NCBI GenBank assembly: GCA_023131225.1
Contig: JAGLZW010000009.1
Span: 32,490 to 96,489, forward strand
Direction of reading: 5' to 3'
DNA: 64,000 nucleotides
Source of the DNA: Candidatus Bathyarchaeota archaeon
GTDB taxonomy: Archaea > Thermoproteota > Bathyarchaeia > Bathyarchaeales > SOJC01
The stretch's first letter is position 1. Each line of letters begins with the position of its first letter. The translations under genes and the position numbers were made by a program. The notes beneath the pieces were generated by a model that saw only the letters and a program-made list of their open reading frames with translations, searched no databases and had not been told where the DNA came from. Positions 1 through 64,000 of the stretch are shown piece after piece.

Positions 1-739
1 CGTCATGCTCCTCTAAAGCTTCAGCAACCGTTGCAGCTGTCTGGGCCAACATAGGTTTTACTGGTCTGAAAACTTCGAGTTCTAGTTTCAACAAGCCTTC
101 TTTTCCTTTGAACTTTGCTATAGTGGCAACTTTGCCAATGTCGCCTGTAAGCATACTTGCTGTTTGAACAACGCCAAACGGGATGTTGAATGCTTGTGCT
201 ACTGTAAGCTCCATTAAGCCTTCGTGGAAACCAGTCCGCATTTCGCCAATTAAAACTTTCACGACGTATTTAGCCTCGAGCGGTGTTGCTGAACCTAGCA
301 GTGTTTCAAGCAGTCTTTCTTTCTTTTCTCTTGAGCCAGTTCCCGTTGCCTCTGCGATGGCTTCGAAAGTACGCTGCACTTCAAGTATTGTTAATTGCTT
401 TTGGAAAAGCATAGCTTGTTTCCTAATTTTGCCTTCTTCGAATATAATTCTGGTCGCGTCGCCTAAATCACCAGTTTTACTAAAGGCTTGAGAAAACATG
501 TTGTTGTCAATATTGGTTATTTTTCGTATTGTTGTGCTAATGGTCATCCAACTAATTTCTAAAACACGTTGATCGCATCTTGGAAAGACTCTACCCATAA
601 GCATTGATATTGCGGGTTCAATCTCCTCGGTTTCAAGTTGTAGAATGAATAAAGCAACCCAGTTGACCATAGCCTTACGTTTTGTTGTTGACTCTAGCTT
701 TTCGCAAAGCTCTGCTAGAGTTCGGAATAATGTTGGCAT
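1..739 (-). CDS. lig: ATP-dependent DNA ligase, N-terminal part (cut by window edge)
   Basis: Reading leftward from ATG at 737-739, 246 codons stay open to the window edge. The protein begins MPTLFRTLAELCEKLE and matches the N-terminal all-helical DNA-binding domain of archaeal ATP-dependent DNA ligases, with the typical segment KYVVKVLIGEMRTGF near residue 160. The domain ends with PMLAQTAATVAEALEEHD, just before the expected adenylated-lysine motif, which lies outside the window. Ligases of this family are about 560 to 600 residues, so the catalytic and OB-fold domains are missing only because of the cut. The role is sealing nicks in replication and repair. An in-frame upstream ATG is not seen. 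Confidence 0.85.
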   Translation of the reverse strand, partial: MPTLFRTLAELCEKLESTTKRKAMVNWVALFILQLETEEIEPAISMLMGRVFPRCDQRVLEISWMTISTTIRKITNIDNNMFSQAFSKTGDLGDATRIIFEEGKIRKQAMLFQKQLTILEVQRTFEAIAEATGTGSREKKERLLETLLGSATPLEAKYVVKVLIGEMRTGFHEGLMELTVAQAFNIPFGVVQTASMLTGDIGKVATIAKFKGKEGLLKLELEVFRPVKPMLAQTAATVAEALEEHD

Positions 740-806
740 ATGAATCGCTTTAGAAGAAAAGATAATTTAAGGGAAGATAAGCGTTCCCAGTTTAAAAAGT
801 GGCCTT

Positions 807-1193
807 TTAGAATAGTTGCGATGCAAGTTTGTCTTTGACTTCCTTTATCTTCTTCTGCAACTTCACAGCTTCTTTGCTTTTCTCTTTTTTCAACCCTTTG
901 TAGCAGTCTAGAATATATTCTAAGGCACTGACACCGAAGCGGTCGAACCCTTTTTGAAAAGAAATGTCAGCAGACTTGTTGAAACGTTCAATAGCGGTTT
1001 TATATTTCTTTAGCATGAAACTGCATTCACCAGCCTTGAATAACATGTTTGAAGCGTCGAAGAAATTGCCCTTCTTTTCGTAAAGTTCTGAAGATTGAAG
1101 GAACTTTTCTGCAGCTTCCTCGTATTTCTCGGTCTCGTATAAAATGTTGCCTTGCTTGTGAAGCTTAATTGGATCTTCTTTTTGAACACTCAT
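807..1193 (-). CDS. TPR / alpha-SNAP-like repeat protein
   Basis: This 128-residue soluble protein is built of helical hairpins. TPR-like units are visible: KLHKQGNILYETEKYEEAAE, ASNMLFKAGECSFMLKKYKT, then SALEYILDCYKGLKK. The spacing and the phrase GNFFDASNMLFKAGECS resemble alpha-SNAP-type TPR proteins. The tail is lysine-rich and probably one long helix. It is likely a scaffold for protein-protein contacts; no enzyme motif is seen. It lies downstream of, and is transcribed toward, the ligase gene with a 67-base gap, so it may be co-transcribed with it. The partner is unknown. Confidence 0.6.
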   Translation of the reverse strand: MSVQKEDPIKLHKQGNILYETEKYEEAAEKFLQSSELYEKKGNFFDASNMLFKAGECSFMLKKYKTAIERFNKSADISFQKGFDRFGVSALEYILDCYKGLKKEKSKEAVKLQKKIKEVKDKLASQLF

Positions 1194-1336
1194 CAGTTTT
1201 TCACCCGCAACTTTTTATTCATTTACCTCTTAGTGTTTTAAATGTTTCCGCATGGGCATACACGATTTTGAGAAATAAATGCAAGGTATCAAAGCTTATA
1301 TGTGTATGCTCTAAACGGTTGGTTCGTGATAAATGC

Positions 1337-1603
1337 ATGTTTGGAATGATGGAGACACTGAGAAAACAGTTAACTAGTCCTAGCAGATTTTTTAGCGGTG
1401 TGCGAACCCAAGACTGGAAGTCCGCTTTTGTTTTCTTGTTATGGATGAAAATTTTCATTTCTGTTGTCACGCCTATCGTTAATTATCTTGGAATAGATAC
1501 ACTCTACAAAGCTAAAGAATGTGGAGCCATAATTGTTTTGGTTGTGTTTGTAGCCTTGAACTTTGTTGGAATATTCCTTTTAGCTACGACGGTGGGTTTT
1601 TAA
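1337..1603 (+). pseudogene. Truncated Yip1-like membrane protein
   Basis: The reading frame gives 88 residues, or 85 if the ATG at 1346 is used. It starts MFGMMETLRKQLTSPSRFFS and continues into two hydrophobic segments, SAFVFLLWMKIFISVVTPIV and a second near AIIVLVVFVALNFVGIFLLA. The opening, a 'xP..fF' motif before the first membrane helix, is how archaeal Yip1-domain proteins begin, but those usually have about 200 residues and five helices. Here the frame stops after two. A TATA-like stretch at 1290-1300 could drive it. The tail overlaps the next gene in another frame. Truncation by a past deletion is the simplest reading; a genuine small two-helix protein is the alternative. Confidence 0.4.
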
Positions 1604-2121
1604 TCACCGAGGCAGCTCAAAACTCAGCCAAGGAACAGCGATATTTCCTTAAAAAGCTACCCAAGAAAGGAACCTATACGCTGATAATCCTTGTATCAAA
1701 CGAACTAAAAGTAAATGTAGGAAAACTCGGCATAGAAACGTTCTTGCCAGGATACTACGTTTACACAGGTTCTGCCCTCGGAAAAGGTGCAACTAGTTTG
1801 CCAAACAGGCTTGCAAGAAATCTTAAGACTTTGAAAAAGAAACATTGGCACATCGATTTCTTACTCTCCAAAAAAGAGGCTAGCATAGAGGCTATAGCTG
1901 CTGTTTCAGGCAAACAGAATTCTGAGTGTGAGATAAATCAATTTATCAGAAGCCAAATGAAGGCAAAGGTTCTAATTCCAAAATTTGGTGCGTCTGATTG
2001 CAAAAACAACTGTGAGAGCCATCTTTTGTATGTTGGGAATAAGGCTATTAAGCGCAAAATTTGTGTTTTGTTTGAAGGAAAGTTTGGTGAAGACAGCACT
2101 TTTTTAGACCTAGGGGAATAG
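1519..2121 (+). CDS. DUF123 / GIY-YIG-like nuclease-fold protein
   Basis: From about residue 47 the sequence fits the DUF123 family (GIY-YIG-like fold): KKGTYTLIILVSNELKVNVG, then PGYYVYTGSALGKG, then HWHIDFLLSK, ending with the conserved SDCKNNCESHLLYVG. The family is annotated as a putative endonuclease; its substrate is not established. No ATG, GTG or TTG lies in frame between the ATG at 1519 and the start of the domain, so the given start adds about 46 unrelated residues and overlaps the truncated Yip1-like frame. The true start may use a rarer codon, or a deletion may have removed the original start. Confidence 0.65.
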   Translation: MWSHNCFGCVCSLELCWNIPFSYDGGFLITEAAQNSAKEQRYFLKKLPKKGTYTLIILVSNELKVNVGKLGIETFLPGYYVYTGSALGKGATSLPNRLARNLKTLKKKHWHIDFLLSKKEASIEAIAAVSGKQNSECEINQFIRSQMKAKVLIPKFGASDCKNNCESHLLYVGNKAIKRKICVLFEGKFGEDSTFLDLGE

Positions 2122-2188
2122 TGTCAAATTAAAAAAGTTCTATAATGACTTTGAACGGTATAATGCGCTTTAAGTAACATAGTTACTT

Positions 2189-2617
2189 CTACAGGGACCA
2201 TAAGTGGAGATTTCTCTGTGGATCAAGTTCCCTTGTAAGGGATCCGCTTTCCGCCGCAATTAATACAAGCTCAGCCGTTGCATCAACTAAACATCCTGGT
2301 AAAACATGACCACCAAAAGCATTGGCATCGACGTCACTGACCACTATATGCCCATGAACAACAAGTTCAGCCTTTTCTTTGACGGAAATGTTTCCTATAC
2401 ACGACACTATTTCCAAAGGACCAGTTTTTTCAATAGGTATATACTTCCCTTCTTTGTAGTAACCCAAAACTGCCTTTTTCAATGTGCCTATAAGGAAAAA
2501 GAAGCCGGAGTTAACATTACTATGCTTAGCTGCCAAAGCAATAGTCTCAAGCAAATCCTCATTTTCAAAGAATCTAGCAAAAACCGCCTTTTCGATTTTG
2601 GATTCAACAATTTTCAT
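2189..2617 (-). CDS. PPC/DUF296 domain DNA-binding protein
   Basis: The product has about 142 residues. It starts MKIVESKIEKAVFARFFENE and carries the PPC (DUF296) fold, ending in the diagnostic stretch FGGHVLPGCLVDATAELVLI. Family members form trimers and are annotated as DNA-binding or regulatory proteins; the ligand in archaea is not settled. HGHIVVSD supplies the histidine cluster typical of the fold. I placed the start at the internal ATG at 2617 because a purine-rich AAAGAGAT lies just upstream and family homology begins there. A longer frame starts at 2683 but has no ribosome-binding site. The gene is transcribed toward the convergent DUF123 gene. Confidence 0.75.
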   Translation of the reverse strand: MKIVESKIEKAVFARFFENEDLLETIALAAKHSNVNSGFFFLIGTLKKAVLGYYKEGKYIPIEKTGPLEIVSCIGNISVKEKAELVVHGHIVVSDVDANAFGGHVLPGCLVDATAELVLIAAESGSLTRELDPQRNLHLWSL

Positions 2618-2880
2618 AAGAATATCTCTTTGTGGAATGCACAGCGCTATAGCATTAAAAGCTTTTGGAAAATGTAGAGTCATAAAGTCATTTTAACATG
2701 AAATAGAGAAGCACCAATAGCAAAGACTTCATTAAAGCATCACAATTAATCAATTTCTAGAAGGAAGTGCACAAAATGCCTTAACGAAGACTTAAAAGAG
2801 ATAAGACACCCCAAAAATGAGGGCAAATACGTAACACTTATCTAAATTTCCTTTGAATAGCGTGCTGTGAGGAACCGATA

Positions 2881-4389
2881 GTGAAGCTTAAAGCAAAAAT
2901 AATTGATTTGGAAATTGGCAAACAGATGGTCTTGCTTCACGAAAAAGATGCCCAAGAAATCGGAACTCTAGCTCACGATTGGGTAAAAATTATTTCTGGA
3001 AAACGAAAGGCTGTGGCTTTCGTTGACACAACGAAATCTTATTTAACGCAAGGAGAAATTGGGATTTTTAGAGATGTTCATAAAGAGTTTAAAGTTAAAG
3101 ATGGCGTGGGAATATCTGTTTCTGTAGCGGAACCACCAGAGTCAATAAAGTTTATTCACAAGAAGATAGGTGGCGAACCTCTCAACAAAGAAGAATACTA
3201 TACTATAATGCATGACCTAGTCAATTACAGACTTGACGAAGTGCAGATTGCAGCTTTTGTATTAGCCGAAGAGTTTCATGGCTTAACAATGGACGAAATT
3301 GAATACTTGACCCGCGCCATGGTTGACACAGGGAGTGTGATTGACTTCGACCGTTCATGCTATGACAAGCACAGCATAGGAGGCGTGCCAGGCAACAAAG
3401 TTACATTATTAATTGTTCCTATTGTAGCAGCAGCTGGATTGCTTATTCCAAAAACTAGCAGTCGCGCCATAACCAGTGCCTCAGGAACTGCTGACACAAT
3501 GGAAGTACTTGCCAATGTTGAATTTGACGCCACTGAGCTGAAGGAAATCGCATCGAAGACATCTGGAGCAATTGTTTGGGGTGGAAAACTTGGCATCGCA
3601 CCAGCTGATGACTTGCTAATTCGCGTTGAACATGCGTTAAACATTGACCCTTTTGGACAAATGTTGGCAAGTATTCTCTCCAAAAAACTCTCAGTTGGAG
3701 CGGACCATGTAGTAGTTGACATTCCTGTGGGAACAGAAGCAAAGGTTACTACAGTGGAGGAAGCACGAAAACTTGCCAAAAACTTTGTCGAACTAAGCGA
3801 ACGCTTTAACATGCATCTTCAGTGTGGTATCACTTATGGAGGGCAGCCCGTCGGACACATGATAGGCCCGGCGTTAGAAGCACGAGAAGCACTAATCGCG
3901 CTGCAAGGAAAAGGACCTGCAAGCATAGTTGAAAAATCTACAGCATTGGCAGGCATGCTTTTAGAAATGGGGTTCAAAGCTCAACCTGGTCAAGGCAAGG
4001 ATTTGGCTAAAAAAATTCTTGCTTCCGGAAAAGCTTTGAAAAAAATGCGAGAAATTATTGAGATTCAAGGAGGCAACCCAAGACTTCGATCTGAAGACAT
4101 CGTCATTGGGCACCACACCATGGTACTTAAAGCACCTTGCGATGGGTTCGTGACAAACGTCAGCAACACCGCAATAACCACTATAGCTAGAGCAGCTGGG
4201 GCGCCCCGAGAAAAAGGGGCTGGAGTAGCGCTGCGCTGGAAGAGAGGGTACAAAGTAAAGAAAAACGACATTCTATTAGAAATCTACGCCGAACGAACAT
4301 CGAAACTCAACACTGCATATAATTTAGCTTTGACTATGAACCCTGTCACTGTTGAAGGAATGCTTCTTCACAAGATCCCAGAATTTTAA
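2881..4389 (+). CDS. deoA: AMP phosphorylase (archaeal thymidine phosphorylase family)
   Basis: This 502-residue protein matches archaeal AMP phosphorylases in length and order. An N-terminal extension of about 85 residues is followed by the helical subdomain, the glycine-rich KHSIGGVPGNK phosphate loop, SSRAITSASGTADTME, and a C-terminal domain. It catalyses AMP plus phosphate to adenine and ribose 1,5-bisphosphate. In archaea that product enters the AMP salvage route through R15P isomerase and form III RuBisCO, neither of which is in this window. The start is GTG at 2881. The gene appears monocistronic, with an AT-rich promoter-like stretch at 2790-2800. Confidence 0.93.
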   Translation: MKLKAKIIDLEIGKQMVLLHEKDAQEIGTLAHDWVKIISGKRKAVAFVDTTKSYLTQGEIGIFRDVHKEFKVKDGVGISVSVAEPPESIKFIHKKIGGEPLNKEEYYTIMHDLVNYRLDEVQIAAFVLAEEFHGLTMDEIEYLTRAMVDTGSVIDFDRSCYDKHSIGGVPGNKVTLLIVPIVAAAGLLIPKTSSRAITSASGTADTMEVLANVEFDATELKEIASKTSGAIVWGGKLGIAPADDLLIRVEHALNIDPFGQMLASILSKKLSVGADHVVVDIPVGTEAKVTTVEEARKLAKNFVELSERFNMHLQCGITYGGQPVGHMIGPALEAREALIALQGKGPASIVEKSTALAGMLLEMGFKAQPGQGKDLAKKILASGKALKKMREIIEIQGGNPRLRSEDIVIGHHTMVLKAPCDGFVTNVSNTAITTIARAAGAPREKGAGVALRWKRGYKVKKNDILLEIYAERTSKLNTAYNLALTMNPVTVEGMLLHKIPEF

Positions 4390-4488
4390 TGAGTAATTCT
4401 GGATTCTACTCAGGAATGTGGAAGAGTGGAACAACAAGTCGTCAATTATCTGAGAGAGGCGTAAAATCAAGATAGATATTTTATCAAA

Positions 4489-4908
4489 CTATTTTTCCAA
4501 CAGCAGATTCCTAGCGTTTTTGACCCATCGATTAGTGATTTTGGATGAAATCTGGAGTTGTTCCGCCAACTCTTCAGCAGAGGCTGCCGACAAATCTGCC
4601 ACCGTGGAAATTCCTAGCGCTTTCAGTTGCTCAGCTCTTTTTTCGCCTATTCCTTTCACCCGTGTTAACTTTGTAATGGACTCAACTGTTGGAGAAGGAG
4701 TGATGAAATGTAATTTTTGTTTCTTAGGGCGCATGCTATAGCCAAAAATAAAGGATGTAGTTCCGAAAAGAGCCAAGACAAAGACAACCGCGCTGTAAAT
4801 CAGCATCCCACCCAAAACCGCTTCTATGGCCGCCCTATCGAATAAGGCATAACCTGCCGCCACAAAGAGTATCACACCGATGATGTATAAGATGCAATCT
4901 GAACGCAA
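4489..4908 (-). CDS. Membrane protein with C-terminal helix-hairpin-helix domain
   Basis: The 139-residue product has two membrane helices near the N-terminus (IGVILFVAAGYALF and YSAVVFVLALFGTTSFIFGY). A basic linker follows, then a soluble tail with a helix-hairpin-helix unit: TRVKGIGEKRAEQLKALGIS, continuing into VADLSAASAEELAEQL. Such units bind DNA non-specifically or mediate subunit contacts. Here the unit would face the cytoplasm, tethered to the membrane. The histone gene lies directly upstream on the same strand with a 90-base gap and a T-rich stretch between them, so they are probably separate transcripts. Function is unknown. Confidence 0.6.
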   Translation of the reverse strand: MRSDCILYIIGVILFVAAGYALFDRAAIEAVLGGMLIYSAVVFVLALFGTTSFIFGYSMRPKKQKLHFITPSPTVESITKLTRVKGIGEKRAEQLKALGISTVADLSAASAEELAEQLQISSKITNRWVKNARNLLLEK

Positions 4909-4977
4909 TGTTTTTCCCCAATCGTGTTATCATGATTCCTTTTTAACGCATAAATAGCTTTTCTAATGTTCTGGAAA

Positions 4978-4990
4978 TAAAAAAGGGAGA
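4978..4990 (-). terminator. T-rich terminator after the histone gene
   Basis: Read on the minus strand, a CCCTTTTTTATTT run begins about 10 bases after the histone stop codon. Oligo-T runs of this kind are the usual intrinsic termination signal in archaea; no hairpin is needed. Confidence 0.45.
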
Positions 4991-4998
4991 AGGAGGAG

Positions 4999-5220
4999 CT
5001 ATTTCCCTACTACTTTGCGCGTTGCAATCTCAATGTCTTCTGATTTCACAGTTTTTCGCCCTGCGTGCATCGCATATTCTATGGCCTCTTTGGCAATTTT
5101 GATTCCAATATCTTCAAGGGCAACTGCTAACGCTTGTGCAGCACTTTCGCTCACTCTGTCCGCTTTGGCTTTTTTGATTATTCGGTGCATGGGTGCAATA
5201 GACAACTCTAAATCAGCCAT
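4999..5220 (-). CDS. Archaeal histone
   Basis: This 73-residue protein is a single histone fold without tails: ELSIAPMHRIIKKAKADRVS (helix 1), ESAAQALAVALEDIGIKIAK (helix 2), RKTVKSEDIEIATRKVV (helix 3). The loop-1 R-V-S and loop-2 KTVKSEDI contacts to the DNA backbone are present. It would dimerise and wrap DNA into archaeal chromatin. Length equals that of HMfB-type histones plus a few residues. A TATA-like box lies about 40 bases upstream. The gene sits in a divergent pair with tatD. Confidence 0.95.
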   Translation of the reverse strand: MADLELSIAPMHRIIKKAKADRVSESAAQALAVALEDIGIKIAKEAIEYAMHAGRKTVKSEDIEIATRKVVGK

Positions 5221-5255
5221 TTAACCATCTCCGTAGCCTCTTTTTCTGTTTAAGC

Positions 5256-5267
5256 CAGTATTTAACC
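5256..5267 (-). promoter_or_regulatory. TATA-like box of the histone gene
   Basis: On the minus strand the sequence GGGTTAAATACTGG lies 36 to 47 bases upstream of the histone ATG. This suits a transcript starting about 10 to 15 bases before the start codon. Confidence 0.45.
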
Positions 5268-5347
5268 CTTATCCTTTCTTCTCAGACAAAATTCGTTCTA
5301 TCCGTCTATAGCAATGCCTAAAAGCTAACAATAAACATTGAAAAGTC

Positions 5348-6142
5348 ATGAGATTCGTGGATGTCCATCTACACCTGTCAGACCCGGAATACGAAGCACA
5401 GGTCGATGAAGTAGTAGAAGACGCCGAAAGTTCAAACGTTATTGCTTTGGTATCTAACTCGGTGAACTTTCAAACAAGTCTTCAGAGCATCAAACTCGCA
5501 GAAAAATATCCCACGCTTGTGTACGCTGCTTTAGGAATACATCCGTGGAATGTCAAGGAGTTATTGCCTGATGAATTAGAATGTATAGTAGACTTGATCC
5601 TTAACTATAGAAAGTATGAAAGAATGGTCGCGATTGGTGAGATAGGGTTAGATTACAAGTATTTGAAGGGGGAAAAAAAGGAACTCATGAGCAGGCAGTA
5701 TGAAGTGTTTTGTGAGATGTTGCACCTTAGCGAAAAGCTTTCCTTACCTGCAGTAATTCATTCAAGAGGAAAAACCTCAGAAATCATGAATATACTCTCC
5801 TCTTACAACATCAAGAAAGTATTGTTACACTGGTTCAGCAATCCAGTGAAACTGCTGCCTGAAATTGTAGACCGCGGATATTATATTACAGAAGGCCCTG
5901 CAACAGTTTATTCGACCCACATACAAGACATTATTCGTCGAATTCCCCTCGAAAATCTGTTAACTGAAACAGATGGCCCTGTCAGATTCTTTAGGCTGCC
6001 TTTTAAAGGAAAGATGACCACACCTTCATTTATACCGCTGGTAGTAAATGCAATAGCAAAAATAAAAGGCAAACAGGAAGCGGAAGTGGCTAAACGGATT
6101 TTTCAGAACTTTGTGACCTTTTTCGAGATAGAACCGACATAA
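5348..6142 (+). CDS. TatD family metal-dependent hydrolase
   Basis: The 264-residue TIM-barrel protein has all TatD metal-site motifs: VHLHLSD (HxH) at the start, GEIGLDYKY with the bridging glutamate, VIHSRG, LLHWFSN and TETDGPVRF with the catalytic aspartate. TatD proteins are 3'-5' exonucleases or DNases that need Mg2+; the natural substrate in archaea is not fixed. The ATG at 5348 gives the barrel its first strand directly, so no longer start is needed. It lies 91 bases upstream of the S17e gene and may share a transcript with it. Confidence 0.88.
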   Translation: MRFVDVHLHLSDPEYEAQVDEVVEDAESSNVIALVSNSVNFQTSLQSIKLAEKYPTLVYAALGIHPWNVKELLPDELECIVDLILNYRKYERMVAIGEIGLDYKYLKGEKKELMSRQYEVFCEMLHLSEKLSLPAVIHSRGKTSEIMNILSSYNIKKVLLHWFSNPVKLLPEIVDRGYYITEGPATVYSTHIQDIIRRIPLENLLTETDGPVRFFRLPFKGKMTTPSFIPLVVNAIAKIKGKQEAEVAKRIFQNFVTFFEIEPT

Positions 6143-6233
6143 CCAAATTGCTTTTATGGAAGCCATAATTATTAAGAGAACCAAAGAAGGAAACAGTTAC
6201 AAGAGTCAAAAACACAGGGGATGAACAGAAACT

Positions 6234-6470
6234 TTGGGCAAAGTGCGGCAAGAGCACGTGAAGAAAGCTGCCCGCGAATTAGTAGGGCTATACCCGGACA
6301 AATTCAGTACCGACTTTCAAAGCAACAAAAAAGCAGTAGAATCTCTAGCTCAAACCTCTTCAATTAAGCTTAGAAACAGGATAGCTGGATATATTACCAG
6401 GCTGGTCTCAATTGCCAAAAAGGCAGAAGAAAGTGAAATGGAAGAAAGCGTTGAAGAGGACAAACAGTAG
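6234..6470 (+). CDS. rps17e: 30S ribosomal protein S17e
   Basis: This 78-residue protein matches archaeal S17e: MGKVRQEHVKKAARELVGLY, then DKFSTDFQSNKKAVESL and LRNRIAGYITRLVSI, with an acidic tail. The start is TTG at 6234; the nearby ATG at 6221 is out of frame. S17e binds the head of the small subunit in archaea and eukaryotes and has no bacterial counterpart. It heads a three-gene run with gaps of 14 and 6 bases to the next two genes. Confidence 0.93.
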   Translation: MGKVRQEHVKKAARELVGLYPDKFSTDFQSNKKAVESLAQTSSIKLRNRIAGYITRLVSIAKKAEESEMEESVEEDKQ

Positions 6471-6484
6471 GAGCTCAAAGCTAA

Positions 6485-6862
6485 ATGGCTACAGCAGGGG
6501 ATTATAGAAAAGGATGGGCTCTCCGTTACCTTAGAGAAGCAAAAGCAGAACTTCTAGCAGCTCAGAAAACGCCTTCTATTGCATACAGCCTAATACTCGA
6601 AGCAATGAGGAAAGCGCAGGCAGCAATATACTACAGCTTAGGCGACCCTGCCTTCATAGAATCAATCGTATACCAAGCGTTTTATACCCAACAGCAGTCA
6701 ACTGACGAACCTGTGCTTAAATGTCTGATTGAAATTGAGCGGACAATACAAAAGCTTTCTCGAACGTCTGATTTACAGCTTCCCAAGACAATCAAGCATG
6801 TTGATGATATTGTGCAAATTGCATCTGATATTGTCGAACTTTTTATTGACGAAAAAGATTAG
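6485..6862 (+). CDS. Conserved helical protein, function unknown
   Basis: The 125-residue, mostly alpha-helical protein starts MATAGDYRKGWALRYLREAK. The first half, YRKGWALRYLREAKAELLAA with SIAYSLILEAMRKAQAAIYY, resembles the helix pair of HEPN-type or other four-helix bundle proteins. The HEPN RxxxxH motif is absent, so I do not assign it. It lies between S17e and the small modifier with very short gaps, which suggests co-transcription and perhaps a translation-linked role. Confidence 0.5.
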   Translation: MATAGDYRKGWALRYLREAKAELLAAQKTPSIAYSLILEAMRKAQAAIYYSLGDPAFIESIVYQAFYTQQQSTDEPVLKCLIEIERTIQKLSRTSDLQLPKTIKHVDDIVQIASDIVELFIDEKD

Positions 6863-6868
6863 TCTGGA

Positions 6869-7171
6869 ATGAGAAGGTTGACTATTAGAATAGAAGTAAA
6901 TCTTCTAGGTACTCTACAAGAAATAACTAAGAAAAGGAATGTTTCACTGGAATTTGATAGCTTTGTAGCCGTCAAAGATGTGATTTCTGAGCTAGCAACC
7001 TTTTTTCCATCCAAGTTTAAACAAGTTTTGATTGACCCTGAACTCAACGATCCTCGACCAAATATGATTATTTTGCTTAATAAGAAAGAGATTGGTGTAC
7101 TTGATGGACTCGACACTAGAATTGAGGATGGTGACAATTTGGTTTTGATTCCAGTCTCACATGGAGGCTAA
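6869..7171 (+). CDS. Ubiquitin-like small archaeal modifier (MoaD/ThiS family)
   Basis: The 100-residue beta-grasp protein ends in a free diglycine: EDGDNLVLIPVSHGG. This is the hallmark of MoaD, ThiS and the archaeal SAMP proteins. The upstream beta-grasp pattern is intact: TIRIEVNLLGTLQEIT, then SLEFDSFVAVKDVISELATF, then NMIILLNKKEIGVLDGL. Two roles are known for such proteins: sulfur carrier for molybdopterin or tRNA thiolation, and covalent protein tag. No E1-like activator or molybdopterin gene is nearby. Position after S17e and the helical protein (6-base gap) favours a general role over a cofactor operon. The ATG at 6869 is used; no better start is seen. Confidence 0.8.
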   Translation: MRRLTIRIEVNLLGTLQEITKKRNVSLEFDSFVAVKDVISELATFFPSKFKQVLIDPELNDPRPNMIILLNKKEIGVLDGLDTRIEDGDNLVLIPVSHGG

Positions 7172-7199
7172 TGGACACCCCCACGTGATAATAAGTCCC

Positions 7200-7967
7200 T
7201 CAGCTTGATATGTCAGATGCATGAAAAACTTCTCTCATTTTAACGATAGCATCAAATTCCATGAATTCGCCATTTACTATTTTCAGTTTTTCCTTTATTC
7301 TTTTTTTCTTTATAGTTATAACATTGTAAGAGTTACAGAAGAAACCACGAAGCTTTTCGCAGGACACGCTTCCAGCATGAATTACTTTCATATTTTGTAT
7401 TTGCCATCGCCAGGGTCTGTGCCTGTGACCACACAATACGAGGTCTACTTCTGATTTTATTAGACTCCTTAGAACGTCGCCTGCATCTATAACAGTGATC
7501 TGGTCTGCACCCGTATCTGGGACAGGAATTATGTGATGGTGAATTGCTACTATCTTCAATTTATCTTGATGTTTTGCAAGCGTGCTTTCTAGCCAGAGGT
7601 TTTGTCTGTGGCCTACTTCTCCGTCGTCTCTGTCGGGTCTTGCAGAGCTAACCACAACAATAACAACATTTCCTACCTCTGTAATTTGTGAAAAGGAGAA
7701 AAATCGCCTAAAGAGTAGGTAGCCTGTAGAGCGATAGTCGTGGTTTCCGCTTACATAAATGACCTTCTCTGCTTTCAACTTTTTCAATTGTGCTGCGACG
7801 GTTTGGAATTCAGTCATTAAGCCCTCTTCAGTTAGATCTCCAGTTACTAGAACCACGTCTGGAGACATTGCGTTGATCTCTTTTAAAGCGTCTTGCAGTG
7901 TTTTTTTTCGAAACATTGAGCCACAATGGATGTCAGAAATTTGAACTAGCAACATGTTTTTGTTCAT
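7200..7967 (-). CDS. Calcineurin-like metallophosphoesterase
   Basis: All five metallophosphoesterase motifs are present in order: VQISDIHCGSMF, VLVTGDLTEEG, VYVSGNHDYRS, VAIHHHIIP and VLCGHRHRPW. This fits the cyclic-nucleotide phosphodiesterase-like (CpdA/Icc) branch with a two-metal site; the substrate cannot be read from sequence. I chose the ATG at 7967 (or 7955), because homology starts with MLLVQISDIH. A longer frame to 8018 adds an unrelated basic stretch. The 170 bases upstream separate it from the divergent coiled-coil gene. Confidence 0.85.
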   Translation of the reverse strand: MNKNMLLVQISDIHCGSMFRKKTLQDALKEINAMSPDVVLVTGDLTEEGLMTEFQTVAAQLKKLKAEKVIYVSGNHDYRSTGYLLFRRFFSFSQITEVGNVVIVVVSSARPDRDDGEVGHRQNLWLESTLAKHQDKLKIVAIHHHIIPVPDTGADQITVIDAGDVLRSLIKSEVDLVLCGHRHRPWRWQIQNMKVIHAGSVSCEKLRGFFCNSYNVITIKKKRIKEKLKIVNGEFMEFDAIVKMREVFHASDISS

Positions 7968-8189
7968 CCTTTTGACTATTTCATGGCTTCTTTTATAGAT
8001 GTTTTTGTGCTGCAGCAATCTGCAAAAGCAGGTAGATGATGCTTATTCAGATGTTGGTGGAGATAGCTCCCACATTTTCCTCCCTTTTTTTTGTGTATCT
8101 TCTGAGGAAACGTGTGTATCAATACTAATTACCCGTTCATAAGTCATTTATGTTTAGCTTCTTCAGATTAAACTCTTAGTGGAACTATC

Positions 8190-8474
8190 ATGAGCCAGGA
8201 ATTTGAGGAACAGCAGAGGCTTGCATACGAACTTAAAGAGCAATTGAAATCATTGGAAGAAGAAGAAAAGAGTCTGATCGAGAGAGTAAAAATCCTCGAA
8301 GCAAAGCTGGAAGTTCAGAACTTGCTGGATAAGGTTAGAGCGAAGAGAGAAACAAATGGTCAGCTTCGAGACAGAATAAAGGAACTAGAAGAGAGACTGA
8401 AATCACGAGAGAAGCCCCCTATCCAAGCACAATTAGCATCACAACAAGAAGGAATACCAAGGGAGCATTTCTAA
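8190..8474 (+). CDS. Small coiled-coil protein
   Basis: This 94-residue protein is almost entirely charged heptads, e.g. QQRLAYELKEQLKSLEEEEK and NGQLRDRIKELEERLKSREK, ending in a short polar tail. It probably forms a dimeric coiled coil. No domain identity is evident. It stands alone between a divergent phosphoesterase and a convergent PUA gene. Confidence 0.5.
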   Translation: MSQEFEEQQRLAYELKEQLKSLEEEEKSLIERVKILEAKLEVQNLLDKVRAKRETNGQLRDRIKELEERLKSREKPPIQAQLASQQEGIPREHF

Positions 8475-8564
8475 TTAGACCTCTTGTGCATGTTGAAGAG
8501 TTTGACACTTTTGGGAAAATCTACGGAGTAAATGCAAAACTCCGTTTTTCAAGTCATTTTTGCT

Positions 8565-9071
8565 TTATCTTGCATGATCTAGTTGTTTCACTGTGTTCCA
8601 CAATTGGTCTCCGATGTAATGGATGTTTTTTAGGATTTTTCCATGCTCAAGTTCTTTTGCCTTTTCTGTGCTATAGAGTGCTATGGCAATAGCTATGGGT
8701 TTTTGGTGGCGTTCGTCGGAGATTACGACAATGTCTCCTTTATTGAAGGCTCCTTCGAAGTTGACAATGCCGGGAGCCATAATATCTGCTCCATTGCATA
8801 CGTATGGGACTGCTCCCATGTTTACCGTTGCTTTCGGCAGGTTTGACAAAAGCTCGTGAGATACAAGTGTAGGAAAGAGCTTGTTGTCTGACTTTACGAA
8901 AATTGGTTTTCTATTGATTAGAAATATTTCTTCATTGTTAGTTTTAGCAAGTTCGATAGGTGGCTTCAGCGCTGGTAGCTGTTTAGTGTGGATTTTAGCT
9001 CTTTTGAGGAATTCTGAGAGCAGCTTCTTTGCTTCCTTTTCTTTCAGGAACTGACGTTCGATTTTCGACAC
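8565..9071 (-). CDS. PUA-domain RNA-binding protein
   Basis: The 168-residue protein has an N-terminal helical part followed by a PUA domain: LFPTLVSHELLSNLPKATVN, then GAVPYVCNGADIMAPGIVNF, then GDIVVISDERHQKPIAIAIA. The phrase 'NGADIMAPGI' is characteristic of archaeal PUA proteins of the MCT-1/DUF1947 type. PUA domains bind structured RNA and are found in pseudouridine synthases and archaeosine enzymes, but no catalytic domain is attached here. A role in translation or tRNA binding is likely. Confidence 0.8.
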   Translation of the reverse strand: MSKIERQFLKEKEAKKLLSEFLKRAKIHTKQLPALKPPIELAKTNNEEIFLINRKPIFVKSDNKLFPTLVSHELLSNLPKATVNMGAVPYVCNGADIMAPGIVNFEGAFNKGDIVVISDERHQKPIAIAIALYSTEKAKELEHGKILKNIHYIGDQLWNTVKQLDHAR

Positions 9072-9324
9072 ATTGTCACCAATTAGCTATTGTTACAGTA
9101 ATTAAAAATGTTAACTTAACTGTTAGCTTCCTATTTCATATACATTCAAAGCGAGGAAAATTGACCATCAACTTAACCGGAAACTCACAGTAAAGATTGA
9201 AGCCCCAAAGATTTTTTAATTAAGTCCTTCGTGCAGGTCCGTGTGCGCTTATAGAAATTAGTTCCATAAGCTTTAAATGGTTTTTAAGGTTATAGAAATA
9301 GTAGCTGAGGGAGAAGGAGAAACA

Positions 9325-11580
9325 ATGTGTGCGAACGCAGTCAAGTCGTTACGCTTGAGTGTTTTAGGTCTTATAATCCTAATGCTTTTTTCCCTCTGTC
9401 TCTTGAATCCCGTAAAAGCTGATCCCGCAGCCATCCTCAAGATTTCTCTCCCAGATGGCACATATGTCGGCCCCGATTCAGATCCATGGTTAAGCGAATG
9501 TTGGTTGTTAAACCTTACTGGGACATCCCAAACTTTTACTGTTAGAATTAACAACACTAGCGCTGCAAAAAGATCATACGACACACACCTCATTATTACC
9601 CTAAATGACATTGGCTACAATAACCTTGAAAATCTTGTTGTGAGTAGCATCCCTATACCGAAATCGGCATTCCGATACGGCTCTCCAACTCCATACAACC
9701 TTTGGACTTGGCCGTCAGGTGATGTTTATCCTACATGGTTTAACGATACCTATGTCAATATTGGAACTGTACCCCGTAAAGGATATAAGGAAGTCGTAGT
9801 TTCTGTAACATTTTCAAATACAACAGGCATTAGGATGCATTTTGATGCCTACGGAAGTAAAGTTAATCCCCCACCTACAAGAACCGGCGACATAACCCAC
9901 AACTCCATTTCCGAAGATTCCACAGTTTTACTCCAACCCGGACCGCCAGCACCTCAACATCCAATAGCCAAGTTCTTTTATGACCCAGCTTATCCGAACA
10001 CAGATGAGATAATAACTCTCAATGCTTCCGAAAGCTACGATCCAGACGGCTATATCGTTAGTTATAGTTGGAATTTCGGAGACGGAACCCCCGTCGTTAT
10101 AGAAAGCGACCCAATAACCAATCACACTTACACGGCCTTTGGAAACTACACAGTAATACTGGTTGTCACGGATAATGACGGTCTGACAGACAACTCTACA
10201 GCAACCATAAGTGTCAGACAGCATCCCGTCGCTGCTTTCAGTTTTTCGCCATCTGACCCATTGGAGCATGAGGTAGTAACCTTCGACGCGTCAACTTCAA
10301 CACCTGATGGAGGGATCATTATCAGCTGCGAGTGGAATTTTGGAGACGGAAACATCACGACAATCACCTCCCCCATCATAAACCACACGTATTCCACGTT
10401 TGGGAACTACACAGTCACTCTAAACGTGACAGACAGCGAGGGAAAATGGGACACAGAATCCAAATCGATTATGGTTGAAGCTTTGCCTATCGCTGACTTC
10501 TTGTGGTCGCCATTTTATCCCTACACATACGAAAATGTCACCTTTGACGCTTCAGACTCGACCCCTGACGGCGGGGTTTTAATCAGTTACGCTTGGAATT
10601 TCGGAGACGGAACCCCCGTCGTTATAGAAAGCGACCCAATAACAACACACCGCTACACTGCGAATGGAAGCTTTACAGTAACCTTAAACATAACGGACAG
10701 CGAAGGCAGATGGGATACAGAATCAAAGACAATCACTATTCGCCCCCGAAGGTACTATTTGACAGTGGAGACAGATCCAGATAACATCACAACGATTCTA
10801 GGTGAAGGCTGGTACGATGAGAGAACAAACGTCAGCCTGACAGCGCCGGAATTTGTTCAAGTCTCAACAGGTGTCCAATACAGGCTCAGCTATTGGGATG
10901 TTGACAACAACACAATTCCGGGAAATCCTATCGTTGTATATATGGATGCTAACCACACAGCCACTGCCCATTACGTCCTACAATACTACTTGATAGTAAC
11001 CACAAATCCCAGCGGTGCCACTACTCCTTCTGGCGAAGATTGGTATGATGTTGGGGCATATGCACCAATATCCACAGATGAATTTATCGACATTGTGTTC
11101 GGTTTATCCCGTTACAAGTTCTTCGGCTGGACAACAGCCAACATGTCTGAAATAACTGATCCATCTTCTTCCTCGACAACAGTGTTAATGGATAAGCCTA
11201 AAACTGTAACTGCAAACTACGAGACCCAATACTATTTGACGGTTGAGACTGATCCATTAGGGATTGCAACAATTCCAGGCGAAGGTTGGTATGACGAATC
11301 TACAAATGTGACTCTTGCTGCACCTTCAGTTGTAGACTATAAGTTTCTCCATTGGGAGGTTGACACATTTCTGCAGGATGCGGGTGATGAATCAATTTCA
11401 GTAAGGATGAACATGTCTCATACTGCCATCGCTTGCTACGAAGAGATTATTATAGGAGGTTCTACAGTTTCTGTAAAGTCGCCTCTACTGCCCACATGGA
11501 TAAGCCTAAACGTTATGCTCATTGCTGTCGTCTTTATTACGTCGTATTGGGTAAGAAAACGGCAAATGAGAACCAAATAG
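9325..11580 (+). CDS. Secreted or surface PKD-repeat protein with C-terminal anchor
   Basis: The product has about 751 residues. A strong ribosome-binding site (GGGAGAAGGAG, 9309-9319) fixes the ATG at 9325 rather than 9277. A signal peptide, LSVLGLIILMLFSLCLL, is followed by an N-terminal region of about 175 residues. Three PKD domains begin near residues 211, 299 and 387, each with the WNFGDG motif. Three beta-rich repeats start near residues 476, 551 and 634, each with YYL.V.T.P and a GE.WYD core. A C-terminal membrane helix, SLNVMLIAVVFITSYWV, carries a basic stop-transfer tail. It is likely anchored outside the cell as an adhesin or S-layer-associated protein. Many N-x-S/T sites suit glycosylation. 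Confidence 0.85.
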   Translation: MCANAVKSLRLSVLGLIILMLFSLCLLNPVKADPAAILKISLPDGTYVGPDSDPWLSECWLLNLTGTSQTFTVRINNTSAAKRSYDTHLIITLNDIGYNNLENLVVSSIPIPKSAFRYGSPTPYNLWTWPSGDVYPTWFNDTYVNIGTVPRKGYKEVVVSVTFSNTTGIRMHFDAYGSKVNPPPTRTGDITHNSISEDSTVLLQPGPPAPQHPIAKFFYDPAYPNTDEIITLNASESYDPDGYIVSYSWNFGDGTPVVIESDPITNHTYTAFGNYTVILVVTDNDGLTDNSTATISVRQHPVAAFSFSPSDPLEHEVVTFDASTSTPDGGIIISCEWNFGDGNITTITSPIINHTYSTFGNYTVTLNVTDSEGKWDTESKSIMVEALPIADFLWSPFYPYTYENVTFDASDSTPDGGVLISYAWNFGDGTPVVIESDPITTHRYTANGSFTVTLNITDSEGRWDTESKTITIRPRRYYLTVETDPDNITTILGEGWYDERTNVSLTAPEFVQVSTGVQYRLSYWDVDNNTIPGNPIVVYMDANHTATAHYVLQYYLIVTTNPSGATTPSGEDWYDVGAYAPISTDEFIDIVFGLSRYKFFGWTTANMSEITDPSSSSTTVLMDKPKTVTANYETQYYLTVETDPLGIATIPGEGWYDESTNVTLAAPSVVDYKFLHWEVDTFLQDAGDESISVRMNMSHTAIACYEEIIIGGSTVSVKSPLLPTWISLNVMLIAVVFITSYWVRKRQMRTK
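10069..10118 (+). repeat. 50-bp exact direct repeat, copy 1 (PKD domain 1)
   Basis: This stretch, coding for the WNFGDG motif and following strand of the first PKD domain, is identical base for base to 10594-10643. Copy 1 differs from copy 2 immediately outside the repeat. Confidence 0.9.
10594..10643 (+). repeat. 50-bp exact direct repeat, copy 2 (PKD domain 3)
   Basis: This is the second copy of the repeat at 10069-10118, in the third PKD domain and in the same reading frame. The intervening second domain has a diverged version, so recent gene conversion or duplication between domains 1 and 3 is likely. Confidence 0.9.
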
Positions 11581-11620
11581 ACATCTTGGAAATTTGGACA
11601 AAAAGTCAACGAACACTTGG

Positions 11621-12106
11621 TTAGTTTCCGCTTTGGAAGGAAAAAGTTTCTTCTTTATATTTCCGCGTGATAATGGAAGTTCTAATGCGAAGTACGCCCT
11701 GCAGAGGGGCCACGAACTGTGCAAGAAAAGAATGTAATTTCTCTTGGTCTTCAGCTACTATTTTTGCAATTATTAGTAATTCCTCAGAGAGCGAAGTGAA
11801 GACTTCTACTACCTGTTCTTGTTTTGCCAGTTGTTCTGCAACTTTTCCGCTTTCTTTCGGATTGGTAAAAACTGTTACAATTGCAGTAAGCAGTTTCACT
11901 CCGGCTTTTTTAGGGTCAATCATAACGCAATATCTTCTGATTACTCCATATCTCTCCATCCTCTTTATGCGGTCATATACAGTAGAGTGCGCCAAATTCA
12001 AGCGCCGCCCGATTTCTGTATATGTCTGCCTGGCGTTTTCTTGCAGAATTCTTAGTATACCCCAGTCTAAATCGTCAAGAATAACCAGTTGATTCTTAGT
12101 CTTCAT
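11621..12106 (-). CDS. Lrp/AsnC-family transcriptional regulator
   Basis: The product has about 161 residues. The N-terminal winged helix-turn-helix reads LDDLDWGILRILQENARQTY, then GRRLNLAHSTVYDRIKRMER. The C-terminal part is the RAM ligand-binding fold (KLLTAIVTVFTNPKESGKVA and onward). The start MKTKNQLVILDDLDW at 12106 fits the family; the frame extends to 12142 without homology. Such regulators sense amino acids or other small molecules and often control themselves and neighbours. It is divergent from the orphan gene at 12390, with an inverted repeat between them. Confidence 0.85.
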   Translation of the reverse strand: MKTKNQLVILDDLDWGILRILQENARQTYTEIGRRLNLAHSTVYDRIKRMERYGVIRRYCVMIDPKKAGVKLLTAIVTVFTNPKESGKVAEQLAKQEQVVEVFTSLSEELLIIAKIVAEDQEKLHSFLAQFVAPLQGVLRIRTSIITRKYKEETFSFQSGN

Positions 12107-12342
12107 AAACCGAACCTTCTCAAGAAAAAGTAGTCTTTGCATTTTTCATAATTTATCCTTTGCCATCGGTAAAATGTAGAAAAACTTGGCGGATTTCTGC
12201 AATTTTGCAAATGGTTAGTAAGAATTTGTTTCGGAAAACTGTTTGAAAAGCATGGAATGTTCCTACAATTTTATGGGCTTTCACTGTTGCAGCCACGGTT
12301 TTGCGAAGTTTATGTCAAATAGATTTAAATTAGACATTGAGA

Positions 12343-12388
12343 ACTAGAAGATGGAAACTAGAAAATAGTTCTATAAGAATCTTCTAGT
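12343..12388 (+). promoter_or_regulatory. Inverted repeat overlapping a start region (possible operator or RNA switch)
   Basis: ACTAGAAGAT at 12343-12352 is exactly complementary to ATCTTCTAGT at 12379-12388. A second pair, AGAACTA at 12340-12346 with TAGTTCT at 12366-12372, shares bases with the first, so the two hairpins exclude each other. A TATA-like AGATTTAAAT lies at 12321-12330. The right arm ends at the start codon of the downstream gene. It could be an operator for the divergent Lrp-type regulator or a leader RNA structure. Confidence 0.4.
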
Positions 12389-12389
12389 G

Positions 12390-12914
12390 ATGTTTAGAAT
12401 GACTGAACCTTCAGAAATGCCTAAGGTCTGGGATCTTTTGAAGCGTTTTAAGGAAACCTGTCGTCGCAGAGGTTGGAAAACCTCCGATTACGAGGATATA
12501 GTTAAGATAGATGACGAATACCATAATTTCATTGGAACGCGAACGATCCACCCATCTACCTTTAAACGAATTGTTACCAACAAGAAACGTGCCGTTCCTG
12601 AAGGAAAATCTTATCGCATAATAGATGTCTCTTATACCGCTTGGGTTTTTCAGCAGCCACCTTCAGAGCAATTAGTGGAAACTTTGATAGTGAATTCTGA
12701 GCTCTCCAAGAGAACAGCATTGTATGATTTAAGTGGGCTATATCAAGGCAAGCCACTCTGCTTAAAGTTGAATGAAACAGGCAGCCTCGTATTTGATGAA
12801 TTTGAGAAATTTTTAACGAAAGCATATGGAGTAGAGACCAAACCACTTTACGGACCACGAACAAATGAACCTAAAACCTTTAAGTCAAAGCTTCTAAAAG
12901 CCTCACTTGGTTAA
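12390..12914 (+). CDS. Protein of unknown function
   Basis: The product has about 174 residues, with no family recognised. It begins MFRMTEPSEMPKVWDLLKRF and has a mixed alpha/beta look (VPEGKSYRIIDVSYTAWVFQ, then LCLKLNETGSLVFDEFEKFL). No signal peptide or membrane helix is seen. A GTG at 12387 directly precedes the ATG at 12390; either could start. The gene overlaps the following dockerin-like fragment by 8 bases. Its leader holds an inverted repeat. Confidence 0.5.
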   Translation: MFRMTEPSEMPKVWDLLKRFKETCRRRGWKTSDYEDIVKIDDEYHNFIGTRTIHPSTFKRIVTNKKRAVPEGKSYRIIDVSYTAWVFQQPPSEQLVETLIVNSELSKRTALYDLSGLYQGKPLCLKLNETGSLVFDEFEKFLTKAYGVETKPLYGPRTNEPKTFKSKLLKASLG

Positions 12915-13092
12915 AATTGACATCTACGATGTTGTAATGCAAGCTAATGCCTATGGCAGCCAAGGGACTAGTATGCCAGATAGAAAATGGTTTTCAGGAG
13001 CAGACGTGGCGCCTTCCGGTGGCAATGTTGATATCTTTGACATCGTTTGCACATCTGGTCCATATGGATATACATGGGGAGGCACGCCTTAG
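12907..13092 (+). pseudogene. Orphan dockerin-like fragment
   Basis: Sixty-one residues from a TTG codon show two dockerin-type duplicated halves: VKIDIYDVVMQANAYGS, then GNVDIFDIVCTSGPYGY. In intact dockerins each half begins with a calcium loop (DxNxDGxVDxxD). Here the first loop is lost upstream of the start, and the second is reduced to APSGGNVDIFD. There is no signal peptide or partner domain, and a stop codon lies four codons upstream. It is best read as the surviving 3' end of a secreted dockerin protein. An intact relative sits at 21326-21973. Confidence 0.45.
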
Positions 13093-13204
13093 ATTCAGAA
13101 GATTCATATATACATCTTACTGAAACAATGATTAATGATGTCCCGTTGAGAAACGCAAGCTTTCTTAAGGAACATAGTTGATATTTTCTGCTCGGAGAGA
13201 GACT

Positions 13205-13786
13205 ATGGCAAGAGAAGAAAAGAAGGACGAAAACGAAAAGATAAAGAAGCTTGCCGAGTTCAAGTCGATGCTTGAGAAGAAGATAACTGCAGCAAAGGTC
13301 GATTTGGAAAATTTCAAAATGCTTCTCGAGTTTGCCAATGAAACTCTATTGGAAAAAGGATTTAAAAGAGCAGAGATTACAGAGCTCAAACCTGCTAAGG
13401 TGCCTTCGTTGCCGCCTGTTGTGGAATATGAAACTGTGTTTCCTCTTAAAGCCGTGACAGGAGATCTTCTAGCGAATCTATACATGAGCAGAGATTCTAT
13501 GCGTGTAACAATTGCTGAGGGCAAAAGATTTGACGTAAAAACTCCACCTTTTCAACAGTTTCTAGTTGAGCGTGTTCTAAAAAAAATGCAGGAGAAAGAC
13601 AGTCAAGCTGCAAGTGAAGGCGAGATGGCTCCTGACAAGATTTTCTCTTACGAGATAATTTTGGACGGTGATGCCATTCGAGAGATCGTGATCAAAAATC
13701 TTACAGCTGATAGGCTGCGCGAGTTAAAGTCAAGCATCCGATGGACATTAGAGAAAATGTACGAAAAAATGAAAAAAAATGTTTAA
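13205..13786 (+). CDS. Conserved coiled-coil protein of unknown function
   Basis: The product has about 193 residues. A GGAGAG ribosome-binding site at 13193-13200 selects the ATG at 13205. The first 60 residues are a charged coiled coil (NEKIKKLAEFKSMLEKKITA and onward). The middle is beta-rich (VEYETVFPLKAVTGDLLANL), and the C-terminus is helical with a lysine-rich end. I do not recognise the family. No membrane segment or enzyme motif is seen. Confidence 0.55.
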   Translation: MAREEKKDENEKIKKLAEFKSMLEKKITAAKVDLENFKMLLEFANETLLEKGFKRAEITELKPAKVPSLPPVVEYETVFPLKAVTGDLLANLYMSRDSMRVTIAEGKRFDVKTPPFQQFLVERVLKKMQEKDSQAASEGEMAPDKIFSYEIILDGDAIREIVIKNLTADRLRELKSSIRWTLEKMYEKMKKNV

Positions 13787-13859
13787 CACTTGCCCCTTCT
13801 ATGTATGTCTATCAAAATAGATGATTCTATTTGTTTGGAAAGGCAAAAGCGTTTTCCAG

Positions 13860-14160
13860 AAGGCGTCGATCTCCCTTTTTTCCTTTTTGGATTCCTTTCA
13901 GGGCTTGTTCTCTAAGCAGCATCGGCTCGGCTATATGATATCTTCTGAAGCTCCGCGAAATGCGCATTAGAGATGCACGTCGCAAAGAGAACAAAGCGCC
14001 TTATGGGCAGGGCTCCTGCAACGTGGATGATGCGGCCTCGGGGACATGATGTCTACCAAAATCCCAAGATTAACGATATATGCGCGTTAACAAAAAGTCG
14101 CCGGGCGAAGTAGCCTTGGTTAAAATGGAGATATCTCCCGTCTCTTCTCCGATTTTTTCT
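13860..14160 (+). ncRNA. Foldable intergenic region, possible structured RNA (identity unknown)
   Basis: This part of a 440-base gap has no coding frame but several strong pairings. A long arm joins TTGTTCTCT (13905-13913) to AGAGAACAA (13986-13994) and, inside it, GCATC (13919-13923) to GATGC (13972-13976). Further hairpins are GCAGG/CCTGC (14007-14019), TTAACG/CGTTAA (14070-14090) and the palindrome GGAGATATCTCC, followed by a T-run near 14152. I looked for SRP RNA and RNase P RNA core motifs and did not find them. The strand is a guess from the T-run. Confidence 0.3.
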
Positions 14161-14229
14161 GTCTAACTGCATCCACTCTGGTAAATCTTAAATGTTGAAG
14201 ATGTGAAAAAATTGGGGAGGTTGGCGTGT

Positions 14230-14823
14230 ATGCAGGTAAGCTTCAGAAGTAAGGATGAGACCTTGCTCGCAACTCTGTATGGGGGTTCATCTGTGGGGGT
14301 TGTTCTTTGTCCGCCGCATCCTCTGTACGGCGGCAGCAGGGATGATACTAGAATTGTTAGAGTTGCCAGAGAACTTGCGTCTCATGACGTCTCTGCTTTG
14401 TGCATGGATTATGGTGGTTATGGTAAAGGGGTCAAGGAGGTTCAAAATGTATTGGATGCGACTTCGTTCATGCGGAAAAGAGTTGATTCTTTAGGTCTTC
14501 TGGGATATTCTTTTGGCGCCGTAGTCGCGTCTAATGTAGCGGTTCAAGTTGAGACTAATTGTTTTGTTGCCATTTCGATTCTGAAGAAAGTGAATAGTCT
14601 AAAGGCGAACTTAAACTTTGATTGCCCCAAACTCTTTGTACATGGAAAACACGACAAAGTAGCGCCATACTCGGATTTTAAACAACTCTACAAAAAAGCA
14701 AGAGAAAGAAAAGAGAAACTTATTTTAAACACAGATCATTTCTACATGGATGACTATCCAACAACAATTGATTTAGCTTCAAAAAGTATATGTGAATTTT
14801 TCAAAGAGGCATTTTCCAAATGA
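14230..14823 (+). CDS. Alpha/beta hydrolase
   Basis: The product has about 197 residues. GGGGAGG at 14209-14215 points to the ATG at 14230. The catalytic triad is visible: the nucleophile elbow GLLGYSFGAVVAS, the acid in LFVHGKHDKVAP, and the histidine in NTDHFYMDD. The early CPPHPLYGGSRDD segment is typical of the dienelactone hydrolase/KANL3-like group of small hydrolases that act as esterases. Length is normal for that group. The substrate is unknown. Confidence 0.8.
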   Translation: MQVSFRSKDETLLATLYGGSSVGVVLCPPHPLYGGSRDDTRIVRVARELASHDVSALCMDYGGYGKGVKEVQNVLDATSFMRKRVDSLGLLGYSFGAVVASNVAVQVETNCFVAISILKKVNSLKANLNFDCPKLFVHGKHDKVAPYSDFKQLYKKARERKEKLILNTDHFYMDDYPTTIDLASKSICEFFKEAFSK

Positions 14824-14863
14824 CCCGCGAGCCATGCTTTTTTCGCATCTTCTTCAGAAAAAC

Positions 14864-14909
14864 GGTGCTGGGGGGGATTTGAACCCCCTATCGAGTGGAG
14901 ACATCACCC
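14864..14909 (-). tRNA. tRNA 3'-half fragment (T-arm, acceptor and anticodon arm only)
   Basis: On the minus strand the sequence forms a perfect T-arm, GGGGG-TTCAAAT-CCCCC, followed by an acceptor 3' strand CCAGCAC and a discriminator C. Before it, GGGTG-ATGTCTC-CACTC can fold as an anticodon arm with U33 followed by GUC. The expected 5' acceptor strand GTGCTGG and a D-arm are absent in the next 100 bases. It could be an att-site scar left by an integrated element, or a tRNA whose 5' half lies beyond an intron I cannot see. Residue 37 would be U, which is odd for tRNA-Asp, so I do not name it. Confidence 0.4.
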
Positions 14910-15073
14910 CCCTAGCTTAAGGTGGCAAAGGTGCAATCACTGATGTTTTCCTGAGCAGGTCAGCCTGATATAACAGTTAAAGAGCTTCTAACAACGTTTC
15001 TGAGGTAATCTATAAAAAGTAAAGACAATAAACACTTAACAAGTGTTCATAGATGCACACGAGGCTGGCTGTT

Positions 15074-15265
15074 CTATAAGTATTCATCAATTCTATTTTT
15101 GCCATTTCTTTGCATGTCTTCTATTAACGTGAAAATGCATGGTTCATCTGGCGTCGGGCATTCCATTGCGGGATGATACAGACATTTTTTCTTCCTTGCA
15201 TACTTGGCATTGTTTATATCCTTCTTGATGCCCTGCATGGCACATTCACTCATGCAATTATACAT
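15074..15265 (-). CDS. Small cysteine-rich protein
   Basis: Depending on the start (15316, 15265, 15253 or 15238) the product has 54 to 80 residues. Six cysteines occur in MYNCMSECAMQG and KKKCLYHPAMECPTPDEPC, suggesting a metal or disulfide site. No family is recognised. It lies alone in a gene-poor stretch next to a tRNA fragment, so it may belong to a decayed element or be spurious. Confidence 0.3.
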   Translation of the reverse strand: MYNCMSECAMQGIKKDINNAKYARKKKCLYHPAMECPTPDEPCIFTLIEDMQRNGKNRIDEYL

Positions 15266-15583
15266 GTTCTTGTTGAAAGCTAACACTCGAATAATTAACA
15301 ATTGCGGTTTGGTCACCGTATTTATGCGGAACTACTTCAACCATGCTTTGACAAGCGACTTGAAAACTCGGGCATGCATACTGCAAAGGCGGAGTATGAG
15401 TTTGCGTTATTGCAGTGTCTTGGATGTAGTTGTGGGGGCTTTCAAAAGGACAGAGACACACCTAGCCCTCCCCCCTACCCTTTTCTGCGGGCACTGAAGC
15501 TTTGAAGCCTAGCAACATAATATTGATTCCAGTTTCTGCGTGCGCATAGCTTGTTTGTCACTCATTTGATAGTTTCTTTATGA

Positions 15584-15766
15584 GGCTTTGGATATGATCT
15601 TGAGGAAATACTCACCAAAGAAAATTTCAGTCAGTCTGATAGCACTGTAGCTGGTTCAGATTTAGAAGACGATGCAGTTCAAACGTTACGTAATATTCTC
15701 AAAGACCTGACCAAGCAAGAAGTGTCTCAGCGGCGTACTTATACCTCTCTAGATCTGTCGAAGTAG
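15584..15766 (+). pseudogene. Gene 3'-end remnant without a start codon
   Basis: Sixty codons read as plausible protein (GYDLEEILTKENFSQSDS, then AVQTLRNILKDLTKQEVSQ), ending in a TAG. There is no ATG, GTG or TTG near the front and a stop directly precedes it. The composition looks coding, so I read it as the tail of a lost gene. The last 28 bases overlap the end of the convergent DUF2148 gene. Confidence 0.3.
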
Positions 15767-16302
15767 ACGCTTTTGCCGCTAGCGGAGAGAGGTATCCCCA
15801 TAATGATGTGGGCTTCCGGCAGTAATTTTAGTCTCTTTGCTGCGGTTCCAACCCGATACATTATTCGGTTGTCTACGTTAAGGAGATTTGCTGTTTTTGC
15901 TGCTGAGCCCAAGGCTATACCCAAGTCTAAGGCTTTAAACAAACATGTAGGTCCCACAAAATCTTGACCCTGCGTTTTTTCCGCTTTGTTGAAGGCTTCG
16001 CAGGTTGTGTAGCCACATGCGCCGCAGTTGATACTGAGGGATTTTGGTCCTTTTACGCCGATTATCAAGGCTGCTTCAGAGTCGCGTAAGTTTTTGCTGT
16101 CTCGTCTGAAGGCTTTGATGTTCCTTTCTTCTGCAATCTTGTCCATTTCTGCTGCAATTTCATCTTTTTCTTTTCCATAGACTATCGCCATAACTAAGTC
16201 ATCGATTCCCGCTGACTTGGGTGCGGTTCTTGCCGAGACCATCATTAGTTTTGCGGCCTCTAGAATTCCTTCCTTTTCTCCTTCTCTGCGAATTATAGGC
16301 AT
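15739..16302 (-). CDS. DUF2148 ferredoxin-domain protein
   Basis: The 187-residue protein matches the DUF2148 family. It has the cysteine pattern SINCGACGYTTCEAF plus a further cysteine in GPTCLFKALDLGIAL, which could bind an iron-sulfur cluster. The front, EGILEAAKLMMVSARTAPKS, is the conserved opening, reminiscent of nitroreductase flavin binding. The start ATG follows a good GAGAAGGAAAG site. It is the third gene of a minus-strand run with the CoA-binding/thioredoxin fusion and a small membrane protein. Gaps are 12 bases each, so an operon with a redox theme is likely. Confidence 0.8.
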   Translation of the reverse strand: MPIIRREGEKEGILEAAKLMMVSARTAPKSAGIDDLVMAIVYGKEKDEIAAEMDKIAEERNIKAFRRDSKNLRDSEAALIIGVKGPKSLSINCGACGYTTCEAFNKAEKTQGQDFVGPTCLFKALDLGIALGSAAKTANLLNVDNRIMYRVGTAAKRLKLLPEAHIIMGIPLSASGKSVYFDRSREV

Positions 16303-16314
16303 TTTCTTTCCTTC

Positions 16315-16464
16315 TCACGGCAAGCCTGCTACTGCAGGTTCGAAAATGTTTTTCATTAAATCTGCGATTTTGTCTAATTGACCCGTAAATAATGCCATCG
16401 AAACAAATGTTAAACCTGCCAATAGAATAAGGGAGCCTATGATTCTTTTTTCTGAAATCTCCAT
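16315..16464 (-). CDS. Small single-span membrane protein (49 residues)
   Basis: The short frame begins MEISEKRIIGSLILLAGLTF and spans one hydrophobic helix (GSLILLAGLTFVSMALF), followed by a short amphipathic tail ending in AVAGLP. It fits exactly between the fusion gene (12-base gap) and DUF2148 (12-base gap) on the same strand, with a GGCGGGGAA-type site upstream. The tight operon placement is the main reason to believe it. It could anchor the neighbouring redox proteins at the membrane. Confidence 0.6.
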   Translation of the reverse strand: MEISEKRIIGSLILLAGLTFVSMALFTGQLDKIADLMKNIFEPAVAGLP

Positions 16465-16476
16465 AGATTCCCCGCC

Positions 16477-17304
16477 TCAGATATACTTCTTCAGCTTATT
16501 TTCAATTAGCAGCTTCGGGGATGCTCCAACTATGCGGTCCACTTCTGTTCCGTTCTTTATAATTAGCAACGTTGGAATTCCCATTACACTGAACCGTGTA
16601 GCTGTTTTCGGGTTTTCATCTACGTTAAGTTTACCAAAGACTATTTCGCCAGCATGCTCTTTAGCTAGCTCGTTTATGATTGGAGTAATCATGTGGCAGG
16701 GTCCACACCACGGTGCCCAGCAATCTATGACCATTAGCGGATGTTCTTTGATAGCCTTGCCGAAATCGGCGTCTGTTACTGTGATTGGGCTAGAGATTTC
16801 ATCGCCGCTTTTTGATTTTTTCATCATTTTTTGCATTTTTCTTGCCTTGATTTTTTCTAGTTCAGTGTCTTCTTTTTCTCCAAACAAGTGACCATGCTCC
16901 TTCATTATACATTTATTCATTATTACTGCTACTTCAGCTTTTTGAGCTTTCTCTGCAGCTTGCTGATTAGTTATTCCGAGTTGCATCCAGATTAAATAAG
17001 GCTTTCCATGCTGCTTTTTCAGTTGGATCGCTTGGTCTATTACAGGCGGCACATCTTCTGAGGATCTGAAGATGTCAACGATTTCTATAGTTTTTTGCGT
17101 TTCTGGTGGTATGTCCAGTAGGGTTTTGCAGGTTTTTTGTCCTAGGATTTGTTCTGCGTTAGGGTTGACCGGTATGACGTTGTAGCCTTTTTCTTGTAGA
17201 TATCGGGCGACTTGGTGGCTTGCTTTTGTGGAGTCTTGGGAGAGCCCGACGATGGCTAAGGTTTTATATTGTTTTAGGATTTGTTCTATGCTGGCTCGAT
17301 TCAA
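16477..17304 (-). CDS. CoA-binding domain fused to thioredoxin
   Basis: In this 275-residue protein, residues 1 to about 140 form a CoA-binding/YccU-type Rossmann domain: KTLAIVGLSQDSTKASHQVA, GYNVIPVNPNAEQILGQKTC, then the conserved VIMNKCIMKEHGHLFG. After a lysine-rich linker comes a full thioredoxin domain of about 100 residues with the active site CWAPWCGPCHM and the cis-proline loop VMGIPTLLI. The CoA-binding domain carries a conserved cysteine that the thioredoxin could reduce, perhaps a CoA-thiolated or disulfide form. That is inference. It heads the operon with the small membrane protein and DUF2148. Confidence 0.85.
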   Translation of the reverse strand: MNRASIEQILKQYKTLAIVGLSQDSTKASHQVARYLQEKGYNVIPVNPNAEQILGQKTCKTLLDIPPETQKTIEIVDIFRSSEDVPPVIDQAIQLKKQHGKPYLIWMQLGITNQQAAEKAQKAEVAVIMNKCIMKEHGHLFGEKEDTELEKIKARKMQKMMKKSKSGDEISSPITVTDADFGKAIKEHPLMVIDCWAPWCGPCHMITPIINELAKEHAGEIVFGKLNVDENPKTATRFSVMGIPTLLIIKNGTEVDRIVGASPKLLIENKLKKYI

Positions 17305-17470
17305 CCTTATGTTGCCTTCTTTTGAGGCACTGGTGGTTATTGCAGTACTAAAGACTTTAGATTTCTCTATACGCGGCTCTTAGATTAAATCGGCCGCTAC
17401 AACCCACAAATTAGCTGCCAATAGGCGTCATATATCACTTCGAGTGTACGTGCTTTGAGATTAGATACAG

Positions 17471-18823
17471 TCAGGATTGGCTGAAATCATTTAGGATAGT
17501 TGCCATAAATTTAGTTCCCTTTATAAAGCCATCTATGGTCAGGTTTTCGTTTGGAGCATGACCTTTCGCATCTGCGTGACTGCAACCCGCAGAAACAACG
17601 GGGCAATCCAACCAGTTTCGGAATAGATGCATAGGTCCTGAACCTGCACTAGTAGGATACACAACAGCTTTTTTCTTATAGATTTTTTCCGCCGCCTGAA
17701 CAACAACATCTACAAACTTGTCGGTTACGGGAGTTTTTGCTGGCTCAGTAGAACCATGTTCTATAGCTTCGACATCTCTGAAACCAGTTTTCTGCAAGTG
17801 GTTGACAAGCTTCTCTAGAATTTCGTTGGGCATCTGGTTGGGCACAAGTCTAAAGTCAAGTTTCACCATAGCTTCCTTTGGTAAAACTGTCTTCGAGCCG
17901 TGCCCCGTATAGCCCGTGAGAAAACCATTAATTGTGCATGTGGGACTGTAAAGCAGTGCTTTCTTTGCTTCTATCCCGGTTTTCCCGCGTAAAAACTTTT
18001 TTAACCCCAAAGTTTTCTTTAGTTTTTCTTCTTCAAGCGGAATGTCGCTCAATAGTTGGAGTTCTTCTTTAGAAGGCTGTTCAACGTCGTCATAAAAGCC
18101 TTCAATTAGTATATCTCCGTCTTTGTTTTTCAAACTGTTTAAAGTCCAGACGAGGCGCCACGCAGGATTTGGAATTAGCGGAGCATTTGCAGAGTGAACA
18201 TCCCTAGACGCACCTTTAGCTTTTAACTCAACCGACAACACACCTTTGAGCCCTAGGTAAATCTCGGGTCGTCCTTCATAGTTCGTTCCGCCAAACTCCC
18301 ATATTGTAGCGTCATTGGAAAACAAGTCTTTATGCCGCTTAACAACAGGTGCAAAATGGGGGCTGCCGATTTCTTCTTCGCCTTCAACAACAAACTTTAC
18401 ATTTACAGGAACGTCGCTAACAACTTCAAGAAAAGCCTCAATGGCCTTTATTCTCGAAACAATATTTCCCTTATTATCAGAGACGCCTCGACCATAAATT
18501 TTTCCCTCATAAACTTTGCCGCTGAAGGCATCGAATTTCCATTCTTCCAAGGGTTCAGGCGGTTGAACGTCATAATGATCGTAGAACAGCAGTGTTTTCT
18601 CTGAATTTTTCGACTTGAGCTCTCCATAAACAACGGGATATCCATCTTTTTCAGGAATTATCTCAGTAGAAAATCCAGCCTCACACAGCATTTTTTCAAC
18701 CATTTCGGCACATTCTTGCATCCCTTCACCCTTTGCAGAGACGCTGGGCTGTTTCACCAACCTTGCCACTTCTTGAATGAAGTTCTGCGAATGCCTGTCA
18801 ATATAGCCATAAACTTTTTTCAT
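17471..18823 (-). CDS. M20-family metallopeptidase
   Basis: The product has about 450 residues with the M20 metal-site motifs: LLFYDHYDVQPPEP, IYGRGVSDNKGNIVSRI, FVVEGEEEIGSPHF and the late GCSHADAKGHAPNENL. The inserted dimerisation domain is of normal length. This matches the ArgE/DapE/CNDP-type dipeptidase branch acting on small peptides or acyl amino acids. The ATG at 18823 is chosen, with GTG at 18838 as an alternative. The nitroreductase gene ends just upstream on the same strand, so they are probably co-transcribed. Confidence 0.87.
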   Translation of the reverse strand: MKKVYGYIDRHSQNFIQEVARLVKQPSVSAKGEGMQECAEMVEKMLCEAGFSTEIIPEKDGYPVVYGELKSKNSEKTLLFYDHYDVQPPEPLEEWKFDAFSGKVYEGKIYGRGVSDNKGNIVSRIKAIEAFLEVVSDVPVNVKFVVEGEEEIGSPHFAPVVKRHKDLFSNDATIWEFGGTNYEGRPEIYLGLKGVLSVELKAKGASRDVHSANAPLIPNPAWRLVWTLNSLKNKDGDILIEGFYDDVEQPSKEELQLLSDIPLEEEKLKKTLGLKKFLRGKTGIEAKKALLYSPTCTINGFLTGYTGHGSKTVLPKEAMVKLDFRLVPNQMPNEILEKLVNHLQKTGFRDVEAIEHGSTEPAKTPVTDKFVDVVVQAAEKIYKKKAVVYPTSAGSGPMHLFRNWLDCPVVSAGCSHADAKGHAPNENLTIDGFIKGTKFMATILNDFSQS

Positions 18824-18840
18824 GCCCACAAAAAGCACCG

Positions 18841-19350
18841 TCAGCTTAGAGGTTTGCCGAATTCTTCTTCGAAGAAGGTTTCTGAAATTTTCTTACTCGG
18901 TCTAGGCTTTGGAATTTCGTCAGGCACGCCGATGGGCAGTAGAGCAATTACGCGCTTCTCCTCAGGGATAGTAAGAATGTGCTTCACTTCCTCTTCGTTG
19001 AAAGCCCCTATCCAGCATGTACCATAGCCTAGGGCAACGGCCGCCAGAGCCATATGTTCCACCGCTATCATGGGGTCTTTTTCATACCATCTTTTAGATA
19101 TTTCAGGATCACCTATAGCCGTTACAATTGCCGCATCATCTGCCAAGAACATCTGATTGTTTGCTGCCTTAGCCAAAGCCTGCTTTCTTTCCGCATCACG
19201 CACCACCACAAAACACCACGGCTGTCGGTTAGCGGCAGAAGGCGCCAAGCGAGCAGCTTCAAAAATCATCTTCAACTCTTTATCTGAAATAGAACCAGAT
19301 TTATATTTTCTAATGCTTCTCCAAGTTTCTATTGTTTCAAAAATATCCAT
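18841..19350 (-). CDS. Nitroreductase-family FMN protein
   Basis: The 169-residue protein has the family pattern: ETIETWRSIRKYKSGSISDK at the front (FMN phosphate contact R-S-I-R), AARLAPSAANRQPWCFVVV, and the late GYGTCWIGAFNEEEVKHIL with PIGVPDEIPKPRPSKKISE. These enzymes are FMN- and NAD(P)H-dependent homodimers that reduce nitro groups or quinones. Length is normal. It lies immediately upstream of the M20 peptidase gene. Confidence 0.88.
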   Translation of the reverse strand: MDIFETIETWRSIRKYKSGSISDKELKMIFEAARLAPSAANRQPWCFVVVRDAERKQALAKAANNQMFLADDAAIVTAIGDPEISKRWYEKDPMIAVEHMALAAVALGYGTCWIGAFNEEEVKHILTIPEEKRVIALLPIGVPDEIPKPRPSKKISETFFEEEFGKPLS

Positions 19351-19469
19351 ACTCTTTCTCTCTATCTTGGATTCATACTTCGTAGAACCATATTATCCTT
19401 TACCTAATTTAGGTTTTAAGCAAGAGGCTTTTAATCAGAAAACCGCATTAGAATTCGAGGTACACTAAA

Positions 19470-20678
19470 ATGGTTGAGCAAAAAGATGTTTCAGATTTTC
19501 TCAAGCAACATGATAGTCAAGCTTCTCTTGACGAGATATCCGAAGGGCTTCACATAGCAAAGTATGGACCTGATTCCGCCTATGCTATACTTCAAGTTTT
19601 GAAATCGAAGGGTGTGGTTGATAGAAAAGGTGAAATGTGGATTCTAACAACCGATGTTGAACTAATTGTGCCTGAGGCAAAGCCGAAAGAGAAAGTTGTC
19701 ACTGCTGCCAAAGAAGAAAGCGAGCCGCAACATGATGTTAATAAAATAGTTAAAGCAATGGCTAAGACTCTAGCTAACGCTGTGAAAGAGGCAAGAGAGC
19801 CAGCAGACGAGTGGGAACTTGCCACAAAACCCATGACAACCGAAATCGAACGTAAAGAAAAAAAGCTTAGCTCCCTAGTACTGCGACCGAGCTCCGCAGG
19901 AAAAGCCAAAAAAACCTTGACAGCCCTTCCAACCGGAACTTTCATTGACCACTTGTTTCTCACAATTGAAGGGCCCCCGTTGAATGGTCTACCTATCGTA
20001 GGTCAGTTCGCACTCACTGGCTTGCCTGGCGCGGGCAAATCAATTCTTGTGGAGGAAATTGCCATAAATGTTTCTTCTGTGGAAAAGAAAGTTCTCTACG
20101 CAACGGCTGAAGACATTTGGCAGAGTCCTTCATCTCGTTTTGACCTGCAGTCTCGCATGAAAGAAAAAGCCGATTTTTTAGGAAAAGATTGGAGTAAAAT
20201 CCAGGAAAACTTGTTTGTGCTAGACACGGTCATGTTTCCAGAGCTACTTGACTGGGATACCTTTGCAGAGGTTTACCGCTACGTTGTAGAAAAGGAAAAC
20301 ATTGATTTAGCCATTATCGACTCTGTGACTGTTCTTGAATCGTATAGAGGCGCACTGAAATACCGAGTTATGGAGTTAGCTAGACACAACCAGAAGAAAG
20401 GGGTCACGTGCATCTATGTAAATCAACGCGGTAAAGAATCGTGGGATACTTATGAGATGGCAGGAGGCATTGGGCTTGCCCATAACCTTGATGGCACTAT
20501 AATAGTTGACTACGGGCGTGTATACTGGCAGGATCAGCAGATGGACTTGGAAGTGAAGAGAGGTGAGTTCGTCAGAATAGCGCGAGTCTTGGACTGTCGA
20601 ATGTGCAATTTCAAACGTGATAGAATCCGCATTGAGATCACAAAAGAGGGTCTATTGAGACCTGTAAAACCTTCCTAG
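19470..20678 (+). CDS. KaiC/RadA-like RecA-superfamily ATPase with N-terminal winged helix
   Basis: The 402-residue protein starts with about 65 residues of winged-helix type (LKQHDSQASLDEISEGLHIA, then LQVLKSKGVVDRKGEMWIL). A charged linker follows, then a RecA-like core: Walker A TGLPGAGKSILVEE near residue 190 and Walker B DLAIIDSVTVLESYRG near 280. Late come EMAGGIGLAHNLDGTIIVDY and two cysteines in DCRMCNF. It fits the archaeal KaiC-like/GvpD-like single-domain ATPases, many linked to signalling. A partner is not evident. Confidence 0.75.
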   Translation: MVEQKDVSDFLKQHDSQASLDEISEGLHIAKYGPDSAYAILQVLKSKGVVDRKGEMWILTTDVELIVPEAKPKEKVVTAAKEESEPQHDVNKIVKAMAKTLANAVKEAREPADEWELATKPMTTEIERKEKKLSSLVLRPSSAGKAKKTLTALPTGTFIDHLFLTIEGPPLNGLPIVGQFALTGLPGAGKSILVEEIAINVSSVEKKVLYATAEDIWQSPSSRFDLQSRMKEKADFLGKDWSKIQENLFVLDTVMFPELLDWDTFAEVYRYVVEKENIDLAIIDSVTVLESYRGALKYRVMELARHNQKKGVTCIYVNQRGKESWDTYEMAGGIGLAHNLDGTIIVDYGRVYWQDQQMDLEVKRGEFVRIARVLDCRMCNFKRDRIRIEITKEGLLRPVKPS

Positions 20679-20720
20679 AGGCTTCGATTTCGTAAATGGA
20701 CGCATTCGCTGACTAGACGA

Positions 20721-20732
20721 TTTTTATACAGG
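20721..20732 (+). promoter_or_regulatory. TATA-like box upstream of 20768
   Basis: The sequence GATTTTTATACAGG lies 36 to 48 bases before the ATG at 20768, matching archaeal promoter spacing. Confidence 0.4.
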
Positions 20733-20767
20733 TTTACATATTCTCCAGCAGAAAGGGGCAGTATTCG

Positions 20768-21307
20768 ATGACAATAATAATAGATGATGCGGGTATAGGA
20801 GACCTCCTTTTCGGTGTGGTCATAGGAGCCTTTCGTGATGAAACACAAGAATTTAGATATGAAATTTTGGATGTCAGATATTTCAGAAGTCAACAATTCC
20901 GCCAAAAAGAGTATCTGAACGAAGCTTCAAAGATTGTACTCCACTTACTGGACAGATTCAAACTCAAAGCAGAGGAACCAATCCACATCTGCAGGGGCTA
21001 CATCTTCGACGAGGCTGTTAAAGATTTGGGAAAGAGATACGGCGATGACCGAATCCGCCGAGTCAAAGTGACAGGAGAAACACAACGCCTTACAGAAACA
21101 GCTTACCTTGATGAAATAAGAAACTTGGGCTACAAACCCCTAAAAGAGAGGGACACAAAGAGGGCAAAAAACTTCTTCCACATGATGAACTGGTTGAAGA
21201 AAAACCCAAACAAATTGAAATACGCCAAAACTGGCTGGCCACGCCTATCTAGATACCACTTATTTAAATCATATCACCAAGCGGAATCAAGAGAAAACCG
21301 AAAATGA
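20768..21307 (+). CDS. Conserved archaeal protein of unknown function
   Basis: The 179-residue protein begins MTIIIDDAGIGDLLFGVVIG. The front reads as a beta strand followed by an acidic glycine-rich turn (IDDAGIGDLL), and later RVKVTGETQRLTETAYLDEI suggests a second alpha/beta half. The C-terminus is basic and aromatic (FHMMNWLKKNPNKLKYAKTG). The DDAG-x-GD front is reminiscent of RNase H-fold proteins, but I see no complete acidic site, so I leave function open. It has its own TATA-like box. Confidence 0.55.
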   Translation: MTIIIDDAGIGDLLFGVVIGAFRDETQEFRYEILDVRYFRSQQFRQKEYLNEASKIVLHLLDRFKLKAEEPIHICRGYIFDEAVKDLGKRYGDDRIRRVKVTGETQRLTETAYLDEIRNLGYKPLKERDTKRAKNFFHMMNWLKKNPNKLKYAKTGWPRLSRYHLFKSYHQAESRENRK

Positions 21308-21325
21308 CACTTTCAATAAGAAAAA

Positions 21326-21973
21326 CTATTGGTTGATGCCTTGTCGCTTTCTTCTCCACCTTGGCATGGCATAGGCCATCAGTGCGACCATCATTGCAGC
21401 CGAAGCCACAATTGTCCCAAGCGGAACTTCTGGAATAACACCAGTTGATGTTATAATTTTTGTATCCATAGCTGTATCTGTTAGACCATCATCGTCTGTT
21501 ACCCTAAGAGTGACATTGTATTCTCCAGGGATCAAGTATACAAAGGATACCACAACAGGAGATGTTGTGCTCTCATCATAGACGCCATCACCATCAAAAT
21601 CCCATTCATACAAGACGATCGTTCCGTTATAATCATAACTCTCACTAGGGTCAAATTCTATAGGTATACCCACAGGCGCAGTGTGCACGCTCTCTGTAAA
21701 CGATGCCACAGGCATATGTGCACCAAACTTCGCTATTATTTTCACTACATCAAAAATGTCTATCTTTCCATCAGCAACAACATCTACGTTTGGATTCCAA
21801 TACTTGTCACCAGATTGATAACCGTAGGCTTCCTTCACTACCATAATGTCATCCATATCAACTCTGCCATCACGGTTGACGTCTTCTGGTAAGTAACAAG
21901 CACAGGGGCTTGCAAGGGAAAGCATTATGACGCTAGCTAGGAAAGATGCCAACAGTAGATATGAGAATCGCAT
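21326..21973 (-). CDS. Secreted dockerin-PKD protein with C-terminal sorting signal
   Basis: In this 215-residue protein a signal peptide (LLLASFLASVIMLSLASPCA) is followed by two dockerin-type calcium loops, EDVNRDGRVDMDDIMVV and VVADGKIDIFDVVKII. A PKD domain follows, containing YEWDFDGDGVYDE. The tail, IPEVPLGTIVASAAMMVALM then MPRWRRKRQ, has the P-E-V-P motif, hydrophobic span and basic end of PEF-CTERM-like archaeosortase substrates. It is probably exported, trimmed and anchored. The orphan dockerin fragment at 12907 resembles its first part. Confidence 0.8.
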   Translation of the reverse strand: MRFSYLLLASFLASVIMLSLASPCACYLPEDVNRDGRVDMDDIMVVKEAYGYQSGDKYWNPNVDVVADGKIDIFDVVKIIAKFGAHMPVASFTESVHTAPVGIPIEFDPSESYDYNGTIVLYEWDFDGDGVYDESTTSPVVVSFVYLIPGEYNVTLRVTDDDGLTDTAMDTKIITSTGVIPEVPLGTIVASAAMMVALMAYAMPRWRRKRQGINQ

Positions 21974-22086
21974 GTTATTTGCTCCATTAACTCTTAACCT
22001 TGTTTTTAGATATTAGCCTAGTTTCAAAAATTGACACATTCTAAATTTTGACCTATTGACTGCACGTATGAACTTGGGTTTTTTTG

Positions 22087-22737
22087 CTATGAAAGATTGA
22101 GTTTTTTCAATCCTTTAAGAATCTCCTCAACTCCAATTTCAGGTGGTATGTCTGTGTCTTCACATTTGAATTTTACAAATGGAGCCTTGCCTTTGTAGTA
22201 TTCTAGAAGAGGTTGCGTTTGTCTTTCATAAACTTTCAACCTTTCCTTGATAACTTTTGGTGTATCATCAATCCGCTGATAGAGTTCGCCACCACATTTA
22301 TCGCAGATTCCTGGTTTCTTGGGTTTCAAATACCGAATATTGTAGACCTCTCCACAGTTTCTGCAGATTCTTCGGCTTGAGAGTCTTTCAATGATGATCC
22401 ACTCGGGTATAAGGAGGAGGATGATTACATCAATCTTCGCGAAAGTGCCAAGTGCCTTCGCTTGTTCAATAGTTCGAGGATAACCATCTAATATGAAACC
22501 CCTTTTGCTATCATCTTTGGCAAGTCTTTCTTTCAGAACCTCGACTATGATGTTGTCCGGGACTAGTTCCCCTTTGCTCATATACTCCTTGAGTTTTTTG
22601 CTTAACATTGTTTCTTCTTTCACTATCTCTCGAAGAATATCGCCCGTCGCTATGGCCGGCATGCCGAGTCTTAACTGTAACCTTGAGGCATATGTCCCCT
22701 TTCCTGAACCCGGCGGGCCGAGAATTATGAGGTTCAT
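22087..22737 (-). CDS. adk: Adenylate kinase
   Basis: This 216-residue enzyme is of the long, bacterial-like type. It has the P-loop LGPPGSGKGTYASRLQ, the AMP-binding ATGDILREIVK and GFILDGYPRTIEQAK, and a LID with four cysteines (CRNCGEVYN then CDKCGGELYQR), so a zinc-bearing lid. It interconverts ATP, ADP and AMP, which fits the AMP metabolism implied by the AMP phosphorylase in this window. ATG start; no partner gene close by. Confidence 0.95.
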   Translation of the reverse strand: MNLIILGPPGSGKGTYASRLQLRLGMPAIATGDILREIVKEETMLSKKLKEYMSKGELVPDNIIVEVLKERLAKDDSKRGFILDGYPRTIEQAKALGTFAKIDVIILLLIPEWIIIERLSSRRICRNCGEVYNIRYLKPKKPGICDKCGGELYQRIDDTPKVIKERLKVYERQTQPLLEYYKGKAPFVKFKCEDTDIPPEIGVEEILKGLKKLNLS

Positions 22738-22970
22738 TTTTCATGTCTCCTAGGAACTCGTGGTTTTAAAGAAGTTTACAGCTTGGTAATTAAGCATTAC
22801 TGCAAGAGTAATATTGGTAGCTACGCTCTGTACTCAAAAATTGCGTGGATTTTACCTATTTGCTTTAAGAGCCTTCTGGTTGTCTTTCCGCAAAATCTTT
22901 TTTCTACGCTCTTACTAACGTTCCTTAGAACTTTTTCAGAAAGTGAAAATGATCCGCAAAAAACTCAAAA

Positions 22971-23444
22971 TTATTTATGATAAATGTATATTGTGTGTGA
23001 TGGGTAGCCGAGCTTTGGGTTTTCACAGAAGTTTTCCGTTTTTACTGGTTTCCACCCTAGAATCTCGTAGTCGTGAGAAACTACTCGTGCACTGGGCTTC
23101 AACTCTTTTTCCAGCTTTGGCTTGACTTTGTCATTCGCGCTAGTTGTGAGATATAAAAACACGACGTTTGCTGGAGAAAGGTTCACTTTGAATAAGTCGT
23201 TTTGGACGATTGTTACTCGGTCTTGGATGCCGAGTTCATGAATAGTTGCTAAAGCTTTTTTGGCTAAATCTTCTCGCAGTTCAACGCCGACCGCTCTGGC
23301 TCCAAATTCTTGGGCGGCCATAATTACTGTTCGTCCATCCCCAGCGCCTAGATCGTAGAAGGTTTCACCAGGCTTTAGGTCCGCAAGTCTTAGCATGTGC
23401 CTGACAACTGGAAGAGGGGATGCAACGAAAGGAGCGATGGACAA
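22971..23444 (-). CDS. SAM-dependent methyltransferase
   Basis: The 157-residue single-domain class I methyltransferase has motif I ETFYDLGAGDGRTVIMAA, an acidic end of strand 2 in AVGVELREDLAKKA, and motif IV VVFLYLTTSANDKVKPKLE. The compact length and the SPLPVVRHMLRLADLKPGE opening resemble small protein-lysine methyltransferases of the ATPSC-KMT/FAM173 type, but the target cannot be told. Confidence 0.75.
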   Translation of the reverse strand: MSIAPFVASPLPVVRHMLRLADLKPGETFYDLGAGDGRTVIMAAQEFGARAVGVELREDLAKKALATIHELGIQDRVTIVQNDLFKVNLSPANVVFLYLTTSANDKVKPKLEKELKPSARVVSHDYEILGWKPVKTENFCENPKLGYPSHTIYIYHK

Positions 23445-23511
23445 TCTGTGGATTTCTCCTTCTATGCTTTTGTGTTATCGATTTGGATATTTTAATGTTT
23501 GTTGATGTTTA

Positions 23512-23784
23512 CTATGCTACATATGTGGTTTTCTTCTTTGGCATAGTTCGTCTTGCCTCACCGCACTTCAGACAGCTTTGCTGGCAAAGTTCAAGGTATT
23601 TCTCCTCGTCTTCTTTTACGACTCCAGCCGCCTGTTGGCAAAGCTCACTTTGTTCAATGCAACCTGATTCTTTACATAATTTTGAAATGAAGCTACAACA
23701 CTGCTCCACATCTTCTGGGCTAAAAGCAACACGATTTGTCCTTACAAGTAAGCAGAGTTCCCTTGCTAGGACACAAGTTCGCAT
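23512..23784 (-). CDS. Cysteine-rich four-helix-bundle protein (DUF326-like)
   Basis: The product has about 90 residues and nine cysteines in a repeating pattern: MRTCVLARELCLLV, EQCCSFISKLCKESGCIEQS, LCQQAAG, LELCQQSCLKCGEARR. This is the layout of DUF326 four-helix bundles, which bind copper or other metals through inward-facing cysteines. The internal ATG at 23784 is preferred over 23838 because the front of the longer frame is basic and unlike the family. A basic tail ends the protein. Confidence 0.6.
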   Translation of the reverse strand: MRTCVLARELCLLVRTNRVAFSPEDVEQCCSFISKLCKESGCIEQSELCQQAAGVVKEDEEKYLELCQQSCLKCGEARRTMPKKKTTYVA

Positions 23785-23991
23785 GTATTTGAACCTGCTC
23801 AAGGTTTTTTTCCTTAATCTTTTCCTACTTAATTCCAAGCATCCTTACTCCAAAGTGTGTATTAGTTTTTTGGTCGAGCAATTTATAGTTTTGGAAGCTT
23901 TAATAGCTATGGCTAATCTGTCTTTAAGTTGTTGGCTGGAATGCCAATACTCGCACATGAATTCGGACAGTGGAATTGGCAGTTCTCTCAA

Positions 23992-26952
23992 CTAATCTGC
24001 CCAGAACCTTCTCCTTAGCGCTTTTCGTTCAGCTTCAAGCACTAATTCAAAGAAGTGATCTGTAGGCTTTTTCTCTTTTTTAAGGATACTTTTAACATCG
24101 TCGGGTTTTACTCTTCGAGCAGAAAGAGCTATTGCCGCAGTTTTTCCATAACTTGAAATCAATTGTGCAGTCTTCATAGCTTGCTGGTGCATTTTTCTTT
24201 CAAATTTAGCCAGTTTTTCTCCTCTCTTTTCCACCAAGGACCTCACATGATTTTCTTCATTTCTCAGTATTCCTAAAGCGTTGGAACCACACTGTGGACA
24301 GACTGGGTGGTCAGGTAGGTTTTTTATGCGTATCATTTCCAAGTAATCCCAACAATTTGTGCAGATAAAGCTTCGGACTTCGTTTAACAGTCTTGCCTTT
24401 GCCGATTCGACGAGAATAAACCGCATTCTTTCCGGTGGAATCAGGTCTGTTTTCATGCTAATGCGTTCTATGCCGACTCTTGCCACTGGAGTCGCCGATC
24501 CTTGCGTGTCAATTTTAGCTATTGCTACTTCGTTCCTTCGAAGTTCGTCTATCAATCGAAGAAGCCTTTCCAAGTCTAAATCTTTAGTGAATGTTTCTTT
24601 AAGTGCTTCGTCGTAAATTGCAGTGCCTTCGAAACTTTTCAATAGCTGCCTGAGGCTAACAGAGCTAAAGTCTGCCCACTTCTTCAGAGCTCCAAACCTT
24701 CTTGCGACGTGAATCATTCGACGCTTGAAAATTCCAGTTTTTACTGTTGCCTTTGTCAAGGCGTCACGTATTATATTGTTTGATGTCTGCCTAAGTTCGT
24801 GGAACAGGGCTACTATGTTGTCAGCGTTTGTTGTTCCAATTGTTTGAATGAAAATCCGATAGGGATCGTGCTGAACGGCAACTGTGTGGCCAGTTCGCTC
24901 TGATAAATAGTGACCAAGTAGCTGGGCTAATGCACGATTAGTCAAGGAGCCGAAGTTCGCATGTATGATTACGAAGTCTTCCCAGTCTTCTATGGTCATA
25001 CGCTTGTCTGTCGGGACAGGATAGTTCTTCTTTACTTGTTCAAATGTTCCTTGCAACGCTCGTGACACAGTGTCCTTGTCTGCCGGGTATTTCTCGGCTA
25101 ACTGAGTGACAACTTGGCTGATTGGCTTCCCTCTCTTTATTTCCCGCTCAACAAAACCTCGAATCTTCCCAACTTCCTGTGACACTTCGAAAGGCACCGG
25201 GATTTCTTCTCCTACCCAACTAGGGATTGCGCCAGTGGGATCATCAACGGATTTTACGTATATCTTATCGCTGTCTATGTGAAGAATTTTCCATGGGCTC
25301 CCGCGGATGATGAATTTAACGCCTGGCTTCCCATATTCGGCTGTAAAGGCTTCGTCCAAAACGCCTATTGCAGTGTTTGATGGCTCGTCTATGACTAAGT
25401 AATGCTTTTCTGCTGGTATCATAGATAAATTGTCAAAGTAGTACTCGAACAACGCCTTGCTTCTACGGGGCTTTAAGGCAACAAGGTCTTCAAATGAGAC
25501 CCATGCGATTCGTGGAAACCGCGTATGCATGTAAGTTAGAATTTTCTGCAAGTCTTCCATCGCAAGGTCAGCATAGGGATAGGCTTTATTGAAGAGTTCT
25601 ATAATGTCACCGAAGAAAAGGCGTCTCCTCTTCATCAACAATCCAGCAATTTGGTGAGCAAGGACGTCGTAAGGCTTGTAGGGAACAGCTACAGGTTCAA
25701 GCTCTCCACTATAAGCCATGCGGCCAATAGCCATGGCTTCCAGCGTATCATCAGAATCCATAGTAACTATAACTCCTTTAGCTATACGCCCGACTCTGTG
25801 ACCACTTCTGCCGATGCGTTGAATTAGCCGCGTAACTTGTCTGGGGCTCATATATTGGACAACGAGATCTATTCTACCTATGTCTATGCCTAATTCTAGC
25901 GAGCTTGTGCAAACAAGTCCTTTCAGTTCTCCGTTTTTCAGTCCTCTTTCTGCTGCTATTCTTGAAGGCTTAGCTAATGAACCGTGGTGAATAGAAACTG
26001 GAAAGTCTATGTCCCATATTTTAAAGCGGCTAGCTAGCACTTCAGAAATTGTACGTGTATTGGTAAAAAGCAATACTGATCTATGCTTTTCAATATAGTT
26101 GCGTATGATTCGAAGTCGAGCTGCAACTTCTGGATGAGTATAGAGAGACGAAGCAAGCTCATGGTCTTGAGAAGTTGCCTTTGGGAAAATTATTTTCAAC
26201 TGCATCTCTCGGGCAACAGACACTTTCACTATTTCTACTGGTCTTCCGTTGCCTACTAAGAACTGGGCTACTTTCTCTGGGCTACCTATAGTGGCGGATA
26301 GACCTATCATCTGAAATTCGCTGTCGGCGATAGTTCGTAACCTTTCTAAGGCAAGTGAGAGTTGGCTGCCGCGTTTACTGTCCGCCATTTCATGAACTTC
26401 ATCGATGACTACCCATTTTACATGCCGTAGATGTTGGCGCAACACCCATCCGGTTAGTATAGCCTGCAACGTTTCAGGTGTGGTTATCAATATGTCTGGG
26501 GGGCTTCTTGATTGTCTGGTTCTTTCTTTAGTGTCAGTGTCTCCATGTCGCACCGCTAGTCTTATGTCCAGATTGTTGCACCACCACTGTAGACGCTCCA
26601 ACAAGTCGCGGTTCAAAGCACGCAACGGCGTGATATACAAAACCTTAATTCCACGTCGGCGGTCGGGCATTTTAATGAGCAGGTTCAAAAGGGGGAGAAT
26701 TGCTGATTCTGTCTTACCGGTTGCAGTTGGAGAGATAAGTAAAACGTTTTTACCTTCAAGAATTTTGGGTATGATTTTTTTCTGAGGTTCCGTTGGAGTT
26801 TGGAATCCTCTCTGCTCAACAAGCCTTCGAATTGGCTTTACAAACAGGTTAAAAACGTTTTCGGATTCAGCTTTCAAGAAAGATCTGAGACTCCAAACGT
26901 AGGAAAATAGTGAAGAAAGCTTCTCTAAAAGTGTTCTGGTTAACAGCTGCAT
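23992..26952 (-). CDS. lhr: Lhr-type superfamily 2 DNA helicase
   Basis: The 986-residue protein has a complete helicase core: Walker A SPTATGKTESAILPLLN, motif Ia YITPLRALN, motif II VIDEVHE, motif III SATIGS, then TSSLELGIDIGRI and the motif VI RLIQRIGRSGHR. Past the core comes the Lhr-specific winged helix and C-terminal domain, ending in a zinc ribbon (ICTNCWDYLEMIR and HPVCPQCGSNALG). Lhr proteins are 3'-5' translocases linked to DNA repair and replication restart. The N-terminal 40 residues are poorly conserved, so the start at 26952 is tentative. Confidence 0.9.
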   Translation of the reverse strand: MQLLTRTLLEKLSSLFSYVWSLRSFLKAESENVFNLFVKPIRRLVEQRGFQTPTEPQKKIIPKILEGKNVLLISPTATGKTESAILPLLNLLIKMPDRRRGIKVLYITPLRALNRDLLERLQWWCNNLDIRLAVRHGDTDTKERTRQSRSPPDILITTPETLQAILTGWVLRQHLRHVKWVVIDEVHEMADSKRGSQLSLALERLRTIADSEFQMIGLSATIGSPEKVAQFLVGNGRPVEIVKVSVAREMQLKIIFPKATSQDHELASSLYTHPEVAARLRIIRNYIEKHRSVLLFTNTRTISEVLASRFKIWDIDFPVSIHHGSLAKPSRIAAERGLKNGELKGLVCTSSLELGIDIGRIDLVVQYMSPRQVTRLIQRIGRSGHRVGRIAKGVIVTMDSDDTLEAMAIGRMAYSGELEPVAVPYKPYDVLAHQIAGLLMKRRRLFFGDIIELFNKAYPYADLAMEDLQKILTYMHTRFPRIAWVSFEDLVALKPRRSKALFEYYFDNLSMIPAEKHYLVIDEPSNTAIGVLDEAFTAEYGKPGVKFIIRGSPWKILHIDSDKIYVKSVDDPTGAIPSWVGEEIPVPFEVSQEVGKIRGFVEREIKRGKPISQVVTQLAEKYPADKDTVSRALQGTFEQVKKNYPVPTDKRMTIEDWEDFVIIHANFGSLTNRALAQLLGHYLSERTGHTVAVQHDPYRIFIQTIGTTNADNIVALFHELRQTSNNIIRDALTKATVKTGIFKRRMIHVARRFGALKKWADFSSVSLRQLLKSFEGTAIYDEALKETFTKDLDLERLLRLIDELRRNEVAIAKIDTQGSATPVARVGIERISMKTDLIPPERMRFILVESAKARLLNEVRSFICTNCWDYLEMIRIKNLPDHPVCPQCGSNALGILRNEENHVRSLVEKRGEKLAKFERKMHQQAMKTAQLISSYGKTAAIALSARRVKPDDVKSILKKEKKPTDHFFELVLEAERKALRRRFWAD

Positions 26953-27069
26953 ACGTAGAGTCGGCGATTCGCAGTAACCAGCTACTATGCTAGCAAAAAT
27001 GATTTCAGTTTGAAAGCTTTATTTCTCCAAAGTATAAGAGATACCAAGCACACGCAGCAGGGAAAAATC

Positions 27070-28170
27070 ATGAGACTCCACAAAAAAATAAAAGACATCG
27101 CTTCAAGCTATCACCCTGATAAAGTCAAGATAGGCGTTCTAGGTTCACATTCCGCCTTAGAAATCGCTCATGGAGCAAAACAGGAAAGCCTTGAGGTGGT
27201 TGTGGTTTGCCAAAAAGGAAGAGAAAAAACATACACAAAACACTACAAAAACCTGTTCACCTATGCCTTAGTATTAGAGAAGTTTGTTGACATAATTAAA
27301 GATGAAAATCAGGAAAAACTGCGAGAACTGAACACGATTTTTGTTCCAAACAGGTCTTTTTCAGTATATGTGGGATATGATAACATAGAAAACGATTTTC
27401 TAATTCCAATCTTCGGAAATAGGCGCATTCTAAGAGCTGAGGAAAGAAATCTGCCAAAAAACCAATACTATTTGTTGAAAAAAGCAGGCATAAAAATGCC
27501 GAAAATCTTCAGCTCCCCCGAAGATATAAACCAACTGGTAATAGTCAAAGTTCCTGAAAAACAAAGAAAAATTGAGCGCGCCTTCTTCTACGCCTCTTCA
27601 CCAGAAGAATACATTAAAAGAGCCGAAGAAAGAATAAGAAAAGGCGTAATCGACAGACATGCTTTGGAAGAAGCCATAATTGAGGAATATATTGTAGGAG
27701 CAAAGTTCAACGCGAACTTCTTCTGGTCCCCACTAGACGACGAAATAGACCTTTTAGGGTTTGATAGGCGAATCCAAACAAACTTGGACGGCGTTTTAGA
27801 TTTGCCCGCCGACGAACAATTAGAGGCTAAGATAACCGTGCAAAATGTCGAAGTGGGACACATGGGCGCCACAATGCGAGAGTCACAATTGGAAAAAATT
27901 TTCGCAGCTGGAGAACAATTTGTCGAAGTATGCAAAAAAGAGTACCCGCCAGGCATGATAGGGCTTTTTGCACTGCAAGGTGCTATGAACAAAAACCTTG
28001 AATTCTATGTCTTCGATGTTAGCCATAGAATTCCAGGGTGCCCATGCGTAGAGCCAACTTCACCCTACATGAAATACAAGTATGGAAAGGAAGTTGGACC
28101 TGGAAGAAGGGTAGCTATAGAGATTAAGAAGGCAATAAAGCAAAAGAAGCTTGAGGTAATAGTGACTTGA
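27070..28170 (+). CDS. purP: FAICAR synthetase (PurP), first copy
   Basis: The product has about 366 residues with the PurP/ATP-grasp layout: KVKIGVLGSHSALEIAHGAK at the front, NDFLIPIFGNRRILRAEERN, a VGAKFNANFFWSPL strand, and the late LEFYVFDVSHRIPGCPC. It makes FAICAR from AICAR, formate and ATP in archaeal purine synthesis. GGGAAAAATC lies before the ATG at 27070, and homology starts there rather than at 27010. Its 3' end overlaps the second purP copy by 4 bases, so the two are translationally coupled. Confidence 0.88.
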   Translation: MRLHKKIKDIASSYHPDKVKIGVLGSHSALEIAHGAKQESLEVVVVCQKGREKTYTKHYKNLFTYALVLEKFVDIIKDENQEKLRELNTIFVPNRSFSVYVGYDNIENDFLIPIFGNRRILRAEERNLPKNQYYLLKKAGIKMPKIFSSPEDINQLVIVKVPEKQRKIERAFFYASSPEEYIKRAEERIRKGVIDRHALEEAIIEEYIVGAKFNANFFWSPLDDEIDLLGFDRRIQTNLDGVLDLPADEQLEAKITVQNVEVGHMGATMRESQLEKIFAAGEQFVEVCKKEYPPGMIGLFALQGAMNKNLEFYVFDVSHRIPGCPCVEPTSPYMKYKYGKEVGPGRRVAIEIKKAIKQKKLEVIVT

Positions 28171-29246
28171 TCGAGATAGAAGAGATATTAAATAATTATG
28201 ACAAAGACAAAATCTCCATTGGTACTATTGGCTCGCATTCAGCCCTTAACATTTTCAAAGGTGCCAAAGACGAAGGATTGCGCACTGTGTGTATCTGCAA
28301 AAAGAGTGATGAAATCGTTTATCGAAGGTTTCCAGTAACCGACGAAATTCTCTTGGTTGAGGATTTTAGAGAACTTCTAGACGACAGGATTCAGGAAAAA
28401 CTGCGAAGGCTGAATACAATTCTCATTCCCCATGGCTCGTTCAACGCTTACCTAGATTTGGATGAAGTAATGGACGATTTATGTGTGCCAATGTTTGGAA
28501 ACAGACAGTTGCTTCAATGGGAGGTTGACAGAAAAAAACAGGAAATATGGCTAAGAAGAGCCGATTTGCAGCTGCCTAAGACCTTCGACGAGCCAGACAA
28601 CATAGAAGGATTGACAATTGTGAAGTTTCCAGGCGCAAAGGGTGGAAAGGGCTATTTCCTTGTAGATTCTCCGGAAGCCTTCTACCGAAAATCGGAAGAT
28701 ATGATTCGGAAAGGCTTTATAAAAAAAGAAGATGTAGGTAAGATTCACTTGCAAGAATATATTTTCGGCGTGACAGTTTATCCATCATATTTCCGTTCGC
28801 TGCTCCGCAAAAGGGTTGAATTGCTGTGTGTAGATAGACGCTACGAGTCTTCTATCGATAGTCTTGGACGCATTCCCGCAGAGGAACAGCTTAAGATGAA
28901 TTGCTTGGCTCCCACTTATACGGTTATTGGCAACTTTCCAATAACACTAAGGGAATCATTGCTTTCCAAGTATATACGGATGGGCGACAATGTGGTGAAG
29001 GTTTCTGAGGAAATTGCTCCTCCAGGTATTATAGGACCGTTCTGCCTTGAAACGATAGTTAACGACGTTCCGGAAGTTTTTGTGTTTGAAATATCTGCTA
29101 GGATAGTTGCTGGAACAAATGTTGGCGTAGGCACATCGCCATATTCTTATTTGATGTATGGCGAACGAATTTATATGGGCAGAAGAATTGCCATGGAGGT
29201 AAAAAGCGCTGTGGCCGAAGGAAAAATAGGTGAAGTTGTAACCTGA
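28167..29246 (+). CDS. purP: FAICAR synthetase (PurP), second copy
   Basis: The 359-residue paralogue of the preceding gene starts at TTG 28167, four bases before the first copy ends. The same landmarks appear: KISIGTIGSHSALNIFKGAK, LCVPMFGNRQLLQWEVDRKK, YIFGVTVYPSYFRSLL, and VFEISARIVAGTNVGVGTSP. The two copies differ widely along their length, so the duplication is old. Many archaea have two purP genes, of which one may act on another substrate; which is which cannot be told here. Confidence 0.85.
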   Translation: MIEIEEILNNYDKDKISIGTIGSHSALNIFKGAKDEGLRTVCICKKSDEIVYRRFPVTDEILLVEDFRELLDDRIQEKLRRLNTILIPHGSFNAYLDLDEVMDDLCVPMFGNRQLLQWEVDRKKQEIWLRRADLQLPKTFDEPDNIEGLTIVKFPGAKGGKGYFLVDSPEAFYRKSEDMIRKGFIKKEDVGKIHLQEYIFGVTVYPSYFRSLLRKRVELLCVDRRYESSIDSLGRIPAEEQLKMNCLAPTYTVIGNFPITLRESLLSKYIRMGDNVVKVSEEIAPPGIIGPFCLETIVNDVPEVFVFEISARIVAGTNVGVGTSPYSYLMYGERIYMGRRIAMEVKSAVAEGKIGEVVT

Positions 29247-29296
29247 CTATCTCGCTAACATGCAACTTTCTTCTGTTTGGAGATCTTTTGTCCAGT

Positions 29297-32026
29297 TTAT
29301 CTCCACTTCAATATTTTTCTGTTATAGAAAATCTCTGGAAGTATTAGAAAACCAGACATAGCAGTCACTATGACAAGGGCCCATTCAAGCGGATCATCCA
29401 TCACTACTGTTCCAAACAGTCCAATAAACGGCACAAGAATTGTCAGGATTGCTGAGCCTATAACAGCAATTAGCAAGAATTTATTTGAAAGGAATCCTAC
29501 TTTGAAAGCGTTGTGTTTCTCAGATCGACAATTCCATACGACGAATAACTCCTGCAGCGTCGCTCTTGTAAAAGCCATAGTTCTAGCCTGTGCCAACTTC
29601 AGCTCTGTCAAAGGTCCGGGAAGCAGATAGTACTGCCAGTAGAATAGACCTCCAGTTAAGAGGAATTGTAGTGTAAAAGTGGTAATTATCGAGGCCATTC
29701 TTCCATGTAACACTCCTTCTTTCGGATTTCGTGGAGGTCTTTGCATCACATCTTTCTCTGGAGGATCCATTGTTAATGCAAGGGCTGGCCCTCCATCAGT
29801 CACTAGGTTTAGCCATAGAATCATACCTGCGGTTAGAGGAAGTTCGAGGCCTAGTAATGCAAAAGCTCCGATAAGTGCCAACTCATCAAAGTTGCATCTT
29901 AGTAGAAAGAAGGAGAACTTCCTTATGTTGTCATAAATTGTGCGTCCGCCTTCTACGGCACTAACAATTGTGGCGAAGTTATCATCCGCAAGCACCATGT
30001 CCGCTGCCTCTTTCGTTACATCCGTGCCTGTAATGCCCATAGCAATCCCTATGTCTGCCTGCTTCAACGCTGGAGCATCATTAACGCCGTCTCCAGTCAT
30101 GGCAACGATTTCCCCTTTCTTCCTTAAGGCTTTCACAATTCGAAGCTTATGTTCAGGGGAAACTCTTGCATAGACCCTTATGTCCTTAACAATCTTTTCA
30201 AACTCTTCATCACTCATAGTATCAAGTTCAGCGCCTGTTAAAGCCATGTCAGCAGGGTTACCCTTGATTATGCCTATTTCTTTGGCCACTGCTACAGCAG
30301 TAAGTTTGTGGTCGCCAGTTATCATAATGGTCTTGATGCCTGCTTGTTGACACAACTTATTAGCTTCTTTAGCTTCTTCCCTTGGAGGATCAATCATCCC
30401 CACTAAGCCTACAAACACCAAGTCGCTTTCTACATGCTTGTTTATCTCTTCTGTTTTGCTGAGTTCGCGGAAGTCTTCAGGTTTAATGTCGGTTAATTCT
30501 TTGAAAGCCACTCCCAGCACACGGAGCGCGTCAGTTGCCATTTGCCCGTTTGTTTTCAAAATCTTTTGTTTTTCTTTTTTGGTTAGTTTTTTTGGTTCTC
30601 CGTTTTTGAAGATTTTCGTGCAGCGATCTAGAATGACTTCGGGGGCACCTTTCATGAAAGCCAGCAATTTCTCTTCAGACATTTCGTGAACGGTTGTCAT
30701 TCGTTTCCTTTCTGAAGTGAAGGGTATTTCGTGAACCCGAGGATATTTCTTCTCTAATTCTTTCTTTGTCATTCCTGCTTTTGTCGCTGCAACGATCAAA
30801 GCTCCTTCTGTTGTGTCGCCGATTACTTTCTCGCCATCATACGATGCGTTGGTACAAACTGCACCAGCGCCAAGAAGCAAATTTAGATTTGTGTCTTCCT
30901 TTGCGTCTGAAGGCTTGCTATCCAGCAGAAATTGTCCCTTTGCCTCGTAGCCCACGCCTGTGACTTCAATCATTTCGCTGTTTGTGAAAATTTTGCGGAC
31001 AGTCATTTCACCTTTCGTTAGTGTACCGGTTTTATCGGAGCAAATCACAGTAGTAGCGCCTAGAGTTTCTGCAGAAGCAAGCCGTCTAATTATTGCATTT
31101 CGTTTCGCCAACTCACGAGCTCCTAAAGCTAGTGAGATTGTTACTACTGCTGGAAGACCTTCTGGAACCGCTGATACCGCCAACGCAACTGCTGTCATGA
31201 AGTTCTCTACTACTGTTCCAGGTCTCGCGGGGTCCAACAGTTCTAGGACAAATATGGCGATACATGCAAAAACGATAATTATTCCTAACTTCTTTGCAAA
31301 GCTTTCCAGCTTAAGCTTTAACGGTGTTTCCTCTACTTCAACTGATTGCACCATTTCAGCGATTTTTCCAAACTCGGTTTCCATGCCAGTAGAAGTTACT
31401 ACAGCCTTTCCTCGACCATATGTTACATAAGTCGCCGTAAATATCATATTTCTTCTATCGGCTACAGGCGCATTTTCATCAACAGTTTCGGTTCTTTTCC
31501 CTACTTGTGTAGACTCGCCTGTTAAGACAGCTTCATCAGTTCTCAAGACTACAACTTCGATTAGTCTGCAATCTGCGGGAACACGGTCCCCCGATTCCAA
31601 AAGCACAATATCCCCGGGCACAACCTCCTTTGCTGATACCAACACTTCTTTTCCATTTCTCATTAGTCGCGCTTTCGGAGCGGTAAGCTTTCTCATGGCT
31701 TCCATTGCTTTTTCAGAGCGATATTCTTGGACGAAGCCGACTACTGAATTGAGAACGACTATAGTGGCTATTGTGGCAGCGTCGGTTGTCTCCCCAACAG
31801 CGAAGGAGATGGCTGTTGCGATCAACAGCATAACCACAAAAATGTCTTTGAATTGGTTTAGAAAGATTTGAAGAGCGGTGGTTCGTTTTCTCTCTTTTAG
31901 TTCATTAAGCCCATACTTCGCTAAGCGTTGTTTTACCTCTTCCTCTTTCAAGCCAAGAGAGTCTGCATGCAGCTCCTCAAGCACTGTCTCAATTGACTTG
32001 GAATGCCACGCTTCACTCATCGCCAC
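29297..32026 (-). CDS. Calcium-type P-type ATPase
   Basis: This 909-residue pump has an N-terminal cation-ATPase domain, the actuator motif VLTGEST, the phosphorylation site ICSDKTGTLTKGEMTV and the hinge AMTGDGVNDAPALKQADIGI. Membrane segment 4 reads VALAVSAVPEGLPAV, the PEGL form of PII-type Ca2+ and Na+/H+ pumps, and segment 6 has LWLNLVTDGGPAL. Ten membrane spans are expected. It uses ATP to export Ca2+ or Mn2+. It is the last core gene before the accessory island. Confidence 0.93.
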   Translation of the reverse strand: MAMSEAWHSKSIETVLEELHADSLGLKEEEVKQRLAKYGLNELKERKRTTALQIFLNQFKDIFVVMLLIATAISFAVGETTDAATIATIVVLNSVVGFVQEYRSEKAMEAMRKLTAPKARLMRNGKEVLVSAKEVVPGDIVLLESGDRVPADCRLIEVVVLRTDEAVLTGESTQVGKRTETVDENAPVADRRNMIFTATYVTYGRGKAVVTSTGMETEFGKIAEMVQSVEVEETPLKLKLESFAKKLGIIIVFACIAIFVLELLDPARPGTVVENFMTAVALAVSAVPEGLPAVVTISLALGARELAKRNAIIRRLASAETLGATTVICSDKTGTLTKGEMTVRKIFTNSEMIEVTGVGYEAKGQFLLDSKPSDAKEDTNLNLLLGAGAVCTNASYDGEKVIGDTTEGALIVAATKAGMTKKELEKKYPRVHEIPFTSERKRMTTVHEMSEEKLLAFMKGAPEVILDRCTKIFKNGEPKKLTKKEKQKILKTNGQMATDALRVLGVAFKELTDIKPEDFRELSKTEEINKHVESDLVFVGLVGMIDPPREEAKEANKLCQQAGIKTIMITGDHKLTAVAVAKEIGIIKGNPADMALTGAELDTMSDEEFEKIVKDIRVYARVSPEHKLRIVKALRKKGEIVAMTGDGVNDAPALKQADIGIAMGITGTDVTKEAADMVLADDNFATIVSAVEGGRTIYDNIRKFSFFLLRCNFDELALIGAFALLGLELPLTAGMILWLNLVTDGGPALALTMDPPEKDVMQRPPRNPKEGVLHGRMASIITTFTLQFLLTGGLFYWQYYLLPGPLTELKLAQARTMAFTRATLQELFVVWNCRSEKHNAFKVGFLSNKFLLIAVIGSAILTILVPFIGLFGTVVMDDPLEWALVIVTAMSGFLILPEIFYNRKILKWR

Positions 32027-32307
32027 ACGCGCCTACAGTAAGTTGTAGCTTTAACATGGCTTCTCCTTAAAGGGTTTTTCTATCATCATTTTCCTTCAAA
32101 CCTTTCTCAGTGAACAACGTTGCCCCTATGTTCGAAAATGATGGCAAATTTTGTAAGGAATGGCTATATATTTTCGAAGTAAACTCGTGGGCATTCACTT
32201 TGTGCAGATCGCTAGGGACAAGGAACGTTCACCTGATGCTCGTCATATAAAGAAGATAAGCGATGGAATCAAGCTCTTAGAAAGCAATCACAATAAAGAG
32301 ACCACAC

Positions 32308-32910
32308 TTGAAGAAGAATCCATACATTCCAACAGATAAGGAACTTGTTAGGATTCCTAAGTTGCTAAAGAAGATGAGGGAAGGCAGAAGAGAGGATTAT
32401 AAATACCTCGCTTTTATAGCCACAACCGTGCTACAGTTCTGCGGGAGAACCAATGCTCTATCGGAATTAAGGTTTGACATGGTTGAGGAGAATGGAGATG
32501 ACAAGCCCATTGTTTCTTACATTGGCAAGCACAATGTAGAGCAGGTGAAGGGAATAACCAATGGCTGGTACAGGGGCTTCTTGAAGGAATGGAGGGAGTA
32601 TGTTAAGCATAGATACGAGGATACACCTTATTTCTTCCCAAACAACGGCGGCCATATCGACGACAGAACATTAAGGCGTAAATTCATTGAATTTATGCAC
32701 TTGTGCAGGTTACCTCAACTGACAGTCCACAGTTGGAGGTATATCTACGCAACTAAGCTATACCTAAAAGGCGTTTCACCAGACGCCATTAAAGACATTC
32801 TTGGAGTAGACAAGCGAACCCTAAAATACTACATCAAAGCCACGCTGCAAAGAAAAAAGAGAGCCCTTTTCACTCACTTAGAGAAGGTAAGCGTATTGCC
32901 AAAAGGATAA
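32308..32910 (+). CDS. Tyrosine recombinase, catalytic domain only
   Basis: The 200-residue protein starts at TTG 32308 and has the tyrosine recombinase core: R in QFCGRTNALSELRF, H-x-x-R in LTVHSWRYIYATKLY, and the tyrosine in DKRTLKYYIKAT. The usual N-terminal SAM-like core-binding domain is missing. Upstream DNA (32190-32339) contains a short frame in another phase, with charged coding-like sequence, that overlaps its start; a frameshift may have split a longer integrase. It opens the accessory island and may be what brought it in. No tRNA fragment is visible beside it. Confidence 0.7.
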   Translation: MKKNPYIPTDKELVRIPKLLKKMREGRREDYKYLAFIATTVLQFCGRTNALSELRFDMVEENGDDKPIVSYIGKHNVEQVKGITNGWYRGFLKEWREYVKHRYEDTPYFFPNNGGHIDDRTLRRKFIEFMHLCRLPQLTVHSWRYIYATKLYLKGVSPDAIKDILGVDKRTLKYYIKATLQRKKRALFTHLEKVSVLPKG

Positions 32911-33030
32911 TTGAAATCCACTAGAAATGTTCTGTTAACTTTGTTATACGTGTATATGGAAACAAACAAAAGAAGAAATAAGCATTGAATCATAAGTGTT
33001 TATGCAACAAATGATTTCTGGGCGAGAATT

Positions 33031-33273
33031 ATGTCATGTAAAGCCAATTATTTGGCGGAAAGGCTGTTAAAATGTCTGGAGAAATCAGAGGATAAGGCTG
33101 ATCTGGATACATGGATTGATTCCTTAGAAGAATTATCTGAGATTGAAGATGCTTTTGAAGTTGGAATTAAGAAGAAGTGGAGGCGCGTGTATCGAATAAA
33201 TCACTTGCAAAACATATTTGAAACAGTAGAGCATAGTAGGAGATTGGGAAGATATATTTATGAAATTCAGTAG
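33031..33273 (+). CDS. Small acidic helical protein
   Basis: The 80-residue protein begins MSCKANYLAERLLKCLEKSE and ends KKKWRRVYRINHLQNIFETV with a short tail. No family is recognised. Its stop overlaps the start of the HD gene by 14 bases, which implies translational coupling, so it is likely a partner or regulator of the HD protein. Confidence 0.45.
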   Translation: MSCKANYLAERLLKCLEKSEDKADLDTWIDSLEELSEIEDAFEVGIKKKWRRVYRINHLQNIFETVEHSRRLGRYIYEIQ

Positions 33274-35164
33274 CTCACTTAGAGATCCTGTTTATGGCGT
33301 GGTTCCAATAACTGCTGTTGAGCAAGAAATCCTGAAGTTGCCAATTATGAACCGATTGAAAAACATAAAGCAACTTGGTCTGGCGTATTTGGCGTTTCCT
33401 GGTGCCAACCATACGAGATTCGAGCATTCAGTTGGTGCAATGCACGTAGCTTCTTTGATGGCAACAGCAGTTGAGTTGGACGAGCATCATACAGAAACAA
33501 TAAGGATTGCAGCTCTCCTTCACGATGTCGGACACCCACCTTTTTCACACAGTATAGAATTTGCTTGCAACATGTTCGGGATTTCTGAAATCCCAAATCA
33601 TAAGAAAACAACTTTTCAAATAATAGCTACCGATAAGGAGCTTAATAAAATACTTAAAAAAGCCAAACCTTTGGTTCATACAAAAAATATCGCAAAACTA
33701 GCGGTGGGAACCTTTGAGGAATCTGTAACATTGAAACGCATAATAGATGGTCCAATAGATGCTGATAAAATAGACTATATATTGCGAGACAATCATCATT
33801 GTGGCTTTCCAGTGGCCCTAGACATAAACACCATTAGTGAAATTTTGAAAAAAGACGAGAATTATGGAATTGCTATAACACCGGAGGGACAATCATTTGC
33901 AGAGCAATTATTCATGGGCAGATACCATCTAATATCCAAGATACATCATAACCTGAAAAACAGACTTGGCAATTATCTACTTGCACTAACATTGGAAGAG
34001 GCATGACGTAACACAAAACAAAAAGAACAGATTGCAGATGAACTGACGAAATTATGGACTGACGGAGATTTATTAGCCTTTCTCAAGGAGGCTAAAGAGA
34101 CGTTTCCTGTTTTGAAGAATCACTTGCTAGGTGTTGAAACCTTTCATGAGATCTGCAATTTTGGTTATGCCGACTTAACTCCCTTAGCCCGATATAGTGC
34201 AGCCATTTTCAGTAATTCTCTATCTTTCATCCCAGAGTTATCACACACTTTTAGTAAATGGGTTGAGAAAAAGAGAGTGTTTTTGGATGCTTATCTCGCT
34301 TCACCTCCTGAGATGACTTTAACGATTGGATCCAACTCTTCTCATTACCTAATTGATACTCCGCTCTCAAAAGGTGCACTTGATGCCTCGCTAAAGGAAA
34401 TACACGTTGCTGTATATTCTTTTGAACACATCAACTCGAAAGACATAGACTATGACAAACTTGTTAAGGCATATTCAAAAGAGTTGGATAAAGGCATGGA
34501 TAAAAAAGCAGAAGATTTGATCAAGATCTGGTGGAAGGGGGATAGGAAATCCTTTTGTTTGCATAAGCTCGTTGAGTTAGAGTTAAATCGTAAAACCATC
34601 AAATTGAGGAACAAGAAGGACTTCTCATCTGACTTGATTTTGATCACTGCAAATGCTCTTTATCAATCATTTGTTGATGTCCTTGGGGCTGTTGTATCAG
34701 TTTTTAGTCTGAGCGAGCTAGTAAGAATTCTGAATGATTTGAAGAAGGAAGGCTTTTTCAAGAGAAGTGACGGTTCAGCCATGTCTTTCTATGATATCCC
34801 GCAAACTCCTGCTGGTGGTTTCAGTTTTCCCGCCCAATTCCTTGTCGACATAGAAATGCTTGAAACCTTTGGTCTCATGTACAGGCTTATTAAAGTTCAG
34901 AAATTCGGCGAGAAGTATCAGCAAAAATATCAGATGAGGATTTCGGGTTGGGGAAGGGGGTACTATCAAAGAAATCTGTCAAATGTTCAGGATCTGCTAA
35001 ACCTCTTTACAAGACTCAAAGAATACTTTGTTAAGATTCTGAGTGATCATAAGCAAGATTATGAAAATTACTTTGAAAAAGTGAGGAAAGAGCCCACTAG
35101 TCGGAAGATCGCTACCGAGGCAAAGGAATTAGGGAGGAAGTTGCCAATTAGAGTATTACTTTGA
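33260..35164 (+). pseudogene. SAMHD1-like HD phosphohydrolase, interrupted by one in-frame TGA
   Basis: The N-terminal 248 codons carry an HD domain: HTRFEHSVGAMHVASLM, then AALLHDVGHPPFSHSIEF, then DGPIDADKIDYILRDNHHCG. TGA at 34004-34006 ends this frame. However, the same frame reads on without another stop for 386 codons, as RNTKQKEQIADELTKLW and onward to 35164, and the joined length of about 634 residues suits a large HD protein. CGA (Arg) to TGA is a single-base change. The most likely cases are a nonsense mutation or a sequencing error. Recoding is possible but no selenocysteine signal is apparent. Such enzymes can cleave dNTPs, also in phage defence. Confidence 0.7.
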
Positions 35165-35616
35165 TCGCTATGGCACATTTCCTTAATCTGTATACATAGA
35201 ACAATAATCCATAGAGCTTAAATACAACCGCTCTAAAGTATTAGATATATTACCTTTCTCAATCAGTTATCTTCCTCGCGGAGATATTCTTTGTTCATAA
35301 AACTTGTGCACGCGCGTAGGTTGCGTTCCTATTATGTTTTGACCGATATCGCGCGCAATCGTGCATGCAAGTGATGGAACATTCCAATAAAAGTTGGCGT
35401 TATGTTTAGATAACACTAGTTCCCATGGAGAGTTGTCCCTATTCCTTCTACTAGGCTTCTATCAGTTCGCCCAAATGTCTAAATGTCTGCTTTTTTCCGC
35501 CCGTATCAATTAAAAAAGTCGAATCTCATCAATTATCTCAGAAAGAAACATTGGAAAAGTATGTCATAATGTAAATATAAGTGAATTGATTTAATCTGAG
35601 AAAGAGGCTATCAACA
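35165..35616. other. Gene-free stretch in the island
   Basis: These 452 bases hold no convincing coding frame. An imperfect inverted repeat with alternating G-C tracts lies at 35303-35316 and 35352-35371 (CTTG-TGCACG-CGCG against CGCG-CGTGCA-CAAG with bulges). It probably separates the HD gene from the GHKL gene and may hold the promoter of the latter, near TATAAGTG at 35576-35583. Confidence 0.35.
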
Positions 35617-37641
35617 ATGAGTTTTGAGACCTATGTAATGAAAATTTCACGTACGACAATAGACAAATTGGGTATCAAAATGTATGATAAAGCGTCAGCT
35701 GTTGTGGCTGAACTTATTGCTAATTCTTATGATGCAGATGCCGAACTAGTGACCGTGACAATTCCTCTCAACAGTTGGCTTGCAACAAAAAAGGGAAACG
35801 AAACTGTGGACCGTGGTTTAGAGATTGTTGTAGAAGATGATGGTCATGGGATGCCTCCTGAAGTTATAAACGACTTCTATTTGAAAGTAGGTTCCAATCC
35901 AAGACTAGACGAGAAAAGAGGCCGAAATTCTCTTGAAAAGAAAAGACCAAGAATGGGAAGAAAGGGAATAGGAAAATTGGCTCCCTTTGGTATCTGCAAA
36001 ATAATTGAAGTGAGATCCGCTGGGGGAGAAAGAACTGTTCAAGGATATAAGACAGCTCACTTCATTATGGATTTCGATAAGATACTCAAAGACACAGATT
36101 CACCATATCATCCGGATAGAGGAGAATTTGATGGCAAATACTCAGAACGAAGAGGGACAACGATTATACTTAAAAATTTTAATAGACGCAGAACTCCTGA
36201 TCAAAAAACATTTAACCGACAATTAGCTAGGAGATTCGGTTCGAGATTGCCAGATTTCGAGATTAAAGTCGTCGACACTGCCGCTAAGCATGGGGAAGAA
36301 AATGAATGGATTATTGGCGGTTTAGACTTAGAGATTAATGAAGAGACTCTAATCGAGTTGGAAAAGATCGGCACAGAGGCAGAAGGTTATAAAGACATTC
36401 CGAAGCTAACACTAGAAGATGGTACAGAATTAGCCCTTTCTGGATGGATTGCGTACTCCAAGAAAGCTTACAAAAACCCTGAGATGGCGGGCATCAGAAT
36501 ATACGCTAGAGGCAAAATTGCATCTACGACTAGAGACTTCGGAATCAAATCCGGGTTTACTGGGGAGTACAAGTTAAGGTCTTATCTGATAGGTGAAATT
36601 CTTGCTGATTGGATAGATGAAGACGAGGATGAGGATCTAATTCGAAGTGATAGACAAGATATATTGTGGGAGACAGAGAAAGGAACTGCTCTCAGAAAAT
36701 GGGGGCAGAAAATTTTAAAGATACTAGCGAAAAAAGCGAGGACCCCAATGAGGAAAATCGCTCGTAGGGAATTTATGGAAAAATCGAATTTGGAAGAGGA
36801 AGCGAAGAAGAGATATAAAGACAGTAGAGTAGTAGCTTCAGCTATTGAAGTTGGCAAAACCATTGGTTCTATTGCATCGTTAGACGATTTGCAGGATCCA
36901 GACTATGTTGAAGACCTCAAGGAATTGGTTTTGACATTTGCTCCTCATAAAATGCTTGTAGATAAGCTCCGAGAGGCTGCGAGTGAAGATATTGATAAAC
37001 CTATTACTGCACTAGTCAAACTGTTCAATGATGCAAAGGTAGCGGAAACAGCGTCGCTGGGACAAGTAGTTCAAGAGCGGATACGAATTATCAAGAAGTT
37101 GGAGTTATTACTTGGACCAGGCAAAAAAACTCACGAACGCGATTTGCAGAGATTGTTAGAGGATGCCCCTTGGTTAATTGATCCTCAATGGACTGTTTTG
37201 CAGGCAAACAGACAGTTTGAATCTATGAGAATAGCATTTGAAAGATGGTTCGAAAAGACCTACGGTGCGAAGATTATTACAAGCACTGTCGAGTCTGAAA
37301 CAAGAAGGCCTGATTTTATTATGTTACATGTCGGTAGCAATATCGAAATAGTGGAAATAAAGAATGTGGACCATACATTGGCAGATGAAGAATTCAACAG
37401 AATCTTAACTTACTATGTTGCTGTAGAAGGTTTCATGAATGATAACCCCACATTAAAGAAGCAATTTCCTTTCCTACACATAAGTTTAATCTGCGACAAA
37501 CTTGACCTACAAGAACAAAGTATAAAATTATCTTACAAGAAATTATATGAGGATAACCTTCTTGTAAAAAAGACTTGGGAAGAATTGTTAATCGACACTA
37601 GAAAAGTTCACGAAGCATTCCTTGAAATTGTGGAATCTTAG
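35617..37641 (+). CDS. GHKL (MutL/MORC-like) ATPase fused to a PD-(D/E)XK nuclease
   Basis: This 674-residue protein starts with a Bergerat ATPase fold: N-box AELIANSYDADAE (residues about 31-43), G1 VEDDGHGMPPE (about 73-83) and G2 MGRKGIGKLAPFG (about 112-124). The middle is charged and helical. The C-terminus, from about residue 510, has RRPDFIMLHVG followed by IEIVEIKN, the PD...(D/E)xK pattern of restriction-like nucleases. Published analyses describe MutL/MORC-type ATPases with nuclease domains in restriction-modification operons. Here it converges on an m5C methyltransferase pair with a 1-base gap, so I infer it is the restriction component. Confidence 0.75.
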   Translation: MSFETYVMKISRTTIDKLGIKMYDKASAVVAELIANSYDADAELVTVTIPLNSWLATKKGNETVDRGLEIVVEDDGHGMPPEVINDFYLKVGSNPRLDEKRGRNSLEKKRPRMGRKGIGKLAPFGICKIIEVRSAGGERTVQGYKTAHFIMDFDKILKDTDSPYHPDRGEFDGKYSERRGTTIILKNFNRRRTPDQKTFNRQLARRFGSRLPDFEIKVVDTAAKHGEENEWIIGGLDLEINEETLIELEKIGTEAEGYKDIPKLTLEDGTELALSGWIAYSKKAYKNPEMAGIRIYARGKIASTTRDFGIKSGFTGEYKLRSYLIGEILADWIDEDEDEDLIRSDRQDILWETEKGTALRKWGQKILKILAKKARTPMRKIARREFMEKSNLEEEAKKRYKDSRVVASAIEVGKTIGSIASLDDLQDPDYVEDLKELVLTFAPHKMLVDKLREAASEDIDKPITALVKLFNDAKVAETASLGQVVQERIRIIKKLELLLGPGKKTHERDLQRLLEDAPWLIDPQWTVLQANRQFESMRIAFERWFEKTYGAKIITSTVESETRRPDFIMLHVGSNIEIVEIKNVDHTLADEEFNRILTYYVAVEGFMNDNPTLKKQFPFLHISLICDKLDLQEQSIKLSYKKLYEDNLLVKKTWEELLIDTRKVHEAFLEIVES

Positions 37642-37642
37642 T

Positions 37643-38305
37643 TTATCTTGTGTAATTACATATCAAGCAAATAGGACATTTCTCACAATGTGGTGTCTTC
37701 TTGCAAACTATAGCGGCAAAATCAAGAAGAGCTTCATTGTATTGTTGTCCTAAACCTGGTGGTACAATTTCAGCAGCAAATCGCCATAAAGCTTCATCTT
37801 CACTAGGCCTTTTCTTGAAGTTCGAACCATGGAAAACTCTTGATAGGACACGTGCCACATTCACATCCACGATAGAAACGTCCTTGCCGAAGCCAAAACA
37901 CAAGATGGCTCTTGCTGTGTAAGGCCCTACACCGGGAAGCTTAACCAATTCGTCTTCCTGGTCTGGAATTCTGCCATTATATCTATCACGCACTTCTTTC
38001 ATAAGTGACGTGAGCCATTCGACCCTTTTCTTCAATCCCATAGGATGAAAAAACTTCCCAAGACCCTCGACATCGGCTTTCGCTATACTCTCAGGTGAAG
38101 GAAAATTCTCAACGAGTTTCGGAAAAAACTTTGCAACACGATTTGCCGGTGTTCTTTGTAGTAGAATTTCGACCAACAACACCTTGTACGGAGTTCTGTC
38201 TTCTCTCCATGGAAACGACCTTCTGTTTTTCTCGCCCCAATCGAGTATTAGTTGGACAAAACGGGTTTCTTTATTTTTGGGATTCTTGTCAGCAATGCGG
38301 CTCAC
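37643..38305 (-). CDS. HhH-GPD DNA glycosylase, probably T:G mismatch type
   Basis: The 220-residue protein is a MutY/EndoIII-family glycosylase. The helix-hairpin-helix reads KLPGVGPYTARAILCFGFGK, followed by the catalytic aspartate in SIVDVNVARVL (Asp147). At the position of the EndoIII lysine it has tyrosine (Tyr129), as in Mig.MthI-type thymine glycosylases that repair T:G mismatches from deaminated 5-methylcytosine. Four cysteines (201, 207, 210, 216) can hold a 4Fe-4S cluster, with C-x5-C in place of the usual C-x6-C and an extra Cys213. It follows the cytosine methyltransferase gene by 12 bases, as expected for that job. Confidence 0.85.
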   Translation of the reverse strand: MSRIADKNPKNKETRFVQLILDWGEKNRRSFPWREDRTPYKVLLVEILLQRTPANRVAKFFPKLVENFPSPESIAKADVEGLGKFFHPMGLKKRVEWLTSLMKEVRDRYNGRIPDQEDELVKLPGVGPYTARAILCFGFGKDVSIVDVNVARVLSRVFHGSNFKKRPSEDEALWRFAAEIVPPGLGQQYNEALLDFAAIVCKKTPHCEKCPICLICNYTR

Positions 38306-38317
38306 TTGTTTATCTTC

Positions 38318-39412
38318 CTATTGAGGATGGATGGATCTTCCTACAGCAATTGCTAGTGTAGGAGGCATCGCATTACCAATTTGCCACGTTATTGATTCCT
38401 TAGTGCCAACAAAGCTATAACGGTCTTCGAAGCTTTGAAGACGGGCTGCTTCCCTTGGAGTTATGCCTCTGTCCTGGTCTGGATGAATAAAACGACCACA
38501 AGCAGGAACGACGCAACGAGAAGTAATCGTAGGAGACGGTTTTGACCAGATCATTCTTCCATATACGCTTTCCGCTCCTCCACCACTCATCTTCTTATGA
38601 CACGGTAACCACAGATGTTTCGGGAGGTCCTTTCTACTTCCACCATTTTTGGGTATGTTTTTAATAATTGTGAGCGCGTTTTCTCCGTGGTCTGTGGCTT
38701 CGTGGAGGGGAATCGAGACATGTTTCTCACCACTATTGAGTGAAGGCAAGTCTGCTATTGTGTCCTCCACAGTTACCCAGTTCAATAAACGCTCGTCTTT
38801 TGCTCGACTCGGATCTGCGTGTGTCTCATGTGGGAGAAGTGGGATAAGGTAGTCGGTTATTGCCTCTTCTCTCGCGAAGATGAGAATCAATCTTTTTCTT
38901 TGCTGAGGGACGCCGAAGTTGGCCGCATTCAACATTTTCCCTATTGGGAAGTAGCGATGTTTCTTCAGCTTTCTAATGAACTTCCTAAGAAACTTCTTTC
39001 CCCTTTCATGTGTTATCCCAGGCACATTTTCAAATATGACCATCCGGGGAAAGATCTCGACGATTCGTTCTGCGAATACCATTAACAAGTCGTCTCTGTG
39101 GTCTGACGAGTCCCCCTTTCTAGTTCTTCGGAGCGAACTGAACCCTTGACAGGGCGGACATCCCACTACGACATCAACCTCGCCTCTCTTCAGTCCAGTC
39201 ATTCTCAGGATTTGGTCGCCAGTTACGTTTCTGAGGTCGTCTTCTATTGGTTGAACACCTACATTCATCGCATACGTCTCACACGCTGAATGATCTATGT
39301 CCACAGCCGCTACTATCTTGAAGCCAGCTTCCTTGAATCCCAAGGACGCTCCGCCGCATCCTGAGTACAAATCGATTAAAGTTGGCTTTGGACACATTTT
39401 TCGTCGCCCCAT
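38318..39412 (-). CDS. DNA (cytosine-5) methyltransferase
   Basis: The product has about 364 residues and all main C5-methyltransferase motifs: motif I LIDLYSGCGGASLGFKEAGF, motif IV VVGCPPCQGFSSLRR with the catalytic cysteine, motif VI FENVPGI, motif VIII QQRKRLILIFA, and motif X QIGNAMPPTLAIAVG. The variable target-recognition part lies between VIII and IX, so the recognition site cannot be read. It protects DNA from a cognate nuclease, here likely the GHKL-nuclease. It is first in a two-gene operon with the glycosylase. Starts at 39424, 39412 or 39397 are all possible. Confidence 0.9.
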   Translation of the reverse strand: MGRRKMCPKPTLIDLYSGCGGASLGFKEAGFKIVAAVDIDHSACETYAMNVGVQPIEDDLRNVTGDQILRMTGLKRGEVDVVVGCPPCQGFSSLRRTRKGDSSDHRDDLLMVFAERIVEIFPRMVIFENVPGITHERGKKFLRKFIRKLKKHRYFPIGKMLNAANFGVPQQRKRLILIFAREEAITDYLIPLLPHETHADPSRAKDERLLNWVTVEDTIADLPSLNSGEKHVSIPLHEATDHGENALTIIKNIPKNGGSRKDLPKHLWLPCHKKMSGGGAESVYGRMIWSKPSPTITSRCVVPACGRFIHPDQDRGITPREAARLQSFEDRYSFVGTKESITWQIGNAMPPTLAIAVGRSIHPQ

Positions 39413-39489
39413 CTGCGAAAACATTCAACTTGCATATATGACATAAATAAGAAAATAAATCCTTTGTACATCTTCTCACTCAGGGAAAC

Positions 39490-39753
39490 CTAAAGCTTTA
39501 AGACATTTGATAGATTGATTGTTGTCTTGGCTTGTTTCGGGTCTAATGTTAGGCCTTCCCACAGTTTGTGAACCACGTTATTTCTCATCCTTCTAACTTC
39601 CATCATTATAGTATACGTTGGATAATCTATGAGCCCAGATGCGAATAAGAACATGATAATTTGCTCTAATCCAAGACGGTCAAATCTTTGTGGTTTTATC
39701 TTACCCTCGAAATGAGCCCGCAACTTCCATTGTCCTATAGTTTCAAGAAGCAT
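39490..39753 (-). CDS. HEPN-like small protein
   Basis: In the 87-residue protein the segment YTIMMEVRRMRNNVVHKLWE contains R-x4-H (RNNVVH), the active-site pattern of HEPN ribonucleases, in the helical setting usual for them ('lR..RN.vvH'). The N-terminal half is helical as well (GQWKLRAHFEGKIKPQ, LGLEQIIMFLFASGLIDYPT). HEPN proteins are common RNase toxins in defence islands and toxin-antitoxin pairs. It is last in a minus-strand run of four genes, and no MNT partner is seen. Confidence 0.5.
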   Translation of the reverse strand: MLLETIGQWKLRAHFEGKIKPQRFDRLGLEQIIMFLFASGLIDYPTYTIMMEVRRMRNNVVHKLWEGLTLDPKQAKTTINLSNVLKL

Positions 39754-39827
39754 AGCGTAAAGTTGCTCTTTAATTTTTCAATTAGATAGAAAACATACTA
39801 AAGAATAAAAATGGCTCAGATGTTTCT

Positions 39828-40031
39828 TTAAGCCAAAAACAGTCTGTGTAATTGTATAGCGACCCCTAGGACCAGTAAGATCGAAGCTATAAGAGCAAAA
39901 CGCCTCTCAAACTTTAGGCGAACTGAAAGGTCGACGTCAGAACTTCTGACCCATACTAAACCTATTGCTAATAGTGCGATGCCAACCTGTGATATGATGT
40001 TTCCGAGATAAAACCACAAATCAATGTTCAT
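39828..40031 (-). CDS. Small two-helix membrane protein
   Basis: The 67-residue protein has two membrane helices, FYLGNIISQVGIALLAIGLV and FALIASILLVLGVAIQLH, joined by a charged loop (RSSDVDLSVRLKFERR). Its start overlaps the stop of the previous gene by 4 bases, so the two are translationally coupled. In an island context it might be a membrane effector or an anchor; this is inference. Confidence 0.55.
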   Translation of the reverse strand: MNIDLWFYLGNIISQVGIALLAIGLVWVRSSDVDLSVRLKFERRFALIASILLVLGVAIQLHRLFLA

Positions 40032-40810
40032 ACTTCATCGCTTAACTCCCATAAGACAACATCTTTTACAAGACAATCGATTGATTCAAGATCTAGTCTC
40101 CGCTCGAGATCTGAAAGCTGAACTAACGCCACGTTTTTAGCAAAAACATCTAGGGGTACGTGCAGAGCTAAACTGTTTAACCTCTCCTCATATGTTTTAA
40201 CCTGCCTTTTTAAAAGAAAAAGACTTTTCCAATCATGAATTAACCTATAGTTTTCTGCGAACTTGGGGTATCTTTTAGAGAGTCTCTCCACTGCACTTAT
40301 GAAAGCATTCTGTGCAGCATCAAAGCCAAAACCCTGCATGTAATGACGAGGATGATGAAAAAGGTCGTATGTAAAGTCTCTAGGTCTAAAGGCTCGCCAT
40401 ATAACATCAGCTACGACTTTTTCTATCACCCTTCTGGCCTTTTCAGGAATGCCTCTCCATGCAGAAGGCACGCTCCATACAATTTTCAGAAGCCCGGTAT
40501 GATCTATAGATAAGTGAAGGGATTCTTCAGCACAATGTTTAGCTACTTCTTCAACATTGAACATGCCAGTAGAGGGAGAAAAATCGACAGTTTGTGCTCG
40601 TATCTCATATGCTTCGTCCTCAATTCCGCTTGCTAACCAAAGGTATCTGAAGTCGTAACTAATTGCACTTTCCGTCGTTCGTTTTTTAACTTTGTCAACC
40701 ATATGCTTAGTCTTCATAAACCTAATTCTGTCACTAATCCTCGTAATATTTTCAGAAGAAAAAGGAAGAGGTGATACTAGAACGTGATGTGCCTTAACAT
40801 ACGGCATCAT
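40028..40810 (-). CDS. Island protein of unknown function (260 residues)
   Basis: No family is recognised. The protein is soluble, rich in aromatic and charged residues, e.g. SISYDFRYLWLASGIEDE-like stretches, KIVWSVPSAWRGIPEKARRV and FRPRDFTYDLFHHPRHYMQG. The C-terminal third is helical (RLIHDWKSLFLLKRQVKTYE). AGGAGA lies 5 to 8 bases before the paired ATGs at 40805-40810. It is coupled to the small membrane gene downstream (4-base overlap) and 13 bases from the winged-helix gene upstream. Confidence 0.5.
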   Translation of the reverse strand: MMPYVKAHHVLVSPLPFSSENITRISDRIRFMKTKHMVDKVKKRTTESAISYDFRYLWLASGIEDEAYEIRAQTVDFSPSTGMFNVEEVAKHCAEESLHLSIDHTGLLKIVWSVPSAWRGIPEKARRVIEKVVADVIWRAFRPRDFTYDLFHHPRHYMQGFGFDAAQNAFISAVERLSKRYPKFAENYRLIHDWKSLFLLKRQVKTYEERLNSLALHVPLDVFAKNVALVQLSDLERRLDLESIDCLVKDVVLWELSDEV

Positions 40811-40823
40811 ATGCTTCTCCTAG

Positions 40824-41303
40824 TCACAGCTTCTCGATCACTTTCCCTTGAGACTTGTCCCATTTGTTGGCATATCTCTGTAATAGCTTCATTACGGAGT
40901 TTGAAGGGTCTTTTGAAACGTTTGCTACGTCGAAGACTGCCTTTTTTTGTTTCGTGGTCCAGTGACCAGTGGCTATAAGTCCTAACTCTTTACCCTTGTC
41001 AGTAAGCTCGTAAAGATTATGTCCTGAAGCACCATATAGTTCTTCTATTTTTTCGGTAAGGTATCCTGCATCTCTTAACCAGTCCAAGTCCTCTCTTAGA
41101 TCATCGTCGTCGGGTCCAGCATAACAATTACTACTAAAGCCATAGGAAAATATCTGAGGAAGTTTTCTAGGCTCCGTTCGACCTGCTTTGGAAAGAGCAT
41201 ATACGACAATCTTAAAGCGTTTCCATGAATATGCTTTTGCTCCACAGGCAAGAATGAATGCGCATAAATTGCCCAGATCATCGAACTTATATTCTTTGGA
41301 CAT
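40824..41303 (-). CDS. Winged-helix protein, first gene of the unknown island operon
   Basis: The product has about 159 residues. DDLREDLDWLRDAGYLTEKI followed by NLYELTDKGKELG is a typical winged-helix recognition helix and wing, similar to PadR- or PhoU-unrelated archaeal regulators. The part before it (LCAFILACGAKAYSWKRFKI) is helical. GGGGAAC precedes the ATG at 41303, and a longer frame to 41399 adds only a lysine-rich leader. It probably regulates, or works with, the three genes that follow. Confidence 0.5.
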   Translation of the reverse strand: MSKEYKFDDLGNLCAFILACGAKAYSWKRFKIVVYALSKAGRTEPRKLPQIFSYGFSSNCYAGPDDDDLREDLDWLRDAGYLTEKIEELYGASGHNLYELTDKGKELGLIATGHWTTKQKKAVFDVANVSKDPSNSVMKLLQRYANKWDKSQGKVIEKL

Positions 41304-41437
41304 TCTGTTCCCCTTTTTTCGTCTAGCTTTCAATAGGTTATTCTTTTCCTTAAATAAGTTTTTATGTTTCTTAATTAAAATATTTAACTGATTCTGCATA
41401 TGTATCGGTGAAATAGGAAGGCATAGGAGGTCGAGTG

Positions 41438-42016
41438 ATGAAAAAAGGCTTTAAATCACTTGAGGAGCAGCAACTTAAGCAAAGGCTTGCGAAGGTATGT
41501 AGGCTTCTCTTTAGAATGGGATTAGTTGCGCATGCTGAGGGAAATGTGAGTTGCAGGATAGGACAAAGCCAATTTTTTATAAAGAAAAGTGGCTGTACTT
41601 TTAGGGCAATGAAGCCAGAAAATTTCGTTTTGATTGATGAGAAAGGTATTTCACTAACTAGCGGTGAGCCTTCAACGGAAAAACTTCTTCATCTAGAAAT
41701 CTACAAACATATGCCGGAAGCAAATTTTGTTATACATACGCACCCTCCAAACGTGATTAGAGTGTCCTCCACTCAGATAGATACCCTAAGACTCCCTAGG
41801 GAAAGCCATGCCTTTCCGATCACTGGCGATATTCCTATCATAGGTCCCTTTAAGGCGGGTACTCATAAATTAGCGCTCGAAGCCGCCAAAGCCTTGAAGA
41901 AAAAGAATGCAAGAGCTGTAGTTTTAAGGGGACATGGCCTCTCAGTGGTCTGCCCAACTTTAGAGGAGGCATTTGACCTTACAGTTTTTATAGAGAAGGT
42001 AGCACTCCTAAAGTGA
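41438..42016 (+). CDS. Class II aldolase / adducin-family enzyme
   Basis: The product has about 192 residues. AGGAGG at 41425-41430 fixes the ATG at 41438. Zn-site motifs are present: VIHTHPPNVIR with two histidines and VVLRGHGLSVV with the third, plus GNVSCR and the catalytic glutamate in STEKLLHLEIY. This is the L-fuculose-phosphate aldolase/5-methylthioribulose group. In archaea such enzymes often supply DHAP-type aldol cleavage or act in purine salvage by-product handling. The exact substrate is not fixed. Confidence 0.85.
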   Translation: MKKGFKSLEEQQLKQRLAKVCRLLFRMGLVAHAEGNVSCRIGQSQFFIKKSGCTFRAMKPENFVLIDEKGISLTSGEPSTEKLLHLEIYKHMPEANFVIHTHPPNVIRVSSTQIDTLRLPRESHAFPITGDIPIIGPFKAGTHKLALEAAKALKKKNARAVVLRGHGLSVVCPTLEEAFDLTVFIEKVALLK

Positions 42017-42638
42017 TGCTAAACTCGATCGATCAATAGAAAGCGAGGATGCGGAGCATTTTAGCCAGCTTTAGGCTGGCATTGTCAACTCAGTTGTCGA
42101 ACGAGAAGAAGGAAATAGCCCATAAGTGTCGCCACGATAATTATGCTCACAGGTTATACGACTTTGAACCGTGCGCTGACCTTTACCCTTCTTTCAACCA
42201 TGACTCCAATGCTTTGATTGCTAAACGTTGGTCAAGGTTTAGATGAGACCGCGGATGTCTGCACTGACAGAAAATGCAACATGGAGAAAACCGTTAGCCT
42301 CAGTTTGCAACACACATCTCACTTACGCACCAGTATCCCCTTATCAAATTGCCAATCAAGAAACTTTGATGCATGCATACATGCCATATACTTGCACGCC
42401 CACTTGCAAAGAAAACAACGATGCTTACAAAATTAGTAGCAATTTTAGACTTACAAAAAAACAGAGAATTTAGTCGAAAATTAAAGCCTTCTTCTTTTGA
42501 TATGGGCTAATTATTTTGGCTTTGAAGAGAATTCAGTGTGTGTTCTTAAAAGAAACCCTCTAAAATATTCGGATACTATGGCAAATTTTTTATGTATTAT
42601 CATAGCAACCATAATACATTGTTATGGAGGAAGAAATA
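42017..42638. other. Long gene-free stretch after the aldolase
   Basis: About 600 bases have no supported coding frame. A perfect hairpin, GCCAGC-TTTAG-GCTGGC, lies at 42064-42080, shortly after the aldolase stop. The rest shows no tRNA, no repeat array and no ribosome-binding site. It could be eroded coding DNA at the right-hand border of the island. Confidence 0.35.
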
Positions 42639-42806
42639 ATGCCAAAATGTCCAAAATGTGGCGGTGAAGGCAAGATGAGAAAGAGTTGGAAGATGGCTGG
42701 TCGACCTGACAAGCAAGGCAAGAGAACGCAACTTGAAATCGGCCTTTACGACTGCCCGAAATGCGACAAAGCTTTTCGCGTTGTCTTAAGTAAGAAGAAA
42801 ATCTAA
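42639..42806 (+). CDS. Small zinc-ribbon protein
   Basis: The 55-residue protein has two CxxC knuckles: MPKCPKCGGEGKMRKS and IGLYDCPKCDKAFRVVLSKK. One zinc ion is likely bound. GGAGGA at 42626-42631 favours the ATG at 42639 over 42624. Basic residues around the knuckles fit nucleic acid binding; chromatin-linked zinc ribbons of this size are common in archaea. It lies alone between intergenic stretches. Confidence 0.7.
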   Translation: MPKCPKCGGEGKMRKSWKMAGRPDKQGKRTQLEIGLYDCPKCDKAFRVVLSKKKI

Positions 42807-42903
42807 AGCGGCAGTTCACGGTGAAAGCAACTTCAAAGCAAAACTGCTCCATCCGGACTCTAAGCTCCTTCATTTCCCTTTTTTATGTTCTCCATGGATG
42901 TCA

Positions 42904-42915
42904 AGTTTTAAATAC
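42904..42915 (+). promoter_or_regulatory. TATA-like box of the signal peptidase gene
   Basis: The sequence AGTTTTAAATAC lies 54 to 65 bases before the signal peptidase ATG, suiting a transcript with a leader of about 30 bases. Confidence 0.4.
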
Positions 42916-42968
42916 AAGACGGTGAACAAACACAGCAAAACCGCTGTTCATTGTGAGAAGTCGATAGA

Positions 42969-43556
42969 ATGCCAAAGCTTAAACACGTCCTAAAAAATGA
43001 ATACGTAAAATCCCTGATTCTTCTGGCAATAATTCTAGGCAGCATTATTGCTTTCTGGTTTGGCTTAAGAATTTACTTAAGAACTGACTATCCTCTTCTT
43101 GCAGTTGCATCAGGAAGCATGATGCCTACATTGGATGTTGGTGACTTGATAATTGTTCAAGGTGGATTGAATGTAAGCGACATTGTTGCAGCATACGATA
43201 CAGGTGACATAATTGTTTTTAACAAACCAAACAACCCAGATGACCTTATTGTTCACAGAGCCGTGAATATATCTGATAACGCAGGAACCCCGTATATCGT
43301 GACTAAGGGTGATAACAATCCAAGTTCAGATCCTTGGAGAGTCTATGACAGTAACCTTGTAGGCAAAGTTGTGTGGAGCATCCCCTACCTTGGGCATATC
43401 CCTTTGTTTGTCCGCACATCTGAAGGAATGTTAATCATTATCATTTTCATAGTAATCCTAATTCTTCTTGAATTCATAATCCCCCTCGCTAAGGAAAAGA
43501 AAGCGCCAAAACAATCCGAAGAGGAACCCGACGTTTTGGACATAGACTCTTTATAA
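42969..43556 (+). CDS. Signal peptidase I (Sec11-like)
   Basis: This 195-residue membrane protease has an N-terminal anchor (LILLAIILGSIIAFWFGLRI) and the catalytic serine in LLAVASGSMMPTLDVGDLII. The catalytic histidine is in DDLIVHRAVNIS, the form found in archaeal and eukaryotic Sec11 where bacteria have lysine. A C-terminal helix (MLIIIIFIVILILLEFIIPL) follows. It cuts signal peptides outside the membrane, such as those on the PKD and dockerin proteins of this window. The gene lies just upstream of TBP. Confidence 0.92.
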   Translation: MPKLKHVLKNEYVKSLILLAIILGSIIAFWFGLRIYLRTDYPLLAVASGSMMPTLDVGDLIIVQGGLNVSDIVAAYDTGDIIVFNKPNNPDDLIVHRAVNISDNAGTPYIVTKGDNNPSSDPWRVYDSNLVGKVVWSIPYLGHIPLFVRTSEGMLIIIIFIVILILLEFIIPLAKEKKAPKQSEEEPDVLDIDSL

Positions 43557-43570
43557 GGCTTTATATATAG
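43557..43570 (+). promoter_or_regulatory. Promoter (BRE/TATA) of the TBP gene
   Basis: GGCTTTATATATAG starts right after the signal peptidase stop codon, 37 to 50 bases before the TBP ATG. It is a near-ideal archaeal TATA box with purine-free spacing to the start site. Confidence 0.65.
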
Positions 43571-43606
43571 ACATGTGCAACTCTATAGCATTTAAAGGTG
43601 CTATGA

Positions 43607-44167
43607 ATGCCAAAAGTAAATGCCACCATTCGCATCGAAAACGTGGTTGCTTCTGCAACATTAAATCAACGTGTCGATTTAAACGCTGTTGTAAAAGGAT
43701 ATCCTGGTGTGGAGTATAGACCTGAACAATTTCCAGGCTTGGTTTTTCGTCTTAAAAGACCGAAGACAGCCACTCTGATTTTTAACTCTGGAAAGATGGT
43801 CTGCACTGGTGCCAAGTCTGAGAAGGAATCTCGAAGAGCTGTTATGCGAGTGGTCAAGGAATTAAAGGGAAGCGACATAATTATCATAGGCAAACCTGAG
43901 CTGAAAATCCAAAACATTGTAGCCTCAGCAAATCTTGGAGGGCTTATTGATCTGGAGAAAGCAGCCTATATATTGGGAAAAACCATGTACGAGCCAGAGC
44001 AATTCCCAGGGTTGATTTACCGTATGGCAGTGCCTAAGGTTGTCATACTGCTCTTTGCAAGTGGGAAACTTGTTTGCACAGGAGCTAAAAAAGAGCAATA
44101 TGTATATGAAGCTGTTACCAAACTGCACCAAGAGCTTGAAGAAAAGGAACTGATATTTTATGAGTAA
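43607..44167 (+). CDS. tbp: TATA-box-binding protein
   Basis: The 186-residue protein is made of two direct repeats of the saddle fold. Repeat 1 has YRPEQFPGLVFRLKRPK and SGKMVCTGAKSEKES; repeat 2 has YEPEQFPGLIYRMAVPK and SGKLVCTGAKKEQYV. Each begins with the IxNxVAxAxL strand (IRIENVVASATLNQ, IQNIVASANLGGL). It nucleates archaeal transcription initiation with TFB. Length equals that of other archaeal TBPs. The gene has its own strong TATA box. Confidence 0.97.
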   Translation: MPKVNATIRIENVVASATLNQRVDLNAVVKGYPGVEYRPEQFPGLVFRLKRPKTATLIFNSGKMVCTGAKSEKESRRAVMRVVKELKGSDIIIIGKPELKIQNIVASANLGGLIDLEKAAYILGKTMYEPEQFPGLIYRMAVPKVVILLFASGKLVCTGAKKEQYVYEAVTKLHQELEEKELIFYE

Positions 44168-44298
44168 TTAATTGTAGAACACTCAAATATTTTTTCCACC
44201 CTTCTCTATTATGACCATTATGGCTATGTTCAAGAAGAAATGAATACCTAGTTTTGAACCCCCTTGTTGAGAAGCATCCGACAAGCGCGCATCTAGTG

Positions 44299-44922
44299 TT
44301 ATTTTTCTTTTCTCTGCTTCAAAATTGTTTCAAATTCCATGTCTGTTATAGCTCCTACTTCGTATAGCGTTTTTGCCGCTTCCCTTGCTTTTAGCAAATA
44401 GTGCAATGTAATATTGTCTTTTGCTAGTTTTTCTTTTCCCCCTTCTTCTCTATCGATTAAAACCACGGCATCGTTGATTACTCCGCCCTCCGCCCTTATT
44501 GCAGCCGCAGCTTTAAGTAGCGATTTGCCCGAAGTAATCAAATCATCGAGTATCAGAACTTTGTCACCTGGCATCAATATGCCTTCAACTCTGCGTTCTC
44601 TCCCGTGCCTTCGTTGGGTTGGACGAGTGTAGAGGAAAGACTTGTCAAGGTTATAAGCGACAACAGAGGCGAAAGGCATGCCAGCTGTGGGAATTCCAGC
44701 TATTCGCTTGAATTTCTTGATTCCGACATTGTTTTTTACGAGTTTAACGTAGAAGTCACAAATTTCGCGGAAGGCATCAGGAAAACTTGGCACAATGCGA
44801 AGGTCGATGTAGTAGGGGCTTATTTTTCCACTTGTGAGCTTGAAGGCGCCGAATTTCAATGCGCCAATTTTGAAGAGTACTCGGCAAAGCTGTTCTTTCA
44901 TCGGTTCTATTTTTACGGTCAT
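44299..44922 (-). CDS. pyrE: Orotate phosphoribosyltransferase
   Basis: The 207-residue protein has the PRPP-binding signature DKVLILDDLITSGKSLLKAA, and earlier KFGAFKLTSGKISPYYIDLR and RIAGIPTAGMPFASVVAYNL. It converts orotate and PRPP to OMP in pyrimidine synthesis. Its start overlaps the stop of the upstream beta-lactamase-fold gene by 4 bases (44919-44922), so the two are translated together. Confidence 0.93.
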   Translation of the reverse strand: MTVKIEPMKEQLCRVLFKIGALKFGAFKLTSGKISPYYIDLRIVPSFPDAFREICDFYVKLVKNNVGIKKFKRIAGIPTAGMPFASVVAYNLDKSFLYTRPTQRRHGRERRVEGILMPGDKVLILDDLITSGKSLLKAAAAIRAEGGVINDAVVLIDREEGGKEKLAKDNITLHYLLKAREAAKTLYEVGAITDMEFETILKQRKEK

Positions 44923-45620
44923 TTTCTTCGTTCCTTTCCAACGATGTAAACGTTACCTTTCTCAGCTACCAGACACTTTACTTTTGACATTTCTTTCGAC
45001 AATATTTCGCAGAACCTGTTCAAGTCAGCTTTTGAAGCTGTGTGGTATGGTACCGCAACTTTTGGCTTTACAAGTTTCACTATTTCTGTTGCTGTCTCGG
45101 GCGACGTGCCAGGTGCTATGCCGACTGTACAAAAGACAATGTCTGGTTTCTGTTCGTTGCCTATGTCTTTTAGTTCTGGAAAGGGCAAGCTGTCCGCTGT
45201 GTGGAAGATGTTGACGCTATCTTCACTGGTTATTATGAATGTGATTGGCGTGGTTGCAGGCGGGTGATTGCACATTTCAGCTCTTACAGTTACATTGTCT
45301 ATTTTTGTTTCTGTTCCAGGTCTCATTTCCTGCAGCTTTTCAGCTGGGATTGAAACACCGAGCTTTTTTATGGATGTGGGGTCAGCGAATATTTGGCATT
45401 GGGTTCTTTCTTGCATCTTCCTTATTAGGGGGCTATCCAGATGGTCGTAGTGTTCATGGGTGATGAGAATGGCGTCTATGGCTGTGAAGTCCTTGGCGTT
45501 TACGTCCACAGGGTCTATTACAAATATTTTAGTTGGTGTTCTTATGGTGACACCTGCATAGTTGTTAAACCATTTGAAGGCTATTTCATTTTTTTCTGGA
45601 ACCGTTTTTTCTATTGACAT
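44919..45620 (-). CDS. Metallo-beta-lactamase-fold hydrolase
   Basis: The 233-residue protein has the metal-binding HxHxDH motif as LITHEHYDHLDSPLIRK, with AEMCNHPPA, NIFHTADSLPFP and the late VAVPYHTASK supplying further ligands. This is the UPF0173/UlaG-like branch of beta-lactamase-fold enzymes. It precedes and overlaps pyrE, but no pyrimidine role is established for it. Confidence 0.82.
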   Translation of the reverse strand: MSIEKTVPEKNEIAFKWFNNYAGVTIRTPTKIFVIDPVDVNAKDFTAIDAILITHEHYDHLDSPLIRKMQERTQCQIFADPTSIKKLGVSIPAEKLQEMRPGTETKIDNVTVRAEMCNHPPATTPITFIITSEDSVNIFHTADSLPFPELKDIGNEQKPDIVFCTVGIAPGTSPETATEIVKLVKPKVAVPYHTASKADLNRFCEILSKEMSKVKCLVAEKGNVYIVGKERRK

Positions 45621-45753
45621 GGAAATACTCCTCCATAATTGGTATGTGTTTTTGGTTAAAAGAACTTATGCTGACAATTTCTGTCTCACATAGTCTTCGA
45701 TAGGCTTAAAAGCTGTAGTCCTCAACTGTTCCTTCACTTGGAGTACCGTTTCC

Positions 45754-47019
45754 ATGGTAGATGTATGGCTTCCTTACGACAAGACAGAGGTTTGTGCACG
45801 CATTCCCACCCGCAACTTCCTCGGAGCCATAGAACCAAAAGAAAAACCTGGAGTACCAGATGCAAAAGCTGAGATTTTACGAGCTTTAAATGAGCCGATT
45901 GGTTCTAGACCCTTAAATGAAATAATAGAGCAAGGTAGCAGAGTTGCAATAGTTGTAGACGATGTTACTCGACCTGCCCCAAGTCACTTGATAATTCCTC
46001 CCCTTCTGGAAAAGCTAAACCTACTCGGCGTCAAAGACGAAGATATTACCATAATCTTCGGATGCGGCACCCACAGAGCCGTTAAACTCGACGAGGCAAG
46101 AGAACTTCTAAGCGAAGATGTAGTAAACCGTGTCAAAACCATAAGCCATGACTGCCACGCTAAAGATCACGTTTACATGGGAACAGCCAAGAAATTTGGA
46201 ACGAAAGTTTTTGTTAACAAAACTTTCGCGGAAGCGGATGTACGAATTCTAACGGGCGACGTTGAAATGCACTATTACGCGGGTTTTGGCGGCGGCAGAA
46301 AAAGCGTTTTGCCTGGCGTCAGCAGCGCCAAAACAATTCAACACAACCATGCCATGCTTTTGCATCCCCAAGCCAGAACTAGCATTCTGAATGGGAATCC
46401 AGTCCACGAAGACATGGTTGAAGCCGCAAGGCTGGCAAAGGTTGATTTTATTTTGAATGTAGTGACAAACAACAAAGGCGAAATTGTGAAAGCGTTTGCC
46501 GGTGATTTGGAGCAAGCCTTCTACGAAGGCGTGAAACTGGTTGAGGAAATCTGCAAGGTGCCAATTGACCGTCGTGCAGATATAGCCATAGTTAGTCCTG
46601 GTGGGCACCCCGCAGACATCAACTTCTTCCAAGCATACAAAGCAGTTGACAATGTCTTGGACAGTGTCAAGCGTGGCGGCGTCATTGTCCTAGTCGCTGA
46701 GTGCCCTGAAGGCTATGGAAACGAAGTGTTTTATGAGTGGATGGTGAAGTTTGAAGATCTGAAGTCCATGGAGAAGGAAATTAAGAAACGCTTCGTTATC
46801 GGTGGGCACAAGGCTTACTATTTATTAAAAGCTTTGCAGAAAGCGCAGATTATTCTTGTTTCAACGATGCCTGATTATTATGCAGTCAACGTTTTTAGAC
46901 TTAAAACGGCGAGGGCCTTGAATGATGCTCTACGTGATGCTTTTGACATTGCAGGTAAAAATGCTAAAGTTTGGGCAATTCCTTATGGCCACGTGACTTT
47001 TCCGTTAGTGAAGAGTTAG
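45754..47019 (+). CDS. larA: LarA-family nickel-pincer racemase (lactate racemase-like)
   Basis: The 421-residue protein has the LarA landmarks: VAIVVDDVTRPAPSHLIIPP, GCGTHRAVKLDEA, MEMHYYAGFGGGRKSVLPGV-type segments (GDVEMHYYAGFGGGRKSVLP) and the lysine of the pincer site in the FGGGRKS stretch. The C-terminal domain starts at IVSPGGHPADINFFQAYKAV. LarA isomerises 2-hydroxy acids using a nickel-pincer nucleotide made by LarB, LarC and LarE, none of which is in the window. Other family members act on other hydroxy acids. Confidence 0.88.
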   Translation: MVDVWLPYDKTEVCARIPTRNFLGAIEPKEKPGVPDAKAEILRALNEPIGSRPLNEIIEQGSRVAIVVDDVTRPAPSHLIIPPLLEKLNLLGVKDEDITIIFGCGTHRAVKLDEARELLSEDVVNRVKTISHDCHAKDHVYMGTAKKFGTKVFVNKTFAEADVRILTGDVEMHYYAGFGGGRKSVLPGVSSAKTIQHNHAMLLHPQARTSILNGNPVHEDMVEAARLAKVDFILNVVTNNKGEIVKAFAGDLEQAFYEGVKLVEEICKVPIDRRADIAIVSPGGHPADINFFQAYKAVDNVLDSVKRGGVIVLVAECPEGYGNEVFYEWMVKFEDLKSMEKEIKKRFVIGGHKAYYLLKALQKAQIILVSTMPDYYAVNVFRLKTARALNDALRDAFDIAGKNAKVWAIPYGHVTFPLVKS

Positions 47020-47090
47020 TTGCGTAGGCTATGTTTGCTGCAACATGTGAAACAAATCCAAATACTATGCGCACAACAAGATGAAATCCC

Positions 47091-48017
47091 ATGAATGCCA
47101 CTACTGTGCAAACAATAGTTCCTATTTTTCTTCTAATAGGAGCTGGTTTCCTTTCTAGAAGGATGGGGATTTTGAAATCGGGCGATGAACGGGTGCTCAG
47201 CGCCTACGTATACTATTTTGCATTGCCTGCCTTATTTTTCATCAATATGGTTGAAATAGAATTTACTTCAGAGATTCTCATGTTCATGTCTGCGGGAATT
47301 GTCCCTATCTTTATTGTATTAGCAATTTACACAGTTCTTTACTTCGCATTCAGGTTTCCAAAAAATAGTCTTTACCTTCTTATTTTAAGTACTATTTTTG
47401 GCAGCCTAGCCTTCTTTGGCATACCATTCGTAACATTTGCTTTTCCGACGGAGGGAGAACGTCTGGCAACTTTGTCAGCAGCTTCCATTTCTATAGTGAG
47501 CGTCATCACGTCTCTCTCTATCCTTGAGATGTATAGACTTGAGAAATCCACAAAATGGGAAGCAATAAAACATGTTGCTAGAAGGCTTTCAAAAAACCCA
47601 TTAATCATATCAATAGTGTCGGGCATTCTGCTATCGCTTACTAGAATAGAAATCCCAGCCCCCATTTCAACATCCTTACACATGCTAGGAGGCACCACGT
47701 CCACTGTGGCCATCTTTATGCTTGGAGTTTTTCTTTACGGAAGGAAGTATACAAACATATCAAAAGCCTTCAAGCTGAGCCTGCTGAGAATAGTATTCCT
47801 ACCAGGAATAGCTCTTTTAACCACTGGACTGCTTGGCCTGACTGGTGTGGAAAGCTCAGTATTGGTAATTATGCATGGTATGCCCATTGCCATTTCTATG
47901 ATCATTCTCAGCGAGCGTTATGATTTTTATAAAGAAACAATCGCTTCCTTAATCCTGGTCTCCTCGCTTGGAGCAGCACTATATCTAAATTTGTGGCTTT
48001 TGTTGTTGGGCCATTAG
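47091..48017 (+). CDS. AEC-family transporter
   Basis: The 308-residue protein has about ten membrane helices in two inverted halves, typical of the auxin efflux carrier/bile acid-like fold: TVQTIVPIFLLIGAGFLSRR at the start, YVYYFALPALFFINMVE and GIPFVTFAFPTEGERLA. The second half has GILLSLTRIEIPAPISTSLH and GTTSTVAIFMLGVFLYGRK. Such carriers move malate, lactate or other organic anions. Placement 71 bases after larA suggests a carrier for a hydroxy acid. Confidence 0.82.
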   Translation: MNATTVQTIVPIFLLIGAGFLSRRMGILKSGDERVLSAYVYYFALPALFFINMVEIEFTSEILMFMSAGIVPIFIVLAIYTVLYFAFRFPKNSLYLLILSTIFGSLAFFGIPFVTFAFPTEGERLATLSAASISIVSVITSLSILEMYRLEKSTKWEAIKHVARRLSKNPLIISIVSGILLSLTRIEIPAPISTSLHMLGGTTSTVAIFMLGVFLYGRKYTNISKAFKLSLLRIVFLPGIALLTTGLLGLTGVESSVLVIMHGMPIAISMIILSERYDFYKETIASLILVSSLGAALYLNLWLLLLGH

Positions 48018-48048
48018 TAGAAATATTGGCGTTCGCTAGCATAAAGAA

Positions 48049-49029
48049 TTATCTTATTCTTAGTTCCTCAATTTCAGAGGCATCTGGAGCGGGAACAATG
48101 ACTGATTTATCCATCTTTTCTCTACCAAACTTAACTAGCGCTTCTCCCAGTTTTATGTCAGAGTAACGTAGAGTCAAAGCTGCTGCTTTCCTTTCAGCCT
48201 TTCTTGTTTTCGGTCCTTGCAGCAAAGTGATGGGACTACCGCAGTCAGGAACTTCGAAGCAATAATCGTTCTTTCCTCTCATTCGCTCTAGTTGTTTATT
48301 TTCAGTTTCATTTCTTCCGACGATTATCTTGTTCTTTCCAAACCTGAAATGTCTCCCTATCTTCAACAGGTTAATGTCTTTAATCCCAACTTTTTTCTTG
48401 TGTTTAAATAAATCTCTGATTTTTGCTGCAAATTCCTTGTAGGTTAGTAAACAACCACCTGCGGGACATGGGTAATTTTTAATGCCGAACTCTTTAGTAA
48501 GTTTGATCTGTTTCTTTCTCGATCTACCGCTAATATCAAGCAGTTTTTCTCTATTAGCCCATCCTTTTTTTTCCGCTTCGGTTTCGGGTAGCAACTTCGC
48601 AGACAAAGGCCTCAAAATTTTTCCTTCTAAACCTGCTTCTTTTTCAATGACACTCAACGCTTTTCTGTGCTGGGACATAGGTCTTTCGTTAAGGACTTCT
48701 CCGGTGAAAAGGAACAAGGCACCGATTTCTTCGGCGTATTTTTTAGCTTTTTTGAACATGAATATTCTGCAGTCAATGCAGGGGTTCATGTTCTTTCCGT
48801 AACCATACTTGGGGTTCCTCAATATCTTAAGATAGTCTTCACCTACATTCATTATCTTAAGTGGTATTTCGAGTTGTTCTGCTATTCCAGCGGCGCCACA
48901 TCCACTTTTTCCGCAAAGACAGAATGGGGAGATGAAGTTTACTGCCACAACATCTATTCCCTGCTCTTGGATTAGCTTCACTGCTAATATGCTGTCTAAA
49001 CCGCCGGACAGCAACGCTAAGGCTTTCAT
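48049..49029 (-). CDS. ThiI/MnmA-like PP-loop sulfurtransferase with C-terminal DUF814-type part
   Basis: In this 326-residue protein the PP-loop ALLSGGLDSILAVKLI binds ATP. Later NPCIDCRIFMFKKAKKYAEE and NYPCPAGGCLLTYKEF give paired cysteines suited to sulfur transfer or a metal cluster. The C-terminal part (LLKIGRHFRFGKNKIIVGRN, then PDCGSPITLLQGPK) matches the NFACT-R-like domain found in such proteins. It probably thiolates a tRNA uridine. The exact position is not fixed. Confidence 0.8.
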   Translation of the reverse strand: MKALALLSGGLDSILAVKLIQEQGIDVVAVNFISPFCLCGKSGCGAAGIAEQLEIPLKIMNVGEDYLKILRNPKYGYGKNMNPCIDCRIFMFKKAKKYAEEIGALFLFTGEVLNERPMSQHRKALSVIEKEAGLEGKILRPLSAKLLPETEAEKKGWANREKLLDISGRSRKKQIKLTKEFGIKNYPCPAGGCLLTYKEFAAKIRDLFKHKKKVGIKDINLLKIGRHFRFGKNKIIVGRNETENKQLERMRGKNDYCFEVPDCGSPITLLQGPKTRKAERKAAALTLRYSDIKLGEALVKFGREKMDKSVIVPAPDASEIEELRIR

Positions 49030-49129
49030 ACTGAACCTTCTAGGTCTTCATCCATTCCTATGGGTTCTGTAAACATATATGTAGTGTGTGAAGCCAAAAC
49101 ATTTAACTTTCATGTGTGTTGCCTAAAAA

Positions 49130-49630
49130 TTGGCGAGGAAACAGCAATTGCAGACAACTTTCACACTGCGACCGTTTGAACCTGGAGACCTCGAAAAGGT
49201 CATTCAGATAAACCGTGTCTGCCTACCTGAGAACTATTCAACCTATTTCTTCATGGACATTTATGAGCGGTATCCAGCTACTTTCATTGTGGCTGAGCAG
49301 GGGCACAACATTGTAGGGTATATTATGTGTAGAATTGAAACAGGCTTTTTGAGTTTTGGCCTATTTAGCATTTCCAAGAAGGGTCATGTGGTTTCCGTTG
49401 CAGTGTTACCGGAATTTCAACGTAAAGGCGTAGGCATTGCTCTTACGAAGGAGGCGATGAAGAATATGCGTTTGTATAAAGCGAAGGAATGTTATTTGGA
49501 AGTGAGAGTTAGCAATGTCCCAGCAGCAAGTATGTACAAGAAGCTAGGGCTTCAAGTTGTCAGGACGGCGCGTAGGTACTACGCTGATGGAGAAAATGCT
49601 TATGTTATGGCGAAGAAGCTAAAGAAATGA
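49130..49630 (+). CDS. RimI-like GNAT N-acetyltransferase
   Basis: The 166-residue protein starts at TTG 49130. GNAT motif A is clear: VVSVAVLPEFQRKGVGIALT, followed by YLEVRVSNVPAASMYKKLG and a late tyrosine cluster ARRYYADGENAYVMA. It fits archaeal RimI/Ard1 N-terminal acetyltransferases, which acetylate many protein N-termini. Upstream FTLRPFEPGDLEKVIQINRV is the usual opening. Confidence 0.87.
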   Translation: MARKQQLQTTFTLRPFEPGDLEKVIQINRVCLPENYSTYFFMDIYERYPATFIVAEQGHNIVGYIMCRIETGFLSFGLFSISKKGHVVSVAVLPEFQRKGVGIALTKEAMKNMRLYKAKECYLEVRVSNVPAASMYKKLGLQVVRTARRYYADGENAYVMAKKLKK

Positions 49631-49718
49631 AACGTTTGACTAATATTTCATAGATGTGTTTCGTGCTTCATTTAGAAAGAAGTCATTAAGCTCACAAACT
49701 TGAAAACACACGCTTTAG

Positions 49719-49727
49719 CATATATAC
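49719..49727 (+). promoter_or_regulatory. TATA-like box of the CYTH gene
   Basis: TTTAGCATATATACTAC lies about 50 to 60 bases before the ATG at 49778, a good archaeal TATA match. Confidence 0.45.
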
Positions 49728-49777
49728 TACTGCAATCAAGAAATCGTAACTAGCCAGAAATCTAATGGGGAAAGAAT

Positions 49778-50311
49778 ATGTCTTCCAAATGCACAGGAGT
49801 TCAACATAGAATGGTCGAGTTGAAAGCTAAAGCAGATGATTTAGCCATTGTCCGAGACAGCCTTGTTCAATATGGCGCTGAGCAAGTGGGTGTTTTTCAT
49901 CAGATTGACACTTATTACAAGGTTCCGAAGGGTAGGTTGAAGTTGCGGGAGGTGGAGGGCGAAACTGGCGCTGAACTGATCTATTATGAACGAGAAAACG
50001 TTGCCGAGCCAAAGAGAAGTTCTGTTTTCATTCTTAAAATTCTTCAGCCTCAAATCTTTAAACAAATTCTTGAGCGAATCATAAAGGTTAAAGTTATGGT
50101 GGACAAAGTTAGAGAAATTTACGTTTATGAAGGTGTTCAGATTCATTTAGACACTGTCAAAGGCTTAGGTTCTTTCATAGAATTTGAATGCGTAACTTCC
50201 GAAGATTCAGAGCAACAGAAAAAAGACTTGCTCAAGTTGGAGAAACTCCGAGGACAGCTAAACATTGGCTCAAAACGTTTAGAAGGGCTTTCCTACAGCG
50301 ACTTAATTTGA
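49778..50311 (+). CDS. CYTH-domain protein (class IV adenylate cyclase/ThTPase-like)
   Basis: The 177-residue protein has the ExExK-type start as MVELKAKADDLAIVRDSLVQ, and HQIDTYYKVPKGRLKLREVE supplies the second strand with conserved K-L-R. ELIYYERENVAEPKRSSVFI and LDTVKGLGSFIEFECVT complete the tunnel fold. Family members make cAMP or cleave triphosphates such as ThTP or inorganic PPPi. The activity here cannot be decided. GGGGAAAG precedes the ATG at 49778. Confidence 0.82.
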   Translation: MSSKCTGVQHRMVELKAKADDLAIVRDSLVQYGAEQVGVFHQIDTYYKVPKGRLKLREVEGETGAELIYYERENVAEPKRSSVFILKILQPQIFKQILERIIKVKVMVDKVREIYVYEGVQIHLDTVKGLGSFIEFECVTSEDSEQQKKDLLKLEKLRGQLNIGSKRLEGLSYSDLI

Positions 50312-50763
50312 TATCTCAACCATCGTTCTTCTCTTTCGTTCATCCAATTCACAAGCTGTAACATGCTCTTCGCAAAGCTCAGAACACCACCCAGAATAAA
50401 TATAGAGAGAAAGAAGCGCAGGTCAACCATCAGGTCAACCTGCTCTATGGTGACATTAATTATGCCTGTATCTAGAATGCAAACAAAGTAAAACACAATC
50501 ATCAAAGAATTTGCTATGCTAAAAACGTGTTGAATAATCGTGCCTTTAGCTAGTTCAATAAAGAATGTAAAGACTAGAAATAGCACAATCAAGGTTGTGA
50601 AGCCTGTTTGATAGCTATAAATGCCTTTAAGGGGAATAATTAACTTTGAAAAGATAGAGAAGAGAATGTAGCCAATCGCTACTTTAAGCAAAGCTTTAGA
50701 GAAGCGTGACAGAAAATCCCTCATCGTGAACTTATCGTCTTTTTCCTTTTTCACCTTATCCAT
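50293..50763 (-). CDS. Membrane protein, third gene of a membrane-protein operon
   Basis: The 156-residue protein has about four membrane helices (LLKVAIGYILFSIFSKLIIP, FTTLIVLFLVFTFFIELAKG, ANSLMIVFYFVCILDTGI, LRFFLSIFILGGVLSFAKSM) and short charged ends. No family is recognised. Its start overlaps the previous gene by 8 bases. It may form a complex with the two proteins encoded upstream. Confidence 0.55.
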   Translation of the reverse strand: MDKVKKEKDDKFTMRDFLSRFSKALLKVAIGYILFSIFSKLIIPLKGIYSYQTGFTTLIVLFLVFTFFIELAKGTIIQHVFSIANSLMIVFYFVCILDTGIINVTIEQVDLMVDLRFFLSIFILGGVLSFAKSMLQLVNWMNEREERWLRYQIKSL

Positions 50764-51532
50764 GGTTTATCACCATAGGACCATATCTGAACATCTCCGT
50801 TTCAACGTAAATACGAATTTGCCCTCGTTCTGTCGCCATCGCCGCGTTAACTAGTGTTTCAATCTCACCATAGTACATGGCATTGGATGGGGCATCTACA
50901 GAAACCGCACTCTCCCCTAGTAGCTGATGTCTATCATTGAGTATCTCGATTCGAATAGCCCCACTTACGTTGAAGTAGAGCGAATGGTTTTCGAAGTTGA
51001 TTGGCACATTTACTCTCAGATATGTGCTGTTGTACGTGTTGTATTCAGGCTCGCCAGCTGTAAAATTGAAAAGTGGTGCACCCCAAGGTATTGTCGTGTT
51101 AGCTTCGAATCCAAACGGTATCAAGTTGGCATAATTTAACTGGATTGAACCGGAAAGGGTGAAGTTCGAGTCGTTGAAGAGATAATGTTCTTGTATCATT
51201 ATTTCGTTTAGGTTGAAGCTAATATTGTGAAAGATGGTTGCGCTGTTTTGAGGAGGAACTTGTTCTATGTAAGTGGTGGCTTCTGAAATTCGCTTATTTT
51301 CATAGTCTGTGATGAGTGTAGTGATGTTCAGTCCGGCAATATTGTAGTAGCCGTTGTTGTCAAAGATAATTGGCAATGTTATCGTGCAGTTTTCTTCTGT
51401 AGAATTCATAATTGGTTCGCCGAAGTCTACCCGAATTAAAGTGACAGAATAGACGCATGTGACAGCAAAAGCAAGGGCTATTATCCAGAAAAAACGTACA
51501 GCCCAACTAAGCGCCCGCAATGGCACGTTCAT
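50756..51532 (-). CDS. Membrane-anchored extracellular protein
   Basis: In this 258-residue protein one N-terminal helix (WAVRFFWIIALAFAVTCVYS) is followed by a long beta-rich region with many N-x-S/T sites (e.g. NITTLITDYENK, NSTEENCTITL, FNLNEIMI). No cytoplasmic domain is predicted beyond a few residues. It looks like an outward-facing anchored protein of arrestin- or LEA-2-like beta-sandwich type. It is flanked on both sides by membrane genes of the same strand. Confidence 0.55.
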   Translation of the reverse strand: MNVPLRALSWAVRFFWIIALAFAVTCVYSVTLIRVDFGEPIMNSTEENCTITLPIIFDNNGYYNIAGLNITTLITDYENKRISEATTYIEQVPPQNSATIFHNISFNLNEIMIQEHYLFNDSNFTLSGSIQLNYANLIPFGFEANTTIPWGAPLFNFTAGEPEYNTYNSTYLRVNVPINFENHSLYFNVSGAIRIEILNDRHQLLGESAVSVDAPSNAMYYGEIETLVNAAMATERGQIRIYVETEMFRYGPMVINHG

Positions 51533-51538
51533 TTGGGC

Positions 51539-52036
51539 TTACTCTTCCTGCTGGTTTTCTGGTGGGATGAGCACTGCTTGGGATTCTTTTTGTGCGGGTT
51601 GTGGTGTAGATTGATACGTTTGGGCTTGTGGAGCCGGTTGCGGTTTAGGGGCTGGCGCTGGTTTTGGTTGCGGTTGTGGTGTTGCCATTAGGTGTGGCTT
51701 TAGTTGTTTTAGCGATTTGGGCTGTGGCTTAGCTTGAGTCGCTGCTGCGGGCACAGCAATAGGAACATGCTTGTGTATTACTAATGGAATTCCTCTTACA
51801 GTTAAGAGTGAACCTATCCATCCCATAATGCCTAGATACATTAGACGTATACATGCTTGAATGAGTGGAGCCAAAGCGTCACCAAACACTCTTGCCAAAT
51901 CTCCAGAAGCAATTATGCTGAAAGGTTCCTGAAGAAAGAAAAAGGCGTTTATAAAAGTGAAAGCTAAGAGGGCTACACCAACAAAAAGAATGATTATGCC
52001 AGTGAGTTGAGGTTTATTGGCTATAATTATAGGCAT
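51539..52036 (-). CDS. Two-span membrane protein with Pro/Gln-rich tail
   Basis: The 165-residue protein has two membrane helices (LTGIIILFVGVALLAFTFIN and CIRLMYLGIMGWIGSLLTV), followed by a tail of about 70 residues of low complexity with repeated PQPKPAPAPKPQPAPQAQ-like units. The tail is probably disordered and cytoplasmic. It is first in the three-gene minus-strand run and separated by 6 bases from the next gene. Confidence 0.6.
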   Translation of the reverse strand: MPIIIANKPQLTGIIILFVGVALLAFTFINAFFFLQEPFSIIASGDLARVFGDALAPLIQACIRLMYLGIMGWIGSLLTVRGIPLVIHKHVPIAVPAAATQAKPQPKSLKQLKPHLMATPQPQPKPAPAPKPQPAPQAQTYQSTPQPAQKESQAVLIPPENQQEE

Positions 52037-52279
52037 GCTTACATTATCCCCTCTGTTACGATGTGGATATGACGATGATATTGTATTAAATCTTCTGTAG
52101 CAATAAACAATATTTCTTTAACTACTTCACAGTTTAGATTCAAATTAACTCTCAATCCCCAACCTTGAAGCCTATCAGAAGCTTATTTGGAAACGAACAA
52201 GATCTAGAAACTAAAAAAGCTACACACAAACTTTAATACACTATCCCCAAATTCTCAATGAAAAGATTCTGAACGAGCG

Positions 52280-53413
52280 ATGGCCACTATGTCCAACGAA
52301 GAGAAAATGATCGTTACTCCATGGGAAGTAAAAGGCAAAATTGACTATGAAAAACTTATTCGCAAATTCGGCACGCACCCTATAACTGACAAACTACTAA
52401 GAAGAATCCAGAAACACACGGGAGAACTCCACCCGCAGCTACGACGAAAACTGTTCTTTTCCCACCGAGACCTAGACGTCGTATTAGACCTCTACGAGAA
52501 GGGCAAAAAGTTCGTTCTATACACTGGCAGAGGACCCTCAGGCCCCGTTCACATAGGCCATCTTGTCCCATGGATCTTTACTAAATATCTCCAAGACAAA
52601 TTCAAAACAATGCTCTACTTTCAAATGACTGATGATGAAAAATTCGTTATTGAACAAGACCTTAAGCTTGGCGAAACAGCGGATTTTGCTTACGATAACG
52701 CGCTAGACCTCATTGCACTGGGGTTCAAACCGGAAAGCACGTGCATCATTTTCGACGTCAAAGACATAGCTCTTCTCTACGACATAGCCTTAGAAGTCGC
52801 CAAACGCGTTACCTACTCAACAGCAAAGGCAGTTTTCGGCTTCCAAGACAACACAAACATTGGATGGATTTTCTGGCCAGCAATCCAATCGGTTCCCTGT
52901 TTTATCCACGCTAAACTCACCGGCGAAAACGTGCCCTGCCTCATTCCAGCCGCCATTGACCAAGATCCGTACTGGCGCGTTACCCGAGACGTAGCACCCA
53001 AACTAGGCTACTACAAGCCAGCCCAAATCCACTGCCGCTTCGTACCTGGCCTCGGAAAAGGCGGAAAAATGAGTGCAAGAGAACCAGAAACATGCATATT
53101 CACAACTGACACTCCAAAAATAATCAAAAAGAAAATCTGGAATGCATTCACTGGAGGCAAACCCACCATTAAAGAACAGAGAAAGCTCGGCGGCGAACCC
53201 GACATCTGCACAATATACCAATACTTTCTCTATCTCTTCGAAGGGAACGACGAAAGGCTTGTCGAGTTGGCAAGAGAGTGTAGATCTGGAGAAACAATCT
53301 GTGGCGATTGTAAAACCCTACTGACGGAAAGAGTAACGAAATTCCTTATAGAACATCAAGAGAAAAGAGAAAAGGCCAAAGACATAATCGAGGAGTTTTT
53401 CATAAAACACTAA
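52280..53413 (+). CDS. trpS: Tryptophanyl-tRNA synthetase
   Basis: This 377-residue enzyme is of the archaeal/eukaryotic type. The HIGH-like site is GPSGPVHIGHLVPWIFTKYL and the KMSKS-like site is KGGKMSAREPETCIFTTD. QMTDDEKFVIEQ and IPAAIDQDPYWRVTRDVAPK complete the Rossmann core. The C-terminal part has the helical anticodon-binding region. It charges tRNA-Trp, whose gene with two introns lies at 58174. The ATG at 52280 or the next at 52289 may start it. Confidence 0.95.
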   Translation: MATMSNEEKMIVTPWEVKGKIDYEKLIRKFGTHPITDKLLRRIQKHTGELHPQLRRKLFFSHRDLDVVLDLYEKGKKFVLYTGRGPSGPVHIGHLVPWIFTKYLQDKFKTMLYFQMTDDEKFVIEQDLKLGETADFAYDNALDLIALGFKPESTCIIFDVKDIALLYDIALEVAKRVTYSTAKAVFGFQDNTNIGWIFWPAIQSVPCFIHAKLTGENVPCLIPAAIDQDPYWRVTRDVAPKLGYYKPAQIHCRFVPGLGKGGKMSAREPETCIFTTDTPKIIKKKIWNAFTGGKPTIKEQRKLGGEPDICTIYQYFLYLFEGNDERLVELARECRSGETICGDCKTLLTERVTKFLIEHQEKREKAKDIIEEFFIKH

Positions 53414-53428
53414 TATGAGGTTTTTGTC

Positions 53429-53989
53429 TTGGAAACAAAGAAAGTCAAAGTCCCGCTTTCTGACGCCTACAAATTTTTGCACCCAATGCACACAGTGCTA
53501 GTAACCTGTATCGGTAAGGCTGGAAAAGCAAACATTATTACATTGGCATGGGTGATGCCAGCATCGATCAATCCACCTCTTGTAGCCATAAGCGTCAAGC
53601 CAACTCGCCATTCACACGGGCTTGTTAGAGAAGCACGAGAATTCGTTGTAAATATTCCAACCATGAAAATCGTGCAAGAAACATTGTTTTGCGGTAGACG
53701 AAGCGGAGAAAACTGTGATAAGTTCAAGGAAACAAAGCTGACACCATTACAGGCTAAGACCGTTGAACCCCCTATAATTGAAGAATGCATCGCTCATCTG
53801 GAATGCAAACTAGAGCAAACGTTTACAACAGGCGATCACACCATTTTTGTCGGCAGAGTAGTAGAAGCATATGTAAACGAAGATAGCTTCAAAAGGGAAT
53901 TTGATATCAAAAAGGCAAAACTCATTTATCATCTTGGCAGAAACAAATTCGCGACGCTCTCACATGAAGTAATTAAGCCGTCTCTCTAG
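53429..53989 (+). CDS. Flavin reductase-like FMN-binding protein (flavoredoxin family)
   Basis: The 186-residue protein starts at TTG 53429 and has the split-barrel flavin fold: VLVTCIGKAGKANIITLAWV, PPLVAISVKPTRHSHGLVRE, EFVVNIPTMKIVQETLFCGR and HTIFVGRVVEAYVNE. It is a dimeric FMN protein reducing flavin or acting with iron-sulfur partners. It follows trpS by 15 bases and converges on a dead gene. Confidence 0.85.
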   Translation: METKKVKVPLSDAYKFLHPMHTVLVTCIGKAGKANIITLAWVMPASINPPLVAISVKPTRHSHGLVREAREFVVNIPTMKIVQETLFCGRRSGENCDKFKETKLTPLQAKTVEPPIIEECIAHLECKLEQTFTTGDHTIFVGRVVEAYVNEDSFKREFDIKKAKLIYHLGRNKFATLSHEVIKPSL

Positions 53990-53991
53990 AA

Positions 53992-54656
53992 TTATAACGA
54001 ATATACTTCACCCAGGTCTAATACAATGACTTCAGGGCTTTCTTCACTAACCTTTTTTACAAACTCGTCAGCTGTCTTGGTGAGCACTGGAAAGGTTTAA
54101 TAATGCATAGGAATCACGACTTTTGACTTAATCAAGCCCACTGCCTAGGCTGCTTCCTTGGAATTCATTGTGTAATATCCACCTATAGGAAGCAAAGCTA
54201 CGTCAGGCGCGTAGAGTTCTTCCCTAAATCTCATAGCCCCAAAAAACCCTGTACCTACAGCATGGTAGATAGCTATCTCTTCTCTCTTAAAACAAAACCT
54301 GTAGGAACACCTCGGAGGGCCGTGTGGGAAGCTTGGGTCATTGTCATATCGATTCCCTTCACGTTTGCGGTACCTCTTATGTTGAATCCCATGGCTTCTG
54401 CAACTCCATTTTCCTTTTCGTAGCTGCATAATTCAGGTGTTCCAACAAACGATGCGTATGTCTGTTTGCAGATTTCAAAGGTACTTCCAACGTGGTCCAT
54501 GTGATCATGAGTTACACAAGCAATGTTTGCTTCTTTAACATCCGAAGTTTTTATCGCCGCTTTGGGATTGCCATCAAGCCAAGGGTCCATGAAGACAATC
54601 TTTTCCGCCAGCTTTATTTCAAAGGTTGCGTGCCCCAACCATCTAATCTTTGCCAT
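53992..54656 (-). pseudogene. Broken metallo-beta-lactamase-fold hydrolase (UPF0173-like)
   Basis: From MAKIRWLGHATFEIKLAEKI the frame runs through CVTHDHMDHVGSTFE (metal site intact) to FVLREKR and stops. The homologous remainder, EEIAIYHAVGTGFFGAMRFR then YAPDVALLPIGGYYTMNSKE, continues in another frame. That frame is cut by a TAG after the double alanine and a TAA inside VVIPMHY-TFPVLTK. The end, EVIVLDLGEVYSL, still aligns. The usual HAGDTG has become HAVGTG. One frameshift plus two stops make a real loss of function likely. A functional relative lies at 44919. Confidence 0.85.
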
Positions 54657-54726
54657 ATCTAACGTCTCCCATTCCAAAGTCTTTTTACTTTCTTTGAATT
54701 TAAAGAGAATAGTGTGCTGATAAACT

Positions 54727-55629
54727 ATGAGTCTCCCAGAAGACATTTTTGAAAAATATGAAGACGCTGGAAAGATTGCCAGAGAAGTACGAGAGAGAAT
54801 GAGGCGTTTTGTGCGTGTGGGAATGCCTATAATTGAGGTTTGTGAAAGAGCGGAAGGATTAATCCGTGAAAAGGGTGGACAATTAGCTTTTCCATGTAAC
54901 GTCTCTATCAATGAAGTTGCAGCCCACTATACATCACCACCCAACGATAAAAGTACAATTCCACCGAACTCACTTGTAAAAGTAGATATCGGTGCACACT
55001 TAGATGGCTACATTGCAGACACCGCGGTTACAATATGTTTCAATCCAGAACATGAAAACCTTATGCAAGCAGCCCAAGAGGGGCTAAAAGTTGCAGTCAA
55101 GACGATTTATGCTGGAATATCAACATCGAAATTAGGCTCAGCAATCCAAAAAACTATTAAAGCATATGGATGCAAACCTGTCTCAAATTTGACAGGACAT
55201 CAAATTGGGCGCTATTTGATTCACACTGGGAAGTCTTTGCCAAATGTTTCACATATCATAGGCTCCAAAATAAGAGAAGGCGAAGTAGTAGCACTCGAAC
55301 CCTTCGTAACCGTTGCTAACGCTGCTGGTAAAGTGAAAGATGGAGATGAAACAACAATTTTTAGGTTTGTGAAACGCAAATCATTGCAGAATACACACGC
55401 AAAACATCTGCTTAACTACATCGAAGCTAACTTCAAGACTTTACCATTTTCGGAACGCTGGTTGAATGGCGTTCTATCCCAAGAAAATTACGTAGCTGCA
55501 TTTCATGAACTCCTCCGATCCAGATGTCTCATGTCTTATCCTATCTTCATTGAAGCCAGTGGAAAACCTGTAGCACAAGCGGAACACACAGTTTTGGTGG
55601 TGAAAAACGGATGTATAGTTTTGACTTAG
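54727..55629 (+). CDS. map: Methionine aminopeptidase type 2
   Basis: The 300-residue protein has the pita-bread fold metal ligands: LVKVDIGAHLDGYIADTAVT (two aspartates), LTGHQIGRYLIHTGKSLPN (histidine), EVVALEPFVTVANAAGKVKD (glutamate) and the final AQAEHTVLVVKNG. The insertion after the histidine motif is that of type 2 enzymes. It removes initiator methionine from nascent chains. The start MSLPEDIFEKYEDAGKIARE is the usual archaeal front. Confidence 0.94.
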   Translation: MSLPEDIFEKYEDAGKIAREVRERMRRFVRVGMPIIEVCERAEGLIREKGGQLAFPCNVSINEVAAHYTSPPNDKSTIPPNSLVKVDIGAHLDGYIADTAVTICFNPEHENLMQAAQEGLKVAVKTIYAGISTSKLGSAIQKTIKAYGCKPVSNLTGHQIGRYLIHTGKSLPNVSHIIGSKIREGEVVALEPFVTVANAAGKVKDGDETTIFRFVKRKSLQNTHAKHLLNYIEANFKTLPFSERWLNGVLSQENYVAAFHELLRSRCLMSYPIFIEASGKPVAQAEHTVLVVKNGCIVLT

Positions 55630-56039
55630 GTGAAGATTTTCTCTTCTTTTCTTTTCTCTTTGACTTCACGGTATATTGCAGAAATCATCATAGTTCCCTC
55701 GCATTTTGTGCATGATCCAAGCTCCTTAAGTATATAGTCGCCTCGTTCGAAGTTTCTAACATTTTTGAACCCACATTTGGAACAAACTATCGTTGTAGTG
55801 ATTGGTTGCGTTTTTAAAGTGAATCTCTGCATTCGTCTTTTAGTTTGAATCAACATGTAAGCAGATAGAGCCATTCCAATAAAGCCGATTAGCAAATAAT
55901 ACCCTGCAGTAGGATCATTACTTAGAAACAATTCGTATGCCTCGTATAATGCGGTTGAGGATAAGACGAGCGCAACAATAGTAACAATAAGTACAATTGA
56001 AGAAACTCTTCTTACAGCCTTTTCTGTTTCTCCATTCAT
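55626..56039 (-). CDS. Membrane protein with C-terminal zinc ribbon
   Basis: In this 137-residue protein two helices (VSSIVLIVTIVALVLSSTAL and YYLLIGFIGMALSAYMLIQT) are followed by a cytoplasmic zinc ribbon, CSKCGFKNVRNFERGDYILK and CTKCEGTMMISAIY. A GGGGTGGGGC site before the ATG at 56039 sets the start. It follows the DUF1512 gene with only 1 base between, so both are one operon. The pairing suggests a joint membrane complex. Confidence 0.65.
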   Translation of the reverse strand: MNGETEKAVRRVSSIVLIVTIVALVLSSTALYEAYELFLSNDPTAGYYLLIGFIGMALSAYMLIQTKRRMQRFTLKTQPITTTIVCSKCGFKNVRNFERGDYILKELGSCTKCEGTMMISAIYREVKEKRKEEKIFT

Positions 56040-56040
56040 T

Positions 56041-57177
56041 TTACTGCCCCACCCCAATGCTGTTTCCTATTCCAGCAATTATCACAGTGTCACCTTCCTT
56101 TGTTCTCTCTTTGATTACACGCTTAACTCGTTCAACTGCAACCTCGGTTGCGTCAAAAATTTCTTTTCTCATTGGTGACACTGCGTCACCGATGTCTTCT
56201 TTAATGATTACCGCGTTTATTGGAATTTTATATTTCAGAATGCTTTCTTCGATTTTATACTGTTCCGTTCCTGGTCCGCCAATAGCTGCTCCTACTCCTT
56301 CAGCTACATCTGCAAGCTTTTCGCCTTCAAGCTTCAAAGCGGCGTCTATCATGATTATTGTAGAGATTTTCCCATCATTCTCTTCAATAACTCTCTTTAT
56401 TGCTTCTCCGGGCTTTCCCACATTACCGCCTGGACCTTCTGCCTTTATTACATATGCAGTTCGTCCTTCCAACGGAACTTTGGCTACAACGCAATCTTTT
56501 TCAATTTTCTTTTTTCTGTGTCCATGCATTAGTTTAGCTGCGACGAGAGCACCGGCGCCATCGCCAATGGGTTGACCGTATGAGAAAGCTTTGAGGGCGC
56601 TTGCGTAGGCTTCTGCTTCTCGCATAATCAATGGAAGTATCATTTGTATTTGCATAATGATGTAAAGGCTGAGTGTTTTCTTTCCTAAGATATAGAAGTG
56701 GCGTATAACTTTGTAGATTATATTTAACGCTGCAGCTGCTTCTAAGGTGTTTTCCAAATTGTTTACGTTGGTTTCATCTGCTGCTGGTGCCATTAATTTG
56801 ACTTCGTCTTTGAAGCGGGTTTCTCGTACGTCAAGTATGTGTTCAAGTTTCCATACGATACCGGCTGGGTCCATGCTTTGGGGCTGAATTGTTATGTGTT
56901 CTAGGAATTGGTTAACTCGTTCTGTAGGGTCTACTTCGGGTTTTCCTATTTCTTTTATCGTTTTTATCGCGATCTTTCGTCCTTCGTCTCGTATGAATTT
57001 AAGGCGGAGCAAGGAACCTTCGATTTCTCTTATCATGATATACATTTGTATTCTTTGTCCGTAGAACATCATTACTACGAAGAGAAGCATGAAGATTATT
57101 TGGAATACCCAGCTTAGGCTATCTTGTCCTGGAAGGAATTGCGCTGGCAGCGTTTCTAGTTGTATCAATTCCGCCAC
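56041..57177 (-). CDS. DUF1512 family membrane-associated protein
   Basis: The 378-residue protein is recognised by its front helix (LSWVFQIIFMLLFVVMMFYG), the KTLSLYIIMQIQMILPLIMR stretch and the C-terminal dehydrogenase-like half: PIGDGAGALVAAKLMHGHRK, TAYVIKAEGPGGNVGKPGEA, and the end GDTVIIAGIGNSIGVGQ. This archaeal family is widespread and uncharacterised; the glycine-rich motifs suggest nucleotide or substrate binding. The 5S rRNA gene lies just upstream on the same strand. Confidence 0.85.
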   Translation of the reverse strand: MAELIQLETLPAQFLPGQDSLSWVFQIIFMLLFVVMMFYGQRIQMYIMIREIEGSLLRLKFIRDEGRKIAIKTIKEIGKPEVDPTERVNQFLEHITIQPQSMDPAGIVWKLEHILDVRETRFKDEVKLMAPAADETNVNNLENTLEAAAALNIIYKVIRHFYILGKKTLSLYIIMQIQMILPLIMREAEAYASALKAFSYGQPIGDGAGALVAAKLMHGHRKKKIEKDCVVAKVPLEGRTAYVIKAEGPGGNVGKPGEAIKRVIEENDGKISTIIMIDAALKLEGEKLADVAEGVGAAIGGPGTEQYKIEESILKYKIPINAVIIKEDIGDAVSPMRKEIFDATEVAVERVKRVIKERTKEGDTVIIAGIGNSIGVGQ

Positions 57178-57240
57178 AATTTCAGAAGACTATATTCACT
57201 AGGTTATAAGTCTTAGGTTTTCACAAGACGGTTGAAAGAG

Positions 57241-57361
57241 GGCTGCCAGCTTTTCTGGCTTCACATGGCCGAAGACCATACTAACACCTGAAACGGAGCG
57301 CGGTTTAACTTCCGAGTTCGGAATGGGATCGGGTGGGTCCCGCGCCCTTTGGCCGGCAACC
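57241..57361 (-). rRNA. rrf: 5S ribosomal RNA
   Basis: On the minus strand, positions 57361 to 57241 form a 121-base 5S rRNA. The 5' end GGTTGCCGGC pairs fully with the 3' end GCTGGCAGCC (helix I). The conserved CCCATTCCGAACTCGGAAGT of loop C and helix III is present. No 16S or 23S sequence lies in the window, so it is a stand-alone gene, as in many TACK archaea. ATTAAAAAAC about 24 to 34 bases upstream may serve as its TATA box. Confidence 0.93.
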
Positions 57362-57387
57362 TATATAGAGCGTGCTTTTTGGGTTTT

Positions 57388-57798
57388 TTAATCTTTCGCT
57401 CGTTGAATTATTTCGTGGGTTTTTTTGCGACGTTCAAAGGTTTTATGGAGTTTGTTTATAGTTTTCTTGTTTATGTAGCCTTTGTGTGGTCTGAAGCCTC
57501 CTGAGAATCCTTTGGGTATATGGAGTAATTCGTGGATTAGGACTTTTTCTCGGTCTGTTTGGCTGAGTTTGTCGTATCTTTCAGCGATTACTTCGATTAA
57601 ATATCGTGGGTGTGTTTGAAGAGCTTTTTGCCAGAGTTTTTCTAGGCTGTGGATTCGGGCTATTGTGCGTTTTGATTCGGAGCCATTACTTCTGAAGCAA
57701 TATACGTGTTGAGAGTTAATGTGGACGAATCTTAGTTCTGCTATTATTGTATTTATGAGCTGTTTTACATCAGGGGCTTCGTAGTATTTTATTCTCAT
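57388..57798 (-). CDS. Zincin-like putative metallopeptidase
   Basis: The product has about 136 residues. The motif VLIHELLHIPKGFSGGFRPH has HExxH and a later histidine, the arrangement of the small 'putative phage metallopeptidase' family of zincins. The front, MRIKYYEAPDVKQLINTIIA, is the family start, so I chose the ATG at 57798 over 57849. The substrate is unknown. It lies just upstream of the 5S rRNA gene on the same strand. Confidence 0.7.
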   Translation of the reverse strand: MRIKYYEAPDVKQLINTIIAELRFVHINSQHVYCFRSNGSESKRTIARIHSLEKLWQKALQTHPRYLIEVIAERYDKLSQTDREKVLIHELLHIPKGFSGGFRPHKGYINKKTINKLHKTFERRKKTHEIIQRAKD

Positions 57799-57871
57799 GG
57801 GGTTTCTTTTTGTGGTTACATTAATAAAAAATGTTTTTAGCATTTTCATGCATATGGACAGTTGATGTATG

Positions 57872-58123
57872 ATGGCTTACTATGTCTACATGCTTCTTTG
57901 CGAAGGCGGAAGCTATTATACCGGATATACTAAAGATGTAGAGTCTCGTTTTAAACAACACAAGAAGGGGATTGGTGCTAGGTATACTCGGATACACAAG
58001 CCTATGAAAGTTGTTTACGTTGAGAAGATTGGTTCGCGTAAGGAGGCAGTACGGAGGGAAAGAACAATTAAACTATTGAGCCATAAGAAGAAGCAAAGGC
58101 TTGTTGGGAGGTTGAATGTTTAG
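57872..58123 (+). CDS. GIY-YIG nuclease-superfamily protein (UPF0213-like)
   Basis: In this 83-residue protein AYYVYMLLCEGGSYYTGYTK contains the YVY...YTG core of the GIY-YIG fold, followed by VESRFKQHKKGIGARYTRIH (arginine) and SRKEAVRRERTIKLLSHKKK with the glutamate. These are small possible endonucleases, commonly single-domain; UvrC- or SLX1-like relatives act on branched DNA. The tail is lysine-rich. Paired ATGs at 57869 and 57872 make the exact start uncertain by one codon. Confidence 0.85.
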   Translation: MAYYVYMLLCEGGSYYTGYTKDVESRFKQHKKGIGARYTRIHKPMKVVYVEKIGSRKEAVRRERTIKLLSHKKKQRLVGRLNV

Positions 58124-58137
58124 TGGAGTTACGTAAG

Positions 58138-58148
58138 GCATATATTTT
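58138..58148 (+). promoter_or_regulatory. TATA-like box of the tRNA-Trp gene
   Basis: GCATATATTTTC lies 26 to 36 bases before the first base of tRNA-Trp, at the distance used by archaeal tRNA promoters. Confidence 0.6.
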
Positions 58149-58211
58149 CTGTTGTTGTGTTTGTGGTTGTGGTGGGGCTGTAGTCTAGCCAGGTATGACG
58201 ACGGGCTCCAG

Positions 58212-58281
58212 AAGTATTTAAACGGGTTTGCGGACCGCTCGTGTGGGATGACGAATTTCTGGAGCGGTGAATGCTAGAGAA
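58212..58281 (+). other. tRNA-Trp intron 1 (canonical 37/38) with C/D-guide-like features
   Basis: The intron holds GATGACGA (58247-58254), a near match to a C box, followed by TTCTGGAGC (58257-58265). This nonamer is exactly complementary to GCTCCAGAA (58205-58213), spanning the anticodon. A degenerate D'-like GTGA starts at 58267; the base five positions upstream of it pairs with C34. Haloarchaeal tRNA-Trp introns are known to guide 2'-O-methylation at C34 and U39. Confidence 0.6.
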
Positions 58282-58290
58282 ACCCGTAGG

Positions 58291-58321
58291 AACCATGCAT
58301 TAACATGGTTTCGGGGAGAGG
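58291..58321 (+). other. tRNA-Trp intron 2 (variable-loop, non-canonical)
   Basis: The insert contains the hairpin AACCATG-CATTAA-CATGGTT (58291-58310) and then TCGGGGAGAGG. Removing 31 bases restores the variable loop AGGTC before the T-arm. The exact splice point may shift by up to two bases because GG is repeated at both edges. Confidence 0.75.
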
Positions 58322-58372
58322 TCACCGGTTCAAATCCGGCCAGCCCCACCAAATCTTTGCGTGTACAGCTGG

Positions 58373-58396
58373 AGAACTAGGTTGTCTACTAGTTCT
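58373..58396 (+). terminator. Hairpin downstream of tRNA-Trp
   Basis: AGAACTAG (58373-58380) is exactly complementary to CTAGTTCT (58389-58396), with an 8-base loop, 22 bases after the tRNA's CCA end. It might act in 3' processing or termination; no strong T-run follows. Confidence 0.35.
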
Positions 58397-58561
58397 AAAT
58401 GGTGGTTAATGAACGCTAAGCGTATTCGGGGTCTTGTGTTTAACGTCTTCATATTCTTCTGGATTTTCGAATTGGGTAGACTCAGCTGCCAAGTTGTTAC
58501 AGCAATAAGCGCTATCTATAAAAGGCAAGCCTTCTAAACTATCACAAAAGCTTGGAGAACC

Positions 58562-58897
58562 ATGACCGAAGAATCTAACAATAGTGCGTCAACCCTTCCA
58601 GAAAAACTCTTAATCGACAATCCATCTGATTTTCAATTTCACGCTGCCTATCTTGTCTACTCTGACATCTTTGAAAAAATATCAGATTCAGAAACCAGAA
58701 AACAGCTAAACCAGAACATCACGGCTCTCCAACAAAATCAAATAGATTATCCAATCTTTTACAGAAATATAAATCAATACCGAGAAGAAGCCAGTCCAAA
58801 TCACCGCTTCAACAGAGCACGTATAAAGACGCAGAAAAAACGAGAATGGCGCCGAAAAACACAAAGACGAGAGAGAATTAAGCGACACAAAAAATAA
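58562..58897 (+). CDS. Conserved small basic-tailed protein
   Basis: The 111-residue protein has an acidic and polar front (MTEESNNSASTLPEKLLIDN, then SDIFEKISDSETRKQLNQNI) and a strongly basic end (FNRARIKTQKKREWRRKTQR). No domain is recognised. The tail suggests nucleic acid binding. It lies between the tRNA-Trp gene and the ABC transporter, with its own upstream region. Confidence 0.5.
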   Translation: MTEESNNSASTLPEKLLIDNPSDFQFHAAYLVYSDIFEKISDSETRKQLNQNITALQQNQIDYPIFYRNINQYREEASPNHRFNRARIKTQKKREWRRKTQRRERIKRHKK

Positions 58898-58970
58898 CCA
58901 CCAAGTTTATTTTCCAGGCCCATATTACCCTTTTAACCTTTCATAGTAGCCTTGATGCAGGAATACTATA

Positions 58971-59921
58971 ATGTACGCCGTTGAAACAAAAAATCTAACA
59001 AAGCAATATGGCAAAACATATGCCCTCAAAAACTTAGATTTCACCATCGATGAAAACGAAATCATGGTACTCCTCGGTCCCAACGGCTCAGGGAAAACAA
59101 CCCTCCTTCTCATCCTCGCCACAGTTCTTAAACCAACATCTGGGCAAGCAAAAGTTATGGATCTAGATGTAACTAGTCAATCCACAAGCGTACGCAAAAT
59201 TCTAGGCATAGCATTTCAAGAAGCAAGAGGTTTCTGGCGCCACAAACCCGCCGACATACTACGATTCCACGCAAGCGTTTGTGGTGTTCCAAAAGCAAGA
59301 CGTGACAACTTAATAGAAAGCATCCTCAAAAACTTGGAACTTTGGGACGCCCGAAACAAACTCTTTATGCACCTATCAGGTGGACAAGCAAAACGGTTAG
59401 AAATCTCCAAAATCTTCGTTCAACGCCCAAAATTCGCCATACTAGACGAGCCGACCAGCCAAGTAGATCTGCGTGGAAAACGTAAAATCTGGGCACAAAT
59501 CCTCAAACTACGAGAAGAAGGCTCAACAATACTCATTGCTACGAATGAGGTCCGCGAAGCTGAATACTTAGCTGACCGCGTAACCGTACTTGATGAGGGA
59601 AAATTCGTCGTATGCGACACTGTTAGACAACTGAAAGACAACATCATAGGCGGCGACATAGTTGAACTTGAAATCGACACCACAGATACCCAAATCATAG
59701 AACAATCCCTAAGCCAAATAGAAGGTACAGTAAAAATAACCAACTCAGGTGCAAACCGATTCAAAGCATATGTGTCAATGGCAGAGTCATGGGTGCCAAG
59801 AATGACAGACATATGCTACCAAAACAAAGCCCGCATCCTTTCTATTAGAATAACTGAACCATCTCTAGACGATGTTTTCCTCCACTTCACAGGAAGAGTC
59901 TTGAAAGAGGAGAGCAGATGA
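58971..59921 (+). CDS. ABC transporter ATP-binding protein
   Basis: The 316-residue ATPase has Walker A LLGPNGSGKTTLLLILATVL, the Q-loop LGIAFQEARG, the signature LSGGQAKRLEISKIF (one substitution from LSGGQ-x-R), Walker B FAILDEPTSQ and the switch histidine replaced by asparagine in ILIATNEVREAEYLAD. A C-terminal DUF4162-like part of about 90 residues follows. It powers the two ABC-2-type permeases encoded next, overlapping the first by 4 bases. Confidence 0.93.
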   Translation: MYAVETKNLTKQYGKTYALKNLDFTIDENEIMVLLGPNGSGKTTLLLILATVLKPTSGQAKVMDLDVTSQSTSVRKILGIAFQEARGFWRHKPADILRFHASVCGVPKARRDNLIESILKNLELWDARNKLFMHLSGGQAKRLEISKIFVQRPKFAILDEPTSQVDLRGKRKIWAQILKLREEGSTILIATNEVREAEYLADRVTVLDEGKFVVCDTVRQLKDNIIGGDIVELEIDTTDTQIIEQSLSQIEGTVKITNSGANRFKAYVSMAESWVPRMTDICYQNKARILSIRITEPSLDDVFLHFTGRVLKEESR

Positions 59922-60679
59922 GGAACGTACTTCGCCTTGTCTGGTTCGATCTAAAACAGGAACTTAAGCCGCCTGTCTGGATTATCATGGAATGGGTTAT
60001 CTTCCTTGTTCAAGTCAGCGTATATGGCGTAATGATTTCTCAACTCGTTACAGGTATAGACAACTATTTTCAATTCTACGCGGTTGGCTTGGTAATTATG
60101 ATAACTTTTAATATGGCATCCCACACAGGACGTCACTTTGTTGAACACGCCCATGAAGGACGATTGCCCTACCTGCTTAGCCTCCCCATTTCACGGACAA
60201 AACTATTCATCAGTATTGCCTTGCAAGGCGGAGCAGAGCTTGCACTAATGCTTGCAGTCCCATTGACCGTCACGTTGCTAATCATCGGAAACCTCACATG
60301 GGTTTCTGCAGTTGCTTGCGTGTTAGCCCTGTTTTTTCTTGGCTTCGGTGTAGCAGGTTTGATGCTAAGCTTGTCTTTCATAGCTTTCAAGTCGTCTGAC
60401 CTTTATACTGCAATCGTCACAGGCCTAAGCACTATAATAATTCGTTTTAGCACGGTGTTGTACCCTTTCATTTTTTTGCCTCCCCAGTACGCCTCAGTTG
60501 CACTGTTCAGCCCACTCACATACGGATCAGACTTGACTCGTCTTATCCTAGGATTTGATCCAAGTATTCTCATGAATCCCTATTATGCAGTGGCTGTACT
60601 GACAGCCCTATCGGTTAGCACATTAGGTTTAGGCTTGATTCTAATTCAGAGACTCGTAGAAGGAGTTAAGAGTGCATGA
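59918..60679 (+). CDS. ABC-2-type permease, subunit 1
   Basis: The 253-residue protein has six membrane helices, e.g. YFQFYAVGLVIMITFNMASH, LALMLAVPLTVTLLIIGNLT and FLGFGVAGLMLSLSFIAFKS. GRLPYLLSLPISRTKLFISI is the cytoplasmic coupling segment seen in ABC-2 permeases. It overlaps both neighbours by 4 bases, so the three genes are one operon. The exported substrate is unknown. Confidence 0.88.
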   Translation: MRNVLRLVWFDLKQELKPPVWIIMEWVIFLVQVSVYGVMISQLVTGIDNYFQFYAVGLVIMITFNMASHTGRHFVEHAHEGRLPYLLSLPISRTKLFISIALQGGAELALMLAVPLTVTLLIIGNLTWVSAVACVLALFFLGFGVAGLMLSLSFIAFKSSDLYTAIVTGLSTIIIRFSTVLYPFIFLPPQYASVALFSPLTYGSDLTRLILGFDPSILMNPYYAVAVLTALSVSTLGLGLILIQRLVEGVKSA

Positions 60680-61452
60680 GTGAGATTCGCGTTGTTCTTG
60701 CTATAGCACGCAACGACTTCTCCTATTTCTTTCGAACAAAATGGCTCATGGCAGTGCTCCTAAGTCTTAATCTCTCTGACATGCTTGTCGTTGCACTTGT
60801 CTACAAGAGAATGATGACTTTCGACTACTTTGTATACTTTGTCCCTGCAGTTATAATTATGGGGCTTTTCGCTGCTTCCATGGACACAGGCAGACGAATT
60901 TGGCTGGCTCTTCGTGAAGGCGTAATCCAGTATGAACTGTCCCTTCCAATCAGCACTCACGGTCTAGTTATAGCCTATTTGCTCGCTGGAGGCACAGCTG
61001 CCCTAGTGTACGCAAGTTCTCTAATGGCAATTGCACTAATCGTTCTTCCGGCTCGTGCAATCTGGAGCGCCTTCATGTTGCTGCCTTTCCTTTTCATCTT
61101 GGCCATGGGACTCGCTGGCATCGCAGCTACACTTGCCGCAGTTGCGTCGACACATGGAGAATTCTTCTTTGCCTTCCAAAACATTGTGCAAGTCGCTCTC
61201 CTCACCCTAAGTACGGTGTACTACCCTATCGAAGTTATTCAAAATTACCTGCCGCCTGCGCTAATTATCGTTGTTGCTGCGAACCCATTAAGTTTGGCTG
61301 CCGAAGCCCTTCGCCAGTATACTTTTGCAGGTGCTCCTATTGAACTCGGCTTTCTAGCTAAAATTCTTCTTGCAAGCGTGCCTTTCGCCATTGTAGGTGC
61401 ATTTGCTTACCTAGCTGCCCTTCGCAAATTCCAGGTTAAAGGAAAACTGTGA
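60676..61452 (+). CDS. ABC-2-type permease, subunit 2
   Basis: The 258-residue protein has six membrane helices and the same coupling pattern as the first permease (EGVIQYELSLPISTHGLVIA). The two share layout, so the transporter is probably a heterodimer with two copies of the ATPase. The N-terminus IRVVLAIARNDFSYFFRTKW is the usual cytoplasmic front. Confidence 0.88.
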   Translation: MSEIRVVLAIARNDFSYFFRTKWLMAVLLSLNLSDMLVVALVYKRMMTFDYFVYFVPAVIIMGLFAASMDTGRRIWLALREGVIQYELSLPISTHGLVIAYLLAGGTAALVYASSLMAIALIVLPARAIWSAFMLLPFLFILAMGLAGIAATLAAVASTHGEFFFAFQNIVQVALLTLSTVYYPIEVIQNYLPPALIIVVAANPLSLAAEALRQYTFAGAPIELGFLAKILLASVPFAIVGAFAYLAALRKFQVKGKL

Positions 61453-61631
61453 GTACCTTAGCCACGAATCAAAGAAAAATTCGACGTAAAATATGAGACA
61501 CGTTTCAACATGAAATTGTGTTAACAAATGGTAGGCAACTATGAAGATCTTCCAATAAAATATTAATATCAACCCGCTGCTAAAGAAACAGGAAACTTAT
61601 CTCAGCCCCCCAAAGGAGAATCGATGCAGAT

Positions 61632-62666
61632 TTGAAGCCCTCAACACGAAGTTACATGTGTGTTTTGGTTAGCTGGATCTTACTTGTTTGCTACTCCGTT
61701 CTCCTTGCAAGTGCTGTAGAAAGCATTATTGACCTCTCGGGTGTTGTGCCGTCGGATGACAATATAAAGCATATAATAATTTTCCTTTATGGTCTTGCCA
61801 TAGTGAGTTTCTTGGGAGGGTCACAAATCCCTGCGATTTTTCTAAAGAAAAGAAGCTTCATAGTTCAATTCGGTTTCAGCATAACGTTTGGCTTCATGCT
61901 TATACTGATAACTATCCTTAATGACACAACTCTCAATCCACTTCATGAAACAATCTTAAAGCCCTTCTTCTTGAACTATCCCGTGATTGCCGTAGAGTAT
62001 TTGTCTATACCCTATTTTTTCATGATTTTCATCGATCTTTACTTAAGTGGACGCCTAAGTGCCTTCTCTTGGAGATACTTCAGCCAATTCCTTGGCGGAA
62101 CGTTCTTACATCCACGACGCACATTCGACGAAGTCAGCTATAATCAATCAATTTTGTTTTCTTTGGTTTCAGTCGTCATAGTTTCCGTTACATGGATCAT
62201 TCGGACGGTAGCATTTTCTCTAGCAGATTTTGTTCCTACACGTTGGCGTTTCGTTCCTTTTAGCATCGGCGAACCATTAGAACTTGTATCTAGGACAGTA
62301 CTGATAATCCCTGCAGCACTGCTCCTCTGGTTGATAACGTCTGTTTTAGTGCATGTGGCAGCACGGCAACTCGGTGGAACAGGCAGCCACTCCAGAACAG
62401 CATCTTTGTTAGGCTTTGCTTTTCTACCTTCATTAATAACAATCGCCGTTGACTTGTTGGAGATCGGTCTTCAAATTGAAAATTCATTTTTGCTTTATGT
62501 GATCTTCTTGATCTTTGGCTTTGTTATTCCCTTAGTTTTATGGCCTCTAATACTCGTTATTTTCGCCATTCAAACATCAGAAAGGCTTTCATGGCGAAGT
62601 GCCAGTTTAGCTGCAATTATAGGGTTTTTGCCATTGTTCATTCTACTTACGCTGGCGTTTTTGTAG
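61632..62666 (+). CDS. Yip1-domain-like multispan membrane protein
   Basis: In this 344-residue protein the first half has four or five helices (VLVSWILLVCYSVLLASAVE, FGFSITFGFMLILITIL). The second half begins with a Yip1-like front, GGTFLHPRRTFDEVSYNQSI, then five helices including LLLWLITSVLVHVAARQLGG and TIAVDLLEIGLQ. The given start is TTG at 61632; an AAAGGAGAA at 61612-61620 lies upstream, and the ATG at 61656 is an alternative. It may use the transporter operon's output or act alone. The 180-base gap before it has its own AT-rich promoter-like DNA. Confidence 0.6.
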   Translation: MKPSTRSYMCVLVSWILLVCYSVLLASAVESIIDLSGVVPSDDNIKHIIIFLYGLAIVSFLGGSQIPAIFLKKRSFIVQFGFSITFGFMLILITILNDTTLNPLHETILKPFFLNYPVIAVEYLSIPYFFMIFIDLYLSGRLSAFSWRYFSQFLGGTFLHPRRTFDEVSYNQSILFSLVSVVIVSVTWIIRTVAFSLADFVPTRWRFVPFSIGEPLELVSRTVLIIPAALLLWLITSVLVHVAARQLGGTGSHSRTASLLGFAFLPSLITIAVDLLEIGLQIENSFLLYVIFLIFGFVIPLVLWPLILVIFAIQTSERLSWRSASLAAIIGFLPLFILLTLAFL

Positions 62667-62667
62667 A

Positions 62668-63657
62668 GTGTGCCTGCATCGACATCAAAGCCTAGGAAGC
62701 ACCAGAAATGCGCACGCGAAATTAAGCTCTAAATTAGATTCTGGAAGCCGGGGATGGGAATTGAACCCATATAGAGCAGCTCTGCAGGCTATGTATCCAA
62801 TAGTTGATGCAAGAAACATTACTCTCAGAATTTCTAATTTGGAGAAGACAATTTCAGACTTTGCTGTTTATTTAAGCATTGATGAGAGACTTACTAAAAG
62901 AATGGTCAAGCAGTACCAATACATTGCCATACGATTTCTGAAGCATTCTAAGGGAATGGTTAGTAGAGATGCTGTTAGAGGTTATCTTAAAGGGTATCTT
63001 TCCATGAGTCCAAGTACTTACAACAATCAGATCAAAGGGTTGAAAGCTTTCATCATGAGATATCTGGGAAGACCTGAAATTGTTTTCGGGTTCAGGAAAG
63101 CTCCTATTCTAAATAACTATGAAGAAACTGTTCTGCCTTCCAAGGATCAGCTCAGACTTGGCTTTAGCACTTTGTCTGGCGATAGAGAGAAAGCGATCTT
63201 TATGTTTTACAAGGATAGTGGATTGAGATGTTCAGAGCTACTAGAGTTGGCAATAAGTGATGTAGATTCCTCTCTAAGGTCAATTAAGTCTCGACATAAC
63301 ACAAGAACAAAAAGAGCTGGAATAACATTCTACACCGTTGATACAGAAAAGTATCTTCAGAAGTACTTGGCAAGTAGGAAAGATGACAAGGAGAGGTTGT
63401 TCAGAATTGACAAGAATGTCTTCTATAGAATGTGGGTTGAAGTTAGCAGGAAAGCTGAAATCAAAATAACACCTCAAGTGCTAAGAAAATGGCAGTCCAC
63501 TACTTTGGGAGAGAATGGTTGCCCAGATAGATATGTAGACATATTTCAGGGTAGAGCACCAAGAACAGTCTTAGGCAAATATTACACTGGAAGAGAACTA
63601 CTTAGACTGAAGATGATTTATGAAAAATTCTCTGAAGGACTAAAACTACTAGCATAA
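62668..63657 (+). CDS. SSV-type tyrosine integrase, probably the intC part of a split gene
   Basis: The reading frame has 329 residues, but residues about 25 to 41 are the antisense of a tRNA-Cys 3' end, so the protein proper starts near ITLRISNLEKTISDFAVYLS. A SAM-like core-binding part is followed by the catalytic arginine in DSGLRCSELLELAI, ITPQVLRKWQSTTLGE with arginine but glutamine in place of the usual histidine, and the tyrosine in TVLGKYYTGRELL. In SSV-type integration the gene splits at the attachment site; this is the larger, C-terminal piece. The short intN piece should lie at the other end of the element. Confidence 0.8.
   Translation: MCLHRHQSLGSTRNAHAKLSSKLDSGSRGWELNPYRAALQAMYPIVDARNITLRISNLEKTISDFAVYLSIDERLTKRMVKQYQYIAIRFLKHSKGMVSRDAVRGYLKGYLSMSPSTYNNQIKGLKAFIMRYLGRPEIVFGFRKAPILNNYEETVLPSKDQLRLGFSTLSGDREKAIFMFYKDSGLRCSELLELAISDVDSSLRSIKSRHNTRTKRAGITFYTVDTEKYLQKYLASRKDDKERLFRIDKNVFYRMWVEVSRKAEIKITPQVLRKWQSTTLGENGCPDRYVDIFQGRAPRTVLGKYYTGRELLRLKMIYEKFSEGLKLLA
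62746..62790 (-). other. tRNA-Cys(GCA) 3'-half: attachment-site repeat of an integrated element
   Basis: On the minus strand: CTGCAGA anticodon loop (62787-62781, anticodon GCA), 3' stem GCTGC, variable TCTAT, T-arm ATGGG-TTCAATT-CCCAT, acceptor CCCCGGC and discriminator T. The D-arm and 5' acceptor (GCCGGGG) are absent. This is what remains after recombination at the anticodon loop of a tRNA gene. The intact tRNA-Cys should be at the far end of the element, right of the window. Confidence 0.82.
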
Positions 63658-63755
63658 CCTTAACCACCACTTCCCTTTTTTCTATTAGATTGAGGTTTCT
63701 TCCACAAGTCATAAAAATGAAATAATTCCCTAGTCAAATTGCTTGGAGATTGAGA

Positions 63756-64000
63756 ATGCCTAAGAATATGAGTAAATTAATGGACGTTATCTTCATTTGC
63801 TCCTCTGTTATTTTCAGTATTTCGGTGAGTGTTCTCTACATTGCATTTAAACTTGGTAACATGGTGCTCGGGCAGGTGTGTGGTGCTATTGTCCTTTCTC
63901 TGATAATTCCTTTCACCATCACATTGTTAGGATATATGAAGGAGAAGGCGGAAAAGAGGACGATAATGTCTCATGTGTTTATTCTCTTCTATCTCTTTCT
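63756..64000 (+). CDS. Element-encoded membrane protein (cut by window edge)
   Basis: The ATG at 63756 follows GGAGATTGAG. The open frame runs to the window end without a stop: MPKNMSKLMDVIFICSSVIF, two membrane helices (VIFICSSVIFSISVSVLYIA, VCGAIVLSLIIPFTITLLGY), then a charged loop and the start of a third helix. No family is recognised. It belongs to the element carried by the integrase. Confidence 0.5.
   Translation, partial: MPKNMSKLMDVIFICSSVIFSISVSVLYIAFKLGNMVLGQVCGAIVLSLIIPFTITLLGYMKEKAEKRTIMSHVFILFYLF

What the first reader, a model, noticed from the sequence alone, without database searches (positions are those of the whole stretch)
35617..39412. GHKL-ATPase/nuclease fusion convergent with an m5C methyltransferase and T:G-type glycosylase: a complete but unusual restriction-modification module
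Three genes abut with gaps of 1 and 12 bases. The nuclease has a MutL/MORC-like Bergerat ATPase and a C-terminal PD...(D/E)xK site. The methyltransferase has every core motif, and the glycosylase has the Tyr129/Asp147 pair of Mig.MthI-type T:G repair enzymes. MORC-like ATPases in restriction operons are known from published comparative work. A single-chain ATPase-nuclease as the only restriction subunit, paired in an archaeon with its own deamination-repair enzyme, is not a standard type. How ATP hydrolysis by a clamp-like domain gates cutting is open.
Basis: partly seen in the sequence, partly recalled or inferred. Interest (0 to 1): 0.75.

Follow-up and report, generated by a model that had tools for sequence, protein, structure and literature searches.

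The report
ATP-gated restriction module with swappable repair
On a 10-kb DNA island that four examined relatives lack, an archaeon carries three adjacent genes that likely form a restriction system: a MORC-like ATPase joined to a predicted DNA-cutting domain, a predicted cytosine methyltransferase, and a glycosylase predicted to repair the mutations such methylation would cause; this kind of system is already known, but in some related systems the repair gene's place is filled by a predicted repair enzyme of a different kind.

Summary
Window 35617-39424 encodes a 674-aa GHKL ATPase fused to a PD-(D/E)xK nuclease, a Mig-type HhH-GPD glycosylase and an m5C methyltransferase (MTase), with 1- and 12-base gaps; folds and catalytic residues check out. 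That a one-chain ATPase-nuclease is "not a standard type" does not hold: it matches the curated BbrUII/HgiDII restriction-enzyme family end to end (255 bits, under that model's cut-off of 550), the architecture was described as paraMORC3 in 2008, and a GHKL-Shedu protein is an active anti-phage protein. The repair slot is less ordinary. Of 79 genome loci (best of 529), 24 have MTase+Vsr, 29 MTase with no detected repair gene, 2 MTase+Mig (both archaeal), 24 no MTase. Two archaea of the same phylum have Vsr where this window has Mig; two halophile plasmids have Mig; one homologue has Vsr fused to the nuclease, another locus has Vsr fused to the MTase. The module sits on a 10,294-bp island missing from four of five relatives checked, and occurs in 1 of 256 genomes of the class. 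The recognition site could not be inferred. Verdict: a divergent new variant of a known restriction-modification kind.

The parts
35617..37641 (+). ATPase-nuclease (674 aa): GHKL/MORC-like ATPase with S5-like transducer (about residues 9-380), helical region (about 354-500), C-terminal PD-(D/E)xK nuclease (about 500-674; D566, E580, K582)
37643..38305 (-). Mig.MthI-type HhH-GPD glycosylase (220 aa, GTG start), predicted T:G (U:G) mismatch glycosylase; no MutY C-terminal domain found
38318..39424 (-). m5C DNA methyltransferase (368 aa), predicted protective enzyme of the module; recognition region about residues 226-310
32135..42428 (.). Island of 10,294 bp, bounded by AAAAT at 32135-32139 and 42429-42433; absent at an intact site in the same-genus genome G001; the two flanks lie next to each other in G003, G004 and G009
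32308..32910 (+). Tyrosine integrase (200 aa, catalytic part) just inside the left end of the island
   Evidence: PF00589, 27.4 bits, cut-off 27.1
33260..34006 (+). HD-domain phosphohydrolase-like gene on the island; role in the module unknown
   Evidence: PF01966, 44 bits

Best explanation
Window 35617-39424 is a three-gene module that likely works as a Type II-like restriction-modification system with its own base-excision repair enzyme, carried on an island that four examined relatives lack. Inferred mechanism: the methyltransferase puts a 5-methyl group on cytosine at a shared target. The ATPase-nuclease is predicted to dimerise through its ATP-bound MORC/MutL-like head, closing on DNA and bringing two PD-(D/E)xK domains together to cut targets that lack the methyl group. 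The glycosylase would remove the thymine left when a methylated cytosine deaminates, so that host AP endonuclease, polymerase and ligase can restore the site. Shown here: the genes, predicted folds, catalytic residues, gene association across relatives, and the absence of the island at the same place in relatives. Not shown: DNA cleavage, dimerisation, ATP dependence, the recognition sequence, and T:G activity.
Against: 22 Nocardia loci and 2 Cenarchaeum loci carry the ATPase-nuclease without an m5C MTase within 4 kb (some of these stretches are cut by contig ends), so the nuclease may act outside R-M. No palindrome is depleted specifically in this genome: GTCGAC 36 observed, 38.4 expected in 336 kb. 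The score is under the BbrUII model's own cut-off. The glycosylase has Glu where Mig.MthI has Leu187. Foldseek alone gave no PDB match under E 0.001 for the nuclease domain. No expression or activity data exist.
Confidence: 0.82

Rival explanations
1. The ATPase-nuclease is a Shedu-like (VcSduA-type) anti-phage effector that senses something other than methylation, and the MTase with its glycosylase is a separate methylation-maintenance pair that merely lies beside it.
For: VcSduA has the same architecture and protects against phages (passages of PMC12137116). SduA_C is the commonest Pfam match of the nuclease domain (43 of 57). 22 Nocardia loci lack an MTase within 4 kb. Mig-type genes sit near m5C MTases without this ATPase-nuclease in other loci.
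Against: MTase within 4 kb in 55 of 79 genome and 78 of 80 viral loci; a Vsr repair domain fused to the ATPase-nuclease itself; end-to-end match to a named restriction-enzyme family.
Confidence: 0.13
2. The glycosylase is not a T:G enzyme but a short MutY-like A:G enzyme, unrelated to cytosine methylation.
For: Position 187 (Mig numbering) is Glu in this protein and in 98 of 120 listed homologues, not Leu. NCBIfam's best name is mutY (182 bits, cut-off 286.5), and some sources name its homologues A/G-specific adenine glycosylase.
Against: Tyr126, Asp144 and Asn146 equivalents in 120 of 120 and Ala50 in 109 of 120 listed homologues; no MutY C-terminal domain; best PDB match Mig.MthI; linkage to m5C MTases.
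Confidence: 0.12
3. The module recognises GTCGAC, the site reported for HgiDII.
For: The ATPase-nuclease is a relative of the BbrUII/HgiDII family, and M.HgiDII is reported as a GTCGAC m5C MTase (passage of PMC5867850). In the pooled genome loci of relatives GTCGAC is mildly depleted (824 observed, 918 expected, rank 23 of 80).
Against: Score under the family cut-off (255 against 550); the recognition region is only 38% identical to that of the halophile MTase L171, whose partner nuclease is above that cut-off (800.7 bits); GTCGAC is not depleted in this genome.
Confidence: 0.15

Closest known systems
BbrUII/HgiDII-family Type II restriction enzymes (NCBIfam NF050001) with m5C MTases
   Same: Same domain order over the full length and an adjacent m5C MTase; the halophile plasmid relative L171 passes the family cut-off (800.7 bits) and also has MTase and Mig-type glycosylase
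   Different: The window protein scores 255 against a cut-off of 550 and lies in a separate part of the tree from L171; its specificity is unknown
paraMORC3 (Iyer, Abhiman and Aravind 2008, PMC2292703)
   Same: GHKL + S5 + C-terminal restriction-endonuclease-fold nuclease; such families sit in R-M neighbourhoods with methylases and Vsr
   Different: The parts read (1-3 of 4) describe Vsr, not a glycosylase, among the partners
VcSduA, a GHKL-type Shedu (PMC12137116)
   Same: N-terminal GHKL ATPase, C-terminal PD-(D/E)xK nuclease, predicted dimer with a clamp-like middle domain (passages)
   Different: The passages seen give it no MTase or repair partner
Mig.MthI with the NgoPII-type R-M system on Methanothermobacter plasmid pFV1
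   Same: Archaeal R-M locus with a glycosylase 38% identical to this one
   Different: The nuclease there is annotated as an NgoPII-family enzyme, not an ATPase-nuclease

Membership tests
BbrUII/HgiDII restriction enzyme (NF050001) | End-to-end match to the family model | tested here: met
   residues 6-669 on model 1-642 of 659, E 1.6e-75
BbrUII/HgiDII restriction enzyme (NF050001) | Curated score cut-off of 550 bits | tested here: not met
   255 bits; so a relative, not filed as a member
BbrUII/HgiDII restriction enzyme (NF050001) | Cleavage of the family's target (GTCGAC is reported for the HgiDII MTase) | not testable with these tools
   site depletion gave no signal
paraMORC3 | GHKL + S5 module followed by a restriction-endonuclease-fold domain with E-D-ExK | tested here: met
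   E507 in 90, D566 in 92, E580 in 91 and K582 in 91 of 92
paraMORC3 | Sequence clustering with the published paraMORC3 set | not tested
   the published alignment was not fetched
Shedu (SduA_C, DUF4263) | Pfam gathering score 27 for SduA_C | tested here: not met
   16.2 bits whole protein, 19.2 bits domain
Shedu (SduA_C, DUF4263) | Nuclease fold closest to Shedu | tested here: inconclusive
Mig.MthI-type T:G glycosylase | Tyr126, Asp144, Glu42 and Ala50 equivalents, no MutY C-terminal domain | tested here: met
   Y129, D147, E46, A54; only HhH domains
Mig.MthI-type T:G glycosylase | Leu187 of the base pocket | tested here: not met
   Glu in this protein and in 98 of 120 listed homologues
Mig.MthI-type T:G glycosylase | T:G excision | not testable with these tools
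   needs an assay
m5C DNA methyltransferase | Conserved motifs I, IV, VI, VIII, IX, X | tested here: met
   Pfam PF00145 206.6 bits
Type II R-M system | Nuclease blocked by the cognate methylation | not testable with these tools
   needs cloned enzymes

The most novel reading that the evidence does not exclude
The MORC-like ATPase is a shared clamp for both jobs of the module: in one state it drives cutting of unmodified sites, in another it works as a MutL-like loader that brings the module's own repair enzyme (Vsr or Mig, exchangeable in the same slot, sometimes fused to it) to T:G mismatches at deaminated sites. The restriction enzyme would then be a built-in mismatch-repair platform, a living intermediate between restriction and MutL-type repair.
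Probability: 0.13. Interest if true: 0.78.

Novelty: new variant of a known kind. Interest (0 to 1): 0.42.

Why it matters
Systems that methylate cytosine pay a mutation tax at their own sites. Here the same kind of nuclease and MTase is found with two unrelated predicted repair enzymes (a Vsr endonuclease or a Mig glycosylase), exchanged in one gene slot, and Vsr is naturally fused to either partner. That suggests the repair gene is a working third part of ATP-gated restriction systems, and gives natural material to test how a MORC/MutL-type ATPase gates a nuclease and whether it also touches repair.

Tried and rejected
Recognition site by depletion: in 336 kb of this genome against 259 kb of same-genus G001 (where the nuclease was not found), GGCC (0.47 against 0.52 of expected) and GATC (0.63 against 0.58) are depleted in both. 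No palindrome is clearly more depleted in this genome; the strongest difference was GGTACC at z -1.8. GTCGAC was 36 against 38.4 expected. Whole genome: 202 GTCGAC. Pooled 79 genome loci: GTCGAC 824 against 918 expected, rank 23 of 80 palindromes; not decisive.

Idea rejected: 'archaea use Mig, bacteria use Vsr because host repair differs'. Two archaea of the same phylum (L176, L177) carry Vsr in the slot, and plasmids of the bacteria Caldicellulosiruptor and Thermus carry Mig-type genes.

Against a fixed pairing: the Halorhabdus tiamatea plasmid MTase (40.6% identical to the window's) has no listed glycosylase or ATP-binding protein within the 4.5 kb shown on each side.

The first scan of genome contigs with the single protein found no relative; the alignment scan found 529, of which the best 80 (79 distinct loci) were kept. 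Mig-type genes in viral contigs: 3 loci, 2 with an MTase homologue in the fetched stretch, none with the ATPase-nuclease. Nocardia neighbours: of 5 ORFs scanned in two loci, one matched Pfam, a TPP enzyme. PDB sequence searches of the ATPase-nuclease and of its nuclease profile gave no relative. Foldseek alone gave no PDB match under E 0.001 for the nuclease domain. No Rfam match in 32000-42700.

Rows dropped before counts: on the nuclease tree all but 4 of the Nocardia loci, loci under 150 bits, and duplicates of the window; on the MTase tree identical rows and MTases under 220 bits, which leaves out the MTases of the L007 type. The simpler neighbour table was replaced.
Full report
What is there. 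Three genes lie at 35617-37641 (+), 37643-38305 (-) and 38318-39424 (-), with gaps of 1 and 12 bases, the first convergent with the other two. The host is an archaeon: the window encodes a TATA-binding protein, and the closest relatives that carry an organism name are listed as Candidatus Bathyarchaeota for both glycosylase and MTase (P0179, P0245).

The glycosylase. Best solved relative: Mig.MthI, 1kea (E 2e-45), 38% identical. The equivalents of Mig Phe27, Glu42, Arg47, Ala50, Tyr126, Asp144 and Asn146 are kept; Leu187 is Glu. Over the 120 listed homologues (of 373 found) Tyr126, Asp144 and Asn146 are kept in 120, Ala50 in 109, and position 187 is Glu in 98 and Leu in 14. PMC2714593 (passages) reports that A50V plus L187Q turned Mig.MthI from T/G to A/G, and that Y126S inactivates T/G activity. 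So T:G activity is likely but not certain.

The methyltransferase. Motifs I, IV, VI, VIII, IX and X are present. Its recognition region (226-310) is 62, 57, 56 and 56% identical to those of L008, L068, L176 and L177, but 18-44% to the 19 other MTases compared, some of them over short aligned stretches. The MTases of the first group may share a target (inference).

Neighbourhoods. 79 distinct genome loci (from the best 80 of 529) were scored with profiles built (E<=1e-8, within 4 kb): 24 MTase+Vsr (two of these Vsr hits, L054 and L067, are weak, 36 and 43 bits), 29 MTase only, 2 MTase+Mig (L008 Methanophagales, in the window's gene order; L068 Thorarchaeota, Mig beyond the MTase), 24 neither (22 Nocardia and 2 loci of one Cenarchaeum genome). 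Some loci are cut by contig ends, so absences are lower bounds on presence. Of 80 viral loci (best of 90): 60 MTase only, 18 MTase+Vsr, 0 Mig, 2 neither. Halobaculum and Haloplanus plasmids carry Mig, MTase and ATPase-nuclease; the Halobaculum nuclease scores 800.7 bits, above the BbrUII cut-off. Two same-phylum archaea, L176 and L177, have Vsr between nuclease and MTase, the slot that Mig fills in the window. P0033 is a Vsr-ATPase-nuclease fusion (812 aa) and L079 a Vsr-MTase fusion. Contig lengths shared between the best-120 lists: MTase-glycosylase 29 (shifted-length control mean 1.3, maximum 4), nuclease-glycosylase 9 (0.7, 3), nuclease-MTase 15 (1.1, 5) (119 of 120 MTase rows). All 8 plasmid Mig carriers opened, of 230 matching records, have a cytosine MTase within about 2.1 kb; 2 of the 8 also have the ATPase-nuclease.

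Trees. On the nuclease tree (167 rows, quick method) Mig carriers need at least 4 changes (shuffled mean 13.5). The window lies in a starred set of 31 rows with 11 Mig, 1 Vsr (P0033) and 19 unlabelled; L068 and the halophile pair lie elsewhere. Nine of the 14 Mig labels rest on shared contig lengths only. On the MTase tree (98 rows) a starred set of 23 holds the window and 12 other Mig rows, 3 Vsr, 1 MTase only and 6 unlabelled; 10 of the 15 Mig labels there, and the Vsr label of P0357, rest on shared contig lengths. So the repair enzyme was exchanged more than once, or partners were shuffled (inference); the quick trees have long branches, and L176 and L177 are unsurely placed on the nuclease tree.

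The island. In same-genus G001 (96% DNA identity) the flanks of window 32135-42428 are contiguous; the junction shares only AAAAT. In G003, G004 and G009 the two flanks also lie next to each other; in the fifth genome searched, G007, they match different contigs. Insertion in this genome is the simpler reading. A tyrosine integrase fragment lies at 32308-32910 (27.4 bits against a cut-off of 27.1). Neither the MTase (E<=1e-40) nor the nuclease (E<=1e-20) is found in the other 255 genomes of the class; 2 others of 398 in the phylum sample have a nuclease relative.

What it is compared with. Iyer and colleagues 2008 (parts 1-3 of 4 read) describe paraMORC3 as GHKL+S5 with a C-terminal RE-fold nuclease, list Vsr and methylases in MORC/paraMORC operons, and propose DNA looping. 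PMC12137116 (passages) shows VcSduA, a GHKL-Shedu protein, protecting against phages. PMC5867850 (passages) gives GTCGAC for M.HgiDII. A survey of archaeal R-M systems (PMC10609329, searched for terms) mentions Vsr but not the word glycosylase. A glycosylase as repair partner of a GHKL restriction system was not found in print: searches (1 paper, on an archaeal virus; 0; 0), in the open-licence library only. The precedent pFV1 has Mig with an NgoPII-family enzyme.

Judgement. A real, complete and divergent example of a known kind of restriction-modification system, with a variant repair partner. Cleavage, dimerisation, ATP dependence, target and T:G activity are predictions.

Noticed in passing
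window 32135-42428: 10,294-bp island bounded by AAAAT, absent at an intact site in the same-genus genome and with flanks next to each other in three other family members; also carries an HD-domain gene, a class II aldolase-like gene (41435-42016) and genes without any Pfam match at E<=0.1 (34112-35164, 40028-40810).
   Followed up: partly
L038, L043-L046, L048, L050, L051, L053 and others (22 Nocardia loci): Nocardia species carry the ATPase-nuclease without an m5C methyltransferase within 4 kb, which hints at a stand-alone, perhaps Shedu-like role.
   Followed up: partly
L006:7923-12476: In a Cenarchaeum genome the ATPase-nuclease is followed in the same direction by an open frame of 830 codons with a second GHKL ATPase domain (Pfam match from codon 204); an IS66-type transposase frame lies upstream and no MTase within 4 kb.
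   Followed up: no
P0033 and L079:9996-11774: Natural fusions of a Vsr domain to the ATPase-nuclease (812 aa) and of a Vsr domain to an m5C MTase (open frame of 593 codons).
   Followed up: partly
336 kb of the window's genome and 259 kb of G001: GGCC (about half of expected) and GATC (about 0.6) are strongly depleted in both genomes, so a shared pattern not explained by this module.
   Followed up: partly
window 27010-29246: Two adjacent genes of the same DUF1246/DUF1297 family, a tandem pair.
   Followed up: no
L171 and L172 (Halobaculum and Haloplanus plasmids): Mig-type glycosylase, MTase and ATPase-nuclease followed in both by SprT-like and DUF6339 genes (with an IS6 transposase between in Haloplanus), a shared cargo on two plasmids.
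   Followed up: no
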